From a virus, in the IMG/VR virus record IMGVR_UViG_3300008120_000334, positions 1 to 55,282 of that record: a stretch of 55,282 nucleotides of DNA, one strand, 5' to 3'. Below the pieces are notes generated by a model. It was given only the letters and a program-made list of their open reading frames with translations, was not told the origin of the DNA and did not search any database. Of the stretch, positions 1 through 55,282 are shown piece after piece. The translations under genes were made by a program, and so were the position numbers. The number at the start of each line of letters is the position of its first letter. Within the stretch, counting starts at the first letter, position 1.

Positions 1-206
1 AATAGCAGCGTCACACTGTTAATAATATATCTGCCCTTAATTATAGCATTTGCGCTATCGGGCAAACCTTCGCTAAGTATAGCGTTACATTGTACTATAT
101 CTTGCTCTAATAGAATACAATCACCTTGTACAAGACTATCAAGATGATGTGTATTGATATAGTCTCTATACAATACACCGTTCAATTCAATATTTGTTTT
201 TGTCAT
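1..206 (-). CDS. Hypothetical protein, 3' end cut by the window edge
   Basis: The minus strand is open from an ATG at 206 to the left edge (68 codons, beginning MTKTNIELNG). I do not recognise the family. It is the third gene of a minus-strand run behind the HNH nuclease and the 88-residue protein, and the C-terminus is missing. The spacing to the previous gene (84 bp) and the uninterrupted frame support a real gene. Confidence 0.55.
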   Translation of the reverse strand, partial: MTKTNIELNGVLYRDYINTHHLDSLVQGDCILLEQDIVQCNAILSEGLPDSANAIIKGRYIINSVTLL

Positions 207-290
207 GTTTGTTTTACAATTATTGCTTACAATTATTATTAGTATAACAACTATCTAATTAAGACAGTTGCATTGTGGCATTAAGCCTAT

Positions 291-557
291 CTACTCCTTT
301 ATTTCCTTCTTACATTCACAACCACAACGAGCGCAAAGCATAGCATTATGAAACTTACTGCTATCTATTGTTGCGTTGTGTAACACTCCTTTTCTTTTCA
401 GGATAGTAGCTATACTTTCTGTTTTGTCGGTCTTTGCTGTTATCCTTATATACGATTCACCAAACGCATCCAGGTTGGTCCTGTGTTTTTCTAACTGGTC
501 GGCTGGTATTCCTATGATTGACTCGTTTAATACAGTTCCTTCTATTACGTTCTTCAT
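291..557 (-). CDS. Hypothetical protein with C-terminal Cys motif
   Basis: An 88-residue protein that begins MKNVIEGTVLNES and ends with a CARCGCECKKE motif, a possible metal-binding cluster near residues 75-83. Its ATG overlaps the end of the HNH gene by 4 bp (ATGA), so the two are probably translationally coupled. No family recognised. A plus-strand ORF over the same bases is judged a shadow because it does not fit any operon. Confidence 0.6.
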   Translation of the reverse strand: MKNVIEGTVLNESIIGIPADQLEKHRTNLDAFGESYIRITAKTDKTESIATILKRKGVLHNATIDSSKFHNAMLCARCGCECKKEIKE

Positions 558-904
558 TGTCTTTCTTTTATTTCCTTACTTGTCTTTCTTGTGTGGCACA
601 CGTGGCATAGCTGCTGCAAGTTGCTATACTCGTACATTTCACCACCCAGGCTAATAGGCTTAACGTGGTCAATCTCACGTTCTAAATACTTAATCATTCG
701 GCCCTTAACCATTCGAGACTTGAAACCAAAATCTTTCTTGCATATATCGCAAGTGGCTTGGCCTAACGATAGTCTATACTGAATATAACGCTTCTTGTAA
801 TCGCGCCACCTTTGCGTATTATAGTCTGCACTACTAACACCCCACTTTTGCGGTTTCTTTTCTTCTACCTGATAGGCCGACTTTAATGTTTTCCGTACTG
901 CCAT
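554..904 (-). CDS. HNH endonuclease
   Basis: The 116-residue protein carries two CxxC pairs (CDICKKDF and CHVCHTRKT) that would bind a structural zinc, and the catalytic core EIDHVKPISLGG followed by NLQQLCHVCH, which matches the HNH nuclease fold. Small HNH enzymes are common beside phage terminases and help cut DNA for packaging. Here the transcription direction agrees with the terminase genes at the right end of the window, so it may lie just upstream of them on a circular map (inference). Confidence 0.88.
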   Translation of the reverse strand: MAVRKTLKSAYQVEEKKPQKWGVSSADYNTQRWRDYKKRYIQYRLSLGQATCDICKKDFGFKSRMVKGRMIKYLEREIDHVKPISLGGEMYEYSNLQQLCHVCHTRKTSKEIKERQ

Positions 905-1021
905 AATTAATATTTTATCTTTTTTGATTGGCTATTTTATAAAATATATCTGCGTAATACCGTGAAATCGTTGTACTATTTAAAGAATATTACACTTTAT
1001 TACTCTTTTTTGTATAACAAG

Positions 1022-1054
1022 TTTGTTATTATAACATTTGTTATATTACCTTTG
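1022..1054 (+). promoter_or_regulatory. Bacteroidota-type promoter for the leftmost plus operon
   Basis: A -33 TTTG at 1022-1025 and a -7 TACCTTTG at 1047-1054 are separated by 21 bp, close to the Bacteroidota TTTG-N19/20-TAnnTTTG consensus. It lies 40 bp upstream of the first plus-strand gene. Confidence 0.65.
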
Positions 1055-1094
1055 TATCAAGCAAACGGGAAAACAACTTTAAACAACTACTACA

Positions 1095-1274
1095 ATGACT
1101 ATTACTTGCACAGTTACAAAAAAGAGTTATAAGGTAAAAAAACAAGCTCATGTAAGCGCACTGCCTGAATGTAACATCTATGCAGATGCTTACATTTTTA
1201 CAGAAAATGGATGTAAAACTGTTAATATATATATATCAAAATCGGGTATATTTTATGCAGGCTTACCTAATTAA
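1095..1274 (+). CDS. Small hypothetical protein (59 aa)
   Basis: A complete ORF beginning MTITCTVTKKSYKVKK. The 20 bp ending just after its start codon (1081-1100) are repeated exactly before the next gene (1302-1321), so the two genes share a translation-initiation region without a Shine-Dalgarno sequence. The 5' half is basic and the 3' half is beta-rich. No family recognised. Confidence 0.6.
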   Translation: MTITCTVTKKSYKVKKQAHVSALPECNIYADAYIFTENGCKTVNIYISKSGIFYAGLPN

Positions 1275-1315
1275 TTAATCAATCCAATCCCTCAACACTT
1301 AAAACAACTACTACA

Positions 1316-3394
1316 ATGACTCCTCAAATCTTACCAACAGAAACAAAAGAAACCTTAATCGCTGGTCAATACACTAAAAGCGAATGGTTGCAACTAACAC
1401 AAACTGAACGCCGCGAAATTAGCTATAATCGTTATTTGCAAAACGTTGCCAAGGCACCAAAAGTAAACTATGATAGCTTTATTTTGTCGGCACTGTACGA
1501 AATTATCTACTACATCTCAAACGGCTTATTTGAAGCGTTTAGCGTAGTAAAAGGCGATGTTACTGCAAACGTAACAATCAAAGATGAAAACGATTTTGTA
1601 GTTCAAATTCAAACACCTACACAGTACTTTCAAATTTGCGACGATAAGGACTTATTTTTTACCAAGTTGAATGTTAAAACTTTCGAGAAATTGGTAGGCG
1701 CAAAAACGGCCAAATTGTTGAAAGCTGAACTACCTACCGAAACAGTTAGCACAACTAACGAAGTTTTTGAAATTAGCAAAAGTAGCTGCAAAAAATTGTC
1801 TGCCATTCAGGTTAAAACCTACTCAACACCAAAAGAGTACAAAGCGATTTACTCCAATACTTCACATCAGTATTGGACGATAAATATATCAAGTAACAAC
1901 GAAATATTTTTTAAGCCTGTCAATGCCGTCGATTTTAAAATAAATCTTGAATACTTCGCAGGTTTTGAGTTTTTTTATTTTGAATCACGTGATTTTGTAA
2001 CCGTAACCGAAAAAACTACTGGAATGGTGATAGTGAAAAACTACAAAAATGAGTCTATGAATGAGAAATTATTCAAAATATCAGAAAATCAAAAACCATT
2101 TGCCGAAATTATAGCAAACAGCACAAAAAAACAACCATTCACAATTGAACCAAACGAAAGTATTGAATCAATCAACCAAAAAAGAATAGCACAAAATGAG
2201 ATTTATGTTTTTGGCACTACTCCAGAAGTTGAGCCGATAACCGAAACACAGCCCGAAACCAACGAAGAAAACGAAGTAGTAGAAAACGAAATTGAATCAG
2301 AAACTAACCAAGAACCACAAAACCAAACCGAAACCATGACAATTCAACCAACACAACCGCAAAAAGGACAAAGAGTAACAAGAAACGGAGAAAACGGCAC
2401 GATTGTTTCTGTCGAAAAAAACAGAGTTCAAGTAAATTTTGATGGCGGTTTTGCTTCGCTATTAAGATACGACGAATTTGAACTTTTGCAACCAACACAA
2501 CCGCAAATCAACGAAGCAAGCATTTTAGAGGCTAAAATCAAAAAAGCTGAAAAATTAGTACAAGTACTTGCTAATATTAAAAACCCATTAACCCACGCAA
2601 GAACTGACCGTTACTACTATGTTTTAAGAATCTACCAGTCATTAAAAGCAAAATTAAACGACCTGCGTAGTGCTTTACAACCGCAAACCCTAACAGTAGG
2701 TCAAGCTATCCAGTGCGACGGGTATAGATTAGTTGTAACAGCCGTTAAACAGGCTAAAAACGAAGTTGAGCCATCACAGGACGAACCAGTAGAACAACCA
2801 GCACAAGAACCAATCAAACCAAAAAGCAATATGAATTTTTACCCAACAACCGAAAAAGTAACCGTAGAAAATTACCCTTACGGCTACACACAAAGAACAA
2901 CCGCTTTTTATTCAATAGAATTTAAAAAGGGCTTTGGCTTTCGCAAAGTATTCCAAACCGTCAACCCCAAAACAGGCCGTTTAAACAATCCAAAAAACGG
3001 TAGCTATCACACAGCCGTACTTCTTAACAAAAACGAAGAAAACGGACATATTGAAAGCTACGCTTTGAGTTTTAATGGCTCAAAAGAAATAAATAGCGGA
3101 TGCAAGTTTATGGCTATAAACTTCGACCTATTTACGCCTGAACAAATCAAGTACATCTACAAAGAGCTTTACACCTACATTAAAGCAGATTTTCAAGCCC
3201 TTTGTACTTATTGTGGCGCAAATCCAGAAACATCTATTTGTGAATACAAAGACGCTTTAAACAACGCTGCAAAAGGCTTTAATACAGGCGAAAATGTTTT
3301 CTCTGAAATTACTTTAGACATTCAAGCAATTGAAGCTTTAAAAGTTCCCGATTTTCAACCGTTCAAAATTACAAGATACGAACGAATAGCATAA
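1316..3394 (+). CDS. Large early hypothetical protein (692 aa)
   Basis: This is the largest gene of the left early region. Residues 1-300 are a mixed alpha/beta region with no motif I know. Residues about 300-350 are very rich in Glu, Gln, Thr and Pro and look like a disordered linker. A short beta-rich module near residues 355-390 (KGQRVTRNGENGTIVSVEKN) resembles a KOW/SH3-like barrel. A helical stretch follows near 400-450, then a second disordered linker near 480-505 and a folded C-terminal part. The position behind the first promoter and the length suggest an early phage protein, but I cannot assign a function. Confidence 0.7.
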   Translation: MTPQILPTETKETLIAGQYTKSEWLQLTQTERREISYNRYLQNVAKAPKVNYDSFILSALYEIIYYISNGLFEAFSVVKGDVTANVTIKDENDFVVQIQTPTQYFQICDDKDLFFTKLNVKTFEKLVGAKTAKLLKAELPTETVSTTNEVFEISKSSCKKLSAIQVKTYSTPKEYKAIYSNTSHQYWTINISSNNEIFFKPVNAVDFKINLEYFAGFEFFYFESRDFVTVTEKTTGMVIVKNYKNESMNEKLFKISENQKPFAEIIANSTKKQPFTIEPNESIESINQKRIAQNEIYVFGTTPEVEPITETQPETNEENEVVENEIESETNQEPQNQTETMTIQPTQPQKGQRVTRNGENGTIVSVEKNRVQVNFDGGFASLLRYDEFELLQPTQPQINEASILEAKIKKAEKLVQVLANIKNPLTHARTDRYYYVLRIYQSLKAKLNDLRSALQPQTLTVGQAIQCDGYRLVVTAVKQAKNEVEPSQDEPVEQPAQEPIKPKSNMNFYPTTEKVTVENYPYGYTQRTTAFYSIEFKKGFGFRKVFQTVNPKTGRLNNPKNGSYHTAVLLNKNEENGHIESYALSFNGSKEINSGCKFMAINFDLFTPEQIKYIYKELYTYIKADFQALCTYCGANPETSICEYKDALNNAAKGFNTGENVFSEITLDIQAIEALKVPDFQPFKITRYERIA

Positions 3395-3448
3395 AGCGGC
3401 CAAAAACTAAGGGTGAAAAAATAATTTAAAAAAATTCACCCTTACCTA

Positions 3449-3478
3449 TTGTATATTACAACTATTGTTGTATATTTG
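3449..3478 (+). promoter_or_regulatory. Bacteroidota-type promoter
   Basis: A TTG at 3449-3451 and TATATTTG at 3471-3478 have a 19-bp spacer. The spacer region contains the small dyad TTGTAtatTACAA (3450-3462), which could be an operator. The next gene starts 35 bp downstream. Confidence 0.65.
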
Positions 3479-3513
3479 TACAGGATTTAACGATAACCAA
3501 AAACATTAAAAAA

Positions 3514-3723
3514 ATGACACACATACAAGCACTCGAAAACGCTGTAAATAGCACAAAAGTAGAAGGTTTAAAAATTAACCAGTACTATTTTGAAGACAAA
3601 AGAAAAAAAACAGAAATGTATTTTCTTAGCCTAAATAATACTTGCATAAGCCCTAAACTTAATTATGACAATATGAATCATTTTATTTTAGGATTTTCTA
3701 AAGCATTAAGTTTAAATTTTTAA
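3514..3723 (+). CDS. Small hypothetical protein (69 aa)
   Basis: Begins MTHIQALENAVNSTKVEG. First gene behind the promoter at 3449-3478, 12 bp before the P-loop kinase gene. No family recognised. Confidence 0.6.
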   Translation: MTHIQALENAVNSTKVEGLKINQYYFEDKRKKTEMYFLSLNNTCISPKLNYDNMNHFILGFSKALSLNF

Positions 3724-3735
3724 ATCAGTACCGCA

Positions 3736-4200
3736 ATGAATAAGCCAACTTGTATAATCACGATAGGAATGGGCGGAGCTGGTAAAACAACCGTTTTAAA
3801 CCGCCTTTTTCCAAATGTCACCATTAACGATTGCGACAAATGGAAAGTTTCACACCCTGAATACGACCCAAAAAGACCCGAACTTGTACATGAATGGTCA
3901 ACGATTCAGCAAGAACGTGAGCGGTTTCAACTACTTGCAAAAGGCGAAACTTTCGCTATTGACTCAACAGGAAAAAATATTGAAAAAGTCGCCCGTTGGA
4001 TTAATGACGCAAAATTGGCAGGTTTCAATGTCCACGTTCTTTATGTTCGTGTAAAAGTTCAAACCGCTTTAGCCCGTAACGCTAAAAGAACACGTGTCGT
4101 GCCTTTAGAGGTGATTTTAGAGGCCGCTGGTATGGTTGAGACTGCTTACAGTGTTTTAAGTGCTTATAGTGATTCAAACGAAGTTATTGAAAACGATTAA
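3736..4200 (+). CDS. P-loop kinase, zeta-toxin/polynucleotide-kinase-like
   Basis: A 154-residue protein with a Walker A motif GMGGAGKTT at residues 11-19, an NDCDKWK segment in the place of the substrate-side Asp of AAA_33/zeta-type kinases, DSTGKN near residue 78 and a basic lid region RNAKRTR near residue 115. This is the layout of small phage kinases related to polynucleotide kinase and zeta toxin, which phosphorylate nucleic acid ends or small metabolites. The substrate cannot be read from the sequence. The neighbours are unknown early genes, with no antitoxin-like partner beyond the HTH gene two genes downstream. Confidence 0.8.
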   Translation: MNKPTCIITIGMGGAGKTTVLNRLFPNVTINDCDKWKVSHPEYDPKRPELVHEWSTIQQERERFQLLAKGETFAIDSTGKNIEKVARWINDAKLAGFNVHVLYVRVKVQTALARNAKRTRVVPLEVILEAAGMVETAYSVLSAYSDSNEVIEND

Positions 4201-4206
4201 ACTAAT

Positions 4207-4416
4207 ATGACAATGAAAACTCAAAACGAACTAATTGCTTACTATACAAAAAACCTCAACAAAGTAATAGCTTCACATGGAGTTGACAGCGATTTTACAA
4301 ATTATGCGTTTTTTCTATTGCAAGCCGTAAAAATAAATGTTCCATTTGAAAAGATATTTGAATGGGCAAAAAATAAATGCGAAGCACTTCATTTAGAGGC
4401 GTTAGAACTAATTTAA
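4207..4416 (+). CDS. Small hypothetical protein (69 aa)
   Basis: Begins MTMKTQNELIAYYTKN; the third codon is another ATG that could be the real start. Predicted to be mostly helical. It lies 6 bp behind the kinase gene and is probably in the same operon. No family recognised. Confidence 0.6.
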   Translation: MTMKTQNELIAYYTKNLNKVIASHGVDSDFTNYAFFLLQAVKINVPFEKIFEWAKNKCEALHLEALELI

Positions 4417-4437
4417 CCATTTAAACCACCAAAAACC

Positions 4438-4704
4438 ATGAAACCTACCTTAAAACCTGCCAATATTGAGCAAATTTTAAATTTTGCCAATAACAACCCC
4501 TCAGCAATTGAGCCAACTAAACTAAAAGCCCTTTACACATTGATTCAAAAAAGAGGCGAACCAATAGAGACGGAAGACCCAAAACTAAACGGTGTTTTCT
4601 GCCTAAGAATAACAGACAATCAACTTATTGCCATTAAGCGAATTGGGCCAAAAGATAAATTTTTTCCTTGCGCCCTTAATACTTACCTTTTAAACGAGAT
4701 TTAA
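4438..4704 (+). CDS. Small hypothetical protein (88 aa)
   Basis: Begins MKPTLKPANIEQILNF. It sits 3 bp before the XRE regulator gene in the same operon. No family recognised. Confidence 0.6.
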   Translation: MKPTLKPANIEQILNFANNNPSAIEPTKLKALYTLIQKRGEPIETEDPKLNGVFCLRITDNQLIAIKRIGPKDKFFPCALNTYLLNEI

Positions 4705-4707
4705 CTA

Positions 4708-4932
4708 ATGACACCCGAACAAACAAAAATCATGGCCAAACGTCTCAAGCAATTGAGAATTGAAAGCGGCCTTACTCACGCGCAAATTGCCGAAAAAATG
4801 GGGCCAGGATATAAGGCCCCCCGAATTTACAACATTGAATCTGGATTAAAGCCCGTTGGCCTAAAAATGATTGAAAGCTATGCCTCTGCTTGTGGTTATA
4901 GGCTCAATTTGGAGTTTGAAAAAATAAAATAG
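4708..4932 (+). CDS. XRE-family HTH regulator
   Basis: The 74-residue protein is essentially one helix-turn-helix domain: LKQLRIESGLTHAQIAEKMG followed by PRIYNIESGLKPVGLKMIESYA, the normal spacing of Cro/C1-type DNA-binding domains. It is the last gene of its operon and is followed by a hairpin at 4953-4976. Likely a local transcription regulator. Confidence 0.82.
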   Translation: MTPEQTKIMAKRLKQLRIESGLTHAQIAEKMGPGYKAPRIYNIESGLKPVGLKMIESYASACGYRLNLEFEKIK

Positions 4933-4952
4933 CCAATACGTCAAATAGCTTT

Positions 4953-4976
4953 TAGGGCTGCTTAAATGTAGCCCTA
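4953..4976 (+). terminator. Hairpin after the XRE gene
   Basis: TAGGGCT and AGCCCTA form a 7-bp stem with a 10-base loop 20 bp after the stop codon. No clear U-run follows, so termination is only probable. The rest of 4977-5113 shows nothing recognisable. Confidence 0.5.
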
Positions 4977-5113
4977 TTGCAAATATAACAATTATTAACA
5001 AAACAATGATTGTTACACAAATATTTTGCATGGCAACGGGTCAAAACAGGCGAATTTTATCTAACTCCATTCATCCTTAATTTAAACCGTTCATACTATA
5101 TCTTGATTTTTGT

Positions 5114-5144
5114 ATTGACAGCAACCAAAAAAGTGCTATCTTTG
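5114..5144 (+). promoter_or_regulatory. Bacteroidota-type promoter
   Basis: ATTG at 5114-5117 and TATCTTTG at 5137-5144 with a 19-bp spacer. The bases just after the -7 box (TATCAAG) are the same as after the promoter at 1022-1054, which suggests a shared initially transcribed sequence. Confidence 0.7.
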
Positions 5145-5175
5145 TATCAAGTTAAACGCTAAACAAAAAGACAAA

Positions 5176-5508
5176 ATGAAATTTCACTTAGTTTTCGCCC
5201 AAAACACAAAAAGCCCATATTACGTAGGAGATGATAGATTGTTTTCTCTATGGAAGGCTTCAGAAAACATTCTTCGGAATATGGATAAAAATTTCCGTTC
5301 CGCAAAATTTGAAATCCCGCAATTTAGACTTGATAAACCTACTGGAAAATCAATAGAAGGGTTTGTTATCGAATGTAGCGACATAGTAGCATTGTCGGTT
5401 GCGTTTGGTGAAATTGCAAAAATGATAAGTATAGACGCTACTGTAAAGTTCCCTGTTGAAATTCACCCAGAAGGCTTGACAGACACTTACTCAAGATTTT
5501 TAATATGA
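5176..5508 (+). CDS. Hypothetical protein (110 aa)
   Basis: Begins MKFHLVFAQNTKSPYY. First gene behind the promoter at 5114-5144. Mixed alpha/beta composition, no family recognised. Confidence 0.6.
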   Translation: MKFHLVFAQNTKSPYYVGDDRLFSLWKASENILRNMDKNFRSAKFEIPQFRLDKPTGKSIEGFVIECSDIVALSVAFGEIAKMISIDATVKFPVEIHPEGLTDTYSRFLI

Positions 5509-5551
5509 CCCCAAACACACACGGCTTTACGCCATCAAACAATTACGCAAA

Positions 5552-5866
5552 ATGAAAACTACAAACACTATCCGCAAAGCAATCGCCAATGGTTTTACTC
5601 GTAAAAATTACTCTTGTGACCTTATCGCAGACGCGGCTTGCTATTTAGAAAATTTGGCAAGAACTGGAAAACTCTCATACGAAGAAATTGAAGGAGAAAT
5701 AAGAGGCGGAAGAACGCAGTTTTTGTACGCATTTGACCAAAAGACAGGATTTACTTTTGAACAAGATGGTGATATTACCGAAATAATAGACCAGCCTTAC
5801 ACTACGTTTCAATGTGACTTTGAAACTGGTGTTGTGTACAAAATTACAGCTAACTGGACAAAATAA
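5552..5866 (+). CDS. Hypothetical protein (104 aa)
   Basis: Begins MKTTNTIRKAIANGF. Its TAA overlaps the ATG of the next gene (TAATG), which indicates translational coupling. No family recognised. Confidence 0.6.
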   Translation: MKTTNTIRKAIANGFTRKNYSCDLIADAACYLENLARTGKLSYEEIEGEIRGGRTQFLYAFDQKTGFTFEQDGDITEIIDQPYTTFQCDFETGVVYKITANWTK

Positions 5867-6057
5867 TGACCCCAAAAAACACGCACGGCGGCTCCCGTGG
5901 TGGTGGCCGCCCCCCAAAACCAGAAAGCCAGAAAAAAGCCAAGATGGTACAGTTTCGCCCATCACACGAAGTCGCTCAGATATTGAGCAAGCAAAAGAAT
6001 AAGACAAAGTTTATTGAGGAGGTGGTTTTGTATTTTACCGAAAAAACCCAAAAATAA
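5866..6057 (+). CDS. Small basic protein, ribbon-helix-helix-like
   Basis: The 63-residue protein has a Gly/Arg/Pro-rich head (GGSRGGGRPPKPES), then KAKMVQFRPSHEVAQIL as a beta strand plus helix, and KFIEEVVLYFTEK as a second helix. This matches the N-terminal arm plus ribbon-helix-helix layout of small phage and plasmid DNA-binding proteins. The protein at 20102-20269 in the cassette array has the same layout. The DNA-binding role is inferred. Confidence 0.6.
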   Translation: MTPKNTHGGSRGGGRPPKPESQKKAKMVQFRPSHEVAQILSKQKNKTKFIEEVVLYFTEKTQK

Positions 6058-6071
6058 ATATTAAAAATCTC

Positions 6072-6102
6072 TTGTTTAGTATTGTATGAAATCATACATT
6101 TG
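6072..6102 (+). promoter_or_regulatory. Promoter overlapped by an operator palindrome
   Basis: TTG at 6072-6074 and TACATTTG at 6095-6102 form a promoter for the small HTH gene at 6119. The palindrome TGTATGA-AA-TCATACA at 6083-6098 overlaps the -7 box, so a bound protein would block polymerase. Confidence 0.7.
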
Positions 6103-6118
6103 CAAAACCTAATACAAA

Positions 6119-6286
6119 ATGACGGGCGAAGAACTTAAAATATTGAGAGAAAAAGCGGGATTAACGCAAATAGAACTTGCTGAAAAGATAGGGACATTTC
6201 ACCCTGTTATTTCAGGATGGGAAAACGGTAAGCACAAAATAAGCCGTGCTTATTTGCGTATTTTGCAATCATTCTTTAAAGTTTGA
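6119..6286 (+). CDS. Small XRE-type HTH protein (55 aa)
   Basis: This short ORF is a complete Cro/C1-type helix-turn-helix: LKILREKAGLTQIELAEKIG, then HPVISGWENGKHKISRAYL. Two copies of a TGTATGA-type palindrome flank it, one over its promoter (6083-6098) and one just after its stop (6303-6318). That arrangement suggests it represses its own transcription and that of the genes downstream. Confidence 0.8.
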   Translation: MTGEELKILREKAGLTQIELAEKIGTFHPVISGWENGKHKISRAYLRILQSFFKV

Positions 6287-6300
6287 TTTTTTTGCCTACT

Positions 6301-6320
6301 ATTGTATGAAGTTATACAAT
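6301..6320 (+). promoter_or_regulatory. Second operator copy for the HTH protein
   Basis: ATTGTAT and ATACAAT flank a 6-bp centre. The inner TGTATGA half is identical to the half site at 6083 and the other half differs by one base. It lies between the HTH gene and the antirepressor operon. Confidence 0.6.
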
Positions 6321-6335
6321 AAATTACTAACAAAA

Positions 6336-6370
6336 ACCCCTTGTCGCCGTAGGAAGCATTAACAAGGGGT
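6336..6370 (+). terminator. Hairpin after the HTH gene
   Basis: ACCCCTTGT and ACAAGGGGT form a perfect 9-bp stem around a 17-base loop, 50 bp after the HTH gene and 19 bp before the next ORF. It may terminate or attenuate transcription into the antirepressor genes. There is no strong U-run. Confidence 0.5.
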
Positions 6371-6388
6371 CTAAAACAAGCACGTTTT

Positions 6389-6541
6389 ATGTCACAAAGA
6401 ACACAAGTTTCGACCAAAAAAGCAAACCGTTCAGTAAACGGTAAAACTCAAACTACAAAGGTAGATGGGCTTCGAGAAAAAAGCCTCCGCGATTACGAAG
6501 AGATTTTAGGCAAATCATTGAGCACTGAAAACTTTGCTTAA
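6389..6541 (+). CDS. Small basic hypothetical protein (50 aa)
   Basis: A short ORF beginning MSQRTQVSTKKANRSVNGK and ending LGKSLSTENFA. It is followed within 2 bp by the AntA gene and is probably co-transcribed. Function unknown. Confidence 0.5.
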   Translation: MSQRTQVSTKKANRSVNGKTQTTKVDGLREKSLRDYEEILGKSLSTENFA

Positions 6542-6543
6542 TC

Positions 6544-7245
6544 GTGCAGGAAATCATCAAGTTGATACCGAATGAGCAAGGCTCAAAAGCGGTAAGTGCA
6601 AGGGCGTTGTACGATTATTTGGGGTATGACAAAAGTCAATGGAAACGGTGGTATAAAAAGAACATTGAAGAAAATCCTTTTGCGCCACAAAATCAGGATT
6701 GGGTAGTTTTCGACATGATGTCGAGTACAGACGGAGGTAGGCCAACCAAAGATTTTGCCCTATCTCTGGAGTTTGCTAAGAAATTGGCGATGATGTCGAG
6801 AACTGAAAAAGGGGAACAAGCAAGAAACTATTTTTTGGAATGCGAAAAAGAAGCCGTTTCTGTAAAATCAAACACCACCTCTCCTGTTCAGCAAATTGAA
6901 GCCCATACCAAACGACCTGTTCAAGTAGAAAATGCCAAAGGTGCGAATAAGTATAGCTTTCAACATGGCAATAAAGAGGCGTGTATTGACTGGAATAGAA
7001 AGGTAGCTTTTCACTTTACCAAAATGACTCCTTACGAATTAAAGGAGTGGGCTAAAAAGAAAGGGCTTCCCGCTAAGGCTCGAACGTCGGGCAAAGAAGT
7101 GATTCGTCAGGTTAGGCCAGACAAAGCCGCAGGGGTATCAGTTGCGGATTTTTTTCATGCAATGGGCGAAGACGACGAAACCGCTTTAAAATTAGGAGAA
7201 ATGTCAATTCCTTTGGTAAACAAACTTTTGCAGTACAATAAGTAG
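6544..7245 (+). CDS. AntA/AntB-type phage antirepressor
   Basis: The protein starts at a GTG 2 bp after the previous stop. Residues 1-105 match the AntA/AntB antirepressor domain: LIPNEQGSKAVSARALYDYL, the WYKKNIEENPF segment, and DFALSLEFAKKLAMMSRTE close to its end. The C-terminal half (about 130-233) is basic and helical with no known domain. Antirepressors inactivate phage repressors and trigger lytic growth. Here the nearest repressor candidate at 7729-7869 is truncated, so the target may be another HTH protein such as the one at 6119. Confidence 0.85.
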   Translation: MQEIIKLIPNEQGSKAVSARALYDYLGYDKSQWKRWYKKNIEENPFAPQNQDWVVFDMMSSTDGGRPTKDFALSLEFAKKLAMMSRTEKGEQARNYFLECEKEAVSVKSNTTSPVQQIEAHTKRPVQVENAKGANKYSFQHGNKEACIDWNRKVAFHFTKMTPYELKEWAKKKGLPAKARTSGKEVIRQVRPDKAAGVSVADFFHAMGEDDETALKLGEMSIPLVNKLLQYNK

Positions 7246-7265
7246 TATTTTAACTTTATCCACAT

Positions 7266-7299
7266 CATTAACCATCTTATTAATTTAAGGTGGTTAATG
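7266..7299. terminator. Long near-perfect palindrome between convergent genes
   Basis: CATTAACCA-t-CTTA pairs with TAAG-g-TGGTTAATG around a 6-base centre, giving a 34-bp dyad between the antirepressor (plus) and the recombinase remnant (minus). A bidirectional terminator is the simplest reading; an operator is possible. Confidence 0.6.
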
Positions 7300-7313
7300 A
7301 TATCTTTGTATAC

Positions 7314-7869
7314 CTACTGCCACTTCACCACCAAATCCACGCGCTCACGTTCAACCTTGGCGTAATCGCGTATATTCTTTACTTCGCAGCCCATCATTCG
7401 AGCAGTAGTTTCAAGGTCGTACTTATGAACATTTAGGCAGATATGAGCAAAAGTTTTCCGACCAATCTTGGAAGAAAGCCCAATGCTGATACCTGCCATT
7501 TGTTCGAGTACCTTTAGGCGTTCATTGAACTTTACGGGGTGCATAGCAGGAAGCCCCGAAACCTGCTTTTTATTGCGTCGTTGACCCTTAAAAGTGGCTT
7601 CAATCTGTCCTCCGTAATCTGAAATTATTTTTATCGGTATTGGGTGCATTTTTTGCTCAATGGTGGATAAGTGTTCGTCAAAAGTTTTTTTTCGGTTTTT
7701 GATAAGCCAAACGTAGCCGTCAATCACTTTAAAGTCTTCCTTGGTTAGTTCCAGATAATCCCCAATGCGCGTACCCCGTGTGATTCTTGAAACCGAGCAT
7801 TTCCGACACCTCCTGTTGGGTCAAATTGGCCTGTTTTCTAAGTTTTTTTAAATTTTCTCCTATTTTCAT
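7314..7869 (-). pseudogene. Repressor-like HTH start fused out of frame to a tyrosine recombinase fragment
   Basis: From the ATG at 7869 the minus strand encodes an XRE-type HTH start (MKIGENLKKLRKQANLTQQ, EVSEMLGFKN) that stops at 7729. In another frame, 7314 to about 7830 is open and encodes the C-terminal half of a tyrosine recombinase: TRGTRIGDYLELTKEDF (box I with the catalytic Arg), then GRKTFAHICLN (box II Arg; the usual His three residues earlier is Lys) and a final RDYAKVERERVD with the nucleophilic Tyr. The N-terminal recombinase domains are missing. I read this as the scar of a deletion that fused a repressor-type gene to an integrase, so a functional lysogeny module seems lost. 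Confidence 0.7.
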
Positions 7870-7877
7870 AGTAACAA

Positions 7878-7909
7878 TTTGTTATTTTAAATATAATTAA
7901 CTAATTTTG
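7878..7909 (+). promoter_or_regulatory. Promoter for the replication operon, with operator-like motif in the spacer
   Basis: TTTG at 7878-7881 and TAATTTTG at 7902-7909 with a 20-bp spacer. The spacer contains TATTTTAAATA (7883-7893), the reverse complement of the TATTTAAAATA motif that occurs three times at 14175-14233. The broken HTH gene starts 8 bp away on the other strand, so this looks like a former repressor/early-promoter switch. Confidence 0.7.
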
Positions 7910-7990
7910 ATAATCAAATGGTACGACAAATATTATACTAAATACTTTAAGTACCTAATTAAGGTAATATTAATTTATTAAACGGTAAAC

Positions 7991-8206
7991 ATGAAACTAA
8001 TTGACAGAACGCTAAAAATGAGAATGGAGAACATTCACGACGAAATCCCTAAGTTTTGGAGGAATTTGGCGAAGGATATTGACCCAGAGGTTGATTTAAT
8101 GACAATGCGAAATGTCTATAAAGGCAGGTCGCACGATGAATACTCTGTTAAAATGTTCGAGAAAATTGTTATTAAAAATAGAGCTTTACAGGCCGTAGAA
8201 CACTAA
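7991..8206 (+). CDS. Small hypothetical protein (71 aa)
   Basis: Begins MKLIDRTLKMRMENIH. It is the first gene behind the promoter at 7878-7909, the usual place of a Cro-like or early regulatory protein. Helix-rich and charged, but I see no convincing helix-turn-helix. Function unknown. Confidence 0.6.
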   Translation: MKLIDRTLKMRMENIHDEIPKFWRNLAKDIDPEVDLMTMRNVYKGRSHDEYSVKMFEKIVIKNRALQAVEH

Positions 8207-8210
8207 AGCC

Positions 8211-8501
8211 ATGTCCTACTTTAACACCACCCACGAAACAGGCCAAACTTTGGTAGAAGCCAAAGCAAAAGCCAATACACAAAACGAATTGATTATGGAC
8301 TTCTTTAAAGGCGGTGCAAAGTTCACCCCTTGGGGAGTGTACAGCCAATTACTTGCCTTGGGGCGCATCAGCAACAGCGTACCAATTACTTCTATTCGCA
8401 GGTCAATTTCAAGCCTGTACAAAGAGGGGTATTTGGTGAAATTGAAAGAAAAGAGACGCGAGAGACTTGGGAAGCCGAATTATTTTTATCAGAAAGCATA
8501 A
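8211..8501 (+). CDS. Small winged-helix-like protein (96 aa)
   Basis: The stretch TPWGVYSQLLALGRISNSVPITSIRRSISSLYKEGYLVKL looks like a winged-helix domain with a recognition helix near RRSISSLYKEG. It overlaps the replication protein gene by one base (TAATG), so a role in replication control is likely but inferred. Confidence 0.6.
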   Translation: MSYFNTTHETGQTLVEAKAKANTQNELIMDFFKGGAKFTPWGVYSQLLALGRISNSVPITSIRRSISSLYKEGYLVKLKEKRRERLGKPNYFYQKA

Positions 8502-9280
8502 TGAATACAGGGCAGATAGTACGAAGCAAGTCAACAAATAAGTTTGTGTCAATCCCTAACTCAATTGCTCAGGGAAAAGATTTGAGCCTTGGAGAAAGAG
8601 GGCTTATGCTATACCTTTTATCCCTCCCTAACGATTGGGTTGTAAACAAATCAAACCTTCACGAATTAGTAGGGGAGAAGAAGGGTACAGTTGACGGCAT
8701 TTTTAAAGCACTTCAATTAAAAGGCTTCATTGTATCGGAAAAGGTAGTTAATGAGCAAGGCCATTTTAAAGGCTGGAATCATGTAGTTTATGATGAGCCA
8801 ATCTTGCCCGACTCCGAGAATCACCGAAATCGGTTTTTACCGAAATCGGAAACGACCGACATCGGTAAAAGTTGCTCTATACAAAAGACTAACTTAAAAG
8901 GATTACAAAGTACTAAAGATATTACAAATACCGTTTTTGAAAATTTTGAAGAAAATTCAAAAAACGAAGTACCAGCATTTGTTGAGGCAGACCGTCAAAA
9001 AGCAAGAGAGGCGGTAAACCAATCTGGCGACCTTTATGTGCAAATAAAGAAGTTAGGCAGTGATTTAAAAGCCGATAAAATTACGAGTGAAATACTTTGC
9101 GCCAATAACAAAATCACACCCTTCCAACTGCACCAACTGATTGATATTTTTTGCGATAGATTGGTTGTTTCGGGCGAACAAAAGAATAGGGCGAGTTTTA
9201 GAAGCTATTTTAATAATTGGCTACCTCTAAACCTTGACAAGGTAGTACCTAAGAAAGTGGAAAGTAGAATGGTCTATTAA
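8501..9280 (+). CDS. Replication initiation protein (helix-turn-helix, O/DnaD-like)
   Basis: I start this gene at the ATG at 8501, which overlaps the previous stop; an upstream extension in the same frame is overlap with the previous gene. Residues 1-100 hold a winged-helix domain typical of phage replication organisers (SLGERGLMLYLLSLPNDW, KGTVDGIFKALQLKGFI). The middle is a Ser/Thr-rich linker and the C-terminal 90 residues are helical (QLHQLIDIFCDR). The next gene is the primase-helicase, as in many phages where this protein loads the helicase at the origin. Confidence 0.75.
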   Translation: MNTGQIVRSKSTNKFVSIPNSIAQGKDLSLGERGLMLYLLSLPNDWVVNKSNLHELVGEKKGTVDGIFKALQLKGFIVSEKVVNEQGHFKGWNHVVYDEPILPDSENHRNRFLPKSETTDIGKSCSIQKTNLKGLQSTKDITNTVFENFEENSKNEVPAFVEADRQKAREAVNQSGDLYVQIKKLGSDLKADKITSEILCANNKITPFQLHQLIDIFCDRLVVSGEQKNRASFRSYFNNWLPLNLDKVVPKKVESRMVY

Positions 9281-9297
9281 CCCTAAACCCCTAAACC

Positions 9298-11163
9298 ATG
9301 AGCGGGCAAAAAGTTTTTCATCGTTGGAGTGATACAGGTATAGACCTAAAAGGGCGCAACCACGGACAATTAAAGACGCGTTGCCCGAAATGTTCTGATA
9401 CACGAAACGATAAGCGCGATAAAAGTTTGAGCGTTGATATAGATAAGAAAGTTTGGAACTGCCATTATCCACCTTGTTCTTGGTCGGGCGGCATTATGGA
9501 AGAAATGCAAAATAAGACTTCTTATATTCGACCTGAACCAAGAAGCCGACAGTTTGGAGAAAAAGTAGAAGGATGGTTTAAAAGTCGCGGTATCAGCAAG
9601 GAAACGTTGGAGTATTTCCAAATTACCGAAAGTGTTGAATGGATGCCACAAACCGACAAAAACGGTAACTGTATTAACTTCAACTACTACCGAGACAAAG
9701 AGTTAATAAATATCAAATTCCGTGACGGAGCCAAGAACTTTAAAATGGTTTCAAAGGCTGAATTGATATTTTACAACCTCAACGCTATCAAAGGCCGCGA
9801 CGAGTGTATTATTTGCGAAGGGGAGGTTGATTGTATGAGTCTATACGAAGCAAGCCTTTTTAACGCGGTAAGCGTGCCGAATGGAGCAAGTAAGGGTAAC
9901 GCCAAATTAGAATACTTGGATAACTGCTGGCCGTACTTTCAACACATGAAAAAGGTGGTTATTGCCACTGACGGAGACGACGCAGGTTTAATGCTTCGTG
10001 AGGAGTTAGCCAGACGCATTGGAAAGGAGATTTGCTACTTTGTGGAGTACCCAGAAGGCTGTAAGGATTCCAACGAGGTACTGGTAAAGTTTGGACGAGA
10101 GAAGTTAAATGAAGTAATACGGAGTGCAAAACAATATCCTTTAGAGGGCATTCAGACGCTTAATGATGTTGAAGACGAATTGGAGTATATCTATAAATAC
10201 GGTTTCCCTAAAGGCGACACAATAGGCTACCCAAACTTTGATAGGCTTATTTCATGGAGACGCGGAGAGTTTACAACAATCACAGGCATACCTCAAAGCG
10301 GCAAAAGTAACTTCATTGACCAAATTATGATACGGCTATCAGCCCGTCATGGTTGGAAATTTGGGGTTTTTTCTCCCGAAAGCGCACCTGTTCAACTTCA
10401 TTCAATCAGTTTAATTCAAAAGTACGTCGGCCAAACTTTTGCAGGTAAAAATAAAATGTCGGTCGAACACAAAGACAGAGCTAAAAAGTTTGTCAATGAA
10501 AATTACTGGTTTCTAAAGTTTAACGAAATCGACCTTACCATTGACGGTATATTGGCTAAAGCGCGTGAATTGGTTTTGCGTTACGGAATTGACGGGTTAG
10601 TAATTGACCCATTTAACTATATTGAATTTAACATGACTCAGGGCGAAACGGAAACACAGTACATATCTAAGGTTCTAACAAAAATCAAGACGTTTTGCGA
10701 ATTAAACAACGTGCATATCTGGTTAGTGGCACACCCGACAAAGATTGCAAAGGATAAAAATACGAAAATGTTTGAAGTGCCAAACCTGTACAGTATTAGC
10801 GGGAGTGCCAACTTTTTCAATAAAACCTACAATGGCTTTACTGTTTATCGGAATTACAAAACGGGAGTAGTGGACGTACACGTTCAAAAGGTGAAGTTCT
10901 TTTTTATGGGTGAGGTTGGAATGGCTTCTTTCCTGTACGACAAAGAAGGCGTAACGGGTAGATACGCAGAAGTGGAAGTTGACCCAGATACTGAGCAGAT
11001 AGTAGCCCGTCAAGCATGGGAGAATGAAATGGGAGATTTTGCGGTACAAGCCGAAATACCACTGGAAGAAGTAAAAGTGCCGCAACTAACACCAATTAAC
11101 GAACTTTTAAGAAAACCCGCTTGGGATGAAATAATGCAGGAGGAGGAGGCCGCCCCATTTTGA
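9298..11163 (+). CDS. Bifunctional DNA primase-helicase (T7 gp4/Twinkle type)
   Basis: The 621-residue protein has an N-terminal zinc ribbon (CPKCSDTR, then CHYPPCSWSGG), a TOPRIM primase fold with IICEGEVDCMSLYEA near residue 175 and VVIATDGDDAG near 220, and a RecA-like DnaB helicase domain with Walker A GIPQSGKSN near residue 330, GLVIDPFNYIE as Walker B region near 430 and VHIWLVAHPTK near 475. It would unwind the fork and make primers. It ends EEEAAPF, similar to the C-terminal tip of the SSB-like protein at 15702-16349. Confidence 0.93.
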   Translation: MSGQKVFHRWSDTGIDLKGRNHGQLKTRCPKCSDTRNDKRDKSLSVDIDKKVWNCHYPPCSWSGGIMEEMQNKTSYIRPEPRSRQFGEKVEGWFKSRGISKETLEYFQITESVEWMPQTDKNGNCINFNYYRDKELINIKFRDGAKNFKMVSKAELIFYNLNAIKGRDECIICEGEVDCMSLYEASLFNAVSVPNGASKGNAKLEYLDNCWPYFQHMKKVVIATDGDDAGLMLREELARRIGKEICYFVEYPEGCKDSNEVLVKFGREKLNEVIRSAKQYPLEGIQTLNDVEDELEYIYKYGFPKGDTIGYPNFDRLISWRRGEFTTITGIPQSGKSNFIDQIMIRLSARHGWKFGVFSPESAPVQLHSISLIQKYVGQTFAGKNKMSVEHKDRAKKFVNENYWFLKFNEIDLTIDGILAKARELVLRYGIDGLVIDPFNYIEFNMTQGETETQYISKVLTKIKTFCELNNVHIWLVAHPTKIAKDKNTKMFEVPNLYSISGSANFFNKTYNGFTVYRNYKTGVVDVHVQKVKFFFMGEVGMASFLYDKEGVTGRYAEVEVDPDTEQIVARQAWENEMGDFAVQAEIPLEEVKVPQLTPINELLRKPAWDEIMQEEEAAPF

Positions 11164-11360
11164 GAACACTGCACACAGGGGAAACCTACCAACACGAAAA
11201 CGGTAGTTCGATTGTAATTGTAAGCCCAATTTACGTTAGTCTGAGCCTGCCGCCGATTCGTTATCGGGTAAAAAAAGTGGACGGGCAAAAAGAGTTCACT
11301 TACTCAAAAGAAGAAATGCAGGATTTAATTAACCAAGGAAAATTAAAACGAACCTACTAA
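11160..11360 (+). CDS. Small hypothetical protein (66 aa)
   Basis: The likely start is a TTG at 11160 that overlaps the helicase stop codon. Begins MRTLHTGETYQHENGSS. Beta-rich, with a helical end (SKEEMQDLINQGKL). Its stop overlaps the ATG of the next gene. Function unknown. Confidence 0.55.
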   Translation: MRTLHTGETYQHENGSSIVIVSPIYVSLSLPPIRYRVKKVDGQKEFTYSKEEMQDLINQGKLKRTY

Positions 11361-11539
11361 TGCCTAAAAAACCACAACCCCAACAAACCCCCGTCCAAGA
11401 CGCACGGGAACGCGTCGAAAGCATCCTGTTTATGCCGTTTCCTTATCAGCGAGACATGGCAATAGAAGTATTAGAAATTCTTTGGAGTTCAACGAGTGAA
11501 GAAGAGTATTTTCATCGGATTAAAGAAGTGAAGGTGTAA
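11360..11539 (+). CDS. Small hypothetical protein (59 aa)
   Basis: ORF with start overlapping the previous stop (TAATG). Begins MPKKPQPQQTPVQDARERV and has a helical second half (QRDMAIEVLEILWSS). Function unknown. Confidence 0.6.
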   Translation: MPKKPQPQQTPVQDARERVESILFMPFPYQRDMAIEVLEILWSSTSEEEYFHRIKEVKV

Positions 11540-11558
11540 AAAGCAAAAACCAACAACC

Positions 11559-11911
11559 ATGATTTACATTGGAATAGACCCAGGAGTTAACACAGGCGTT
11601 GCAGTCTGGAACTCCGAAACAAAAAACTTTTACTGCATTGAATCTATGACCATACTTGATGCAATGTACATTGTCAATGACCAACATATCGGCTGCAAAA
11701 TAAATGTAATCATTGAAGATGCCAGACAAAGAAAATGGTTTGGAAACAGTGGTAAAGAAGTTCTGCAAGGTGCAGGAAGTATAAAAAGAGACTGCCAAAT
11801 ATGGCAGGAGTTCTTAGAAGCCAACGAAATTACCCACTATTGGGTTGCGGTTACACAGGCAAAACCAATGAGCATGGTCGCGATGCCGCGATGCTTGTAT
11901 TTAAACGATGA
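11559..11911 (+). CDS. RuvC-like Holliday junction resolvase, frame changed near its end
   Basis: The protein begins with the RNase H-fold motif YIGIDPGVNTGVAVW carrying the first catalytic Asp and has VIIEDARQRKWFG with the catalytic Glu. The last motif, EHGRDAAML with the C-terminal catalytic Asp, is present only in the -1 frame (about 11868-11894). That frame ends in a TGA at 11909-11911 that overlaps the ATG of the next gene by ATGA, exactly as in the rest of this operon. Read straight on, the original frame would run to 11936 with an unrelated tail. A frameshift or a small frame-changing deletion near 11840 is therefore likely. Confidence 0.7.
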
Positions 11912-12342
11912 AACTAAAAACCCTTGGCAGCGTTAAAAAAGGTCAGCTTTCTATCTACAAAAGAGACAAGTTTCTGACAGCCCTGCAAGACTACGAAGGG
12001 TGTATAGTTGAGGTGATTATCCGAAAGAAAACTAAGGGTCGTAGTCTTCAAGCAAATAGGTACTATTGGGGTGTCGCACTGGATATTGTCAAAGACGGAC
12101 TAAGGGAGGAACACGGCAATCGGTACGGTTTGGAAGAGGCTCACGAAGAGGTTAAGAAAAACCTCAACGGCTTTGAAGTACTTGACCTTGAAAACCTGAA
12201 GGTTGAAGTTGTACCAGAATCAACGGCTGATTTGCCGAGCGAAGAATTTGAAGCCTTAATGGAAGATTTACGCAGGTGGGCTTACGAGTTTTTGAAGGTT
12301 ACAATTCCCCTGCCGAATGAAATTGAAGTATTGAATTTTTAA
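11908..12342 (+). CDS. NinB-like recombination protein
   Basis: The 144-residue protein contains the KKTKGRSLQANRYYWGVALDIV segment in which RS-x-x-x-N-x-x-x-W resembles the NinB/YbcN family, single-strand DNA-binding recombination proteins of lambdoid phages. It sits directly behind the RuvC-like resolvase with a 4-bp overlap, which supports a recombination role. The family call is by motif only. Confidence 0.6.
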   Translation: MKLKTLGSVKKGQLSIYKRDKFLTALQDYEGCIVEVIIRKKTKGRSLQANRYYWGVALDIVKDGLREEHGNRYGLEEAHEEVKKNLNGFEVLDLENLKVEVVPESTADLPSEEFEALMEDLRRWAYEFLKVTIPLPNEIEVLNF

Positions 12343-12359
12343 CATAAACAAACAAGACG

Positions 12360-12881
12360 ATGAAAGTATTAATTACGGGATGTAGCCATAATAGTTTCTG
12401 GTATTCTTCCAAAGTTGGGGAATTATTTGATATAGAGAACACCGTTGAGCATGGAGTTTGTGTACATACCGATGAAGATGTAGATAATGGGTTTATTAAG
12501 CGCAAAGACTGCCACGTTATCCAATCAATCGGCACGGTATTGACGGAGTGGGAGAAAGACGGGGGAGAGTTGGAGTTTTGGGGGAAAAGTTCCAAAGCGT
12601 GGCTTAAAGTTGATGATAGAGACGAGTTTCGCTTAAATAGCATCCTACGCATCAAGCCCGTCGAACAGCCTCAATACCGACCTTATACCTTTGAAGAGGC
12701 CAAGGAGGTGTTTACAAAGAATGCGTGGATGATAGACAAGCAAACAGGAGAATTGGTAATGGTTTTCAGGATAAAAGAAGGTGGGGTTTTCTTGGCGAGT
12801 TGCCCTAAAACTGAATACGATTTATTGCTTTCAAATTTCAATCACCTCGACGGAACACCGTGCGGGGTAAAAATTAACTAA
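12360..12881 (+). CDS. Hypothetical protein (173 aa)
   Basis: Begins MKVLITGCSHNSFWYS. Residues 5-60 look like a small beta barrel, the middle is YRPYTFEEAKEVFTKNAWM, and the C-terminal part is beta-rich. It lies 17 bp after the NinB-like gene. No family recognised. Confidence 0.6.
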   Translation: MKVLITGCSHNSFWYSSKVGELFDIENTVEHGVCVHTDEDVDNGFIKRKDCHVIQSIGTVLTEWEKDGGELEFWGKSSKAWLKVDDRDEFRLNSILRIKPVEQPQYRPYTFEEAKEVFTKNAWMIDKQTGELVMVFRIKEGGVFLASCPKTEYDLLLSNFNHLDGTPCGVKIN

Positions 12882-12894
12882 TCAAATCAAGATA

Positions 12895-13296
12895 ATGAAA
12901 AACGAAATAATGCCACCCATGCCAAAACAGGCAGAAATTACAGAGGATTTTGTAGATAGTATTTTGGCTATCAACGCAGCCGCAGGATTTAACATTTTTC
13001 TCATTGACGAACTCGAAAGAAAGCACAACGTTAAGTACAATTTCAAGCTAAAAAAGTACGGCAATATGTTTCGAGACGAACTTCTAAAATCGGTCAATCA
13101 AGTATGGCTAAAAGGTGGGGAGTTTGATTCAGAACAAATCTCACAACAACAAATGGATACCTACCTAATGACGGAGCAAATGTTTAAGATGTCGTTGGAA
13201 GTGTCTCGGAAACTATCGCCAGAGCAAACCGAAAAGTTTAAGCTGTCTTTTCAAAACCTTCTTTATTCCTTCAAACTTGAATTACCTACTGTATAA
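12895..13296 (+). CDS. Hypothetical helical protein (133 aa)
   Basis: Begins MKNEIMPPMPKQAEITEDF. Mostly amphipathic helices. Its stop overlaps the HU start (TAATG), so the two are coupled. Function unknown. Confidence 0.6.
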   Translation: MKNEIMPPMPKQAEITEDFVDSILAINAAAGFNIFLIDELERKHNVKYNFKLKKYGNMFRDELLKSVNQVWLKGGEFDSEQISQQQMDTYLMTEQMFKMSLEVSRKLSPEQTEKFKLSFQNLLYSFKLELPTV

Positions 13297-13829
13297 TGAC
13301 AAAACAAGACATAATATCCAACGTAGCAAAGGCTACTAATCTCCCATTAGACGACTCACGCAATGCAATAGAGGCGTTCATAGAAACTGTTAAGCAAAGT
13401 TTGGCCGAAGGTCACGCGGTTATTATTAGAGGGTTTGGCAGCTTCTCACCTTTGTACCGCCCAGCCAAAAAGGGTCGAAACATTAAAAAGAACCTATCTA
13501 TTGACATACCCGAAACGACTGTACCCAAGTTCAAAGCGTCTGACGAATTTAAGGCAGCTTTGGGCGGCGCGCCCATCAAACGCAAGGTAAAAAAGTCAAC
13601 AAAACTAACCCATACAGAGGCTAAACCACTTGCCAACGTAGGCGACAATTACAAAACCAACAGAGGCAATTTGTGGCAGGTTTACGACGTGCAGCCTGTT
13701 TTGGTTAAAGGTAAAGTAACTGATTATGAGTACAAGATTTGGCGTAAAGCAGCGCGGCGGGTTTCCAGACGGAAAGTGACAAATAGTACAATTTTTGGTA
13801 ATGTCGTTAAAAAGGAGGCAAAGCAATGA
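13296..13829 (+). CDS. HU/IHF-family DNA-binding protein with C-terminal extension
   Basis: Residues 1-90 are a DNABII domain: MTKQDIISNVAKATNLP, IEAFIETVKQSLAEGHAVIIRGFGSF, and the arm region PAKKGRNIKKNLSIDIPE. Residues 90-177 form a basic extension with WQVYDVQPVLVKG and RRVSRRKVT, longer than a standard HU of about 90 residues. HU proteins bend DNA and would help replication, recombination or packaging. The next ORF overlaps it by 4 bp. Confidence 0.88.
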   Translation: MTKQDIISNVAKATNLPLDDSRNAIEAFIETVKQSLAEGHAVIIRGFGSFSPLYRPAKKGRNIKKNLSIDIPETTVPKFKASDEFKAALGGAPIKRKVKKSTKLTHTEAKPLANVGDNYKTNRGNLWQVYDVQPVLVKGKVTDYEYKIWRKAARRVSRRKVTNSTIFGNVVKKEAKQ

Positions 13830-13984
13830 AAGCAGCAGTACAAGAAATGAAGCAACTGCGTGACGAACTTCTGCTAAAAAAGCGAAACGCACTAAAAAAC
13901 GGAGATAAGCAGCAAGCGCAAGACGCAAACTTACAGGTGAAAAACCTGAATAAGCACTTAAGGATTATTAGAAGAGACTACTAA
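13826..13984 (+). CDS. Small basic coiled-coil protein (52 aa)
   Basis: ORF coupled to the HU gene by an ATGA overlap. Begins MKAAVQEMKQLRDELLLKKR and is fully helical and basic. It is followed directly by a strong terminator, so it closes the replication operon. Confidence 0.6.
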   Translation: MKAAVQEMKQLRDELLLKKRNALKNGDKQQAQDANLQVKNLNKHLRIIRRDY

Positions 13985-14008
13985 GGCCCCACACGGGGCT
14001 TTTTTATT
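13985..14008 (+). terminator. Rho-independent terminator of the replication operon
   Basis: GGCCCC-ACAC-GGGGC hairpin followed by a run of T, starting at the stop codon of the previous ORF. Confidence 0.85.
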
Positions 14009-14093
14009 GCCTCGGATAAAACAACCCCAATACGTCGTTTACCAAAATCCTAACGATTTGCACGGCACTTGCTAAGAGTGTTTTCTTTTTCAT
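14004..14093 (-). CDS. Possible 29-residue minus-strand peptide
   Basis: An ORF beginning MKKKTLLASAVQIVRILVND in the 293-bp space between two plus operons. It overlaps the terminator tail and has no clear promoter. The composition suggests a small amphipathic or membrane peptide. Weak support; the rest of 14009-14174 shows nothing else. Confidence 0.25.
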   Translation of the reverse strand: MKKKTLLASAVQIVRILVNDVLGLFYPRQ

Positions 14094-14174
14094 CGCATTT
14101 TTTTGCCAAAACTACGGAAAAGATAAAAGAGGTGAAAAATATTTTTTCTTCTAAGTTTCTGAATCTCAAATTGT

Positions 14175-14233
14175 TATTTAAAATATAAAAATTTTATTTA
14201 AAATATCTTTACCTAAATTTGGTATTTAAAATA
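14175..14233 (+). promoter_or_regulatory. Three-copy operator-like repeat
   Basis: TATTTAAAATA occurs exactly at 14175-14185, 14195-14205 and 14223-14233. The third copy lies inside the promoter spacer. An inverted copy lies in the same position of the promoter at 7878-7909. The repeats look like binding sites for one phage regulator that controls both operons. Confidence 0.6.
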
Positions 14234-14249
14234 ACATTTACTAATTTTG
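14218..14249 (+). promoter_or_regulatory. Promoter for the second early operon
   Basis: TTTG at 14218-14221 and TAATTTTG at 14242-14249 with a 20-bp spacer, identical in both boxes and spacing to the promoter at 7878-7909. Confidence 0.75.
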
Positions 14250-14277
14250 AATCATCAAACAAAAAGGAAAAAACACA

Positions 14278-14487
14278 ATGGCACAGCACGATTGGACAAC
14301 CAGCAAAAAAGTAGGTCGCACCTGCTTAAAGTGCGATTCATACCAAGAAGCTATGGATATGTGCTACGAGTACGGTGGTAACACTCAGCAAATCGAAGGC
14401 CATTGGTACAACGTTTGGCCTTTGGAAGTGCAAGACGCGGGGCTGGACGAAAGGCCTTATTTGTTTGATGTTTCTTCAATTCGATAA
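14278..14487 (+). CDS. Small hypothetical protein (69 aa)
   Basis: First gene behind the promoter at 14218-14249. Begins MAQHDWTTSKKVGRTCLKCDSY; the CLKC pair hints at metal binding but no second pair is visible. Function unknown. Confidence 0.6.
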   Translation: MAQHDWTTSKKVGRTCLKCDSYQEAMDMCYEYGGNTQQIEGHWYNVWPLEVQDAGLDERPYLFDVSSIR

Positions 14488-14506
14488 CTCTAAAACCCCT
14501 ATCACA

Positions 14507-14827
14507 ATGAATAGCCTTTTAGAAAAGTACAAGATACAGCAAATTCACATTGCTGGTGCAACCAAAAAGATTGAATACTTGCAAGCCGAAATAAAAAAGC
14601 ATGAGGCTATGCTTGACCTTATCGAAATTGACGCAGTAACTCCAAGCGAACTAATAGCCGAAGCACTTGAAAACGCTGGCATTAACGGTTTTTATGTGCT
14701 AAACGCCCCTGCTGGTTCTATTCCCGCCGCTGGCCTTATCCGCCGCGACGTAATGATTGACAGCATTAGGGCCGTCGTTTCCCTCGACATTGATACCTCA
14801 GATTTACTTATTAAAATCAGCCTGTAA
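14507..14827 (+). CDS. Hypothetical protein (106 aa)
   Basis: I use the ATG at 14507, 20 bp after the previous stop; an upstream extension in the same frame overlaps the previous gene. Begins MNSLLEKYKIQQIHIAGATKK, a coiled-coil start, then an alpha/beta part (ELIAEALENAGINGFYVLN). Function unknown. Confidence 0.6.
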   Translation: MNSLLEKYKIQQIHIAGATKKIEYLQAEIKKHEAMLDLIEIDAVTPSELIAEALENAGINGFYVLNAPAGSIPAAGLIRRDVMIDSIRAVVSLDIDTSDLLIKISL

Positions 14828-14845
14828 ACAGCCTTGAAGTTTTAG

Positions 14846-14974
14846 TTTAACCTCTACCCCCTTCACTCTTGCGCAAAACAGGAGCAAAAGTATTTTGATA
14901 AAGGGTTTATTGAAAAACATCTTTCCCCCTGCGTTTGCAGGGGGCAAGGGTGAAAGGGTTTAGAAGTAGTTAAA
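14846..14974 (+). repeat. Lone structured element of attC-like size
   Basis: A 129-bp imperfect inverted repeat: TTTAACCTCTACCCCC-TTCACTCTTGC on the left, GCAAGGGTGAAAGGG to GTTAAA on the right. It starts TTTAAC and ends GTTAAA, close to the size and layout of the 131-bp sites at 17162-23545. Inside is a perfect hairpin CCCCCTGC-gttt-GCAGGGGG (14925-14944). It may be an isolated site without cargo or simply a regulatory RNA structure. Confidence 0.35.
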
Positions 14975-15000
14975 AGAGGAACGTTGAGTATAAGTAAGTT

Positions 15001-15025
15001 AGTAGGGTAGGATTCACTCCCTACT
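15001..15025 (+). other. Hairpin in the leader of the 15069 gene
   Basis: AGTAGGG and CCCTACT form a 7-bp stem in the 94 bp between the structured element and the next gene. It could be an attenuator or processing site. Confidence 0.4.
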
Positions 15026-15068
15026 ACTTAAATTTTTCACCGAAAACAACTTTTAAAATCATAAAACT

Positions 15069-15290
15069 ATGTCATTTATCAAATTCACAATCGAAAACGG
15101 AAGTACATATATTGTCAATATAAATGAAATTACTGACGTAACAGTTTCTCAAGACGGAAATGCTCGCATTAGCTTTTCTGACATCGACAACTACGTTAAA
15201 ATTGACAATTTCCCATTGGGAGAATTTGAGGCCGCACTAAGAGTTTTAGGCGTACAGTGCGTAGAAATAAAGCTACAAAAAAAACAGTGA
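15069..15290 (+). CDS. Small hypothetical protein (73 aa)
   Basis: Begins MSFIKFTIENGSTYIVNINEI. Beta-rich with a short final helix. No family recognised. Confidence 0.6.
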   Translation: MSFIKFTIENGSTYIVNINEITDVTVSQDGNARISFSDIDNYVKIDNFPLGEFEAALRVLGVQCVEIKLQKKQ

Positions 15291-15331
15291 TAACCTTATT
15301 TTTTCACCGAAACCTTTAAACTCAAAATATC

Positions 15332-15448
15332 ATGCAAAAACCACAAATCACCGAAGAAGACCATGAAGGTATGTTTTGGATGTTTATAGCGATTCTTGTC
15401 TGCGCTGTAAGCTTTGTAACTCTAATCATTTACCTAATATTTCAATGA
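15332..15448 (+). CDS. Tiny single-span membrane protein 1 (38 aa)
   Basis: Begins MQKPQITEEDHEGMFWMF and continues as one hydrophobic segment (AILVCAVSFVTLIIYLIF). Its stop overlaps the next start by ATGA. First of three tiny membrane proteins in a row. Confidence 0.6.
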   Translation: MQKPQITEEDHEGMFWMFIAILVCAVSFVTLIIYLIFQ

Positions 15449-15561
15449 AAGCCCCACGCAAAGAAAATCTTCTTTTTGGCCTTGTGGGTATTCTTTCCGC
15501 AATAATCATACTGGCCGTAGTTCTTATCCAAATTCAAAGAATCTTAATCTTTTCACCATGA
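15445..15561 (+). CDS. Tiny single-span membrane protein 2 (38 aa)
   Basis: Begins MKAPRKENLLFGLVGIL with one membrane segment (LLFGLVGILSAIIILAVVLI) and a short tail. It is coupled to the neighbours on both sides by ATGA overlaps. Confidence 0.6.
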   Translation: MKAPRKENLLFGLVGILSAIIILAVVLIQIQRILIFSP

Positions 15562-15668
15562 ACGCTTCAAACAACTTTCAAAAACCACAACCAGGTGAAT
15601 CTACTTTCATGCACGTTGTGGTGATTTTATCGGCTGCCGCGCTTGCTTGGGTGGCGTTATTTCTTTAG
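15558..15668 (+). CDS. Tiny single-span membrane protein 3 (36 aa)
   Basis: Begins MNASNNFQKPQPGESTFMH with one C-terminal membrane segment (VVVILSAAALAWVALFL) that ends at the stop. It overlaps the previous gene by ATGA. Such trios could form an inner-membrane complex, but no role can be assigned. Confidence 0.6.
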   Translation: MNASNNFQKPQPGESTFMHVVVILSAAALAWVALFL

Positions 15669-15701
15669 CAAATTTTCAACTAATCATAACTACTTAGCAC
15701 A

Positions 15702-16349
15702 ATGTCACTAATTATTTCAGAATCCCAATCAACGCCAAGAACACCTATCCCCGCTGGAATGTATCTTGCTCGCTGCTATGGCCTTATCCAAGTTGGCCGT
15801 TATACAGAGTATTCAGATTTTCTTAAGAAAGACGTAATCGAAAACAAAATACGCATTACTTGGGAATTACCAGCCCTTACAAAAGAGTTCAAAGAAGGTG
15901 AAGGAGAAAGACCTTATTCAATCTCCAAGGAGTTCACTATGTCGCTCAACGAAAAAGGCAACCTACGCCCATTCCTTAACTCGTGGCGCGGCCGTTCTTT
16001 TACAGAGGACGAGCTGAAAGGCTTCGACATTCTTACAATCGTTGGTGCACCGTGTATGCTTAACATCATTCACAAAAAGTCAAAAGATGGCTCAAAGACC
16101 TACGAAGAAATCGCAACAATTACGCCTTTGATGAAAGGTACAGAAATGCCACCAGCTTTCAACGAAAAGCAAATATTGACCTACTCAGGCTGGAATCAAT
16201 CTTTGTTTGATTCACTCCCTGACTTCATCAAAGATAAAATGAAAAAGTCTGACGAGTACTTGGCAATGGTTGCACCATCTCACGTTGAGTCTGCACAGTC
16301 TCCCGTAAATGCTGAATCGTCAGACAAAGACGAAGCCTTGCCGTTTTAG
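15702..16349 (+). CDS. Single-stranded DNA-binding-like protein
   Basis: The 215-residue protein begins with a Ser/Thr/Pro segment, then TPIPAGMYLARCYGLIQVG and KIRITWELP, which fit the beta strands of an OB-like fold seen in phage ssDNA-binding proteins. The last residues DKDEALPF resemble the acidic SSB tip that docks replication partners. Its place in an early operon supports a replication role. Family call by composition and tail, not by a definitive motif. Confidence 0.65.
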   Translation: MSLIISESQSTPRTPIPAGMYLARCYGLIQVGRYTEYSDFLKKDVIENKIRITWELPALTKEFKEGEGERPYSISKEFTMSLNEKGNLRPFLNSWRGRSFTEDELKGFDILTIVGAPCMLNIIHKKSKDGSKTYEEIATITPLMKGTEMPPAFNEKQILTYSGWNQSLFDSLPDFIKDKMKKSDEYLAMVAPSHVESAQSPVNAESSDKDEALPF

Positions 16350-16356
16350 TTTACCC

Positions 16357-16385
16357 CATAAGGGGAGCGTCAAACCTCCCCAAAA
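16357..16385 (+). other. G/C-rich hairpin after the SSB-like gene
   Basis: GGGGAG (16362-16367) can pair with CTCCCC (16376-16381), or with CCCC at 16354-16357. The alternatives resemble an attenuator, but A residues rather than T residues follow. Confidence 0.35.
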
Positions 16386-16396
16386 ATTCTACTACA

Positions 16397-16627
16397 ATGC
16401 AAAAATTCAAAATTAAACAGTGGGCGTATTTCATACATACCCACGGAGGCGTAAAGTTTGGCTACGAACCAATTACACAGGTGCTTGAATCCGAAAAAGA
16501 AGTAAAGTATTGGTTTGATAATGTTGTATGCCATCAATCGCAGGTTTTTGAAACCAAACAAGAGCTGAAGGCAGAACTGAACAATGCAGTTGATAAGTTG
16601 GGAAGTGTTGAACCTTTTAACCCCTAA
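16397..16627 (+). CDS. Small hypothetical protein (76 aa)
   Basis: Begins MQKFKIKQWAYFIHTHGGV. Ends at the TAA just before the next gene. Function unknown. Confidence 0.55.
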   Translation: MQKFKIKQWAYFIHTHGGVKFGYEPITQVLESEKEVKYWFDNVVCHQSQVFETKQELKAELNNAVDKLGSVEPFNP

Positions 16628-16639
16628 CCCCTAACCATC

Positions 16640-16852
16640 ATGGCAATACAAATCAAAAACAAAGCGGCACTTGCGCATAGGCTTGACCAGCAAACCTATA
16701 AAGGCGAGATTAGGAAAGACCCAGATTATTACATTACCTGCGTGGTGATGGACGAAAGAAAACCTTTTACAATCACTTTTAACCCTGTGCTTCTTGATAA
16801 GAAGATTGAGAAGTACGGTGATAGGTTGATTTTACCGAATGTAACCAAATGA
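16640..16852 (+). CDS. Small hypothetical protein (70 aa)
   Basis: Begins MAIQIKNKAALAHRLDQQTY. Last intact gene before the 30-bp repeat and the cassette array. Its stop overlaps the start of a truncated ORF by ATGA. Function unknown. Confidence 0.55.
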   Translation: MAIQIKNKAALAHRLDQQTYKGEIRKDPDYYITCVVMDERKPFTITFNPVLLDKKIEKYGDRLILPNVTK

Positions 16853-16899
16853 GCGCAAACCCCAAAAAACTAACCGCCACGTTCAGGATAATGCCTTGA
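16849..16899 (+). pseudogene. Truncated gene start in front of the first 30-bp repeat
   Basis: An ATGA-coupled start encodes MSANPKKLTATFRIMP and then stops inside the 30-bp repeat. The operon-style start and abrupt end suggest that a gene was cut where the repeat begins. It could also be a leader peptide. Confidence 0.35.
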
Positions 16900-16917
16900 G
16901 CGGCTTTGTAAAACTCA
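16888..16917 (+). repeat. 30-bp direct repeat, copy 1
   Basis: Perfectly identical to 49748-49777. It begins ATAATGCCTTGAGCGG and ends AAAACTCA. It contains a minimal ATG-CCT-TGA and, overlapping it, a TTG start that would read MSGFVKL in frame with the next gene. The same holds at copy 2, with the same distance of ten codons to the downstream ATG. Confidence 0.9.
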
Positions 16918-16925
16918 TAATTAAA

Positions 16926-17117
16926 ATGCTTAAAAAATTAGAAACATTAAAAGCAGAACTTGAGAAGATGTATGCAGTTGAACTTCTTGAGTATTACGAC
17001 AAAAATCATTTGTCTGGCGATAATAAAACCAGAAGTGAAACAAGACAAGAACAACTGCAATACTCAATTCGATTAATTAACGAAATAAATGAAACAGCTC
17101 AGAAAGTTGTAAACTAA
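16926..17117 (+). CDS. Small coiled-coil protein (63 aa)
   Basis: From the ATG at 16926 it begins MLKKLETLKAELEKMYAVEL and is helical throughout. An alternative TTG start at 16896 would add ten residues beginning MSGFVKL from the 30-bp repeat. The gene stands between the repeat and the first array site, in a layout equal to that of the Tad2 gene at 49786. Function unknown; an anti-defence role is only suggested by that parallel. Confidence 0.55.
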   Translation: MLKKLETLKAELEKMYAVELLEYYDKNHLSGDNKTRSETRQEQLQYSIRLINEINETAQKVVN

Positions 17118-17161
17118 TTTTTGTGGCTCGTAGGATGCTCGGTGTTAGGTGTAGTGGAATC

Positions 17162-17292
17162 GTATTTAATTTGCGATTGCCGATGGCGGGGACTTAGAAC
17201 CAAAAACGTTCGGCTTAACAACAAAATTTAATAAGATGTCAGAAATATTAACAACAACCGAAACCCCCGCTATTGGCAATGTGCTGTTATGC
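17162..17292 (+). repeat. Array site A (left box decayed)
   Basis: Right arm CCCCCGCTATTGGCAATG and core GTTATGC (17286-17292) match the left arm GCGATTGCCGATGGCGGGG at about 17173. At the position where the AAC box should lie (about 17162-17168) the sequence is GTATTTA, so the left box is degenerate. It is the boundary site between phage backbone and array. A start codon at 17236 lies in the loop. Confidence 0.7.
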
Positions 17293-17577
17293 GATGTTTA
17301 TCCTAATTGGCTATACATTGAGCTGATTGGAAATAAGTTGCTAATGCACATTTTGAAAGAATACGGCACATTGAATAAAGAAGATTACGAAAGAGTATAT
17401 AAGAGTTATGTTCTTCCATACTTTACAACATGGGACAATTTCAGTTGCTGTATGAATGGAGATGTTCAATACAGCCCCGTTGTCTTGGCTTGGTATGCAG
17501 AAAAAATAGGAGTTAAGCCAACTTATCCTTTAAGAGTAATGAGGCGGGTTGCTTGGTCGCTACGAAATATCGCATAA
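17236..17577 (+). CDS. Cassette 1 protein (113 aa), unknown
   Basis: Starts in the loop of site A (MSEILTTTETPAIGNV), reads through its right arm and core, and ends at a TAA that is part of the left box of site B. The body (LCDVYPNWLYIELIGNKLLM, then YERVYKSYVLPYF) is not a family I know. The first 18 residues or so come from the site rather than from the mobile part of the cassette. Confidence 0.65.
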   Translation: MSEILTTTETPAIGNVLLCDVYPNWLYIELIGNKLLMHILKEYGTLNKEDYERVYKSYVLPYFTTWDNFSCCMNGDVQYSPVVLAWYAEKIGVKPTYPLRVMRRVAWSLRNIA

Positions 17578-17703
17578 CGATAGGTATTTGCGATGGTTGG
17601 ATATTTGAAAATATAAAGATGAATAACTTGATACAGACTGATTTATTTACTACTGCTGATGTGCCAACGTCAAGCCCAACTATTGCAAATACCCATGTTA
17701 GCT
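17572..17703 (+). repeat. Array site B
   Basis: Left box GCATAAC (17572-17578), left arm GGTATTTGCGATGGTTGG, right arm CCAACTATTGCAAATACC, core GTTAGCT (17697-17703). Arm mismatches are G.T wobbles on the plus strand. Start codon of cassette 2 at 17620 in the loop. Confidence 0.85.
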
Positions 17704-18296
17704 GTAGTTGTGGGCAATCGGGGAAATATAAAACAATAGTAATAGACCCACCGTGGAAGTATGGCGTTTGGGGTAAAAGAAATGAAATAACATCTTCCTA
17801 TAAAAAGTTTAAAGTAAATATCGAAACCCCATTGCCATACCCTTATATGACGCTGGATGAAATAAAAGCATTGCCTATAAAGGATTTGGCTGATGAAAAT
17901 TGCGAATTATATGTATGGACTACGCAAAAATATTTGCCTGTAACTTTTGAACTTATAGACCATTGGGGGTTTAAATATTGTACAACGTTAAGCTGGTGTA
18001 AAAAGCCAAGAGGTACGGGTCAAGGTGGTGTTTATTGCCCGACTACTGAATTTATTGTACATGGAAGAATAGGTAATATGCCAAAAGTTAAAAGGATTGA
18101 TAGTACATGGTTTGAGGTAAAAAGACCGCATAATAGCCACAGTACAAAACCTGAATTTTTCCAAGATATGATTGAGACAGTTTCAGATGCTCCACGACTT
18201 GAAATGTTTGCAAGGCGTGAACGTGAAGGGTGGGACGTTTTCGGTAACGAGGTGTCAAACTCTATAAAATTAAACGCTGGTAACAATTACAGCTAA
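17620..18296 (+). CDS. MT-A70-family adenine DNA methyltransferase
   Basis: The ATG at 17620 lies in the loop of site B, and there is no later in-frame start before the catalytic core, so about 27 N-terminal residues are encoded by the site. The enzyme has TIVIDPPWKYG with the DPPW catalytic motif, LYVWTTQKYLP, the SHSTKPEFF segment and RLEMFARREREGWDVFGNE at the C-terminus, all typical of MT-A70 N6-adenine methyltransferases. No restriction partner lies nearby, so protection of phage DNA from host nucleases is a reasonable guess. The TAA at 18294 is inside the left box of site C. Confidence 0.92.
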
Positions 18297-18420
18297 CGGT
18301 TTGCAGGTATATTTAGTGCCGAATTTGAAAAACAAAATTATATGACAACACAAAACTTGATTGAAAAACTAAACTCCGATTATACACGATGCTCGGCATT
18401 GAATATACCTGCTGTTAGCA
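18291..18420 (+). repeat. Array site C
   Basis: Left box AGCTAAC (18291-18297), left arm GCAGGTATATTTAGTGCCG, right arm CGGCATTGAATATACCTGC, core GTTAGCA (18414-18420). The arms differ only at wobble positions. Start codon of cassette 3 at 18342. Confidence 0.88.
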
Positions 18421-18584
18421 GCCGTTTATTCTATCCGATTTATGAAAGTGTAATTGGAGATGAACCGCACCTTAAAGAAGGTGAATTTATTGAAGCCATA
18501 GGTGATGACTTTATGGCGAGGATATTTGGAGTTGGCAAGTTTAGGGATAAAGCCGAAAAGTTCTTTGTTTTAAATGGCTGCTAA
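18342..18584 (+). CDS. Cassette 3 protein (80 aa), unknown
   Basis: Starts in the loop of site C (MTTQNLIEKLNSDYTRC), crosses the core as Val-Ser and ends at a TAA within the left box of site D. The body (FYPIYESVIGDEPHLKEGEF, FMARIFGVGKFRDKAEKFF) is not recognised. Confidence 0.65.
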   Translation: MTTQNLIEKLNSDYTRCSALNIPAVSSRLFYPIYESVIGDEPHLKEGEFIEAIGDDFMARIFGVGKFRDKAEKFFVLNGC

Positions 18585-18709
18585 CGTTAAAACGCTTGGC
18601 GAAGAAGCGGACTTTGAAGCACAAACTTTCAGTTTAGCACAAATGCCAATAGAAAGCACGAATGTTGAATTTAGCACTAAACCCGCTTTTTGCCAAGCGT
18701 GTGTTAGCA
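18579..18709 (+). repeat. Array site D
   Basis: Left box TGCTAAC (18579-18585), left arm ACGCTTGGCGAAGAAGCGG, right arm CCGCTTTTTGCCAAGCGT, core GTTAGCA (18703-18709). The left arm has one extra base, like the extrahelical base of integron attC sites. Confidence 0.88.
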
Positions 18710-18747
18710 CCAGTACTTTTTTAATTAGTAACAATTTAAAACAATAA
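18643..18747 (+). CDS. Read-through leader peptide of cassette 4 (34 aa)
   Basis: Starts in the loop of site D (MPIESTNVEFSTKPAFC), crosses the core as Val-Ser in the same frame as in cassettes 2, 3 and 6, and stops 4 bp before the first full gene of the cassette. It may serve to bring ribosomes to the downstream ATG by coupling. Confidence 0.45.
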   Translation: MPIESTNVEFSTKPAFCQACVSTSTFLISNNLKQ

Positions 18748-18751
18748 TAAA

Positions 18752-19000
18752 ATGCAAGAATTTAATTTAGAACATCAGTATCAACTTTATCTACAAAGAA
18801 TGGCTTTGTCAGAAAGCACAATGCACCCACAACAAAAAATCCAACTACGCCAAACTTTTTTTGGTGCAAGTGGTCAAATGCTAATTCTTTTAAGAGACGA
18901 ATTATCAAAACTTGAAGAAGAAAAAGCAATGGAAACTTTACAAGATTTAATTAACCAAGTAGGCAATTTCTTTTTAGCCGAAACAAACAAAATGAATTAA
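18752..19000 (+). CDS. Small phage-type protein (82 aa)
   Basis: Begins MQEFNLEHQYQLYLQRMAL. The central segment LRQTFFGASGQMLILLRDEL is of a kind I associate with small conserved proteins of Bacteroidota phages and prophages. It is followed 1 bp later by a second such protein. No biochemical role is known to me. Confidence 0.65.
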   Translation: MQEFNLEHQYQLYLQRMALSESTMHPQQKIQLRQTFFGASGQMLILLRDELSKLEEEKAMETLQDLINQVGNFFLAETNKMN

Positions 19001-19001
19001 T

Positions 19002-19259
19002 ATGACACCAAAGCAATTTAAAGAAGCAAATGTAACTTTTGCAAAAGACCAACCCGAATATCAGCCATTACCTGCTTTTAGAAGTGATAGCCCACAAGGT
19101 GAAGTAATTACTTGCTGGAACTTATCATTCAAAGAACGATTAAGGATTTTGTTTAAAGGCGAAATTTGGCTTTGTCTCTTAACATTCAATAAACCATTAA
19201 CACCTACTTTTATAACCACTCAAAAATCAGAGGTATTGTCTGACGGTAGCGGTTCGTAG
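19002..19259 (+). CDS. Small phage-type protein (85 aa)
   Basis: Begins MTPKQFKEANVTFAKDQPEY. The segment CWNLSFKERLRILFKGEIWL followed by FNKPLTPTF is typical of a family I associate with Bacteroidota phages, where it often follows the 82-residue type. The stop lies just upstream of the left box of site E. Confidence 0.65.
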   Translation: MTPKQFKEANVTFAKDQPEYQPLPAFRSDSPQGEVITCWNLSFKERLRILFKGEIWLCLLTFNKPLTPTFITTQKSEVLSDGSGS

Positions 19260-19265
19260 TATTGG

Positions 19266-19396
19266 TGCTAACGTTCGAGTATTGGCGAAGAAGCGGACTT
19301 ATACCATTAAAGTTGATACGAAGCACCAATGTTGATGCTACTACAAATGTTCATACGAAGCACTAAAACCGCTTTTTTGTCAATACTTTGTTATGC
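19266..19396 (+). repeat. Array site E
   Basis: Left box TGCTAAC (19266-19272), left arm GTATTGGCGAAGAAGCGG, right arm CCGCTTTTTTGTCAATAC, core GTTATGC (19390-19396). All three arm differences are G.T wobbles. Confidence 0.88.
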
Positions 19397-19439
19397 GTTC
19401 GCCTTTTTTTCTGTTGATTTTCAGTTAGTTAGAAACTAA
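19329..19439 (+). CDS. Possible read-through leader peptide of cassette 5 (36 aa)
   Basis: An ORF from an ATG in the loop of site E runs through the core (MLMLLQMFIRSTKTAFLSIL) and stops before the cassette's own promoter. It fits the pattern of the other sites but may be fortuitous. Confidence 0.3.
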   Translation: MLMLLQMFIRSTKTAFLSILCYAFAFFSVDFQLVRN

Positions 19440-19472
19440 TTTAAAAATAAATGAAAAATACTTTGAAAAAAG

Positions 19473-19503
19473 TTTGCAGTTATCAAAATAGAACCTATAT
19501 TTG
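19473..19503 (+). promoter_or_regulatory. Internal promoter of cassette 5
   Basis: TTTG at 19473-19476 and TATATTTG at 19496-19503 with a 19-bp spacer, a perfect Bacteroidota-type promoter. It lies between the core of site E and the first full gene of the cassette. Confidence 0.8.
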
Positions 19504-19533
19504 TACTCAGATAACAAATAAAAAATAAACAAA

Positions 19534-19710
19534 ATGACAACGATAATTTTTAAAAACGAAAAGAAAGCAAAAGTTTACGAAGTTAGAGCAGCAAAACCAT
19601 TTCATATTTATTCTGCTGGCGAGTTAATCAAAAGAGTAAAAACTGACAAAATTGAAAACCTAAACGAAAACTACGCAACTGATGAAATCACAGTTACAGA
19701 AATTAAATAA
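19534..19710 (+). CDS. Small hypothetical protein (58 aa)
   Basis: ORF 30 bp behind the cassette 5 promoter. Begins MTTIIFKNEKKAKVYEVRAA. Beta-rich. Overlaps the next gene by 29 bp. Function unknown. Confidence 0.6.
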   Translation: MTTIIFKNEKKAKVYEVRAAKPFHIYSAGELIKRVKTDKIENLNENYATDEITVTEIK

Positions 19711-19894
19711 TCAACTCCAAAAAATCGAAACAGAGCTTTCTAAATGTAGAGGCTCTGTTTTAGAGGATGGATGGCAAACACAGCGTTATGCTAAAAAGAT
19801 GCGTAAATGGGATTATTACGCAATAGAAAAAATGAAAATTTTACAACAAATAGAAGATTATGAAAATAAAATTTGTATCAATGAGGAAGTATAA
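19682..19894 (+). CDS. Small coiled-coil protein (70 aa)
   Basis: Begins MKSQLQKLNNQLQKIETEL, with heptad-like spacing, and ends YENKICINEEV. Second gene of the cassette 5 operon. Function unknown. Confidence 0.6.
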   Translation: MKSQLQKLNNQLQKIETELSKCRGSVLEDGWQTQRYAKKMRKWDYYAIEKMKILQQIEDYENKICINEEV

Positions 19895-20102
19895 AATGTG
19901 TATAGGTTGGAAATATCGCCTAAAAAACTTTTTTACTATTGAGAAATATTGGTCTGGCAAAATAATTCAATTCAGAATTTTATGTGAATATGGTTTTGAT
20001 ATTGATTTGCGGGATGGTGGTTTTAAATTAACCGATTTACTTAATGAGAAAGAAAAAAAGCGTTTTTATTTAGGTATGTGGTTAAGGAAAAATCGGAACT
20101 AA
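19881..20102 (+). CDS. Small basic hypothetical protein (73 aa)
   Basis: I use the ATG at 19881 (MRKYKMCIGWKYRLKNFF), which overlaps the previous gene by 14 bp; an upstream ATG at 19860 is possible. Very rich in Lys and aromatic residues. Its stop overlaps the next start (TAATG). Confidence 0.55.
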   Translation: MRKYKMCIGWKYRLKNFFTIEKYWSGKIIQFRILCEYGFDIDLRDGGFKLTDLLNEKEKKRFYLGMWLRKNRN

Positions 20103-20269
20103 TGAAAAAGAAAAAAGAAAATAGAGGAGGCAAACGCCCTCTCTCTGGTCGTAAAAAAGCGGACCACGAAACTAAAACTATTGCATTTCGTGTTCGTGTC
20201 GAATTTGTCGAACCGATTAAAAAGATGGTAAAAGATTATGTTTCTGAGCGTCTGCAAGGTGACGCATAA
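20102..20269 (+). CDS. Ribbon-helix-helix-like DNA-binding protein (55 aa)
   Basis: Begins MKKKKENRGGKRPLSGRKKA, then KTIAFRVRVEFVEPIKKMV as a strand plus helix and DYVSERL as a second helix. The GGKRP..GRK arm followed by an RHH-like core is common in Bacteroidota phage and plasmid regulators. Its TAA is inside the left box of site F. Confidence 0.65.
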   Translation: MKKKKENRGGKRPLSGRKKADHETKTIAFRVRVEFVEPIKKMVKDYVSERLQGDA

Positions 20270-20395
20270 CGGTTTGCAGCTATATTTAGTTGCGGACTTA
20301 GAAGCACAAAACTTGAATTATTCACAAAATTAAATTAGAAAATATGAACTTGAATGAACCACAAAAACCGCAATTGAATATAGGTGCTGTTAGCG
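20264..20395 (+). repeat. Array site F
   Basis: Left box GCATAAC (20264-20270), left arm GCAGCTATATTTAGTTGCGG, right arm CCGCAATTGAATATAGGTGC, core GTTAGCG (20389-20395). Start codon of cassette 6 at 20344. Confidence 0.87.
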
Positions 20396-20544
20396 GTAGT
20401 GCCACTCCGAACTTTTTAAAGGTTGCCGTTGATGAACTGCTAACCTACAGAACACCGAAAAAGATAATTGATTACATAGAAGCTGAAAAGATGAAATCAA
20501 TAATAGGGAACCCACCGTTTGATGTTTTTGGGCATTACCGCTAA
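20344..20544 (+). CDS. Cassette 6 protein (66 aa), unknown
   Basis: Starts in the loop of site F (MNLNEPQKPQLNIGAVSG), crosses the core as Val-Ser and ends in the left box of site G. The mobile part of this cassette is only about 150 bp long. The body (FLKVAVDELLTYRTPKKIID) is not recognised. Confidence 0.6.
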   Translation: MNLNEPQKPQLNIGAVSGSATPNFLKVAVDELLTYRTPKKIIDYIEAEKMKSIIGNPPFDVFGHYR

Positions 20545-20671
20545 CGGTTCAGGGCTTTGCGAAGGCAGGGCTAAATAGCACAAAAGTTTAAATTAATTAC
20601 AAATGTCAAATAGAAATACAAAAGTTCAAAATCAGCACCAAAGCCCTGCTTTTGCAAAGCCCTTGTTACCT
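20539..20671 (+). repeat. Array site G
   Basis: Left box CGCTAAC (20539-20545), left arm GGGCTTTGCGAAGGCAGGGC, right arm GCCCTGCTTTTGCAAAGCCC, core GTTACCT (20665-20671). The arms have equal length and differ only at two G.T wobbles. Confidence 0.88.
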
Positions 20672-21100
20672 GCCGTTTTTTCTATTAGCAGTAAGGTTTG
20701 TCCAATATGTAAAACAGAAAAAGACTTGTCAAATTTTGGTAAATACTTTTCTAAAGAACGCCAAAAATACAGAGTTCAAAACTATTGCAAAAGTTGTGAA
20801 AAATCAGAAAAGAAAAGGCGTTCAGCAGAATATTACGAAGCTAATAAAGAAGCAAGAAAACAATATCAAAAAGAACACAGGGCAAACCCAAACAACAAAG
20901 AAAAGTTAAAAGCAGTATCGCAAAAATTCAAAATAAAATATCGTGAGGAATTGCAAGACTGCTATGTTAGAGATAGGCTGACACAAGATAATAAAATACC
21001 AAATTATGTTTCAAGGGAATTGCCTGAAATAGTAGAAGCGAAAAGATTACAAATAAAAATTAAACGTAAAATAAAATCATTAAACAATGGCAAAAAATAA
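20603..21100 (+). CDS. Cassette 7 zinc-finger/HNH-like protein (165 aa)
   Basis: Starts in the loop of site G (MSNRNTKVQNQHQSPAF) and reads through the core in a different frame (Leu-Leu-Pro) from the Val-Ser group. CPICKTEKDLSNFGKYF and NYCKSCEKSEKKRRSAEYYE form two Cys pairs like those of phage HNH-family zinc domains, followed by a long basic helix (YYEANKEARKQYQKEHR). The catalytic HNH residues are not evident. It overlaps the next gene by 14 bp. Confidence 0.65.
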   Translation: MSNRNTKVQNQHQSPAFAKPLLPAVFSISSKVCPICKTEKDLSNFGKYFSKERQKYRVQNYCKSCEKSEKKRRSAEYYEANKEARKQYQKEHRANPNNKEKLKAVSQKFKIKYREELQDCYVRDRLTQDNKIPNYVSRELPEIVEAKRLQIKIKRKIKSLNNGKK

Positions 21101-21356
21101 ATTATCAGACTTAAACGACCATCTTTTTATGGCATTAGAAAGATTAAATGACGAGGAATTGACAACCGAACAAATTGAATCTGAAAGTAAAAGAGCAGAA
21201 GCAATTATAGGTGTTGCAAATCAAATTATAGGAACTGCTAAAATTACACTTGACGCTATGAAATTAGTTTCAAATGGAAATTTAGACACAACTGAATTAC
21301 CTGAAAATTTTGGATTTAAACGACTGGTTTCGGATTCTACGCAAAATGGCAGGTAA
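21087..21356 (+). CDS. Small phage-type protein (89 aa)
   Basis: Begins MAKNKLSDLNDHLFMALERL. LSDLNDHLF...L.RL and IGVANQIIGTAKITLDAMKL are typical of a small phage protein often found near HNH and packaging genes. Its TAA is in the left box of site H, so a phage-type gene pair is carried here as one cassette. Confidence 0.65.
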   Translation: MAKNKLSDLNDHLFMALERLNDEELTTEQIESESKRAEAIIGVANQIIGTAKITLDAMKLVSNGNLDTTELPENFGFKRLVSDSTQNGR

Positions 21357-21480
21357 CGTTGAAGCATTGGCGAAGGCAGGGAATAGTAGCACAACTGCCG
21401 AACCAAGTACAAAAGTTAAATAGTGCTACCATTGTTGAAAGTAGAACGTCTGCCCTGCTTTTGCCAATGCAATGTTATAG
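21351..21480 (+). repeat. Array site H
   Basis: Left box AGGTAAC (21351-21357), left arm GCATTGGCGAAGGCAGGG, right arm CCCTGCTTTTGCCAATGC, core GTTATAG (21474-21480). No ATG in the loop gives a read-through gene; cassette 8 has its own start 19 bp behind the core. Confidence 0.88.
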
Positions 21481-21498
21481 GCAGCCTAATTTTAGGAT

Positions 21499-21903
21499 AT
21501 GGAATTTCAAATTATAATGGCTCACGGTGCTATGGGTGCTGATGCAAGCGACACAATGTTAGACACTTTTCTTCGTCAGTTTTCCCAAAAGCACCAAGAA
21601 GAAGGCGAATGGGCTGAAAAATATGGAACTGATTTAGAAACTGAAAAAGTAATGATGAAACGTTATTGCTGGTGCGAAAAAGAAGTTTGTCCATACTGCT
21701 TTGATTTAGAAGAAGAAAAGGTAACACAAGAATTGAAAGAAAAGTATGGAATGGAAGATGATAGAACAGCACCGAACTTTTGGTATAAGCCATTAGATTT
21801 TAAAGTGTGGTGGTATAAATACATTGGTCGTTCTGTCGAGGTTAATAAGCAATTGTCTGATGATGATTTTAAAAAGATGGTTGATGATTGTATGTCGTCA
21901 TAG
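21499..21903 (+). CDS. Cassette 8 protein (134 aa) with Cys cluster
   Basis: Begins MEFQIIMAHGAMGADASDTM. It contains a CWCEKEVCPYCFD cluster near residue 59, probably metal-binding, and a Trp/Tyr-rich C-terminal half (DFKVWWYKYIGRSVEV). Stops just before the left box of site I. Family unknown to me. Confidence 0.6.
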   Translation: MEFQIIMAHGAMGADASDTMLDTFLRQFSQKHQEEGEWAEKYGTDLETEKVMMKRYCWCEKEVCPYCFDLEEEKVTQELKEKYGMEDDRTAPNFWYKPLDFKVWWYKYIGRSVEVNKQLSDDDFKKMVDDCMSS

Positions 21904-21908
21904 GTTGC

Positions 21909-22039
21909 CTATAACGTACAGGTGTTTAAGATGAAGTGGACTTTGAAAAACGTCAGCTCGTTTACTTACTGATGTTAAATAGGATTCTAAAGGTGCAATT
22001 AATTCCGCCCACCACTTTATATTAAACACCATGTTGTGT
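21909..22039 (+). repeat. Array site I
   Basis: Left box CTATAAC (21909-21915), left arm GGTGTTTAAGATGAAGTGG, right arm CCACTTTATATTAAACACC, core GTTGTGT (22033-22039). Most divergent of the complete sites. Confidence 0.8.
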
Positions 22040-22136
22040 GCTGCTGTTTTTATGTCTGTCAAAACCTATATATTGCCAATTTTTAGTTATACTTGTTATC
22101 AAATCAATAAAGTCTTAAACTTAAAACAAAAGAAAC

Positions 22137-22688
22137 ATGAAGGCATTAGACGAGAAGTTATTATATCTCGCATCTGAAAATACGTTGGTCAATTTAAAAG
22201 CCGATGCTACGGAGTTGTTAAAAAGTTATCACGAAACAGAAACAATAATTACAAACAAATCAACGTCTTTGTTGCAGTTTTTATTCCCTGTCTTTGTTGG
22301 TATTTTTGGCTATATTTTAGTTGAAATACAAACTAAAAGCAACCCGAAACTATTTTGGTTTGCTTGTATTGAAGAAATTGTGATTTTCTTGTCATGTTAT
22401 TATTTGTTTGAGTTACTTTATTTAAAGAAAGTCGCTCTAAGCGGGGTGAAACCTTCAAATATGTTACATGATGATATTGTCAAAAACGACGAAAATGGAA
22501 ATACTTTGCAGTATTTAAGATTACGTGTTTTTGGGTTACAAAATGCAATAACCGCTTGTGAAGCAAGTCACGATAAAAGAAAAACAAACTTCAAAAATGC
22601 TTTAAACATTTTAATGATAGGCACTTCTGTTGTTGTCCTTATTTTTTCGTTAGTCCTGATTGGTCAAGGCCTCTTTCTTCATAAGTAG
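22137..22688 (+). CDS. Cassette 9 membrane protein (183 aa)
   Basis: Begins MKALDEKLLYLASENTLVN. A soluble helical head is followed by membrane segments LLQFLFPVFVGIFGYILVEI (about 45-64) and WFACIEEIVIFLSCYYLF (about 75-92), a cytosolic loop, and a third segment (LMIGTSVVVLIFSLVLIGQG) at the C-terminus. The layout resembles small membrane components of some defence and signalling systems, but I see no diagnostic motif. Confidence 0.65.
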   Translation: MKALDEKLLYLASENTLVNLKADATELLKSYHETETIITNKSTSLLQFLFPVFVGIFGYILVEIQTKSNPKLFWFACIEEIVIFLSCYYLFELLYLKKVALSGVKPSNMLHDDIVKNDENGNTLQYLRLRVFGLQNAITACEASHDKRKTNFKNALNILMIGTSVVVLIFSLVLIGQGLFLHK

Positions 22689-22800
22689 TCGTCTCTCTCA
22701 TGGGTTGTCTAACAGGTTGTTGAGCGGGAGTAACAGTTTGTTGTTGTTGGCTTTGTTGTCCTTGCTCTTGGCTGTTATTGTTGTCGTTATTGTTGGTCAT
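22639..22800 (-). CDS. Asn/Gln-rich peptide on the opposite strand of cassette 9 (53 aa)
   Basis: An ORF beginning MTNNNDNNNSQEQGQQSQQQ and ending GLDQSGLTKK, antisense to the end of the membrane protein gene by 50 bp. It would be the only minus-strand gene of the array. The low-complexity start makes the call uncertain, but the sequence between the membrane gene and site J has no other content. Confidence 0.4.
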   Translation of the reverse strand: MTNNNDNNNSQEQGQQSQQQQTVTPAQQPVRQPMRETTTYEERGLDQSGLTKK

Positions 22801-22854
22801 ATTTTTCTATTATTTAAATATCTAAATCTTACGGATGTGTTTTTTTACAGTTGC

Positions 22855-22985
22855 ACACAACGTTTTGCATATTGGAGCAGTAGGGGATTTGGAACACGAA
22901 AGTTTCTATACCCACTACACTTCATTAGATGCAATACCGTTCAATTTACCACTTAAACCCCTATTGCTCTAATATGCTGTTATGC
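22855..22985 (+). repeat. Array site J
   Basis: Left box ACACAAC (22855-22861), left arm GCATATTGGAGCAGTAGGGG, right arm CCCCTATTGCTCTAATATGC, core GTTATGC (22979-22985). Arm differences are G.T wobbles. This site, the promoter at 23076 and a possible leader ORF fill the gap between 22801 and 23148. Confidence 0.87.
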
Positions 22986-23048
22986 TCTCGTTGCGGATTT
23001 TTAGCAGTAAACTTCAATCGGAGCAATGTTTTTTGTTCTTTTTTGTAG
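22929..23048 (+). CDS. Possible read-through leader peptide of cassette 10 (39 aa)
   Basis: An ATG in the loop of site J opens a frame (MQYRSIYHLNPYC) that crosses the core and stops before the cassette promoter. It fits the pattern of other sites; no independent support. Confidence 0.3.
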   Translation: MQYRSIYHLNPYCSNMLLCSRCGFLAVNFNRSNVFCSFL

Positions 23049-23075
23049 GTGGTAAAAAATATTTTTGATAAATAG

Positions 23076-23106
23076 TTTGTAAATACAAAATAAATACTTA
23101 CCTTTG
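23076..23106 (+). promoter_or_regulatory. Internal promoter of cassette 10
   Basis: TTTG at 23076-23079 and TACCTTTG at 23099-23106 with a 19-bp spacer, matching the Bacteroidota consensus. It serves the two-gene operon starting at 23149. Confidence 0.8.
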
Positions 23107-23148
23107 AAGTGTTGTTAGCAATGAAGCTACAATCTAAAATTAAAAACA

Positions 23149-23346
23149 ATGGAAAAGTTAATCACAAATGCAAAAAGTCAATTTGAGAAATTCGGTCAAG
23201 TTAGAATCACTATTTATCCTAATCGTAGTGTAAATGATAGCTACGATATAGTTGAGAAGACAATGGATTCAGCTATTGAATCAATATCACATTTATACCA
23301 ATCGGTAACAGACGACCTTAGTGTTTCACACGCAAATGCAATGTAA
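23149..23346 (+). CDS. Small hypothetical protein (65 aa)
   Basis: Begins MEKLITNAKSQFEKFGQVRI. Alpha/beta composition. Its stop overlaps the start of the RHH-like gene (TAATG). The pair has the form of a small toxin-antitoxin or regulator operon, but no toxin motif is visible. Confidence 0.6.
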   Translation: MEKLITNAKSQFEKFGQVRITIYPNRSVNDSYDIVEKTMDSAIESISHLYQSVTDDLSVSHANAM

Positions 23347-23510
23347 TGAGCAACACGAAAAAAGTAACGATAAGCCTTACTCCTGAACAACAGGATAAGG
23401 CTCGTTCTTTATCAAAAGATTTATTTGGTAAAGAAAATATATCTGGACTAATCGGATTTTTGATTGAGCGTTGGGAAAAAGAACAAAAAACTTCCACAAA
23501 TGTCAAATAG
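23346..23510 (+). CDS. Ribbon-helix-helix-like protein (54 aa)
   Basis: An ORF overlapping the previous stop. It begins MSNTKKVTISLTPEQQDKAR (strand, then helix) and continues LFGKENISGLIGFLIERWEK (second helix), the layout of MetJ/Arc-type regulators. Probably autoregulates the cassette 10 operon. Confidence 0.65.
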   Translation: MSNTKKVTISLTPEQQDKARSLSKDLFGKENISGLIGFLIERWEKEQKTSTNVK

Positions 23511-23522
23511 AAGCGGTCACGT

Positions 23523-23560
23523 AGCAATGGAGCATAACGAGTTTATTTGCGAAACTCTAC
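23523..23560 (+). repeat. Array half site K (right end)
   Basis: GCATAAC (23532-23538) followed by G and a left arm (TTTATTTGCGAAACTC). The preceding bases match the complement of the start of cassette 10, so it is the genuine end of that cassette. No matching right arm or core follows, so the array ends in a half site. Confidence 0.7.
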
Positions 23561-23583
23561 CCCCGTCAACTACTTAATAATCA

Positions 23584-23808
23584 ATGAAAATACAGGTTAC
23601 ATACTACGCAAAATGGCAGATAAAAGATGCTACTTGGTATAAGTGGACTACCTGTAAAAAGTTGATAAATTGCAAAACAGGGCGTGAGATTAAAAAGACC
23701 ACAAAGGGCGCACAGGCGGGGTATTATATTGAAGGAGAGTTTGTAAAAATTTCCGACCTCAAAAATAGAGTAGAACTAATACCTTTTAAGGAGAAATTGC
23801 CATTTTAA
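23584..23808 (+). CDS. Small protein with LPF tail (74 aa)
   Basis: Begins MKIQVTYYAKWQIKDATWYK. Rich in Lys and aromatic residues, ending FKEKLPF. The end resembles the tips of the SSB-like protein (EALPF) and the helicase (EAAPF). First backbone gene after the array. Function unknown. Confidence 0.6.
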   Translation: MKIQVTYYAKWQIKDATWYKWTTCKKLINCKTGREIKKTTKGAQAGYYIEGEFVKISDLKNRVELIPFKEKLPF

Positions 23809-23819
23809 AATCAACCCCT

Positions 23820-24164
23820 ATGAACTGGAAAGAAATAAACGAGAAGTACCCGAAAGCGTTTTTGGAGTGGGTGAAGAATCAGAACGAGTCGGAGATAAGC
23901 AACATCCATTACTTTCTCGCTGATAACGCCTGCTTAGTCAATAATGGCCGTATTACTTTTGATAGTAGCGACCTTATTCACTTGCCTTACTACTTTGATA
24001 CGTTGGGGATTGAAATAGAATCGTCAAAGTACAGTTGTCGGGTAACTGACAGAACATTACAAAATAAGTATTTTCTTGGCTATAAAGATGGCCGCCTCTC
24101 CGCCACAATAGCAGGGGCTGAGAAAGCATTTGAGATTCGGGATGCGCAATTAAATAACAACTAA
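23820..24164 (+). CDS. Hypothetical protein (114 aa)
   Basis: Begins MNWKEINEKYPKAFLEWVKN, a start seen in several small Bacteroidota phage proteins. Ends in a helical segment (AEKAFEIRDAQLNNN). Function unknown. Confidence 0.6.
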   Translation: MNWKEINEKYPKAFLEWVKNQNESEISNIHYFLADNACLVNNGRITFDSSDLIHLPYYFDTLGIEIESSKYSCRVTDRTLQNKYFLGYKDGRLSATIAGAEKAFEIRDAQLNNN

Positions 24165-24165
24165 T

Positions 24166-24260
24166 CATACCCACCCCCTCCCTCATCCACCGAAAGGGCG
24201 TTAGATTTAAAGGGGTTTTTGTCAGACGTGCGGCTGTGTTGGCTGCTGGATGATGGAGGG
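24166..24260 (+). other. Imperfect inverted repeat between two small genes
   Basis: CCCCCTCCCTCATCCACC at about 24171 can pair with GGATGATGGAGGGGT at about 24248. It may be a structured leader of the 24285 gene. No arms or boxes like those of the array sites are visible. Confidence 0.35.
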
Positions 24261-24284
24261 GTCAAATACTAAAACACTAAAAAT

Positions 24285-24578
24285 ATGTTTTACCGTGTAA
24301 GTGACAGGGAATACCCAAGTATTATATTTGGAGAGGGTAAAATTGTGCTTTATGGAAGAATAAGCACAGATAAACAGGCTACTGAACTGGTCTTTCACAA
24401 TTCGGAAGAGCCAAGAGAAGTAGGGTCTGTTTTTGATAAAGAACTTTGTGACCCCAAGTTTAGCCTTTTCTTCAAAAACAAAAAAGGACTTCAAGTACTT
24501 ATTAAAAACCTTCAAGACCTTGAGCGAAAAATGGAAGGAGAAGATGCAAGATTAAGCGATTTAGGAGAGGGGAACTAA
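24285..24578 (+). CDS. Hypothetical protein (97 aa)
   Basis: Begins MFYRVSDREYPSIIFGEGK. Ends with a charged helix (LQVLIKNLQDLERKMEGE). Last plus-strand gene before the convergent terminator. Function unknown. Confidence 0.6.
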   Translation: MFYRVSDREYPSIIFGEGKIVLYGRISTDKQATELVFHNSEEPREVGSVFDKELCDPKFSLFFKNKKGLQVLIKNLQDLERKMEGEDARLSDLGEGN

Positions 24579-24609
24579 CAAAAAAGCCGCGTCAAACGAT
24601 GCGGCTTTT
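24579..24609. terminator. Bidirectional terminator between early and late genes
   Basis: AAAAAGCCGC and GCGGCTTTT flank a 10-base loop. The A-run on one side and T-run on the other let it work for the plus early genes and the minus late genes, which converge here. Confidence 0.88.
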
Positions 24610-24634
24610 AACATTACCTAACCTATCTCTACTA

Positions 24635-25072
24635 CTAAATCTCTTTTAACTGAAAGTGCATCCCGTCTTTTTTAGCCCAATAGCCGCCCCAATCAAACCC
24701 CGCGTCCTCAAAGCACTTTACAAATCCTGCTGAAAGCGTAGGTTCTGCACCAAATTGATTCCACGCTGCGTTTAGGTCAATAGCCACCGCCCAACAATGA
24801 AGGCTTAACGTTTTCTGTTCCCGCTTTAGTCGAATATTGTACGAACCATCCCACGTTTTCAACTCACCCGAAAAGCCACGTTGAATAAGGTCTCGAAATG
24901 CAGCTTCCAGAGGCTTTACCATGAGCTTGTTAGTATAAATTCGATTGGGCAAAGCGAGTATTGCATCGTTAATACTTTGCGGCACATCCCAACTTACCAA
25001 AAGTCGAGACTCCCAGGCGGCGATTGGCTGTGGCCTCCCCCATCTTTTTTGGCAGTCGTTACTTGTTAGCAT
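24635..25072 (-). CDS. Endolysin, M15-type peptidase (VanY-like)
   Basis: I start at the ATG at 25072 (MLTSNDCQKRWGRP), which overlaps the holin-like gene by 14 bp; a start 15 codons upstream is less likely. The protein has LHCWAVAIDLNAAWN with the His and Asp of the M15 zinc site, and DGMHFQL with the last zinc-binding His. It would cleave peptide bonds of peptidoglycan. It is the last gene of the late operon, next to the membrane proteins expected of a lysis module. Confidence 0.82.
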   Translation of the reverse strand: MLTSNDCQKRWGRPQPIAAWESRLLVSWDVPQSINDAILALPNRIYTNKLMVKPLEAAFRDLIQRGFSGELKTWDGSYNIRLKREQKTLSLHCWAVAIDLNAAWNQFGAEPTLSAGFVKCFEDAGFDWGGYWAKKDGMHFQLKEI

Positions 25073-25472
25073 TTTGCGACAATTTAAAAAACGGCTTCCA
25101 ATCACTTGCCCATTCATTGCGTATCATATCCCAAAGAATAACACCCTCCGAAGCCCAATATGTAATAAGTATGTATTCGAGTAGCATTACTTGAATGGCG
25201 TTATACCCAACCAAAATCTGCACTAAAATACAGAACGCTGCCACCCCCGCGCATTGTTTAAAAAACGCCCGTTTAACTTCCCCATTTCTTGCGTCTTTCA
25301 TACGAATGACGCTTAGAGCCAAAAACGCTACATTTGTAAAAAAGTACAGTGCTTTTATTACAATCGCAGCTATCATGTAAGTGTACACAATTATTACCGT
25401 TGCGTTAGTGAGTGAGAGGCCCCACGAATAAAGCAATTCAATCAACTTTCCCATCGTCTGCTTTTTTTTCAA
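25059..25472 (-). CDS. Membrane protein, candidate holin 2
   Basis: 137 residues with four probable hydrophobic segments (VIIVYTYMIAAIVIKALYF, NVAFLALSVI, GVAAFCILVQILVGYN, VMLLEYILITYW). The short size and its place between a second membrane protein and the endolysin suggest a holin or antiholin. Confidence 0.6.
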   Translation of the reverse strand: MKKKQTMGKLIELLYSWGLSLTNATVIIVYTYMIAAIVIKALYFFTNVAFLALSVIRMKDARNGEVKRAFFKQCAGVAAFCILVQILVGYNAIQVMLLEYILITYWASEGVILWDMIRNEWASDWKPFFKLSQNANK

Positions 25473-25770
25473 TTCGTTTATAAGTCCATTTGATTATATC
25501 CAAGTTACCAAAGGCTAAAGCCGCTGCCGCTATTACCATCAATGCGTCAACTGCAATATCTTTCACATTGAAAAATGCGGTTAATAGCGTCAATGTCCTT
25601 TCAGGCAAGAAATAGCCCATCACAGCCCCAAGTACAATACGAAGTAGCACCCTAATCGGTTTTTCGTCTTGGTTCTCTTGTTCTTTGGCAATGTAGGCTA
25701 CCACGCCCACAAACATTCCAATCAAGAGCGTTTTGTTATTACCTGTTTCTATGTATTGTAAAAAATCCAT
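25438..25770 (-). CDS. Membrane protein, candidate holin 1
   Basis: 110 residues with three hydrophobic segments (TLLIGMFVGVVAYIA, LLRIVLGAVMGYFL, ALMVIAAAALAFGN) and a charged C-terminus (KRIEKKADDGKVD), a typical holin layout. It overlaps the next membrane protein gene by 35 bp. Confidence 0.65.
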   Translation of the reverse strand: MDFLQYIETGNNKTLLIGMFVGVVAYIAKEQENQDEKPIRVLLRIVLGAVMGYFLPERTLTLLTAFFNVKDIAVDALMVIAAAALAFGNLDIIKWTYKRIEKKADDGKVD

Positions 25771-25784
25771 CTTTTAGCGGGTTA

Positions 25785-26189
25785 TTATGGTTGCCTCAAA
25801 AGTATTACTGCCACTCCTACCGCAACCCCTCCAACCGCCCACGTTGCGCCACGTATTTTTAGCCATCGAATCCGACGTTTTACCGTTTTGATGTTCCACT
25901 CTTTGAGATCCAAAACTTTCATTATTGCAGCTTGCTCGCTTTTGCTTATCGTCCTTTCGTCGCTAAGAATCTGCAACACCAAAACCTTTGAGCGCAACAA
26001 ATCAGGATAATCATTTAGGATTTTGAGCGTGCTATCAATTTCTTTTTGACTTCCGCACAGACAAATTGAATCCGTTTTTTGCGTTGGCTGAATCAAGAAA
26101 AACTTGGCGTGTAGCGTTTGACTTAAAAGGGATAGGCACAGCATTGCGAGTGTTACGCGTTGAATCCAATAATTTAAGTTCTTTTTCAT
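25785..26189 (-). CDS. Exported or membrane protein nested with the next gene, spanin-like
   Basis: Begins MKKNLNYWIQRVTLAMLCLS with a signal-like segment ending QTLHAKFF, and has a C-terminal membrane segment (WAVGGVAVGVAVILL). It overlaps the upstream gene by 155 bp in another frame. Nested reading frames between holin and tail genes are typical of Rz/Rz1 spanin pairs, but no lipobox is clear, so the role is inferred. Confidence 0.5.
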   Translation of the reverse strand: MKKNLNYWIQRVTLAMLCLSLLSQTLHAKFFLIQPTQKTDSICLCGSQKEIDSTLKILNDYPDLLRSKVLVLQILSDERTISKSEQAAIMKVLDLKEWNIKTVKRRIRWLKIRGATWAVGGVAVGVAVILLRQP

Positions 26190-26295
26190 TTTGCTCTATT
26201 CTCTGTTTTAAGTTTGTCTCTTTGCACGTTTTTAAAATCAGCACCAGTGCCGAAATTGCCACCAGCACTAACAATAGTGTCTTTGTTGCCTTCAT
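26035..26295 (-). CDS. Small N-terminally anchored protein, Rz-like
   Basis: 86 residues with one N-terminal membrane segment (TLLLVLVAISALVLILKTC) followed by a charged helix (NLKQRIEQNEKELKLLDSTR), the layout of an inner-membrane spanin subunit. Partner candidate for the nested gene at 25785-26189. Confidence 0.55.
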   Translation of the reverse strand: MKATKTLLLVLVAISALVLILKTCKETNLKQRIEQNEKELKLLDSTRNTRNAVPIPFKSNATRQVFLDSANAKNGFNLSVRKSKRN

Positions 26296-26308
26296 AGTCC
26301 CAATGCTT

Positions 26309-26842
26309 TTAATATCCGTACTTCTTCAGTTCTGCCTTGGTTATTTTCCTAAAAAATATCCCACCATTTGAGGCAAAGTTTTTATCTTCAGTAGATAGCT
26401 TTTTAAATTGCGCTAACGTAGGCCGACAAAAAATATAACCAGGCACTAAGTCTTGTGGCACTTGCCATAACGAAGAAACCAGCGTAATGTCAGAAAATAA
26501 AGGGTGTTTAATCTCTGTTTTTACATTGCCCCAAAGCGGTTCTAATGTCACGATATAATCCCACGCAAAATAAAACCCGCCTTTAACTTTACCTTTTACC
26601 TTGTAAACATTGATTTTTTTAGCAGGTATATTTCCCGCCTTGTCAGCAATAGCAGGATTAGGGTAAACAAAGCAATTTTTCATCGCATCATTCATGTACT
26701 TTTCAATACTTACGTTGTCAATGGGCTTGCCCACTATCCGAGCGTTTTCCTGAAATTCAGAAAATGCCTCTGGACTCCATCCTCTTTGTGCCTGTGCTGC
26801 CACTCCCGACAACACAAACAATAGTATAATTAGCTTTCTCAT
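26309..26842 (-). CDS. Exported hypothetical protein (177 aa)
   Basis: Begins with a Sec signal peptide (MRKLIILLFVLSGVAAQAQR) followed by a soluble mixed domain. The stop lies close to the lysis genes. Overlaps the next gene upstream by ATGA. Function unknown. Confidence 0.65.
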   Translation of the reverse strand: MRKLIILLFVLSGVAAQAQRGWSPEAFSEFQENARIVGKPIDNVSIEKYMNDAMKNCFVYPNPAIADKAGNIPAKKINVYKVKGKVKGGFYFAWDYIVTLEPLWGNVKTEIKHPLFSDITLVSSLWQVPQDLVPGYIFCRPTLAQFKKLSTEDKNFASNGGIFFRKITKAELKKYGY

Positions 26843-27186
26843 TGTGACGCTTTTTTAGTGTGTTCTTTATCTAACCAATCCAGAAATTTCACTACTCGCT
26901 TTTCAAGCTTTATAAGGTCATTTGTTCTTTCATTCTTACCCAATACTCTACTTATTGTATCAGTCCTTTTCCCGTAAGGGTGCTTATTCCACTTGCCAAA
27001 AATATCGTTAAACAAATCACCGTAGCAAACATTAATCAATACGTCGTAAACGTAACCCAGACTAAAAAAATAGTCGCCTATCGGAATCCTTAAAAAGAGC
27101 CTTCTTATAATGGTATAAGCCAAGCCAAGAGGCATTAGTAAAATAGCCAAAGTTCTGCCTATTAAAAACAACAAATACCCTATCAT
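26839..27186 (-). CDS. Membrane protein (115 aa)
   Basis: One or two hydrophobic segments at the N-terminus (MIGYLLFLIGRTLAILLMPL) and a charged C-terminal half (LIKLEKRVVKFLDWLDKEH). Function unknown; may belong to the lysis or envelope-interaction group. Confidence 0.6.
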   Translation of the reverse strand: MIGYLLFLIGRTLAILLMPLGLAYTIIRRLFLRIPIGDYFFSLGYVYDVLINVCYGDLFNDIFGKWNKHPYGKRTDTISRVLGKNERTNDLIKLEKRVVKFLDWLDKEHTKKASQ

Positions 27187-27189
27187 TGC

Positions 27190-27597
27190 CTATTCTTTTA
27201 AGGTGTAACCGTATAGACTCAATAAAGCCACTATTGCCGTGCGCTTTGTGGTATAATTAGTACCTAATAAAGCAGGAATAGTAGTAGTCCAAACGTATTC
27301 CGCTTGCCCTTGCGCTTGTTGTAAAGGCATACCTGCGTCCGTCAAGTTTTGCGTATAACTACCTTGCGTAAATACACGTGAGCGAAACACCGAGCCGTTA
27401 GGTTTATGGAAGTTGATATTCAACTCAATCCCGCTATTTGCCGTACTTGAAATATACCCGTAGGCAACCCTACCAGATATGTACTTTACCGTGTCGGTCT
27501 GTCCTATCTCGTTTTCAAACGATTTAACATTGACCTCCCACAAAGTTTGGGCGTTTGCTGAAACCGCAAACAGTAAAAAGAAAATTAACTTTTTCAT
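27190..27597 (-). CDS. Exported hypothetical protein (135 aa)
   Basis: Sec signal peptide (MKKLIFFLLFAVSANAQT) and a beta-rich body (GRVAYGYISSTANSGIELNI) ending in a helical segment. Lies downstream of the tail fibre genes. It may be a fibre accessory or envelope protein; not recognised. Confidence 0.62.
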   Translation of the reverse strand: MKKLIFFLLFAVSANAQTLWEVNVKSFENEIGQTDTVKYISGRVAYGYISSTANSGIELNINFHKPNGSVFRSRVFTQGSYTQNLTDAGMPLQQAQGQAEYVWTTTIPALLGTNYTTKRTAIVALLSLYGYTLKE

Positions 27598-28329
27598 GGT
27601 ATGCCGAATATTGGTTTTAAACTTGAATAATTCTGTGTTACCTCTGATTGTGTTAAGGCTTTGTTATAGGCACTTACATAAGCTAAGTGTCCACGCAACA
27701 CAGCACAGCAGTAGTTATAGCCTATATAAGCCCCTGTTGACTGAAACTGTGTATTACCAGAAGCTCCGGCCGTTATTGTTGCGTTACCAGTAGCAACGCC
27801 ATCCTTATACCCATAAACTTTGTAACTACCTAATTCAGCCGCTCTATCAAAGACAATAGTAAGTAGATGAAATTGGCTATCTCCTATACCGCTCCCCCCC
27901 AAGCTGCCGTCCTGCCACCCTGCACCCTGCATTTCCTGTGTTAGTAAACAACTGCTCGCTATTGCCAAAGGGGTGTGTAGTTGAATTTCTTCTAATGACG
28001 ATATTTACCGAAAAACTTCCAGAACGTTGCACTGGCACAGTCGCGCTACCTATTGCGTTTGCTGTTGATTGGCTTGAAGGCGTTGAATTGAAATTAAAAA
28101 ATCCTGAGTTATCGTAAGGAATATTGGTGTTCGAGCCGATTGTAAAATGATTACCACTACCGCTAACATCGCTCCACGTAGTGCCACTACCCCCATAACT
28201 TAAAGGGTCTTTGGTATTAAGAATCAACACAGCCCCAGAGACAATAGGAGGTGCATACCAAAACGAATTGACCAGAAATTGCGCTTTTGCTTGCAGACCA
28301 ATCAAAAGCAAAAGAATTAGCTTTTTCAT
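27594..28329 (-). CDS. Exported LamG/concanavalin-like protein, interrupted at a G7 tract
   Basis: The first frame (28329 to 27877) has a signal peptide (MKKLILLLLIGLQAKAQF) and the start of a LamG-like beta sandwich (TTWSDVSGSGNHFTIGSN, SFSVNIVIRRN). It runs out of frame just after a run of seven G (27894-27900 as C on the plus strand). The next frame (27968 to 27594) completes the domain (FHLLTIVFDRAAELGSYKVY, LAYVSAYNKALTQSEVTQNY). With six G the two frames would join. This is either a phase-variable tract in a binding protein or a sequencing error. Confidence 0.65.
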
Positions 28330-31300
28330 TGTCTGTACCCGTTTATGATTATCTTGCCGCCTACCGCAATGCCTGATGACTGGTCAACGTCTATCGTCAT
28401 TGTTGCCCATTTTGCCAGTGATGTGTCACTAATTACCGCAGGTGTTGCAGCCGTTGAACTCTTTGTCTCCGTGTTGTCTAAGGTTAGTTTTGTACTTAGA
28501 ATCGAAACCCCTTCTTCGTTAATGTCAACCGTGAAGACCGCCCCAGAACTTTGCGCTGTTTTCACCGCTAAAAACACCTCTGTTACGGTAAAAGCATAGG
28601 GCATATAAAACGTTTCTTTGCCGTTGCCCGTCGTTATACCCGTCGTTCCGTCGCTAAATGCCACTTCTATACTCTCAAGCGTTTTGTTCTTTGCATCCTC
28701 AACGTAGGCTGTTGTGGCTATTTGCGTGGTGTTTGTCCCTGATGTTGCCGTTGGGGCTGTTGGAACTCCTGTAAACGCAGGATTTGCCAATGTTGCGTAG
28801 CTTGCTATCGTGGCATAAGCCCCTGTGCCTAATGTGCCACCGCTGCCAATGTTTAATGTACTTCCATCCGTTCCAGATAAAGTCAGGCTATTGGCTACGT
28901 TGAACACTTTTGCATCTGTAATGCCTAATGTTCCCGTGGTGGATGATATAGTAAGGCCATTGTAGGTTTTACCCGTTAAGGCTGTTGCTATTTTGCCATC
29001 TGCAATGGCAGTTCCATCCCAAACCCCAGCTCCAATAGTTCCGAGCGTCGTAATATTGCTCGACCCAGCCCAGGTAGATATTGCGGTATTTTCTGCCGCA
29101 CCTAAACCAATGAGTGTTTTTACTTGCGACCCACTTAGAGCCTCAACTATGCCAGTTGCAGCCGTAGCGCGGCCTAATATTGTACCAGAGGCTACGTTTG
29201 CCATCTTAGCCAATGTTACCGAACTATTTGCAATTGTAGCCGAAAACGTACCCGTCCCCGAGCCTGTCACGTCACCAATAAGTGTGATAGTCTGGTCGCC
29301 TGTGTTTGTGCCACTACTCGATCCGCTAAACGTTCCTGATTGGGTTGCCAATGTTCCAAGCCCTAAATTAGTTCTTGCTTGTGCAGCCGTAGTTGCGCCC
29401 GTTCCTCCGTTGGCTATTGCCACCGTTCCCGAAACATTTGAAGCAATACCTGTCGTATTTTGGTTGAAAGTAGGCCACGTAAAAGACCCCGTACTAAAAT
29501 CCCCCGATTGAGGTACGCCCAAGGCAGGGGTCGTTAGCACGGGGCTTGTCGCCAGTACCACATTGCCGCTACCCGTTGTCGTGGCCGCCGATACCGTACC
29601 GCTACCGTTGGCCGTTAAGATACCATTCACAGACCCCGCCCCGCCTTTATTGGCAGGCACTACGTTGTTATAGGTTAAGGTTGTTGACCCTATCACGTCG
29701 CCCGTGTGGGTTGCGTTGCTCACCTTTGCGCTATTAGCCACTACTGCGCTATTAGCCGCTACTGCCGCGTCAAAGTCTGTAATATTGCTTGCAGTATGAT
29801 TGTGGGCCGTGGGCGTTCTTGCGTCGCTTAGTCTTGTGTCGTTACCTTTTACAACCTCACCCGTTGCCGCGTTACCCGTTGCCGCTACATCCAAAGCCGA
29901 AGCTGTACCCAAAGTGGGTTTATTTAAAATTTGGGCATCACCACTTACCGCGTTCCAGTCGGCATTTACGTTGACTTCCGCCCCCGAAGCGATGCCCGCT
30001 AACTTGCTTTTTTCGGCTGCTGTAAAATTGTTCTGACTCAAAGCCCATCCTGAAACTTTGCGAACGTACAAAGTAGTGTCCGACTTTGGTAGGTAAGCTG
30101 CTAAATCTGCTGACACCAAATAAGAGCCAATTGGCTGATAAGTGCTTGCGGCCGTTGCACTCGTTAAGTATGGACTTAACGCACTACTCGTAATATACCC
30201 ACTTGGATTAGTTGAATTATAGGGCGTAAAACCAAGTGCAGTAGTTACTTGACTGGAATTTATCGAAGTTAGATAAGAGCCTTTAGGCTGATACAACCCC
30301 GCCGCTGTGGTCTTTTGCAGAAAGAGTGTTGTGTCTATCGCTGTACCGCTACCACTAATTACAATATTGCCAGACCCCAATAACGACGCGCCATTGACCG
30401 TTTTAATCGTTGTGCCACTCGTTAAAATTTGCTGATAAGTGCTTGCAGCGGTCGAAGTGGTTAAGTACGGGCTTAGTGCCGAACTTGTAATATACCCACT
30501 CGGGTTGGACGCATCATACGGAGTAAAACCAAGCGCGGTCGTTACTTGTGACGAATTAATTGAAGTCAAGTAGCTACCCTTTGGTTGATACAAACCCGCT
30601 GCCGTGGTTTTTCTAAGCAGCCCCGTCGTGTCGGCAATATTTAGCTTTGCCGCTAAATCACTAACCAGATTGGTTACAGTGCTTTGCGCCTGTACGCCCG
30701 TGTGAGTTGAACGGTCACGCAATTGGGCATCCGTGCTGTTGGCCGTTGCCCCCGAAGCAATACCCGCCAATTTGCTTTTTTCGGCTGTGGTGTAGCTATT
30801 TTGGCTTAAAGCCCACCCCGAAACCTTACGCACATAAAGCGTTGTGTCAATTGACGTTCCACCACCACCAGAACCGTCCCCAGGGTCGCCCTTATCGCCC
30901 TTCATTACTTGAGCAAGTACCGTATTAGTCGTGATACTTGTTGCCGAAATGGTCATATTAATGGTAGCATCTACGCCAGTATTAACACTGCCATTGTTAA
31001 ACCCATTTTGTGAAGCTGATACAATCAAGGTTAAAGGTGAAATGCGTCTAACGCCCAAGATTGAATCATCAACTGCAATTTCCAAAGTATTCGACCCTTG
31101 GTAACGCCTCATAGTTGCCGAACTTAAAGGCATCCGAAAAGCCCTAACGTTATTAGTCGCCACAATGCCGCCCGTTGACTTTTTGGCCACCTCCTGACGA
31201 TTAATTGACACGCTAATATCTTGCAGTCTATTCACGTCATAAGCATTGTCAAAGACCAGTAAGGCCGTAAAGCTATCGCCCTGCTTTACTGTTATAGGGC

Positions 31301-31361
31301 TTTGGGAGTACCCTACCAAGGATATTCCCAAAAAAAGTAGCAAAATTTTGAATTTATTCAT
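28326..31361 (-). CDS. Tail fibre with signal peptide (1011 aa)
   Basis: Begins with a Sec-like signal peptide (MNKFKILLLFLGISLVGYSQ). After about 150 residues of folded N-terminus comes a short collagen-like stretch (KGDKGDPGDG), then long fibre repeats in which YQPKGSYLTSINSSQV, TALGFTPY and PSGYITSSALSPYL recur. A TGDVTGSG-type region follows and the C-terminus (about 890-1011) is a beta domain ending IIINGYRQ that probably binds the receptor. A signal peptide on a virion fibre is unusual. The start codon overlaps the upstream gene's end. Confidence 0.85.
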   Translation of the reverse strand: MNKFKILLLFLGISLVGYSQSPITVKQGDSFTALLVFDNAYDVNRLQDISVSINRQEVAKKSTGGIVATNNVRAFRMPLSSATMRRYQGSNTLEIAVDDSILGVRRISPLTLIVSASQNGFNNGSVNTGVDATINMTISATSITTNTVLAQVMKGDKGDPGDGSGGGGTSIDTTLYVRKVSGWALSQNSYTTAEKSKLAGIASGATANSTDAQLRDRSTHTGVQAQSTVTNLVSDLAAKLNIADTTGLLRKTTAAGLYQPKGSYLTSINSSQVTTALGFTPYDASNPSGYITSSALSPYLTTSTAASTYQQILTSGTTIKTVNGASLLGSGNIVISGSGTAIDTTLFLQKTTAAGLYQPKGSYLTSINSSQVTTALGFTPYNSTNPSGYITSSALSPYLTSATAASTYQPIGSYLVSADLAAYLPKSDTTLYVRKVSGWALSQNNFTAAEKSKLAGIASGAEVNVNADWNAVSGDAQILNKPTLGTASALDVAATGNAATGEVVKGNDTRLSDARTPTAHNHTASNITDFDAAVAANSAVVANSAKVSNATHTGDVIGSTTLTYNNVVPANKGGAGSVNGILTANGSGTVSAATTTGSGNVVLATSPVLTTPALGVPQSGDFSTGSFTWPTFNQNTTGIASNVSGTVAIANGGTGATTAAQARTNLGLGTLATQSGTFSGSSSGTNTGDQTITLIGDVTGSGTGTFSATIANSSVTLAKMANVASGTILGRATAATGIVEALSGSQVKTLIGLGAAENTAISTWAGSSNITTLGTIGAGVWDGTAIADGKIATALTGKTYNGLTISSTTGTLGITDAKVFNVANSLTLSGTDGSTLNIGSGGTLGTGAYATIASYATLANPAFTGVPTAPTATSGTNTTQIATTAYVEDAKNKTLESIEVAFSDGTTGITTGNGKETFYMPYAFTVTEVFLAVKTAQSSGAVFTVDINEEGVSILSTKLTLDNTETKSSTAATPAVISDTSLAKWATMTIDVDQSSGIAVGGKIIINGYRQ

Positions 31362-33341
31362 AGGTAGTTTCTTTAATATCTACATGAGTTGTGCTTAGTC
31401 CTTCTTCGTCAGGATTTACCGCTGACACCCATCCCGCGTTGGTGTTGTTAGGGTTGTTCGTTGCTGTCAGTACGTGCGTCCAGTTATAGGTCATGGTGCT
31501 ACTTACCGTTGGCAACGTTCTACTTTGCCCCGTCACGTAGGTACTTACGCCTAATTGTGAGTCGGCCAAAAATGAAAGTGTAGTACCATTGATTGAATAA
31601 TACACCGCCTCATCCCATTCCGCCTCTGTGTCATAAAACACGTAGATAGTCCACGTTGCGCCCTGTGCATAAGCTGTACGCATTAAGCGTGAAGGCCCGA
31701 TTCTATGACCATTTGCGCTTAGTGCGTCTTTATCCATTTCCTGACCAAACTCTTTAGTCGGCAAAGTTCCACGTAACAGAGACATCATGCGAGCAAAACC
31801 CTTTAGGTAGTTGCTACCCACGTGTGCGCCATCCGTTGCGCCAATTGAAGAAAAGATAATATCAAAATCCCGTAGCATTGAAACAATTCCCGAAGCCCAA
31901 AACACCCCTTGCCCCGTCAAGCCCTCCGTAAGATAGGCCGCAACCTTAATGCCTGTATTGGTGCTTGTCAAAGCCGCATCTACGCTGTTAGGGTTTTTTG
32001 TTGCCTGAATTACTTTTTGGACCAGTCCTTTGTACGCTGGTTGTCATTGTAGCCTACTTGCCCAGAATATAAGGCTGGTCTATAATGCCCAATTTCAACC
32101 GCGTTAAATGTTGGCAGGTTTACACCCCAAGCAGAATTTAAGGCCGAAACAGTACTATACTTGCTTTGTAGCCATACTTTGAAATCGTTGGTTGTGGCAT
32201 TGTTATAGTCTCCGTCGTCAATGTTTCCGCCAAATTCAGAGGTATAAAACCCTGTTTCGTTGCTGCCTCCGTCTATAAACAAAAACTCTTGACAGGCCGC
32301 TTTTGCCGCAGGGTTGTTATTAATGTAGTCCGCAATGCGAGCGATAAGTTTTAACTGTCTTGCGGCATAGTTTGGATTTGCTTTACAACCCCAAGCCCCC
32401 TCAATGTTTGAGGTAGCCCTGCGGCCAGAGCGCAATAGCATTGCCGCGCCCAAATCAATGTAGGCGTTTGATGAATTGTTTTCCATCCCGTCAAAGGCAA
32501 ACAAAAACGGCAATTGCAATACAATCTTTAAATTTTTGCTGGTAAAATACGTTACAGCATTACCAATAACCGTGAAATTGTAAACGTCTTGTGAAGGCTC
32601 AATCCACCACCATTTTAGGGGTAGCGTTATGTGAGTAGCCCCACCATCTACAACCTTTGCAACCTTACTGTCATTGCTACTTAGGCTTTCCCAATCCCAC
32701 TCGACTTGGTTGTGACATAATACTTTTCTTGAAAATGGGTCTGTGTTTTCATCGGTTGCCGTAACGCTTACTACATTTGAGAAGTTAGACGATTCGCCAG
32801 TACTTTGCCTTGCCTTCATCCGAAAGAAATACAGTGTATCGGTTTCCAAGTCCGTCACCTCCGCAGTTCGTAGCGAATTGCTGTAAATACCGCCCGTTAA
32901 ATCACTCCACGTCTCACCATCAAAGCTAACCTGCGTAAAGTAGTCCGTTGCGCCAGAGTGTACCCAGTTCAATTCTATCGTATCAGCATTTACGCTTTCG
33001 GCCTCCAATATTGGAGGACTTAAAGGCTCTGGAATTACAACCCCGCTGCCGATTGTAAAAGTAAAAGGTACACTCTCACCTTCGCAATTGGCCGAACTGC
33101 CTACCAATTCGTAAACACCGTTTGCTACGCCCGAAAGGTCTATCTGGCATTGCACATCACCACTTACGCAGTTTACAGTACCTTGCTTTACAGGCACTCG
33201 ACACCCCTCAACGCGTACCGCCCAATTTAAGGGGTTTACATTGCAAGCATCAAACGACACATTGTAGGTAGTGCCACTTGATAGCGCAACCTTCGTGAAA
33301 AACCAGTGCTTTGTACAGCACCCGCAGGTAGGTTTACTCAT
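31354..33341 (-). CDS. Tail-associated FN3/glycoside hydrolase-like protein, split by a frameshift
   Basis: The first frame (33341 to 32010, 443 aa) has a beta-rich N-terminus, a fibronectin type III domain (about 115-195; LETDTLYFFRMKARQST) and then a TIM-barrel-like region (SKVAKVVDGGATHITLPLKW, KAACQEFLFIDGG). It ends early in KDWSKK. A -1 shift at the sequence TCC-AAA-AAG joins it to the second frame (31971 to 31354), which continues the barrel (VAAYLTEGLTGQGVFWASGI). A sugar-cleaving or sugar-binding tail protein is likely. The shift may be programmed, mutational or an assembly error. Confidence 0.65.
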
Positions 33342-33837
33342 TTGAGTTTTCGATTAATGTTGTGCTTACAATCGAAATTAAGTTCACGATTGGAAGGGCT
33401 GGCAAGTACTCTGTTTGCCCCGTTGTTGGATTGGTTGTTGTGCGCTGGTAAGGCTGTAATTTTTCAATCTCTTCCTCTGTTGGAAACTCCTCCAACTTCA
33501 AAAGAGGGCTTGTAATTACAATCTCTTTTTTGTCGCAGGTGCGTTGTAAATCATACAATTTACTTTGCAAATCAAGCACGTCGCCAGCGGGAACATATTG
33601 GGTATTAGCCGCCTGTGCAGCCGCTTTCCCAGACGAAAGTTTTTGGTTAAATTCAATTTCTTTCGGAGTCAATTCGTCGTAGGCCGCAGAAACTTTTTGC
33701 TCAAGTTCTCGTTTTAAAACCCAAAGCTTGTTTTTGTACACTTGCTTTCCAGCCGATGCCGACCATAAGCCCGTCACTGCAATCAATAACTCTGTATTCG
33801 CTTCCTTTGCTGTCACTTTTACGCTTTGCTTTGCCAT
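33334..33837 (-). CDS. Hypothetical tail-region protein (167 aa)
   Basis: Begins MAKQSVKVTAKEANTELL. Long charged helices in the middle (LQSKLYDLQRTCDKKE). It lies between the large tail protein and the FN3 protein and overlaps the latter by 8 bp. Possibly a fibre chaperone or connector; not recognised. Confidence 0.6.
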   Translation of the reverse strand: MAKQSVKVTAKEANTELLIAVTGLWSASAGKQVYKNKLWVLKRELEQKVSAAYDELTPKEIEFNQKLSSGKAAAQAANTQYVPAGDVLDLQSKLYDLQRTCDKKEIVITSPLLKLEEFPTEEEIEKLQPYQRTTTNPTTGQTEYLPALPIVNLISIVSTTLIENSNE

Positions 33838-33902
33838 GTTTTTGTTCTGTTTTTGTAGTACGAAGATAATAAATTATTTATAATTAGTCTAATTGCAAAT
33901 AG

Positions 33903-36900
33903 TTATATCATTACGTTTGCACTCAGGCTTGTTCCGTCTCTAAGGGTAAGCGTAATTGTTAGGGTTGAACCCACTTTATCGGCCATAATTGAAGCCACCC
34001 CTTTAGGGTCTTCTTCGTTAAGGGTAGCTAAACTAAATCCATAATATGAGCTATTCACATAGCGTTTTATGTACAAATTATGACTACCTAAGCCAGAGCC
34101 AGCCTGTCTTTCGATATTGTAATAGTCGGAAGTAGGCGATGGAGATGGAACATTAAAATTTGCAAACGCTTGACTACCATTTCTTCGCTGAATACCAAGG
34201 GTTACGGTGCTTCCAGAAGTAGAAAACCAATGAGAATCAAATCCCCAAGGGTCGCTTTCCGAAGTTAGCAAAGAAGGCTTGTTAGAAATGTTATTCCAAT
34301 GAACCGAGCCACCCGCGCCAGAAGTATTTAATTGCCCTTGTGTGTAATAGCGGTCATCGTGGTTATGCCCATTGTTAGACTTATTATCTAATGCACTTTG
34401 TAGGCCCGAAATATCGCCTATTCCGTGAGTGTGACCCGCGTAACTCAAAGAAGGTACTCCCGTAAGGTTGTTCCAATGAACTACACCCCCCGCACCCGAC
34501 GTGTTTAATTGAGTGCGAGTGTAAACGTCGCCCCAAGTTGGCCGATTATCTAAGGCACTTTGCAAACCCGTTATGTCACTTATTGCGTGGCTGTGACTTG
34601 GTAGGCTCTGCAAGTATCTTGCGTCCGATTGGGTCTTTGTGTAGTAGTCTCCGTCGTGGTTGTGAACCAAAGGCGCAAAAGTGTCATTGGCAACTGTTAA
34701 GATATTGCCGCTTGCATCAAAACCCAATAAACCCGCACGTGTGCCAGTAAATGAACTTGACGAAGTGTAGTTGACAAACTGCATTTGACCCGTTGCCCGA
34801 ATACCACCAGTTACTTGAAGGGTCTTAGTTCCGTTTACCGTCACCGTACCCATAAGCACATAAGACCCCGCCAAAGTCATGCTGTAAGCATAGCCCGCTG
34901 TGGTTCTGAAATACATATTGCCAGCCCCTGCGTCTATGAACATATCACCCAAAGCCCTAATTGCTTGCCCCGCACCCAAATACATCGCCACCGCAGACCC
35001 ATCACCATCGGCATACATCGCCCCGTTCACTCTAAACTTGTACCCGCCCAAACTTGCCGTTCCAATCCCTACGCCTGTACCGTTATCAAATATTTGTGAA
35101 GGGGTAAGAGTGTTTGTCGCACTGTATTTTGCAACATAGTTAATCGTTCCATCACCCGAAAGTTTAGCGTTCCAGCTATTAATATCACCCGTACCAATCG
35201 CTTTTACGTGATTAGGAACCGTTGGGTCTGTTTCGGTGTAGCTTGTAAGAAAATTAGGAACACCTGTAATCTTGCTGTAAGCCAAAGACGTTATCCAAGT
35301 AGGATTAGCGTAACTACCCGCAAGCTGTACATACAGGTCGTTATGGTTGTGAGTTGGCAACGACGTAAGGTAGCCCGCTAATGCGTGATTTCCCCACCCA
35401 AAAGACACATCCCAGTTGCTTATTTGCGTGGCAGTTATGGCTTTTACCCAACTTGGTACAGTAGGGTCGGTTTCCGCAGGAAAAGCAATATTGGCATTAG
35501 TGATACCCGTAACCCTACCGTAAATATCCGTCGTAATCTGTGGCACTTGGGTAGTGCTGCCACCTGTTAGGGGTGATACGTGCAAAGCTGCAAGATTCAC
35601 CGTCCAAGTTCTATCCGCGCCCAAGGTTTGCGCCCCACCTGTCACTACGATATTGCTGGTAGTACCTGCGACGGTCAAAGAGCGAGTAAGGGGAACGTAA
35701 GTTGCTGCAAAATCGGGTTTACCAGTAATGTCAGCCCACGCGTGAGTATGCCCAAGTAATGAATAGCGAGCGTCACCTCTTGCGTTAGTCCAATACAAGT
35801 TTGTACCCTCTGGAATGTTTGTAGTCGTAAGTGACACCGCCCCGCTTTGCCCATTAACTGACGTAACAGGAAACAATATTGTTGAATAACTCAAAGAAGT
35901 TACCCTGCCATAAGCATCTACGTTTATAGAAGGGGTTGTGATTGTACTACCTCCCGACAAACCCGCATGAATCGTATTTAGATCAAAATTCCAAGTTCTA
36001 TCTGCCGCTAAAGTTTGAATACTTGCGCTGATAGAAATGCGAGCCGAGCCGTTTAGGGTAATCGAACGCGTTAGAGGCACGTAAGTACCAGCAAAATCAG
36101 GAACGCCCGTGATTTTGCTATAAGCTAACGAAGTAATCCAAGAAGGGTTTGAGTAGCTACCACTCAATAAAGGGTATCTTGCGTCGCCACGGGCGTTAGT
36201 CCAATAAAGGTTAGTACCCTCCGCGATATTGGTCGTAGTCAATACAGCCGCCCCCGTAAGCCCATTCACCGACGTTACAGGGAAAGAAATATTCGTAGCC
36301 GTTAAAGCCGTCACCCTACCGTAAATATCAACCGTAGGTACTGCTACCTGTGTACCACTACCTCCCGTCAATCCTGCATGAATAGAAACCAAGTCTGCTG
36401 TCCATGTACGGTTAGCCCCTAACGTTTGAGTGCCGCCACTTATTGATATTCTGCCAGCCGTTCCCGCAACGGTCAAACTCCTTACTAAAGGCACATACTT
36501 TGTATCCACAAACGCTTCTACTCGCCAGTCGGCATAGTAAGGCCGCGTACCCTCTGGTAAGTCTGACGTTGTACCGCTAAAGGTCAGTGCGCCCGTTGTG
36601 CCGTTATAATACAAAGGAGGCGTTGCTGATAGTGCTAAGGTTGCACCTGTGTAAGAAATTACGCCTGTTGGACTAATAGCAATAGCTGTTCCTGCACTAA
36701 ATGCAGCCCGTGCCATCGCGTCGGTGTATTGGGTAATGAGTGAATTTATCGCGCCCGTAGTAGGGTTGTAATAAATTCCCGTTCCCGATATTATAGGCGT
36801 AGTAGTACCTGTGTAAGATATTACATTATCAGGGCTAATAGCAATACCCGTACCAGCGGTATAGTTTGTGACTTGGTCTATGTGGTCGGCATCGTAAACA

Positions 36901-39830
36901 TCTACGTAATCATTGCCTGAGCCGTAGCCCCTCAAGTACTTTACTGGTATGCGAATCTTGCCATCCTTGCGAACAACACCCGACGTTGCTGTAAACCATT
37001 CACCCCAAACATCGTTAGTCTTTTCCCTCAGTAAAAGCCCGTCATTATTCCCGCTGTTAGGCCAATAGATTTGTATAACATCACACCCGTTTGATTTTAC
37101 TTCAAACTTACCCTCGCTGTCCGTCGTTGGTGGATAAAAGGTTGAGCCATTGACTGCAAAACCTCCAACGTTCTTTATTTTGTACAGGCCATTTTCAATC
37201 AACTTATTAAAATTGATTGCACCCGTCTTTGTGCCTCTCGATAGCGTTGCTGCTTCCTTTAAGTATTCAGCCGTATAAACTTTTCGACCTAAATCAATGG
37301 CCTTTCCATCCACATAATTAGATGGAACATTAACCATGTTGTAATCATCGGTAGAGCCTTCTACGTAGTAAGTCCAACTTCCTGCCGTTCCGTTGATAAC
37401 CAACAAAGAACCGCTACGATAACTATTGCAGTTGATTGTTACCGCTTGGTCGGCAATGTATCGTATCTCTTTGGTATTTTCACCAGCCTCAAATACTTCA
37501 AAGTGGCCTTTGTGGTATAGGTTAGGAGGGTTTGTTACGCCTGTCCAGCTGTCGGCATCTTGGCGGTAAGAGCCTATTTTTAAAGCTGTAACGTCATAGG
37601 GGGCATTTAGATTGAATCGGTTTTTATATACTTCGTTGTTGGATATAGAATTATCTACTTCTTCGCCTCCTACTGCATCTACTACGCCTTGTCTGACATT
37701 GTTTTTATTGCCATTTGATTGTCCATTTCCCAAAAGCCCTTTTAATATTGAGCCACCAAAAACAAATAAGCCCCCGTAAAATTGATTTAGCTTTATGCCA
37801 TTTTTGTAGTAGTAAGTAGGCTCAAAGTCGCTCGTTACTACCTCCATTAAAGTTACGCTATACGTGTCGGTTTTTAGCCCTCCTTCAATGCCTGTTACCA
37901 CAAACACCGTAGAGTCAAAGCCGTTCATCGTAAAGCTATCGCCCATTTGTAAAGCATCACCCCGAAGCCTACCTTCTAACACCATGCAATATTTACTATG
38001 CTGACGCAAATACATTGCGCCCATCATGGCCTGAATATTTGAAGGTGGTGTTATGCCGCTACTTTGCCATTGCTCAGTGGTTTTATCACCATTGAGTTTG
38101 GATAGGTAAGAGTAATTTAGTGTATTAACAGGCTCACCAAATGGAATACTTATCTGTACTTTTTGGTCGCCAAACTCCGTATCTGGATTATCAAGCACAA
38201 CCGTTGTGCTATTAACCGCGTCAGAGTCTTTACTTCCAAAAGAAATGTTCCTAATAAATAATTCAGCATTATTGTTTTGGGCGTTAAAGTTACAGCCTCT
38301 AAAAAAATACACCTTTACCCACCCGTCAGCGGGTGCGCCATCGGCTGATTCAATACTGTATGTTTCCCAATTTTGCTTTATTACAGCGTCGCCCGAAGCG
38401 TTTGTAGCTACATTTTTTACCAGTAAGTGCCGTACTTGTTTTCCTCCTTTTACTTTCTCCGCTCCATACCATTTTCCATCTGAACCCAAACCGTCGTAAT
38501 CTATCGTTGATAAATCATCGTATAAATTACTGGTTGTTTTCTCTGTGCCTTTGTAGTCTTTGTAGGTAAATACTACTGCAATTTTAACGTCAGTGTGTTC
38601 AGTAGCCAAGTATTCAAACTCCAACTTTACCGACTCGCTTTTCTTTATTTCAAAATAAGTAGAAGCGTATTTTTCATCATAGCCAAATGCCGAAGATGTT
38701 GTTAAATGGTCAGGTGTTTTTAAGGCAGTAGGGGGTACGGTAGGCGTAAAATCGTCCTTCTTTGCCGCGCCTCTAATCCTGAGCATATAGCTACCAATAC
38801 TATCGTCGCTTTGAACGAGTGCGTAATCAATACTACCACCAAACACCCAACCCGTCGTATCACCTCCAAAAAAGTTGCCGTTAATTTGGCTTTTCATTCG
38901 CCCGTAGTCATAAGCTACTTCCAGCCGCTTTATGGGTCGAGTCTTGGTTTTTTGTGCAGGTTCTTCTACCCACACAATAGAATTGTTTAACTGCGATTGG
39001 GTGCGAATAGGAACGGTTTGCCCTATTGATTCATACGTGCCATCACTATTGATTAATTTTCTATTAGTATAAACCGTTGTGGTAAATACCTGATTACCAT
39101 TAGGCAGATACTCGTAAGCCGTAGGCGTAGCACTCTTAAAAGCGTCAATGCAAATGAAATGCCATTTACCTTTGCGTTGGTATGCCCACGCATAAAACGT
39201 TTGGCACAATCGTTCTAAAACCTCACGTACCGAAACGGTTTTTTCATCTTCAATAAACGCTTTGGGGTCTATCTGTACTTGGTTAATTGCGTTTGCGCTA
39301 TTTGACATATAGCTGTCAAACAATAGCACAGACGTAACGGTGTTTAGCCCTAAGCCCGTTAAATTAAACGCGTATTGCAAAAACGCCCTTACGGATTCGC
39401 GGTCTTTGTAGATACTCCCGTCAGGTGCTTTAAAATCAATATCCGCAAGGTCGCCTAATCCATCCGTGGCCGATATTTCAAATATCCGCGTCCTGTCCTC
39501 TGCCGCGTAAATATCCTTTGCCAAATCACTTTGAAGCCAGCCCGAAAAAAGCACAGTACCCCCGTCTATTACCTCTGCTTTGTAATGACGTGGATTAGCA
39601 TTGAATAGCGTTTCTACATTAAAAGTACTTGTATGAAGAAACTGAAACGTACAGATTAGCCCTACTACCCCCGCAACTTTTTTGCCGCTGCCATTCCATT
39701 CTAAATTAGGCTCATTATAGGCTGTAATAGTAACAACATCGCCCGTATAGCCATCTTCGTAAATAGCAATTTCGCGGGTTGCGCCTGTTTCAGCAATAAA
39801 GTAACCTCTATATTTTTGTCCGTAGGCCAT
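33903..39830 (-). CDS. Large tail/baseplate protein fused to fibre repeats (1975 aa)
   Basis: Residues 1-650 resemble the distal tail or baseplate hub region of siphoviruses (WNGSGKKVAGVVGLICTFQF, FYAWAYQRKGKWHFICIDAF). Residues about 950-1450 carry fibre repeats in which YVPLTRSLTV, QTLGADRTW, DIYGRVT and EGTNLYWTNARGDARY recur four or more times. The C-terminal part (about 1700-1975) has further short repeats (DISGLQSALDN) and ends in a beta domain. The fusion of hub and fibre in one chain is long even for this class. It starts at the stop of the tape measure. Confidence 0.85.
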   Translation of the reverse strand: MAYGQKYRGYFIAETGATREIAIYEDGYTGDVVTITAYNEPNLEWNGSGKKVAGVVGLICTFQFLHTSTFNVETLFNANPRHYKAEVIDGGTVLFSGWLQSDLAKDIYAAEDRTRIFEISATDGLGDLADIDFKAPDGSIYKDRESVRAFLQYAFNLTGLGLNTVTSVLLFDSYMSNSANAINQVQIDPKAFIEDEKTVSVREVLERLCQTFYAWAYQRKGKWHFICIDAFKSATPTAYEYLPNGNQVFTTTVYTNRKLINSDGTYESIGQTVPIRTQSQLNNSIVWVEEPAQKTKTRPIKRLEVAYDYGRMKSQINGNFFGGDTTGWVFGGSIDYALVQSDDSIGSYMLRIRGAAKKDDFTPTVPPTALKTPDHLTTSSAFGYDEKYASTYFEIKKSESVKLEFEYLATEHTDVKIAVVFTYKDYKGTEKTTSNLYDDLSTIDYDGLGSDGKWYGAEKVKGGKQVRHLLVKNVATNASGDAVIKQNWETYSIESADGAPADGWVKVYFFRGCNFNAQNNNAELFIRNISFGSKDSDAVNSTTVVLDNPDTEFGDQKVQISIPFGEPVNTLNYSYLSKLNGDKTTEQWQSSGITPPSNIQAMMGAMYLRQHSKYCMVLEGRLRGDALQMGDSFTMNGFDSTVFVVTGIEGGLKTDTYSVTLMEVVTSDFEPTYYYKNGIKLNQFYGGLFVFGGSILKGLLGNGQSNGNKNNVRQGVVDAVGGEEVDNSISNNEVYKNRFNLNAPYDVTALKIGSYRQDADSWTGVTNPPNLYHKGHFEVFEAGENTKEIRYIADQAVTINCNSYRSGSLLVINGTAGSWTYYVEGSTDDYNMVNVPSNYVDGKAIDLGRKVYTAEYLKEAATLSRGTKTGAINFNKLIENGLYKIKNVGGFAVNGSTFYPPTTDSEGKFEVKSNGCDVIQIYWPNSGNNDGLLLREKTNDVWGEWFTATSGVVRKDGKIRIPVKYLRGYGSGNDYVDVYDADHIDQVTNYTAGTGIAISPDNVISYTGTTTPIISGTGIYYNPTTGAINSLITQYTDAMARAAFSAGTAIAISPTGVISYTGATLALSATPPLYYNGTTGALTFSGTTSDLPEGTRPYYADWRVEAFVDTKYVPLVRSLTVAGTAGRISISGGTQTLGANRTWTADLVSIHAGLTGGSGTQVAVPTVDIYGRVTALTATNISFPVTSVNGLTGAAVLTTTNIAEGTNLYWTNARGDARYPLLSGSYSNPSWITSLAYSKITGVPDFAGTYVPLTRSITLNGSARISISASIQTLAADRTWNFDLNTIHAGLSGGSTITTPSINVDAYGRVTSLSYSTILFPVTSVNGQSGAVSLTTTNIPEGTNLYWTNARGDARYSLLGHTHAWADITGKPDFAATYVPLTRSLTVAGTTSNIVVTGGAQTLGADRTWTVNLAALHVSPLTGGSTTQVPQITTDIYGRVTGITNANIAFPAETDPTVPSWVKAITATQISNWDVSFGWGNHALAGYLTSLPTHNHNDLYVQLAGSYANPTWITSLAYSKITGVPNFLTSYTETDPTVPNHVKAIGTGDINSWNAKLSGDGTINYVAKYSATNTLTPSQIFDNGTGVGIGTASLGGYKFRVNGAMYADGDGSAVAMYLGAGQAIRALGDMFIDAGAGNMYFRTTAGYAYSMTLAGSYVLMGTVTVNGTKTLQVTGGIRATGQMQFVNYTSSSSFTGTRAGLLGFDASGNILTVANDTFAPLVHNHDGDYYTKTQSDARYLQSLPSHSHAISDITGLQSALDNRPTWGDVYTRTQLNTSGAGGVVHWNNLTGVPSLSYAGHTHGIGDISGLQSALDNKSNNGHNHDDRYYTQGQLNTSGAGGSVHWNNISNKPSLLTSESDPWGFDSHWFSTSGSTVTLGIQRRNGSQAFANFNVPSPSPTSDYYNIERQAGSGLGSHNLYIKRYVNSSYYGFSLATLNEEDPKGVASIMADKVGSTLTITLTLRDGTSLSANVMI

Positions 39831-42412
39831 TAAATGCGTCTTCTTTTAACTATTGCTTTGTCAATCTGCGTTAATAGCACTTTGTTACCAAAATACACGT
39901 TGGTTTGTGTATTGATTGCCTGTGTTGCCAATTGTGGGCTATTGTATCTACCCATGTTGACAGCCCTCTGAAAATAGGGTGTAAACAAATTCCCTAACTT
40001 GCTCAAAGGGGCTATTACTTCGGGGTTGTTTTTCGCGCCTCTATACTCTCCCGTCATCGAGAAAGTGGGGCCAGAAACAATACCGCCATCCGCAAATTTT
40101 ACGGCTTTAATAGCCGCCCCTGCCGTAGTCAGAGCTGCGCCCGTTGCTGCTGTTTTAGCAAAAAACGGACTCAATGCCCCACCACTTAAAATAGACGCAC
40201 CCAACATAAGACCAGCCTGCGCAAGCATTATCTGTCCCGCTTGCAACAACATATCCCCAAAGGCGTGAACAAGCCCTTCACCAAACGCCTTAAATGGATT
40301 TTCTCCTTGGGCAATTGCCGTCCCAAGTCCAGCAAAGCCATTTTGTAAAGCACTTCCTATTCCGTTGCCGACTATATCACCAAATATTGCTGCATTGGCC
40401 TCCCATACACCACCTAAGTCAGTAAAATACTTCTCAATAGCTTGGACTGACCCTTTGACGCTTTTATCAAAATCATTAATAAACTGCGGCTCTACGGGCT
40501 TTATCTTTATTTTACTTAAATCAATAACTTCTTTGGTTAGTCCAGTATTTATATCGTAAACAAGCCCTTCGATTTTGTCGAGCATTTTACGACGAACAAC
40601 CGAAACCATTTTATCTAATCTATCTTGCTGAATGGCATTTGCCAACAATTCGCTACCTCCACCAGTTTGTATAGTAGCAACACCTTTTCCAAAAACTTGC
40701 GAAGGACTACCAATAGGACTGTTACTAAAAGCGGCAGGGTTATTAGCAATCAATTCAGCATCAAGACGTGCTTGCTTTATCATTGCAAGCCGTACTTTAA
40801 ATAAATCCTCCCCCGCTTTGTTTTCTTTACGAAGTTGTTTTTCAAATTCCGACTCCCCTGTTGAGGGTTTACCAAGTTTGCCAAATGCTTCCAAGTCGGC
40901 TTTCTCTTTGTTGAGTCTGCCGATTTTCTCCATCAAAGCAATACCTTCTTTGCTCCGTGTAAAGCCAGTAGGGTCTTTTTTCTTTAGGTCATTTAATAGC
41001 GTCCTGTTTTTGTCAATTTCTTTGTTTATATCTTTTAATTGGGTCAGCTCTTTTGCCCCCAATCCTAATTTTTCTTGCGCGGCTTTTTTTGCTGTTTGCC
41101 GTTGGGTTATTTCCCCTTCGTAGGCTTGCTTTCTTAAAGTATAGTTTACCCTTATTGCCTCGCGCTCACGCTTGTAAGATTCTAATTGCTGACTATTTGC
41201 AGCAATATTATTATTAGGGTCTGCGGCTTTGTCTAAAAACTTCATGCGGTTATAATCCACATCAAGCCGTTTCTTTTGACTGGTAAGACTGGCTCCCGAG
41301 GCTTCCTTAATTGCCTCTACTTTTGTTATTTTTCTATATTTATCCTGACCCTTATCGTATCTTGATTTAGCATCAAATGCGTTATAAACTATACCTACTG
41401 GAGATATTCGCAAAACTGAATCTGCTATTCTCTCCAAATACCCACCTCTAACTACGCTCGCTGCACCATTAAGAATAGAGGCAAAAAAACCGTTAATATT
41501 AGACTCCCTACCAAAAGATGTAAGCATTAAATCAACCTCATTTCTAAGGTTGTTCATTGCGCCAGTAGTTGTTTCTAAGTTTTTGGCGTAAGAGTCTTTG
41601 GAAATTTTATCAAGACCTTGAGCAAGTTTGGGTAAAGCATCTTCCGATAACACCGCACCCGCTTTTAACAGGTCGTTGAGTTGGGCAGTAGTTACGCCCA
41701 TTTCTTGCGCCAAAATATTGAAAGCCCCAGGAAGACGTTCTGATAATTGCCCCCGTAATTCTTCGGCCTGAACATTGCCCTTAGACATCATTTGCGATAC
41801 CGCCAACAACGAGCCTTTAACCTGCTCATTGGATAGCATCATTGCCGACCCAGCCTTTACAATCGAAGTGAAAATCCTTTCGGTTTCTTTGCCTTCTAAT
41901 TTAGTACCTCTCGAAGCTGCCGAAAATCCTTTGTAAGAATCTGCTAAGTCGTCAATTCTAAGACCCGTTTGTCTTGCAAGGGAAGTTACAAAAGAAAAAG
42001 CCTCCGCACCTTTTATAGTGCTACCCGTGGCCGTATCTAAGGCTATTTGAAGGCGGTTGTATCTTTCGGTTGTGGCCGATATTTCTTTTCCAACGGCAAG
42101 TAGCCCGTCTAATCCTGCACCAATAGCCGCACCACCTAAACCGCCTACTGCGCCACCCAGACCACCCAACGCGCCAGACTGCATACCAATAAGCGTAGAG
42201 GCAACGTCAGAAACATCCTTCTTAAAGAAAGCCATTTCTTTACGTTGCCTCTCTAAGCCTCTTGACCAAAACTTACCTTCCGCGTCTGCTCTTGAATAAG
42301 ATTGGGCTAATTCAATATTTTTTTGAACCAACGCAGCCGTTGCCTCTCCCTGTTTTTTTAAGGAGTTGATAACTTCAATTTCTTGCGCGGTAAACTTTAT
42401 ATTAATTGCCAT
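39830..42412 (-). CDS. Tape measure protein
   Basis: The 860-residue protein begins with coiled coil (IEVINSLKKQGEATAALVQK), then the conserved tape-measure domain (about 140-290; LRIDDLADSYKGFSAASRGT, ELRGQLSERLPGAFNILAQE), then long helices (ELTQLKDINKEIDKNRTLLN) and hydrophobic Gly/Ala segments near 740-800 that may enter the host membrane. It sets tail length and follows the chaperone pair. Confidence 0.93.
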   Translation of the reverse strand: MAINIKFTAQEIEVINSLKKQGEATAALVQKNIELAQSYSRADAEGKFWSRGLERQRKEMAFFKKDVSDVASTLIGMQSGALGGLGGAVGGLGGAAIGAGLDGLLAVGKEISATTERYNRLQIALDTATGSTIKGAEAFSFVTSLARQTGLRIDDLADSYKGFSAASRGTKLEGKETERIFTSIVKAGSAMMLSNEQVKGSLLAVSQMMSKGNVQAEELRGQLSERLPGAFNILAQEMGVTTAQLNDLLKAGAVLSEDALPKLAQGLDKISKDSYAKNLETTTGAMNNLRNEVDLMLTSFGRESNINGFFASILNGAASVVRGGYLERIADSVLRISPVGIVYNAFDAKSRYDKGQDKYRKITKVEAIKEASGASLTSQKKRLDVDYNRMKFLDKAADPNNNIAANSQQLESYKREREAIRVNYTLRKQAYEGEITQRQTAKKAAQEKLGLGAKELTQLKDINKEIDKNRTLLNDLKKKDPTGFTRSKEGIALMEKIGRLNKEKADLEAFGKLGKPSTGESEFEKQLRKENKAGEDLFKVRLAMIKQARLDAELIANNPAAFSNSPIGSPSQVFGKGVATIQTGGGSELLANAIQQDRLDKMVSVVRRKMLDKIEGLVYDINTGLTKEVIDLSKIKIKPVEPQFINDFDKSVKGSVQAIEKYFTDLGGVWEANAAIFGDIVGNGIGSALQNGFAGLGTAIAQGENPFKAFGEGLVHAFGDMLLQAGQIMLAQAGLMLGASILSGGALSPFFAKTAATGAALTTAGAAIKAVKFADGGIVSGPTFSMTGEYRGAKNNPEVIAPLSKLGNLFTPYFQRAVNMGRYNSPQLATQAINTQTNVYFGNKVLLTQIDKAIVKRRRI

Positions 42413-43123
42413 CTTTTTGCTGGTTCATTCGTTTAGCGGCCTCTCGCGCTTTGGCTATTAATTCCTCCGATGGTAGTTTCGACTTTATCGGTTTATCGTC
42501 AGGCAATGGGTAAACTTCCTCTCCTGAAATGGCGGGAGTATTTTCGCCACGATTGATATTATAGGTTAGTGCGTATTGCTCCCGAAAGAAATACGCCATC
42601 ATTCCACGTTCACGGGTAACTTTTGTATTGTAGCCTTCAATAATGCACCACACATCCGCCCAATGAAGTCGCTTGTATTCCCAAGGTTTATACCCCAACT
42701 CCCCGCAGACAAAACTCTTTAGTCTGTACCACGTCCACGGGGTTGTTAGTTTTTTGTTTCTTCGGCCTGTTCTTCGGCTATTTCCTCCTGTGTTTCCTCT
42801 TGGTTAGAAGAAAGTAACACTTGTGAAGCCACCGCAACAAACGACGAAAGCAATGGGTAGTTGATTGGCCCTTTTGTGCCTTTTAACCACCCTTCAACTT
42901 GGGTAAGGCTATAAGGCATTTTTTCGCCTAAGTCCTCAAACCCTGCTTTTACAACGTGGTATAGCAAGCGGGTTGCCGTCTTAAACTGGCCTTTCCCTCT
43001 TACCAGAGTATAGTAGATATAAGGCAAGCCCGTTTCGGTTTCTTCGCAGAAGTCCTCTAAGGCTTCAATGGTAAAAGCCAAGGGGACTTTAACCCCTTTG
43101 GCTACTTCAATTGTTTTTTGCAT
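42402..43123 (-). CDS. Tail assembly chaperone, frameshift product (GT type)
   Basis: Read with a -1 frameshift at the slippery heptamer A-AAA-AAC (plus 42749-42755), the chaperone gene continues as KLTTPWTWYRLKSFVCGELG into YKPWEYKRLHWADVWCIIEG. The joined segment has the CxELG-x-x-P-x-E pattern of gpT-like domains. The product is about 240 residues. It overlaps the tape measure start by 11 bp, which is the expected order. Confidence 0.85.
42746..43123 (-). CDS. Tail assembly chaperone (G type)
   Basis: 125 residues, beginning MQKTIEVAKGVKVPLAFTIE and ending in an acidic tail (EEIAEEQAEETKN). Its stop directly follows the slippery site, so normal translation gives G and shifted translation gives GT. 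Lies between the tail tube and the tape measure. Confidence 0.85.
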   Translation of the reverse strand: MQKTIEVAKGVKVPLAFTIEALEDFCEETETGLPYIYYTLVRGKGQFKTATRLLYHVVKAGFEDLGEKMPYSLTQVEGWLKGTKGPINYPLLSSFVAVASQVLLSSNQEETQEEIAEEQAEETKN

Positions 43124-43125
43124 AA

Positions 43126-43569
43126 TTAAGCTGCGGTATAGTCGGCTACTGCGTCAGCACCCAATCCAATGTTGTAAGTAGAAGCATCCCCGTTCTTGTG
43201 GGCTACGTTGATAGACGAAATCATGCAACCTGTGTACTCTTGGCCTTTATCGCCAGTAGTAATACCCGCCCCAATACGAACGTCTAATTTCGTCTTTGCG
43301 CGCATTGCTCCACGAAAATCGGCAATAGAGAAGTTAGTAGCTTCATCCGTATTGTCGTAGATAAAATACACACCCCCAAGAGTGATTTTCTTCTCTCTTG
43401 TGCCGTAAAATTTCAAAGGGTCAACTCCGTTGTTGTCGCAATTGACTGAAATTTCGCTTGAGGTTTCATCTTCGGTAATACTGTTTGCACAACCTACCAT
43501 AATCCAAGCAGTACTTACTTTGACGTAAATGAATATGCTTACGCCTTCTTCGGCCAGTGTTTTTGCCAT
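43126..43569 (-). CDS. Major tail tube protein
   Basis: The 147-residue protein (MAKTLAEEGVSIFIYVKVST, TSSEISVNCDNNG, QEYTGCMISSINVAH) has the size, beta-rich composition and gene position of the TP901-1-type major tail protein. It polymerises to form the tail tube around the tape measure. Confidence 0.85.
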   Translation of the reverse strand: MAKTLAEEGVSIFIYVKVSTAWIMVGCANSITEDETSSEISVNCDNNGVDPLKFYGTREKKITLGGVYFIYDNTDEATNFSIADFRGAMRAKTKLDVRIGAGITTGDKGQEYTGCMISSINVAHKNGDASTYNIGLGADAVADYTAA

Positions 43570-43574
43570 CGCTG

Positions 43575-43961
43575 TTAATTGGTTAAAATAGTCATTTGAT
43601 ATACCTGCTTGACAAAGTGCATACGAGCCTCTTCGTCAAAGTCATTTTCTCCGTTCATTAGGCGAATATGGTGTACTACCACGCCCCCCGCAGTGCCTCT
43701 ATAAAAGTTTAGCACTCTTTTTATTTCTACCCCAATGGTTTCAGCCGTTAGTAGGCTTTCACTCAAAACCGCTATTGCTACTTCGTTGTAAATAATACCG
43801 TTGCCGTTGTCGCAGTACTGAATGGGCTTTTCATCTACCATGTAGCATACCGACGGCTCAATCGCTCCCTGTGGTATCGGCCAAGGGAATACCCTTGTAC
43901 CAATATACCCCTGTATGGTAGCATCGTTGGTCAATAGTGCGTATATGGCTTTTTCTATCAT
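43575..43961 (-). CDS. Tail terminator / DUF3168-like protein
   Basis: 128 residues, beginning MIEKAIYALLTNDATIQGYI, with RVFPWPIPQGAIEPSVCYMV, a pattern typical of DUF3168 tail completion proteins that cap the tail tube and join it to the head. It overlaps the gp10-like gene by 4 bp. Confidence 0.82.
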   Translation of the reverse strand: MIEKAIYALLTNDATIQGYIGTRVFPWPIPQGAIEPSVCYMVDEKPIQYCDNGNGIIYNEVAIAVLSESLLTAETIGVEIKRVLNFYRGTAGGVVVHHIRLMNGENDFDEEARMHFVKQVYQMTILTN

Positions 43962-44410
43962 TGCTCTTGCCTAAATTCCTCTTGCATTGAGGCGTTTACC
44001 CCCGTTCCCAATCGTCGCTCAACCAAATCCTTTGTTTGCGTTTCGGCAGGTTTTGCAAACGGTTTGTGCCTCCAAAATCTTTTGCCAGTTATCGGCCCTT
44101 TTTCGGACAGGTGCGCTCTGTTGCCAGCGTTCCACTTACCTGCTACCATTTTCTTTCCAGACCCCACCAACCCTTTAATTTCATAGGGAGAATCCCGCAC
44201 TACTTTTGTTCTAAGCGTCTTTTTTAATGCCCCCGTAGCATAGCCGTAGCTATTTCCAGGTTGTGGCACTAATCTTTCCATTACGTCCAAAGTGGGCTTA
44301 ATGGCTTGCTTCATTATCTTTCTTGACGTAAGCCCTTGCTTACTCTGTGCCATCCGTTTGTACTTCTTTTCCAGATTTTGAAGGTCGCTGTAATCCACTT
44401 TCCTTGCCAT
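43958..44410 (-). CDS. HK97 gp10-like tail component
   Basis: 150 residues with YATGALKKTLRTK and AHLSEKGPITGKRFWRHKPF, the marks of the HK97 gp10 family of head-tail joining proteins. It precedes the tail terminator gene as in HK97-like phages. Confidence 0.85.
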   Translation of the reverse strand: MARKVDYSDLQNLEKKYKRMAQSKQGLTSRKIMKQAIKPTLDVMERLVPQPGNSYGYATGALKKTLRTKVVRDSPYEIKGLVGSGKKMVAGKWNAGNRAHLSEKGPITGKRFWRHKPFAKPAETQTKDLVERRLGTGVNASMQEEFRQEQ

Positions 44411-44522
44411 ACCCGAATCTAATAAGGTGTTTAGCTACTCCTTCTTCATACTCTCCAAACTCCCCTACTTTCTTGCCTTGCCCTTCGTGGTCTTTGATAA
44501 ATTCGATCTTAATCTTTTTCAT
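44340..44522 (-). CDS. Small protein in the connector operon (60 aa)
   Basis: Begins MKKIKIEFIKDHEGQGKKVG and is largely beta (VGEFGEYEEGVAKHLIRFGY). It overlaps the connector gene before it by ATGA and the gp10 gene after it by 71 bp. The 71-bp overlap is unusual. It may be a small connector or head fibre protein. Confidence 0.55.
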   Translation of the reverse strand: MKKIKIEFIKDHEGQGKKVGEFGEYEEGVAKHLIRFGYGKESGLQRPSKSGKEVQTDGTE

Positions 44523-44845
44523 TCTTTCCGTCTTGATTTTAATTGCCAGCCTAAACGCCTCCCAATTTCATCCACGCGCTCAATGTCGTAAACCGTGCCT
44601 GTATCGTCAATAATCCGCATCAAAGTAGTAGGAGTGCCTATATTGCGTATTTTCCAAGCTACTGCCGCCTCTGCTACCAACTGGTTTTTTAGATAGTCTT
44701 CTTCCTTGCGATAAGTAGCAATTGCTTCAACTTTTTCAGCGTAGCAAGTTTTCCACGTAGTCCAGCTTTTTACCTCTTGCCCCATACCGTCACGCGTTAC
44801 GGTATAGCTTTCAATAGTGATTACCCTATCTAATTTCCATTTCAT
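44519..44845 (-). CDS. Head closure protein (head-tail adaptor)
   Basis: 108 residues with ITIESYTVTRDGMGQEVKSW and TTLMRIIDDTGTVYDIERVD, the pattern of the SPP1 gp16-type head-tail joining family. It closes the head after packaging. Coupled to both neighbours by ATGA overlaps. Confidence 0.85.
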   Translation of the reverse strand: MKWKLDRVITIESYTVTRDGMGQEVKSWTTWKTCYAEKVEAIATYRKEEDYLKNQLVAEAAVAWKIRNIGTPTTLMRIIDDTGTVYDIERVDEIGRRLGWQLKSRRKE

Positions 44846-45405
44846 GCGAATACGTCTAAGGCAAAAGTTCTGATAATATCATCCACCAACGTAGGGGCTT
44901 CATGCTTTGGACTGTCTGGGTTGTTATACCAGTGCATTACCAAGTGCCGTACCGCCTCCGCCATGTTAGCGGGTAAAGTTTCGGGTGAATAACCCGCCCT
45001 GAACGTAATTTTTACCGCGTCCTCACGGTCATAGAGTGTGGGCAATGTCGTTGAAGTGTACTTCAACACCTTATCCACCTTTGAGTAAGATATAGCCGTA
45101 TAATTGCCGCTACCCAATACTTGTAGTGCATTGTCTTGGTCGTAGTATTCAACACTTTCAATGCCTACAAATGGGTATCTGTCAATCTCAAAATCACAAA
45201 ACAATGAAAGGGATAAAGTATAGAGTCGGTACTGTGGCACTACCCGTGATTTAGCCTCTACATAGAGCAAAGCGGCCAATCCTTGTTTTAACAGCGTTGC
45301 GTCGGATATTTCGTCCTCAGTCGTGCGCGTCCACTCACGAAGCTCTTCAATGCTTAATGCTGCTTCGTAAGTTGCGTCAACTGGTTCTGAAAATACTTTC
45401 CTCAT
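44842..45405 (-). CDS. Head-tail connector (gp6-like)
   Basis: 187 residues, with SIEELREWTRTTEDEISDAT near the start and VKITFRAGYSPETLPANMAE towards the end, typical of the gp6-like head-tail connector family. Follows the capsid gene in the canonical order. Confidence 0.88.
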   Translation of the reverse strand: MRKVFSEPVDATYEAALSIEELREWTRTTEDEISDATLLKQGLAALLYVEAKSRVVPQYRLYTLSLSLFCDFEIDRYPFVGIESVEYYDQDNALQVLGSGNYTAISYSKVDKVLKYTSTTLPTLYDREDAVKITFRAGYSPETLPANMAEAVRHLVMHWYNNPDSPKHEAPTLVDDIIRTFALDVFA

Positions 45406-45464
45406 TGCTGTTATAAAGTTTTAAGTATTCCCCCAACCCTTAGAGAATTGGGGGAATGTTGTTA

Positions 45465-46748
45465 TTAGGCAGTTAAGAAGTCTTTGTACCCTGCAAAAGC
45501 GGCAGTACGCGCTACTTCAACATCCCAATAGGCGTTTGCTACAATCTTCACTTGGTCAGTAGATGCCAAGGTGATATTGTCAACTGTGAATGACATACCG
45601 CCCCACATACCCACATACAAGTAAGAAAAGTCACCAAAAATATGAGCCGAACAAACACCGTTGGCAGTACCTTTTGTAAGGTTAGAAGGCACAAGGTTTG
45701 TTACAATTGCGGGATAATCATTGATAACGCTATCCTTGAAAATAGGCACACCGTTAGTAGAAGCAAATTGCTGAGTTGTTTTTAACTTACCGCGCAATTT
45801 GGGGTTAATCAAGTGGCGCAAAGATGCGTTATCCGCGTTGGCGTTGGCTACGGTTGTTTCTAACAAAACCATATTGTCATACGTAGGGGCTAAACCGTTT
45901 GTACCAGCGGCAAGCAAGTTTCCGTTACCAGATACAATAGCGGCCAAAAGTGCGGTAATAGCGTCTTGATTCAATTTTTTGTCCAAAGCCAAACGGATTT
46001 GATTCAAGATAAATGCCTGAATATCCTGCGTAGAATTAGCAAGCAATTGGCGTGAAATTGGGATTTGAGTACCACGACGATTAGGAGTCATTGTAATCTC
46101 AGAGAACAATACCTCGTCATTAGTAATAGCCTCAATCTCTGTTTTTTCCTGAATAGTTGGCTTGGTGATTTGCACAGGGAATTTTTGCGTACCCATCAAG
46201 TTTGCAAAGCGAGTTGCGCCAACCTCCGAAAGAAAGTTCTTATCCCACAAATCACCCAAAAGGCCGTTAATTTCCGTAGGAACAATAAGCCCCCCTTGGT
46301 CGCCCGCAGTCGTCGTTTGGCCTGTTGCCGTTTGGCCACGAAGGTTTGAAGGAACGTTAAATGTACCTGTCATTTCTACGCCTTGCGCTCTTGCTTGCTT
46401 ACGGGCTTCTTGGTCAACTTCTGCTTCTACGCCATCTAATTGCTTGTTGTTTGCCAAAAGCTGCAAGCCGCGAAGGATAGACAACTTGCTAAAGTCTTTT
46501 TCGTCTTTAGGAGAAAAATCCGTGTTGCCATTTGCGCCAGTGTTTGGGGTAAACGAACGGGTTTCTTCCAATACCAAAAGACGCTTTTCTTCATCACGCA
46601 ATGAGGTAATTTCTGTTTGATAAATGTCAAACTGCGCCACCTCTTCGGCAGTTAGCGCAGTGGCGTTTTCTTGCTTTTCAACAAGAGCGTTACGCTTTTG
46701 AATTGTCTCGCCGATTAAATCGCGGACGAATTTTAGGTTTCTTTTCAT
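45465..46748 (-). CDS. Major capsid protein, HK97 type, with scaffold domain
   Basis: Residues 1-105 form a coiled-coil delta domain (KRNALVEKQENATALTAEEV) that would act as scaffold and be cut off by the protease. The mature HK97 fold follows: GGLIVPTEINGLLGDLWDKN, the P-domain helix (DIQAFILNQIRLALDKKLNQ), the A-domain (HIFGDFSYLYVGMWGGMSFT) and a final VANAYWDVEVARTAAF. Gene order portal-protease-capsid supports the call. Confidence 0.95.
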   Translation of the reverse strand: MKRNLKFVRDLIGETIQKRNALVEKQENATALTAEEVAQFDIYQTEITSLRDEEKRLLVLEETRSFTPNTGANGNTDFSPKDEKDFSKLSILRGLQLLANNKQLDGVEAEVDQEARKQARAQGVEMTGTFNVPSNLRGQTATGQTTTAGDQGGLIVPTEINGLLGDLWDKNFLSEVGATRFANLMGTQKFPVQITKPTIQEKTEIEAITNDEVLFSEITMTPNRRGTQIPISRQLLANSTQDIQAFILNQIRLALDKKLNQDAITALLAAIVSGNGNLLAAGTNGLAPTYDNMVLLETTVANANADNASLRHLINPKLRGKLKTTQQFASTNGVPIFKDSVINDYPAIVTNLVPSNLTKGTANGVCSAHIFGDFSYLYVGMWGGMSFTVDNITLASTDQVKIVANAYWDVEVARTAAFAGYKDFLTA

Positions 46749-46774
46749 TTGTTTTCGCTGTTAATAAGTAATCT

Positions 46775-47449
46775 TTAGTCAATTCTGTATTTTAATTTCC
46801 GAAGAACTTTTTCATCTTCATTGTCTTGCTTATCTTCCTGCGGCTCTTGTGTTCCTTCATCAGGAGTAGGCTTTTCCAGTTGCGCCCGAAACTCGTTAAA
46901 GCTGTCTAATGTGCGCTTTGAAACTGATATACTATCGTTGGTGTCAGGGTAAGCAGGACGCATAACAGGAGCAAAATCGTAAACACCCTCAAATTGGGTG
47001 ATGGTCACGATGTTTACTTTTTCTCCGTCTTCAACTTCTTCACGCCAAAGCATACCGTTTTCTGCTGGCATAAACTCAAAGCTATTACCTCGCAAGTCGC
47101 CACGCTCGGCCAATGCTTTTACTTTTCTGCCTGTTTCAGTATCTAAGGGCAACTCAACCTTATAGCGAACTTCATTAGGGGTAATTTCATAGGTAAGCGT
47201 ACCCGCCCAAGTAGTACCCAAAACTTCGTTTATGTCGTGGTTAAACTTGCAAATGATTTCATCCATCCTTGCGCCATTACAAGCGTCAGGAGAAATAATT
47301 TCATATACTTTATAGTCACGCCATCCAAGGTTTGCGCTGCGTTTGTTAAACACAATAGCCGTACCTTCTAAGTAAGATTTACCATCTTCCTCAGTCAAAA
47401 CCCTAAATTGAGTTTCGCTTTTAGGAAGTACTCTGCGTTCCATTTCCAT
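46775..47449 (-). CDS. Prohead protease (HK97 type)
   Basis: 224 residues with the herpesvirus/HK97 protease pattern: FNHDINEVLGTTW with the catalytic His and LRGNSFEFMP with the catalytic Ser. The C-terminal 50 residues are charged and likely disordered. It overlaps the portal gene by 29 bp. Confidence 0.92.
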   Translation of the reverse strand: MEMERRVLPKSETQFRVLTEEDGKSYLEGTAIVFNKRSANLGWRDYKVYEIISPDACNGARMDEIICKFNHDINEVLGTTWAGTLTYEITPNEVRYKVELPLDTETGRKVKALAERGDLRGNSFEFMPAENGMLWREEVEDGEKVNIVTITQFEGVYDFAPVMRPAYPDTNDSISVSKRTLDSFNEFRAQLEKPTPDEGTQEPQEDKQDNEDEKVLRKLKYRID

Positions 47450-48725
47450 TGCCTTTATCGTATTGTTTACCCACGTCAGAGACGGGTATCATGTTTCCAT
47501 TTACCATGTAATTACCACCGCCTTCGTAGTGCGGCATTTCTTCTAAACCTCGAATATCATTAGGGCTTAACCACCCGTTTTGAAGCCCTACTGCGTAGCT
47601 ATCGTAGCGGGTTTTCATGTCAGCACGTAGCAAAGCATTAAAGTTGTGCTTTACATACTTGCCTTTCTTTTGCTCGCTTGTTCTTAGGCACTTATAGCTA
47701 ATTTCTTGCTCCAACTGAATTACCGCAGGGCGAAGCGTCAATGTATAAAAGCCCGTAGTTTGGCTTTCAAGACCACTACCAAATGATGTTTGCTTTGTGG
47801 TATCACCTACCAAGTGAGGAGGCACGCCAAATGCCTGATATATTTCAAACTTGTCAAGTTGTAAAAACTCAACTAATTGACTATCTACCAGAGTATTAGC
47901 AATAGGCTGAAACTTCAACCCGCCAGACAACACCGCTACCTTACCTGCTTTATCGCTTCCTCCGTGTGCTTGTTGCCAACTTTCTCTATTGCGAGTGGCA
48001 ACGTCCTTGTCCATATTGTTTTCGGAAGTCAAAATACCCCCCAAAAACGTACCGTTCTGATAGTAGCTGTTAATAAATTGACGAGTAGTTAAACCCGTTC
48101 TAATTACCTCCGTCAAGCAGCCCGTAATACCTCTAAAATAAAGGCCATCCATTGAGATACTGCCCCATATAATTAGGTCTTCCTCTTTGTGCGGCGTTCC
48201 GTCAACTTCAATGTAAGTTCGCTCTCTTTTGCCGCTTACTACCTCCGATGTTTCGTAAATAGTGTATTCTTGAGGCTGTAAAACCCGAAAGCCTATTGTG
48301 TTTCTATAAACGTCTCGCTCAATAGCCGCTACGCCCACTCCAAAAAAGTCTCTATGAACGCCCATAGTCTTACGAAGCATAAAGGGCGTTTGGTGGGCGT
48401 TTGGTCGAATATTTAAAGCGTAGTCAAGCGTATGATTTTCGTCAAGTTTTGGCCCTTTATTTGTAGCTCCATAAACCCGAAGCGGCACTGATGCCATATT
48501 GTTATTACGAATCTCAGAACAAGCAAGTACGGCAGGAATACTAACAGCGGTTCTATCATTAACCGCAATTCCCGATAACGACACCCCCAGCACTTGCGCC
48601 AGTCTCTCAATGTCGGAGTTGGTAGAAAAGGTAGAATTGGAACGCAGTTGCATCTCCGTACTATTTTTGCGAATAGACGACAATGTTTTAAACTGCCAAA
48701 ACTCTTTTTGAAAGATATTAGCCAA
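47421..48725 (-). CDS. Portal protein (HK97 type)
   Basis: 434 residues with VSIPAVLACSEIRNNNMASV, the loop RPNAHQTPFMLRKTMGVHRD, FINSYYQNGTFLGGILTSEN and FGVPPHLVGDTTKQTSFGSG, all typical of HK97-family portals. The dodecamer forms the DNA channel. A plus-strand accessory block separates it from the terminase, which is normally adjacent. Confidence 0.95.
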   Translation of the reverse strand: MANIFQKEFWQFKTLSSIRKNSTEMQLRSNSTFSTNSDIERLAQVLGVSLSGIAVNDRTAVSIPAVLACSEIRNNNMASVPLRVYGATNKGPKLDENHTLDYALNIRPNAHQTPFMLRKTMGVHRDFFGVGVAAIERDVYRNTIGFRVLQPQEYTIYETSEVVSGKRERTYIEVDGTPHKEEDLIIWGSISMDGLYFRGITGCLTEVIRTGLTTRQFINSYYQNGTFLGGILTSENNMDKDVATRNRESWQQAHGGSDKAGKVAVLSGGLKFQPIANTLVDSQLVEFLQLDKFEIYQAFGVPPHLVGDTTKQTSFGSGLESQTTGFYTLTLRPAVIQLEQEISYKCLRTSEQKKGKYVKHNFNALLRADMKTRYDSYAVGLQNGWLSPNDIRGLEEMPHYEGGGNYMVNGNMIPVSDVGKQYDKGNGNGTQSTS

Positions 48726-48781
48726 TTCTTTGAAAATTTTTCAATAAAATACGTGATTTATTAGCATAATATCAAAAAATA

Positions 48782-48803
48782 TCAAATAATATGCTTATCT
48801 TTG
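48782..48803 (+). promoter_or_regulatory. Possible promoter/operator of the accessory block
   Basis: A -7-like TATCTTTG at 48796-48803 precedes the 48851 gene, without a good -33 box. TATCAAA (48782) and TTTGATA overlap it as an inverted repeat. Divergent from the portal gene. Confidence 0.4.
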
Positions 48804-48850
48804 ATAGTAAATAATACCAATCAATACCAATTAATTATTTTATAACGAAT

Positions 48851-49093
48851 ATGACTATACGTACAACAGAATCAAGAATTAATTGTAAAGATGTAAGTGA
48901 GCTTCTAAATATTAGTCTCGCACATGGTAAGGCTCAATTTGGGTGTATTAGATTATTTGCCAAAAAACCCAGCTACGGGATTGTTACTTTTGGCGATTAC
49001 ACGGAGTGGCTAAAATGGTTTAATAGCTGTACGCCAAAACAAAGAAAGGAAGCCTATAAGGAGTGGAAGAAGGAAATTAATCAAAACAAATAA
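48851..49093 (+). CDS. Small hypothetical protein, possible HTH (80 aa)
   Basis: Begins MTIRTTESRINCKDVSELLN. INCKDVSELLNISLAHGKAQ could be a helix-turn-helix. The C-terminus is strongly basic (YKEWKKEINQNK). First gene of the plus-strand accessory block. Function unknown. Confidence 0.55.
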   Translation: MTIRTTESRINCKDVSELLNISLAHGKAQFGCIRLFAKKPSYGIVTFGDYTEWLKWFNSCTPKQRKEAYKEWKKEINQNK

Positions 49094-49098
49094 CAACC

Positions 49099-49290
49099 AT
49101 GAAACTATCAGAATTATCATTGGCGGATTTATTTGCATTGCGTAACCACTTTGAAAAGTCGGGACGTATTCAACATCTTTTTGGGTTAGATAATGAAGAA
49201 GTATCTTTCTTTGAGCCTGACGACAAAAGATACTATCTTGTTATTGAAGAAATTGAACGACGCTTAAACTTAATAGAAGAAGGAAATTAA
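49099..49290 (+). CDS. Small hypothetical protein (63 aa)
   Basis: Begins MKLSELSLADLFALRNHFEK. Helical, with a charged C-terminus (EEIERRLNLIEEGN). Found 5 bp behind the previous gene. Function unknown. Confidence 0.55.
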   Translation: MKLSELSLADLFALRNHFEKSGRIQHLFGLDNEEVSFFEPDDKRYYLVIEEIERRLNLIEEGN

Positions 49291-49311
49291 AAATATTAAC
49301 CAATAGCAATC

Positions 49312-49671
49312 ATGTACGAAATACACCACGCACCAAAAGAATTAGATGGAGATATTTCCGTTATTAAATTCTGCCCTATTGATACCCTGCTTAAATTTAT
49401 TGATAAACTCTCAGAGAGCGATGCGGGCAATACGGTTTATTTGCTAACATACGACAATAAAGACAGCGAACAAGACGAGTCGGAAGTGTTTATTACCTCT
49501 AACTTAGATGCTCTTGCTGGCATCCTACAAAGTGGTATTTGCTTATTTGAATTAAAGGAAAGGTTTTTCATATTTGAGTATGCAAGTTACGAGGAAGCGT
49601 ATGCAACCGCGCTTAATTTGAAAGAATCAAGCCCCTTGTGTTATGAGGAGAAAGGAGGGGTTGAACCATGA
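49312..49671 (+). CDS. Hypothetical protein (119 aa)
   Basis: Begins MYEIHHAPKELDGDISVIKF. Acidic overall with an alpha/beta pattern. Its stop overlaps a truncated start by ATGA, immediately before the second 30-bp repeat. Function unknown. Confidence 0.55.
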   Translation: MYEIHHAPKELDGDISVIKFCPIDTLLKFIDKLSESDAGNTVYLLTYDNKDSEQDESEVFITSNLDALAGILQSGICLFELKERFFIFEYASYEEAYATALNLKESSPLCYEEKGGVEP

Positions 49672-49730
49672 CAGCAAAACCTATATTTACCGTTGGTATC
49701 CCGAAGAGGGAGGAGTTAATAAAAAAATAG
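49668..49730 (+). pseudogene. Truncated gene start in front of the second 30-bp repeat
   Basis: An ATGA-coupled start encodes only [20 protein letters not shown] before a stop 17 bp upstream of the repeat. Like the ORF at 16849-16899, it looks like a gene cut near the repeat. Confidence 0.4.
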
Positions 49731-49747
49731 CGATATTATTTTTTATA

Positions 49748-49777
49748 ATAATGCCTTGAGCGGCTTTGTAAAACTCA
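49748..49777 (+). repeat. 30-bp direct repeat, copy 2
   Basis: Identical to 16888-16917. It stands directly before the Tad2-like gene and would encode MSGFVKL in frame with it from a TTG, at the same ten-codon distance as in copy 1. The flanking bases are not conserved. Confidence 0.9.
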
Positions 49778-49785
49778 ATTTGATT

Positions 49786-50124
49786 ATGGTTGAAAACCAA
49801 AATTTTGGACAGGCAATTGAAGCCTTAAAAGAAGGCAAGAAAGTTGCAAGACAAGGATGGAATGGTAAAGGGATGTTTATCTTTGAAAGACCTGCCGATG
49901 AATTAGAAGTAGGCTTTATTATTGAAAAAGTAAAGTCATTGCCACAATCGGTAAAGGACTTTTTTAAGGCAAAAGATGCAAAGGAAACTCCAAGCGAACA
50001 AGGATTAGCCAAAGTGAAATTTGGAAACTACTTGTGTATGTATACTGCCGATGGGTCTATCGTAAATGGCTGGCTTGCAAGTCAGACAGATATACTCTCA
50101 AACGACTGGTGTATTCTTGACTAA
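49786..50124 (+). CDS. tad2: Tad2-like (DUF2829) anti-Thoeris protein
   Basis: From the ATG at 49786 the protein begins [20 protein letters not shown] and has [13 protein letters not shown] and [19 protein letters not shown], the signature segments of the DUF2829 family. Phage members of this family (Tad2) bind the cyclic ADP-ribose-type signal of Thoeris defence and so stop NAD depletion. This copy is slightly longer than usual, with an insert near residues 40-75. It follows a 30-bp repeat shared with 16888 and is followed by a hairpin at 50137-50164. The role is known from the family; activity of this copy is inferred. Confidence 0.85.
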
Positions 50125-50136
50125 AAACTGCGATTT

Positions 50137-50164
50137 GTAGGGTGCTTAGAGTTAAGCATCCTAC
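50137..50164 (+). terminator. Hairpin behind the Tad2-like gene
   Basis: GTAGGGTGCTTA and TAAGCATCCTAC form a 12-bp stem with a short loop. A degenerate relative (GTAGGATGCTCGGTGTTAGG) follows the short gene behind the other 30-bp repeat at about 17131, so the two units share both ends. Confidence 0.6.
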
Positions 50165-50189
50165 TACTACCTAAAACCGATTAATAGCC

Positions 50190-50348
50190 ATGAAAAAATT
50201 ATCAATTATAATCGCAATTATTGTAATCATAGGGCTAATGGGCTTTTTTGACCAAAAAGGATATTGTAACATTTGGGCATCTATCCTTTTTGTATTATTA
50301 GGAGTTTTGATTTGCAACCTGTTTCACTATGATGCTGATTCGCTATGA
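50190..50348 (+). CDS. Tiny membrane protein (52 aa)
   Basis: Begins MKKLSIIIAIIVIIGLMGFF, with two hydrophobic segments. Its stop overlaps the next start by ATGA. Confidence 0.55.
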   Translation: MKKLSIIIAIIVIIGLMGFFDQKGYCNIWASILFVLLGVLICNLFHYDADSL

Positions 50349-50512
50349 AGAAATTACTGCCAACTATGGCTATTACCTGTTTAACAAGTATTGTTTGCTA
50401 TACTATGCTTAGGCTTATTATTCCTCCTATGGAGGCTAATGTCATTTGCTTCATAATTAGCATATTTTATTTCAAGCTGGATTTGATTCATCAAGACCTA
50501 AAGAAACCATGA
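50345..50512 (+). CDS. Tiny membrane protein (55 aa)
   Basis: Begins MKKLLPTMAITCLTSIVCYT, with two hydrophobic segments (second: ANVICFIISIFYF). ATGA overlaps on both sides, as in the trio at 15332-15668. Confidence 0.55.
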   Translation: MKKLLPTMAITCLTSIVCYTMLRLIIPPMEANVICFIISIFYFKLDLIHQDLKKP

Positions 50513-50743
50513 GCCTACTACAAAAAGCGCAAGAACTTCATAAATTTGCTACCCAAATATTGCCAAAGAGACGAATCTTTACGCGCCAACTACATACTGC
50601 TACTTGAAAACCTTCAAGACTGGACAGACCTTTGCCACAGTCAATTATTGGCAAGCAAAGCCGAAGAAGAAGCTACCCGTACCCTGTCCGCCTTAGAGGA
50701 AATGAGAGAAAAACTTTTAGCAAAGAAAAACCCCTTAAAGTAG
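50509..50743 (+). CDS. Coiled-coil protein, possibly frameshifted
   Basis: An ATGA-coupled ATG at 50509 opens MSLLQKAQELHKFATQILPK, but this frame stops after 32 residues. A +1 shift near 50570 joins the frame that runs to 50743 (DESLRANYILLLENLQDWTD), itself open from a TTG at 50546. The helical pattern continues across the join, so one disrupted gene is more likely than two. Confidence 0.45.
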
Positions 50744-50763
50744 AAATATTTTGACGGTAAGTC

Positions 50764-50794
50764 TTTGTTGGTCAACGTATTATGCTTATATTTG
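50764..50794 (+). promoter_or_regulatory. Promoter of the KilAC antirepressor
   Basis: TTTG at 50764-50767 and TATATTTG at 50787-50794 with a 19-bp spacer, a full consensus match. The transcript would have an untranslated leader of about 200 bases (50801-51008) holding a TTTTCCA/TGGAAAA hairpin at about 50825-50845; nothing else is recognisable in it. Confidence 0.75.
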
Positions 50795-51008
50795 TATGTA
50801 GGTGTACGAGACCACAATAAGACATTTTCCACTTGTACTGGAAAACAAAGAACCGTCATTAAGGACTCGTACTCCTTTTTGGCGGTTTCTTTTTTATTCC
50901 TTCCACGTTTTACTACTTCTTCGTTAGGTTCGCTTTGGTTTCCCATTTGGGATTAGTACGCGGGTTAGAGTTGAGTATCAAAAAATCTTTTTTACACACT
51001 AAAATAAA

Positions 51009-51764
51009 GTGAGCAACTTAGTAAAACACACATCAATCACAAGTTTACAATTGGTAGACGAAATAAATATCTTTCGCAAGGAAGAGGGTAATCGTTCAGA
51101 AGTTCGCCACGCCGACCTTTTAAAAGTTATTCGGGATGAATTTGAGGAGGAGATAGGTCAGGGAAAAATTTCCCATACCCCCTACATTCATCCACAGAAT
51201 GGGCAAACTTATGAAATGTACGAACTTACCAAAACGCAAGCTACTCAGGTGCTTGTTAGAGAATCTAAGTTTGTCCGCAAGGCCGTTGTTGCCAAACTCG
51301 AAAAGATGGATGCAACCCAAACGCCAAAGCCAGATTTAGCAAGCCTATCAAGGCTCGATATTCTGCAAATGGCTATCGAATCAGAAACAGAGCGTTTGCG
51401 ATTGGAGGCCGAAAACAAGAAACTTGCACCAAAAGCAGAAGTAGTTGATATTATCCTGACGGCCAAAAACTGCTACACTACGACCGACATTGCAAAAGAA
51501 CTTGGAATGGGGCCACAAACACTCAATAAGAAACTTTGCGAGATGCGTATTCAACGTAAATTCCAAGACCATTACGTGCTTTACGCCAAATATCAGGACA
51601 AAGGGTACACAGAAACCAAAACAGAGTTAATCCAGCCCAAAAACAAAGACCCATTTACGGTATTACAAATGGTTTGGACGCAAAAAGGGCGTTTATTCAT
51701 TCACAGTAAGATGAATCCAAAGTTAAGTTTCTACAATCCGCAACAACAGATAGCAACCGCATAA
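51009..51764 (+). CDS. Phage antirepressor with C-terminal KilAC domain
   Basis: 251 residues, starting at a GTG. The N-terminal 100 residues resemble the Rha-type regulator domain (RSEVRHADLLKVIRDEFEEE, YELTKTQATQVLVRESKFVR). A coiled coil follows, and residues about 145-250 are KilAC/ANT: AEVVDIILTAKNCYTTTDIA, KELGMGPQTLNKKLCEM, WTQKGRLFIH. It is the second antirepressor in the window, next to AntA at 6544-7245. Confidence 0.88.
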   Translation: MSNLVKHTSITSLQLVDEINIFRKEEGNRSEVRHADLLKVIRDEFEEEIGQGKISHTPYIHPQNGQTYEMYELTKTQATQVLVRESKFVRKAVVAKLEKMDATQTPKPDLASLSRLDILQMAIESETERLRLEAENKKLAPKAEVVDIILTAKNCYTTTDIAKELGMGPQTLNKKLCEMRIQRKFQDHYVLYAKYQDKGYTETKTELIQPKNKDPFTVLQMVWTQKGRLFIHSKMNPKLSFYNPQQQIATA

Positions 51765-51772
51765 CCACTAAC

Positions 51773-51794
51773 GGGGTGGCATAACAACCACCCC
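51773..51794 (+). terminator. Hairpin behind the antirepressor gene
   Basis: GGGGTGG and CCACCCC form a 7-bp stem with an 8-base loop, 8 bp after the stop. No U-run. Confidence 0.45.
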
Positions 51795-51820
51795 AAATAA
51801 AACCACTAAACAATAAATCC

Positions 51821-52042
51821 ATGAAACAACCTACTTTTTCGTCAAACGCTTCCGTTTCAGAGAAATTAATCTCGTTTGCATTGGCTATTGTGGTTATTGC
51901 ACCACTATTGGCCGCATTGTTTGTGTTCTTTTGCTTTGCCTTTTTAGGGTTAGAGTTTGAATTTACTGGTAAATGCTTCTTACTTTGCGCCTCATTGTTT
52001 TTTTGCTTCTCTGCTTGGTTTGGGATTTATGTTATTCAATAA
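51821..52042 (+). CDS. Two-span membrane protein (73 aa)
   Basis: Begins MKQPTFSSNASVSEKLISFA and has two hydrophobic segments (ALAIVVIAPLLAALFVFFCF, FLLCASLFFCFSAWFGIYV). Last gene of the accessory block. Function unknown. Confidence 0.6.
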   Translation: MKQPTFSSNASVSEKLISFALAIVVIAPLLAALFVFFCFAFLGLEFEFTGKCFLLCASLFFCFSAWFGIYVIQ

Positions 52043-52070
52043 AATGAAGTTGTAGCCACTAAACTGCTAC

Positions 52071-52096
52071 AAAAACCCCGTTTTATAGCGGTTTTT
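52071..52096. terminator. Bidirectional terminator between accessory block and terminase
   Basis: AAAAACC and GGTTTTT flank a G/C-containing centre, preceded by a second small dyad (TTGTAGC/GCTACAA at 52050-52072). The genes on the two sides converge. Confidence 0.7.
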
Positions 52097-52173
52097 ATCA
52101 CTTTTTTAAGAAAAGTATCGGCTTTGTGCGCATTTTTTGGCGAAAATTGTATAACTTTTCTAATAATCAAAGT

Positions 52174-54927
52174 CTACCAAACCTCAACCGTAGGCTCTGA
52201 TTTTAAGTTGTAAGGGGCTAACACCCAACAAGTACGGGCAAACAGTCCGCTCATTATACCGTCTATCTTGGTGTTCTTGCTTTGCTTGGTAAGTATTAGG
52301 TTGTTGCCCTTTACCAAACAAAGAACGTTTGATGCCATCCATCCAAGTACAGGGTCGTTTTGGTGAAACAAAACCTTCTTTTTAATATCCGTCTCAAAGT
52401 CTCGAATAAACGGAGTTAAGAACCTGGGGGATTGGCTGATTTTAAACATGACAATTCCCTCATTCTCTAAATCGGTAAACATATTGCCTGTATAGGCTTG
52501 GTCAGCAGCAATACTTTGCAGATTTACAACCTTGGTACGCTCAACGATAAAGTCCTTTGCTTGGTTTAGGTCAATGCAGTTTCCTTCGCACACAAACAAA
52601 ATACCATTCTTAACCCACTCCCTAACACTTGCAAGCCCTAACTTTTCAAGTTCTTTGTACTTTTCTTCGTGAGTCCATGCCCATTGCTTCCACGATAACC
52701 CACCTTCTACGGGGTAAACTTCGGAGTAGCTTAGAAGGTCGTTTGTTACGGCCACGTCAAGGCCGCCATAAGCCACGGGGTATTCATCGAGTGGTATTAT
52801 TGTAGGATTTTCCCAAACGTCGGCTGTAATCCAAGTAACCGCGCTATCCGTCCAAACGTTAAGGTGTTTTGTTTTGAAGTCAACCTCTTTACTACCCGAT
52901 ACCTTTGCCTCTTCAAACTCCGATAACAAAGACGCTTTTGTAACTGACACCCCGTAATTAGGATTTGCTTTCTCCCAAACTTTCGGGTCTTGCCAGTCGT
53001 CGCCTTCGTCTATTGAATAGATAACGCCAAATAACCCTTCGTTTGATATTGTACCATCAAGTACTTTCTTTACAATGCTGTTTCTATATTCGTAGCAAGG
53101 GCCGTTTCTATCGCTTCCTGCGGTTGTGATAATAAAAAACAAAGGCTGCTTTCTTGCGGCCATACCTGAGCGCAAAGAGTTCTTTACATCGTCATTTTTG
53201 TGAACGTGGTATTCGTCAAAAATTACACAGTGGGCGTTTTTCCCTTCGGTATTGTTGGCATCGTGGCTAACGGCCTCAAACTTTGATCTGTCTCCAAATT
53301 TAAAATGGTGTACCCTAAACTGTGCGTGAGTTTTAATATAAGCCGATTCTTCCGCCAGACGTTTTAACATTGAGGCCGATTCGTCATAGCATATTTTTGC
53401 TTGGTCGCGGGTAAAAGCAGCCGCGTAAACCTCCGCCCCTAACTCTCCATCGGCCACCAAACAGCAATTTCCAACCGCCGCGCCCAAGGAGGTATTGTGA
53501 GTAGGTATAAATGACTTTGTTACCAAAAATAGGCTTCTTGGGGAATCTACTTGAATACACCTAACTGGAACTGATTCTACATCGTTTATCTCGACAATTT
53601 GACGGTAATTTGAACGCTTACTTTCTCCACTTCCATTTTTTAGCCTATCTTTTTTTCTTTGTAGCTTAAAGCATGTATTTTCGGAGAAACACCAAAATTG
53701 AACTCTATATTTTAATCCCATCCTACGCCCTTCAAAATAACTATCTGCTATTTTAACACTTGGCTTTAATCCTAAGCTACGGCACAATTCCATAAAACCT
53801 TTACATAGCAATTCGGAAGTAGTAGTAAATTCGCATTGTCCAGCTTTTGAGCAATACCCATCGGTATCCATCAACCCTTTTAGCAACTCCCATCTATCCT
53901 CAATACTGGATTGAAGGTATAGGTCTGGAATATGTTTGTTGCCAAATAAGTTTAACTTTCTTAATCTCGCAGCAATAGAATTGTCTCTTTCTTTTTGCGA
54001 TTTTCCACAGGCTCCTAATGTGTAGTATCCGCAATTATTTCGCTTATCAATATTGGGTACGCCTAATGGAGTAATTGCTTTTATATGCTCTATTAATTCA
54101 ATATCAGCACCCCCAATAGTAACTCTGCCGCTTTCACTATCTCCATCACCAAGCCAAAAACCAAGAATATAAGGGTTTACAGGCAAGTCTTTTTTAGGGT
54201 ATTCTACTGCTTGACAATTCTTTATTCTATGATTGGCAACCAAATCTTTTTTTACCCCTTGTTCAAAATAAAGAGTTTCTTTTATTTTCTCAGTAGTAAA
54301 AACAATACGTTTGTCAAGGTTTGACCAGTCCTTCTTTTTCTTTCCCTTAAAATCTTTTCTACAATCCCTACCAGTTCTATACGGCTGTGTCTCCCACAGG
54401 TGTTCTGCATCAGCAATAACTTTTGTGCCGTCCGAAAACACCATTTCGTAGCATTTTCGATTGTACATTACATCGGTCGCAAATGTCACATGGCACACTT
54501 TTCCATTTTCATCAAAAAGAGCGTCACCCTCTTTTAATGACCCCATAGTTTTCCATCCATCTGGCGTTGGAATAGGAGTATCAAGAGCTAAAGCCTTCCC
54601 ATTTTTTTTGGGAATTTCTACATAAGCCTCTCTAAAACGCCTTGTTCCGTCTGCAATCCATCGCCAGCCAAAGATATTCCAGTAAATGAACTTTTGCCAC
54701 GGCTCAAGTATAAAACGCTTCTTTTCGCCCTTTGTGAGCCAAAGAGTCTCAGTAAAGGCTATTTTAATACTTGCGGCTTGTTCGTCGAAATAAAACCCTT
54801 TGGATTTGGCATTTATTTGGTCGTCAAGGTAGCGTTTACAAGCAAGTTTTACATCCATGCCAGCCGCTTTTTTACCTGTTAGCACGTCGTTTACATACTT
54901 GTCAACCTCTCTTTTGTAACTTTTCAT
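52174..54927 (-). CDS. terL: Terminase large subunit precursor with intein (917 aa)
   Basis: Residues 1-111 and 479-917 form the terminase. The ATPase has a P-loop KKNGK/TSLGAA that is split by the intein, and Walker B AHCVIFDEYHVH. The nuclease domain has AYGGLDVAVTNDL with the first acidic residue and AADQAYTGNMF. Without the intein the protein has 550 residues, a normal TerL length. It pumps DNA into the prohead and cuts it. It overlaps the small subunit by ATGA. The ATPase can only work after splicing because the intein interrupts the P-loop. Confidence 0.95.
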   Translation of the reverse strand: MKSYKREVDKYVNDVLTGKKAAGMDVKLACKRYLDDQINAKSKGFYFDEQAASIKIAFTETLWLTKGEKKRFILEPWQKFIYWNIFGWRWIADGTRRFREAYVEIPKKNGKALALDTPIPTPDGWKTMGSLKEGDALFDENGKVCHVTFATDVMYNRKCYEMVFSDGTKVIADAEHLWETQPYRTGRDCRKDFKGKKKKDWSNLDKRIVFTTEKIKETLYFEQGVKKDLVANHRIKNCQAVEYPKKDLPVNPYILGFWLGDGDSESGRVTIGGADIELIEHIKAITPLGVPNIDKRNNCGYYTLGACGKSQKERDNSIAARLRKLNLFGNKHIPDLYLQSSIEDRWELLKGLMDTDGYCSKAGQCEFTTTSELLCKGFMELCRSLGLKPSVKIADSYFEGRRMGLKYRVQFWCFSENTCFKLQRKKDRLKNGSGESKRSNYRQIVEINDVESVPVRCIQVDSPRSLFLVTKSFIPTHNTSLGAAVGNCCLVADGELGAEVYAAAFTRDQAKICYDESASMLKRLAEESAYIKTHAQFRVHHFKFGDRSKFEAVSHDANNTEGKNAHCVIFDEYHVHKNDDVKNSLRSGMAARKQPLFFIITTAGSDRNGPCYEYRNSIVKKVLDGTISNEGLFGVIYSIDEGDDWQDPKVWEKANPNYGVSVTKASLLSEFEEAKVSGSKEVDFKTKHLNVWTDSAVTWITADVWENPTIIPLDEYPVAYGGLDVAVTNDLLSYSEVYPVEGGLSWKQWAWTHEEKYKELEKLGLASVREWVKNGILFVCEGNCIDLNQAKDFIVERTKVVNLQSIAADQAYTGNMFTDLENEGIVMFKISQSPRFLTPFIRDFETDIKKKVLFHQNDPVLGWMASNVLCLVKGNNLILTKQSKNTKIDGIMSGLFARTCWVLAPYNLKSEPTVEVW
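53494..54594 (-). other. Intein with LAGLIDADG endonuclease, class 3 signature
   Basis: The 367-residue element lies between KKNGK and TSLGAA in the P-loop of TerL. It starts with Ala (ALALDTPIPTPDGW), has AEHLW with Trp at intein residue 67, VRCIQVDS with Cys at residue 346, and ends FIPTHN before a Thr. Ala at position 1 together with the Trp, Cys and +1 Thr is the class 3 (WCT) signature, in which the block F Cys starts splicing. Two dodecapeptide motifs (LGFWLGDGD and LKGLMDTDG) show a homing endonuclease of LAGLIDADG type. Confidence 0.9.
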
Positions 54928-55282
54928 CCAATTTTACCAAGTAATTCCTCCATTGGGTCTTTTGCCTTATCGTCTTTTTTAGGCTCTGCAATTTTTAGCC
55001 GTGAAATAGGGGTTGCGCCAAATTGAATAACTATCTTTTGGTATGTCGCCAACTGCCTCCCCGATTCGATAGCTTCGGCAGAAAGTACAGTCATGCCATT
55101 AGGTGTAGAGCTAAATCTTGAACTTACATAAGTCATTGAATTTTCTAACTCAATATACACCCCCCACGCCCTGCAAGCTATCTCTAAAAGTCCTAAATCT
55201 TGCGGGTGTATCAAGTTTGAAACGTTACGCATGAGTCTATCCCACTCCGTTCGGGCATACTCATTTAGCCCGTCTGGTGCAG
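54924..55282 (-). CDS. Terminase small subunit, P27 family, 5' end cut by the window edge
   Basis: The frame is open from the right edge to 54924. The segment APDGLNEYARTEWDRLMRNV, then IHPQDLGLLEIACRAWGVYI, is typical of P27-type small terminases, which recognise packaging DNA. The ATG at 55232 lies within this conserved segment, so the real start is beyond the window. The stop overlaps the TerL start. Confidence 0.85.
   Translation of the reverse strand, partial: APDGLNEYARTEWDRLMRNVSNLIHPQDLGLLEIACRAWGVYIELENSMTYVSSRFSSTPNGMTVLSAEAIESGRQLATYQKIVIQFGATPISRLKIAEPKKDDKAKDPMEELLGKIG

Follow-up and report, generated by a model that had tools for sequence, protein, structure and literature searches.

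The question raised by this locus is whether a tailed phage carries an array of integron cassettes and, if so, which piece of DNA moves and which recombinase could move it. The source record is an IMG/VR virus entry without a host genome. The 55,282-nt window, by which we mean the whole stretch analysed, encodes terminase, portal, head and tape-measure genes, identifying it as a tailed phage. Between 17.2 and 23.5 kb, nine hairpin sites running from AAC to GTT, together with a decayed site (A) and a half site (K), lie on a single strand and delimit ten cassettes. Judging from the sequence, it is highly probable that the region represents the integrase-less, CALIN-type cassette array of a phage integron, in which the mobile unit would consist of an attC hairpin plus a gene.

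The cassette array and its sites

The sites measure 124–127 bp from TAACG to GTTA and about 130–133 bp with the outer boxes. A box-plus-hairpin scan recovered nine sites in the array, with matched ends in 8/8 adjacent pairs, and no site in the remainder of the window. By comparison, shuffling the array 100 times (first-order Markov) yielded a mean of 0.13 sites and 1.06 Mb of control viral DNA, scanned on both strands, yielded 17, with zero matched pairs in either set. A first viral site pattern was dropped, as its matches were mostly due to chance, and was reused as a control. The scan, the shuffles and the controls thus bear out what an earlier note on this DNA had proposed, namely an integron-like cassette array in a phage with its own family of 130–133 bp sites, nine of them complete in addition to decayed site A and half site K. 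Searching Rfam gave no match, and GenBank phages searched at the DNA level with the leftmost 25 kb of the window gave none either. In the arms, G.T pairs on the top strand and bulges on the left, possible counterparts of the extrahelical bases typical of attC, are in excess in viral sites (299 vs 126) and less clearly so in bacterial sites (150 vs 116).

The array starts with the decayed distal attC, site A (~17161–17289; –), whose arms pair and whose left AAC box is altered, reading CGATT in attC orientation. The first cassette ORF (17236–17577, +) encodes 113 aa without a Pfam match, and its ATG lies within the loop of site A. Unit B (17576–18294, +) joins an attC (17576–17699) to an MT-A70 adenine methyltransferase gene (17619–18296; PF05063, E 5e-21; type II MTase in PADLOC). 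The sole plausible start codon of this gene lies inside the attC, and the stretch from the GTT to the catalytic domain has no in-frame ATG, GTG or TTG. Unit C (18295–18582, +) consists of an attC (18295–18416) and an 80-aa ORF (18342–18584), unit D (18583–19269, +) of an attC (18583–18705) and ORFs at 18752–19000 and 19002–19259, and unit E (19270–20267, +) of an attC (19270–19392) and small ORFs (19682–19894, 19860–20102 and others). In unit F (20268–20542, +), a 66-aa ORF (20344–20544) starts inside the attC (20268–20391). Unit G (20543–21354, +) has an attC at 20543–20667 and ORFs at 20603–21100 and 21087–21356, unit H (21355–21912, +) an attC at 21355–21476 and an ORF at 21499–21903, and unit I (21913–22858, +) an attC at 21913–22035 and an ORF at 22137–22688. 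Unit J (22859–23535, +) contains an attC (22859–22981), an ORF (23149–23346) and a second small ORF immediately after it. All nine sites, B to J, read AAC to GTT on the plus strand.

Half site K (23536–23600; –) follows, in which an AAC at 23536 closes the last cassette and the flank then becomes non-hairpin. K is the putative attI equivalent and the integrase-proximal end of the array. The same half-site arrangement is present in relatives of the window, in integrase-bearing phages and in bacteria. Of the features of integrons, the window has R-box hairpins (AAC/GTT) flanking each cassette and an attI-like primary site, here a half site, at the proximal end. An integrase gene within the element is missing from the 55-kb window: neither TIGR02249 nor an HMM of the Bacteroidota integrase described below found one there, as the earlier note had stated for integron integrases. 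With nine sites and no integrase, the array falls under the definition of a CALIN, at least two attC sites with no intI nearby.

Cassette ends, crossover point and polarity

The bases following the GTT of one site are complementary to those preceding the AAC of the next over exactly 9–10 bp. Such matched ends occur in 10/10 window cassettes, with a sequence that differs from cassette to cassette, and in most cassettes they are followed by a top-strand G.T pair and then by further matches. The two flanks of one and the same site show no such match to each other, and 0 of 100,000 permutations reached the observed matching, which makes this a stronger argument for cassettes than those of the earlier note. 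In integrons, circular closure of a cassette restores a complete site. As each cassette has its own matched ends, a circularised cassette would therefore restore a complete site, and this holds for the window and for a bacterial array of the same type in Flavobacterium sp. AS60.

Taken alone, the matched ends of the window fit either polarity. The earlier note had assumed the ordinary one, with a gene, a downstream attC and the core GTT at the right, as would be found if the phage had captured a classical bacterial integron array with its crossover at the right GTT. We give this scenario hardly any credence. In two exact duplications within bacterial arrays, identity starts at AAC, the AACG-side hairpin is kept at 100% and the other hairpin is changed. 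A cassette common to Flavobacterium sp. SM15 and another genome (97% identity) likewise retains the AACG-side hairpin (99%) and not the other one (59%). Moreover, bacterial attC polarity points away from the integrase, whether the 3' or the 5' end of the integrase gene faces the array. These three observations indicate that attC in its true orientation is TAACA..CGTTA, which is the first reading reverse-complemented. Shared and duplicated units thus keep the upstream hairpin instead of the downstream one, the half site lies at the 3' end of a gene, and the natural variants of cultured phages described below have their junctions at AAC. Common cassettes, like natural variants, put the crossover at the AAC box; the mobile unit therefore comprises a site and the gene that follows it, and attC is consequently antisense to the genes. 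The polarity proposed earlier is reversed. This reversed polarity is the most unusual feature of the array.

Whereas genes in integrons are sense to attC, with attC 3' of the gene, all scored cassettes of the window (8/8) are inverted relative to attC. The same is true of 166/175 viral cassettes in 65 viral contigs, only 3/65 of which are classical throughout. In bacterial cassettes with the same site family, the longest ORF runs in the classical sense in 100/108 and is inverted in 8/108, so that the genes of the bacterial arrays are oppositely directed to those of the phages, which further argues against a captured array of ordinary polarity. The difference between viral and bacterial gene direction, taken as that of the longest ATG-started ORF, is pronounced (Fisher p 3e-55, with cassettes within one contig not being independent). 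The viral scan used the site pattern on both strands, and gene direction was therefore not selected for. A first reading in which the bacterial arrays were coded in the phage fashion was ruled out by the 100/108 canonical cassettes. As a hallmark check of the other viral contigs, phrog_9 and phrog_12 proved too narrow, and two Pfam terminase models matched 12/27.

Cassette movement and integrases in phages and Bacteroidota

Gain and loss of cassettes can be read from the genomes of relatives. Two viral contigs (L315 and L390) have one unit in common, both edges of which lie exactly at AAC. A further pair (L414 and L416) is linked to the window by the gene at 15702–16349; their flanks are mostly 90–98% identical, and they carry two common cassettes in different order and both end at one constant half-site flank. 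This difference in order agrees with the reshuffling that had been proposed, in which relatives would have the same flanks and different cassettes. A further isolate of the window's phage with other cassettes was not found; one contig (L121) matches its structural genes only.

The same architecture is seen in the genomes of three cultured Polaribacter phages, Freya, Danklef and Leef (Bartlau et al., PMC8776804). Freya_1 and Freya_10 show 0 mismatches in 40,632 bp, from the integrase to PcfJ. Seven Freya isolates show whole-cassette differences just upstream of the integrase, and all junctions lie at AAC. Four of these changes delete the whole stretch as far as the integrase-proximal half site, another deletes an internal unit, and in Freya_6 a new cassette is inserted at that half site. 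Danklef_1 and Freya_10 have in common a 1169-bp unit that is 99.6% identical and has its edges at AAC. In the 11.5 kb compared between Danklef_3 and Danklef_5, the sole difference is the loss of a 781-bp adenine-methylase unit, again with edges at AAC. As only a 132-bp remnant of the integrase is annotated in Danklef, its cassettes are probably mobile in trans. The nearest model for the window is Danklef.

Could homologous recombination between the repeated hairpins reshuffle these genes without a site-specific recombinase? The sites are repetitive and phages are mosaic, which would favour such exchange, but the hairpins of the array are on average only ~65% identical, and crossovers would be expected inside the arms, whereas the junctions in Freya, Danklef and L315/L390 fall exactly at AAC. 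It would also leave the cassette-specific matched ends unexplained. We thus find this explanation very unlikely and favour a site-specific reaction on an integron array.

A candidate recombinase is found in bacteria. A one-genome-per-species scan detected the site type mainly in Bacteroidota, including Flavobacterium sp. AS60 (43 sites; matched ends in 41/42 adjacent cassettes) and Flavobacterium sp. SM15 (21 detected sites; 16/20). The search of Bacteroidota genomes suggested in the earlier note thus revealed the same sites in arrays beside an IntI-related integrase. This protein, mostly 347–396 aa, adjoins the bacterial arrays and is assigned by Pfam to the tyrosine recombinases. It scores 192–212 bits against the integron-integrase model TIGR02249 (cut-off 265), leaving columns ~180–238 unmatched, and falls just short of the XerA-like model. 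It has the IntI-like SPLDxL end, and the spacing from KG..R to HxxRH is 59–67 residues in the relatives' integrases vs 106 in IntI1. The IntI-specific additional domain of integron integrases is absent from the relatives' integrases, and classical attC chemistry is therefore not to be assumed. In a tree, IntI1, IntI2 and the new integrases make up one group apart from two Xer proteins (100/100), with the phage integrases falling into separate clades; the tree has few outgroups and several open forks. A strong integrase relative is present in 219/396 sampled Bacteroidota genomes of one class. In Bacteroidetes proper, IntegronFinder 2.0 (PMC9024848) recorded a single complete integron (Salinibacter) and otherwise only In0 elements. 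Our results suggest that integrons are common in Bacteroidota and have been overlooked by standard searches.

In viral records, an integrase relative of ~260–300 aa occurs in 9/49 that bear arrays, mostly beside the array. Where array and integrase lie within one 20 kb, genes and integrase are co-directional, with the integrase last. In Freya and Leef, a short integrase related to that of Bacteroidota is encoded beside the array, and Leef_1 has the same layout, its integrase last and co-directional with the genes. The window lacks an integrase, and its array would thus need one in trans. The earlier note had looked to the host or another element for this enzyme; a host is a conceivable source but not the only option, as related phages encode their own.

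We infer that an integrase of this kind catalyses the exchange. Crossover would take place at the AAC box, between AA^CG on the top strand, which is C-G^TT in the true attC orientation. After excision, the unit would be circular and could integrate at a different attC or into half site K, acting as a stand-in for attI. In the window's phage, an IntI-related tyrosine recombinase from a putative Bacteroidota host or a co-infecting phage may act in trans.

Cargo, expression and relation to known integrons

As the cassette genes are antisense to attC, they are read along with the phage's rightward genes, and inversion would allow cassettes and integrase to be read in one direction. Each attC lies in the 5' leader of its gene and, for some, supplies the start codon. 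This raises the alternative that the hairpins serve mainly in expression, whether as RNA leaders, as terminators or as starts of translation, and that the window's array is no longer mobile. Some ORFs indeed start within a site, for the MT-A70 gene this is the only start, and the window lacks an integrase. As a general rule, a start codon in attC had to be rejected: it is seen in 62/171 phage cassettes, near the ~56 expected by chance at one third per frame. In cassettes that start in attC, the next in-body ATG is more distant (median 88 vs 46 bp, p 0.04), and the attC-supplied start codon holds for a subset of cassettes only. Relatives shuffle their cassettes, which speaks against immobility, although mobility could have been lost in the window alone. 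We consider a mainly expressive role improbable and retain that of recombination sites.

The window's cargo comprises the MT-A70 methyltransferase and many small proteins of no assigned function. The 62 larger proteins encoded in phage cassettes yield 30 matches to DNA methyltransferase families (N6/N4 22, C5 5, MT-A70 2, Dam 1; double matches per protein are possible), one Tad3, a Thoeris inhibitor, and one TAGT DNA-modifying glycosyltransferase. Among 62 bacterial cassette proteins, no DNA methyltransferase is found among the matches listed (25 of 26 families), and these proteins include PvuRts1I-like, AbiJ, TIR and REase domains, linked to restriction or abortive infection. We infer that the phage cargo serves counter-defence. 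The likely benefit would be the exchange of methyltransferases and other counter-defence genes, and any gain in fitness follows from this reading.

Cassettes in phages have been described before. Qi et al. 2023 (PMC9892861) surveyed 10,705 phage genomes and report three complete integrons, a single In0 and 17 CALINs, one of them in Polaribacter phage P12002L; several of the phage CALIN sites proved to be substrates of IntI1 in E. coli. The window resembles these CALINs in its attC-bounded cassettes, lack of an integrase and methyltransferase cargo. However, the phage CALINs were found by existing attC models, whereas the window has another site family and ten inverted cassettes; the text consulted notes neither a phage-native integrase of the present type nor systematic inversion, while the window has integrase-bearing relatives. 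Phage cassette arrays as such, which the earlier note took to be poorly described, are thus already known (PMC9892861). Bartlau et al. (PMC8776804) took the phage integrase as a sign of temperate life, and the words "integron" and "cassette" are absent from their main text. Our search covered openly accessible journal papers and returned none in which a phage encodes an integron whose cassettes are inverted; its novelty is provisional.

Like class 1 and sedentary chromosomal integrons, the elements described here have AAC/GTT hairpins, matched ends, one orientation, a simple integrase-proximal site and an IntI-related tyrosine recombinase. Unlike them, their integrase lacks the IntI-specific domain, the phage genes are antisense and the window has no integrase. 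As in spirochaete-type integrons with a reversed intI (PMC9668308), the integrase is in reversed orientation in most of the Bacteroidota arrays detected, but these differ from the spirochaete type in integrase group and site family, and in the phage version the genes are inverted and the integrase lies downstream.

Taken together, we think it likely that Bacteroidota phages have evolved their own class of integron, with a short integrase lacking the IntI-specific domain at the end of the array, inverted cassettes and a counter-defence pool separate from that of the host, and that the window's phage draws on this pool without an integrase of its own. Phages appear to shuffle anti-restriction genes via their own integron. 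If this is true, phages run integrons themselves, beyond carrying captured pieces, and the phage cassette pool faces the opposite way from the bacterial pool. The cargo of the phage cassettes fits an arms race, and the cultured Freya and Danklef isolates would make both recombination and its benefit testable.

Cassette ends and attC loops

Beyond the 9–10 bp of complementarity that match the two ends of each cassette, the pairing takes a common form in most cassettes of the window, of the 43-site array of Flavobacterium sp. AS60 and of other arrays: position 11 is a top-strand G.T pair, and it is followed by about four further paired bases. The MT-A70 gene of the window (17619–18296) lacks a separate start codon downstream of its site; the attC loop holds both its ATG and its A-rich leader. 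The 469-bp cassette inserted in the Polaribacter phage isolate Freya_6 (L519/L520) has an attC loop of a few hundred bp, within which there seems to be a small ORF.

Bacteroidota integrases and their surroundings

The Bacteroidota integrases (L188, L191, L194 and others) carry an additional N-terminal segment of roughly 70–100 aa with a W..xxW.xP motif, whereas the phage integrases lack this segment. Searching it against Pfam gave no significant match; judged by eye only, it resembles a HARP-like fold. In many of the integrase-bearing genomes surveyed, contigs often stop 100–250 bp past the integrase's 3' end; breaks in assembly caused by the array repeats are the probable reason. A relative of the integrase is also encoded on a plasmid of Chryseobacterium sp. 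SNU WT5 (L511), accompanied by similar sites and with a group II intron nearby.

The terminase gene

The terminase large subunit gene of the window (52174–54927, minus strand) is split by an inserted segment. LAGLIDADG/homing-endonuclease matches fall at about residues 333–402 of the protein, and the insert is probably an intein.
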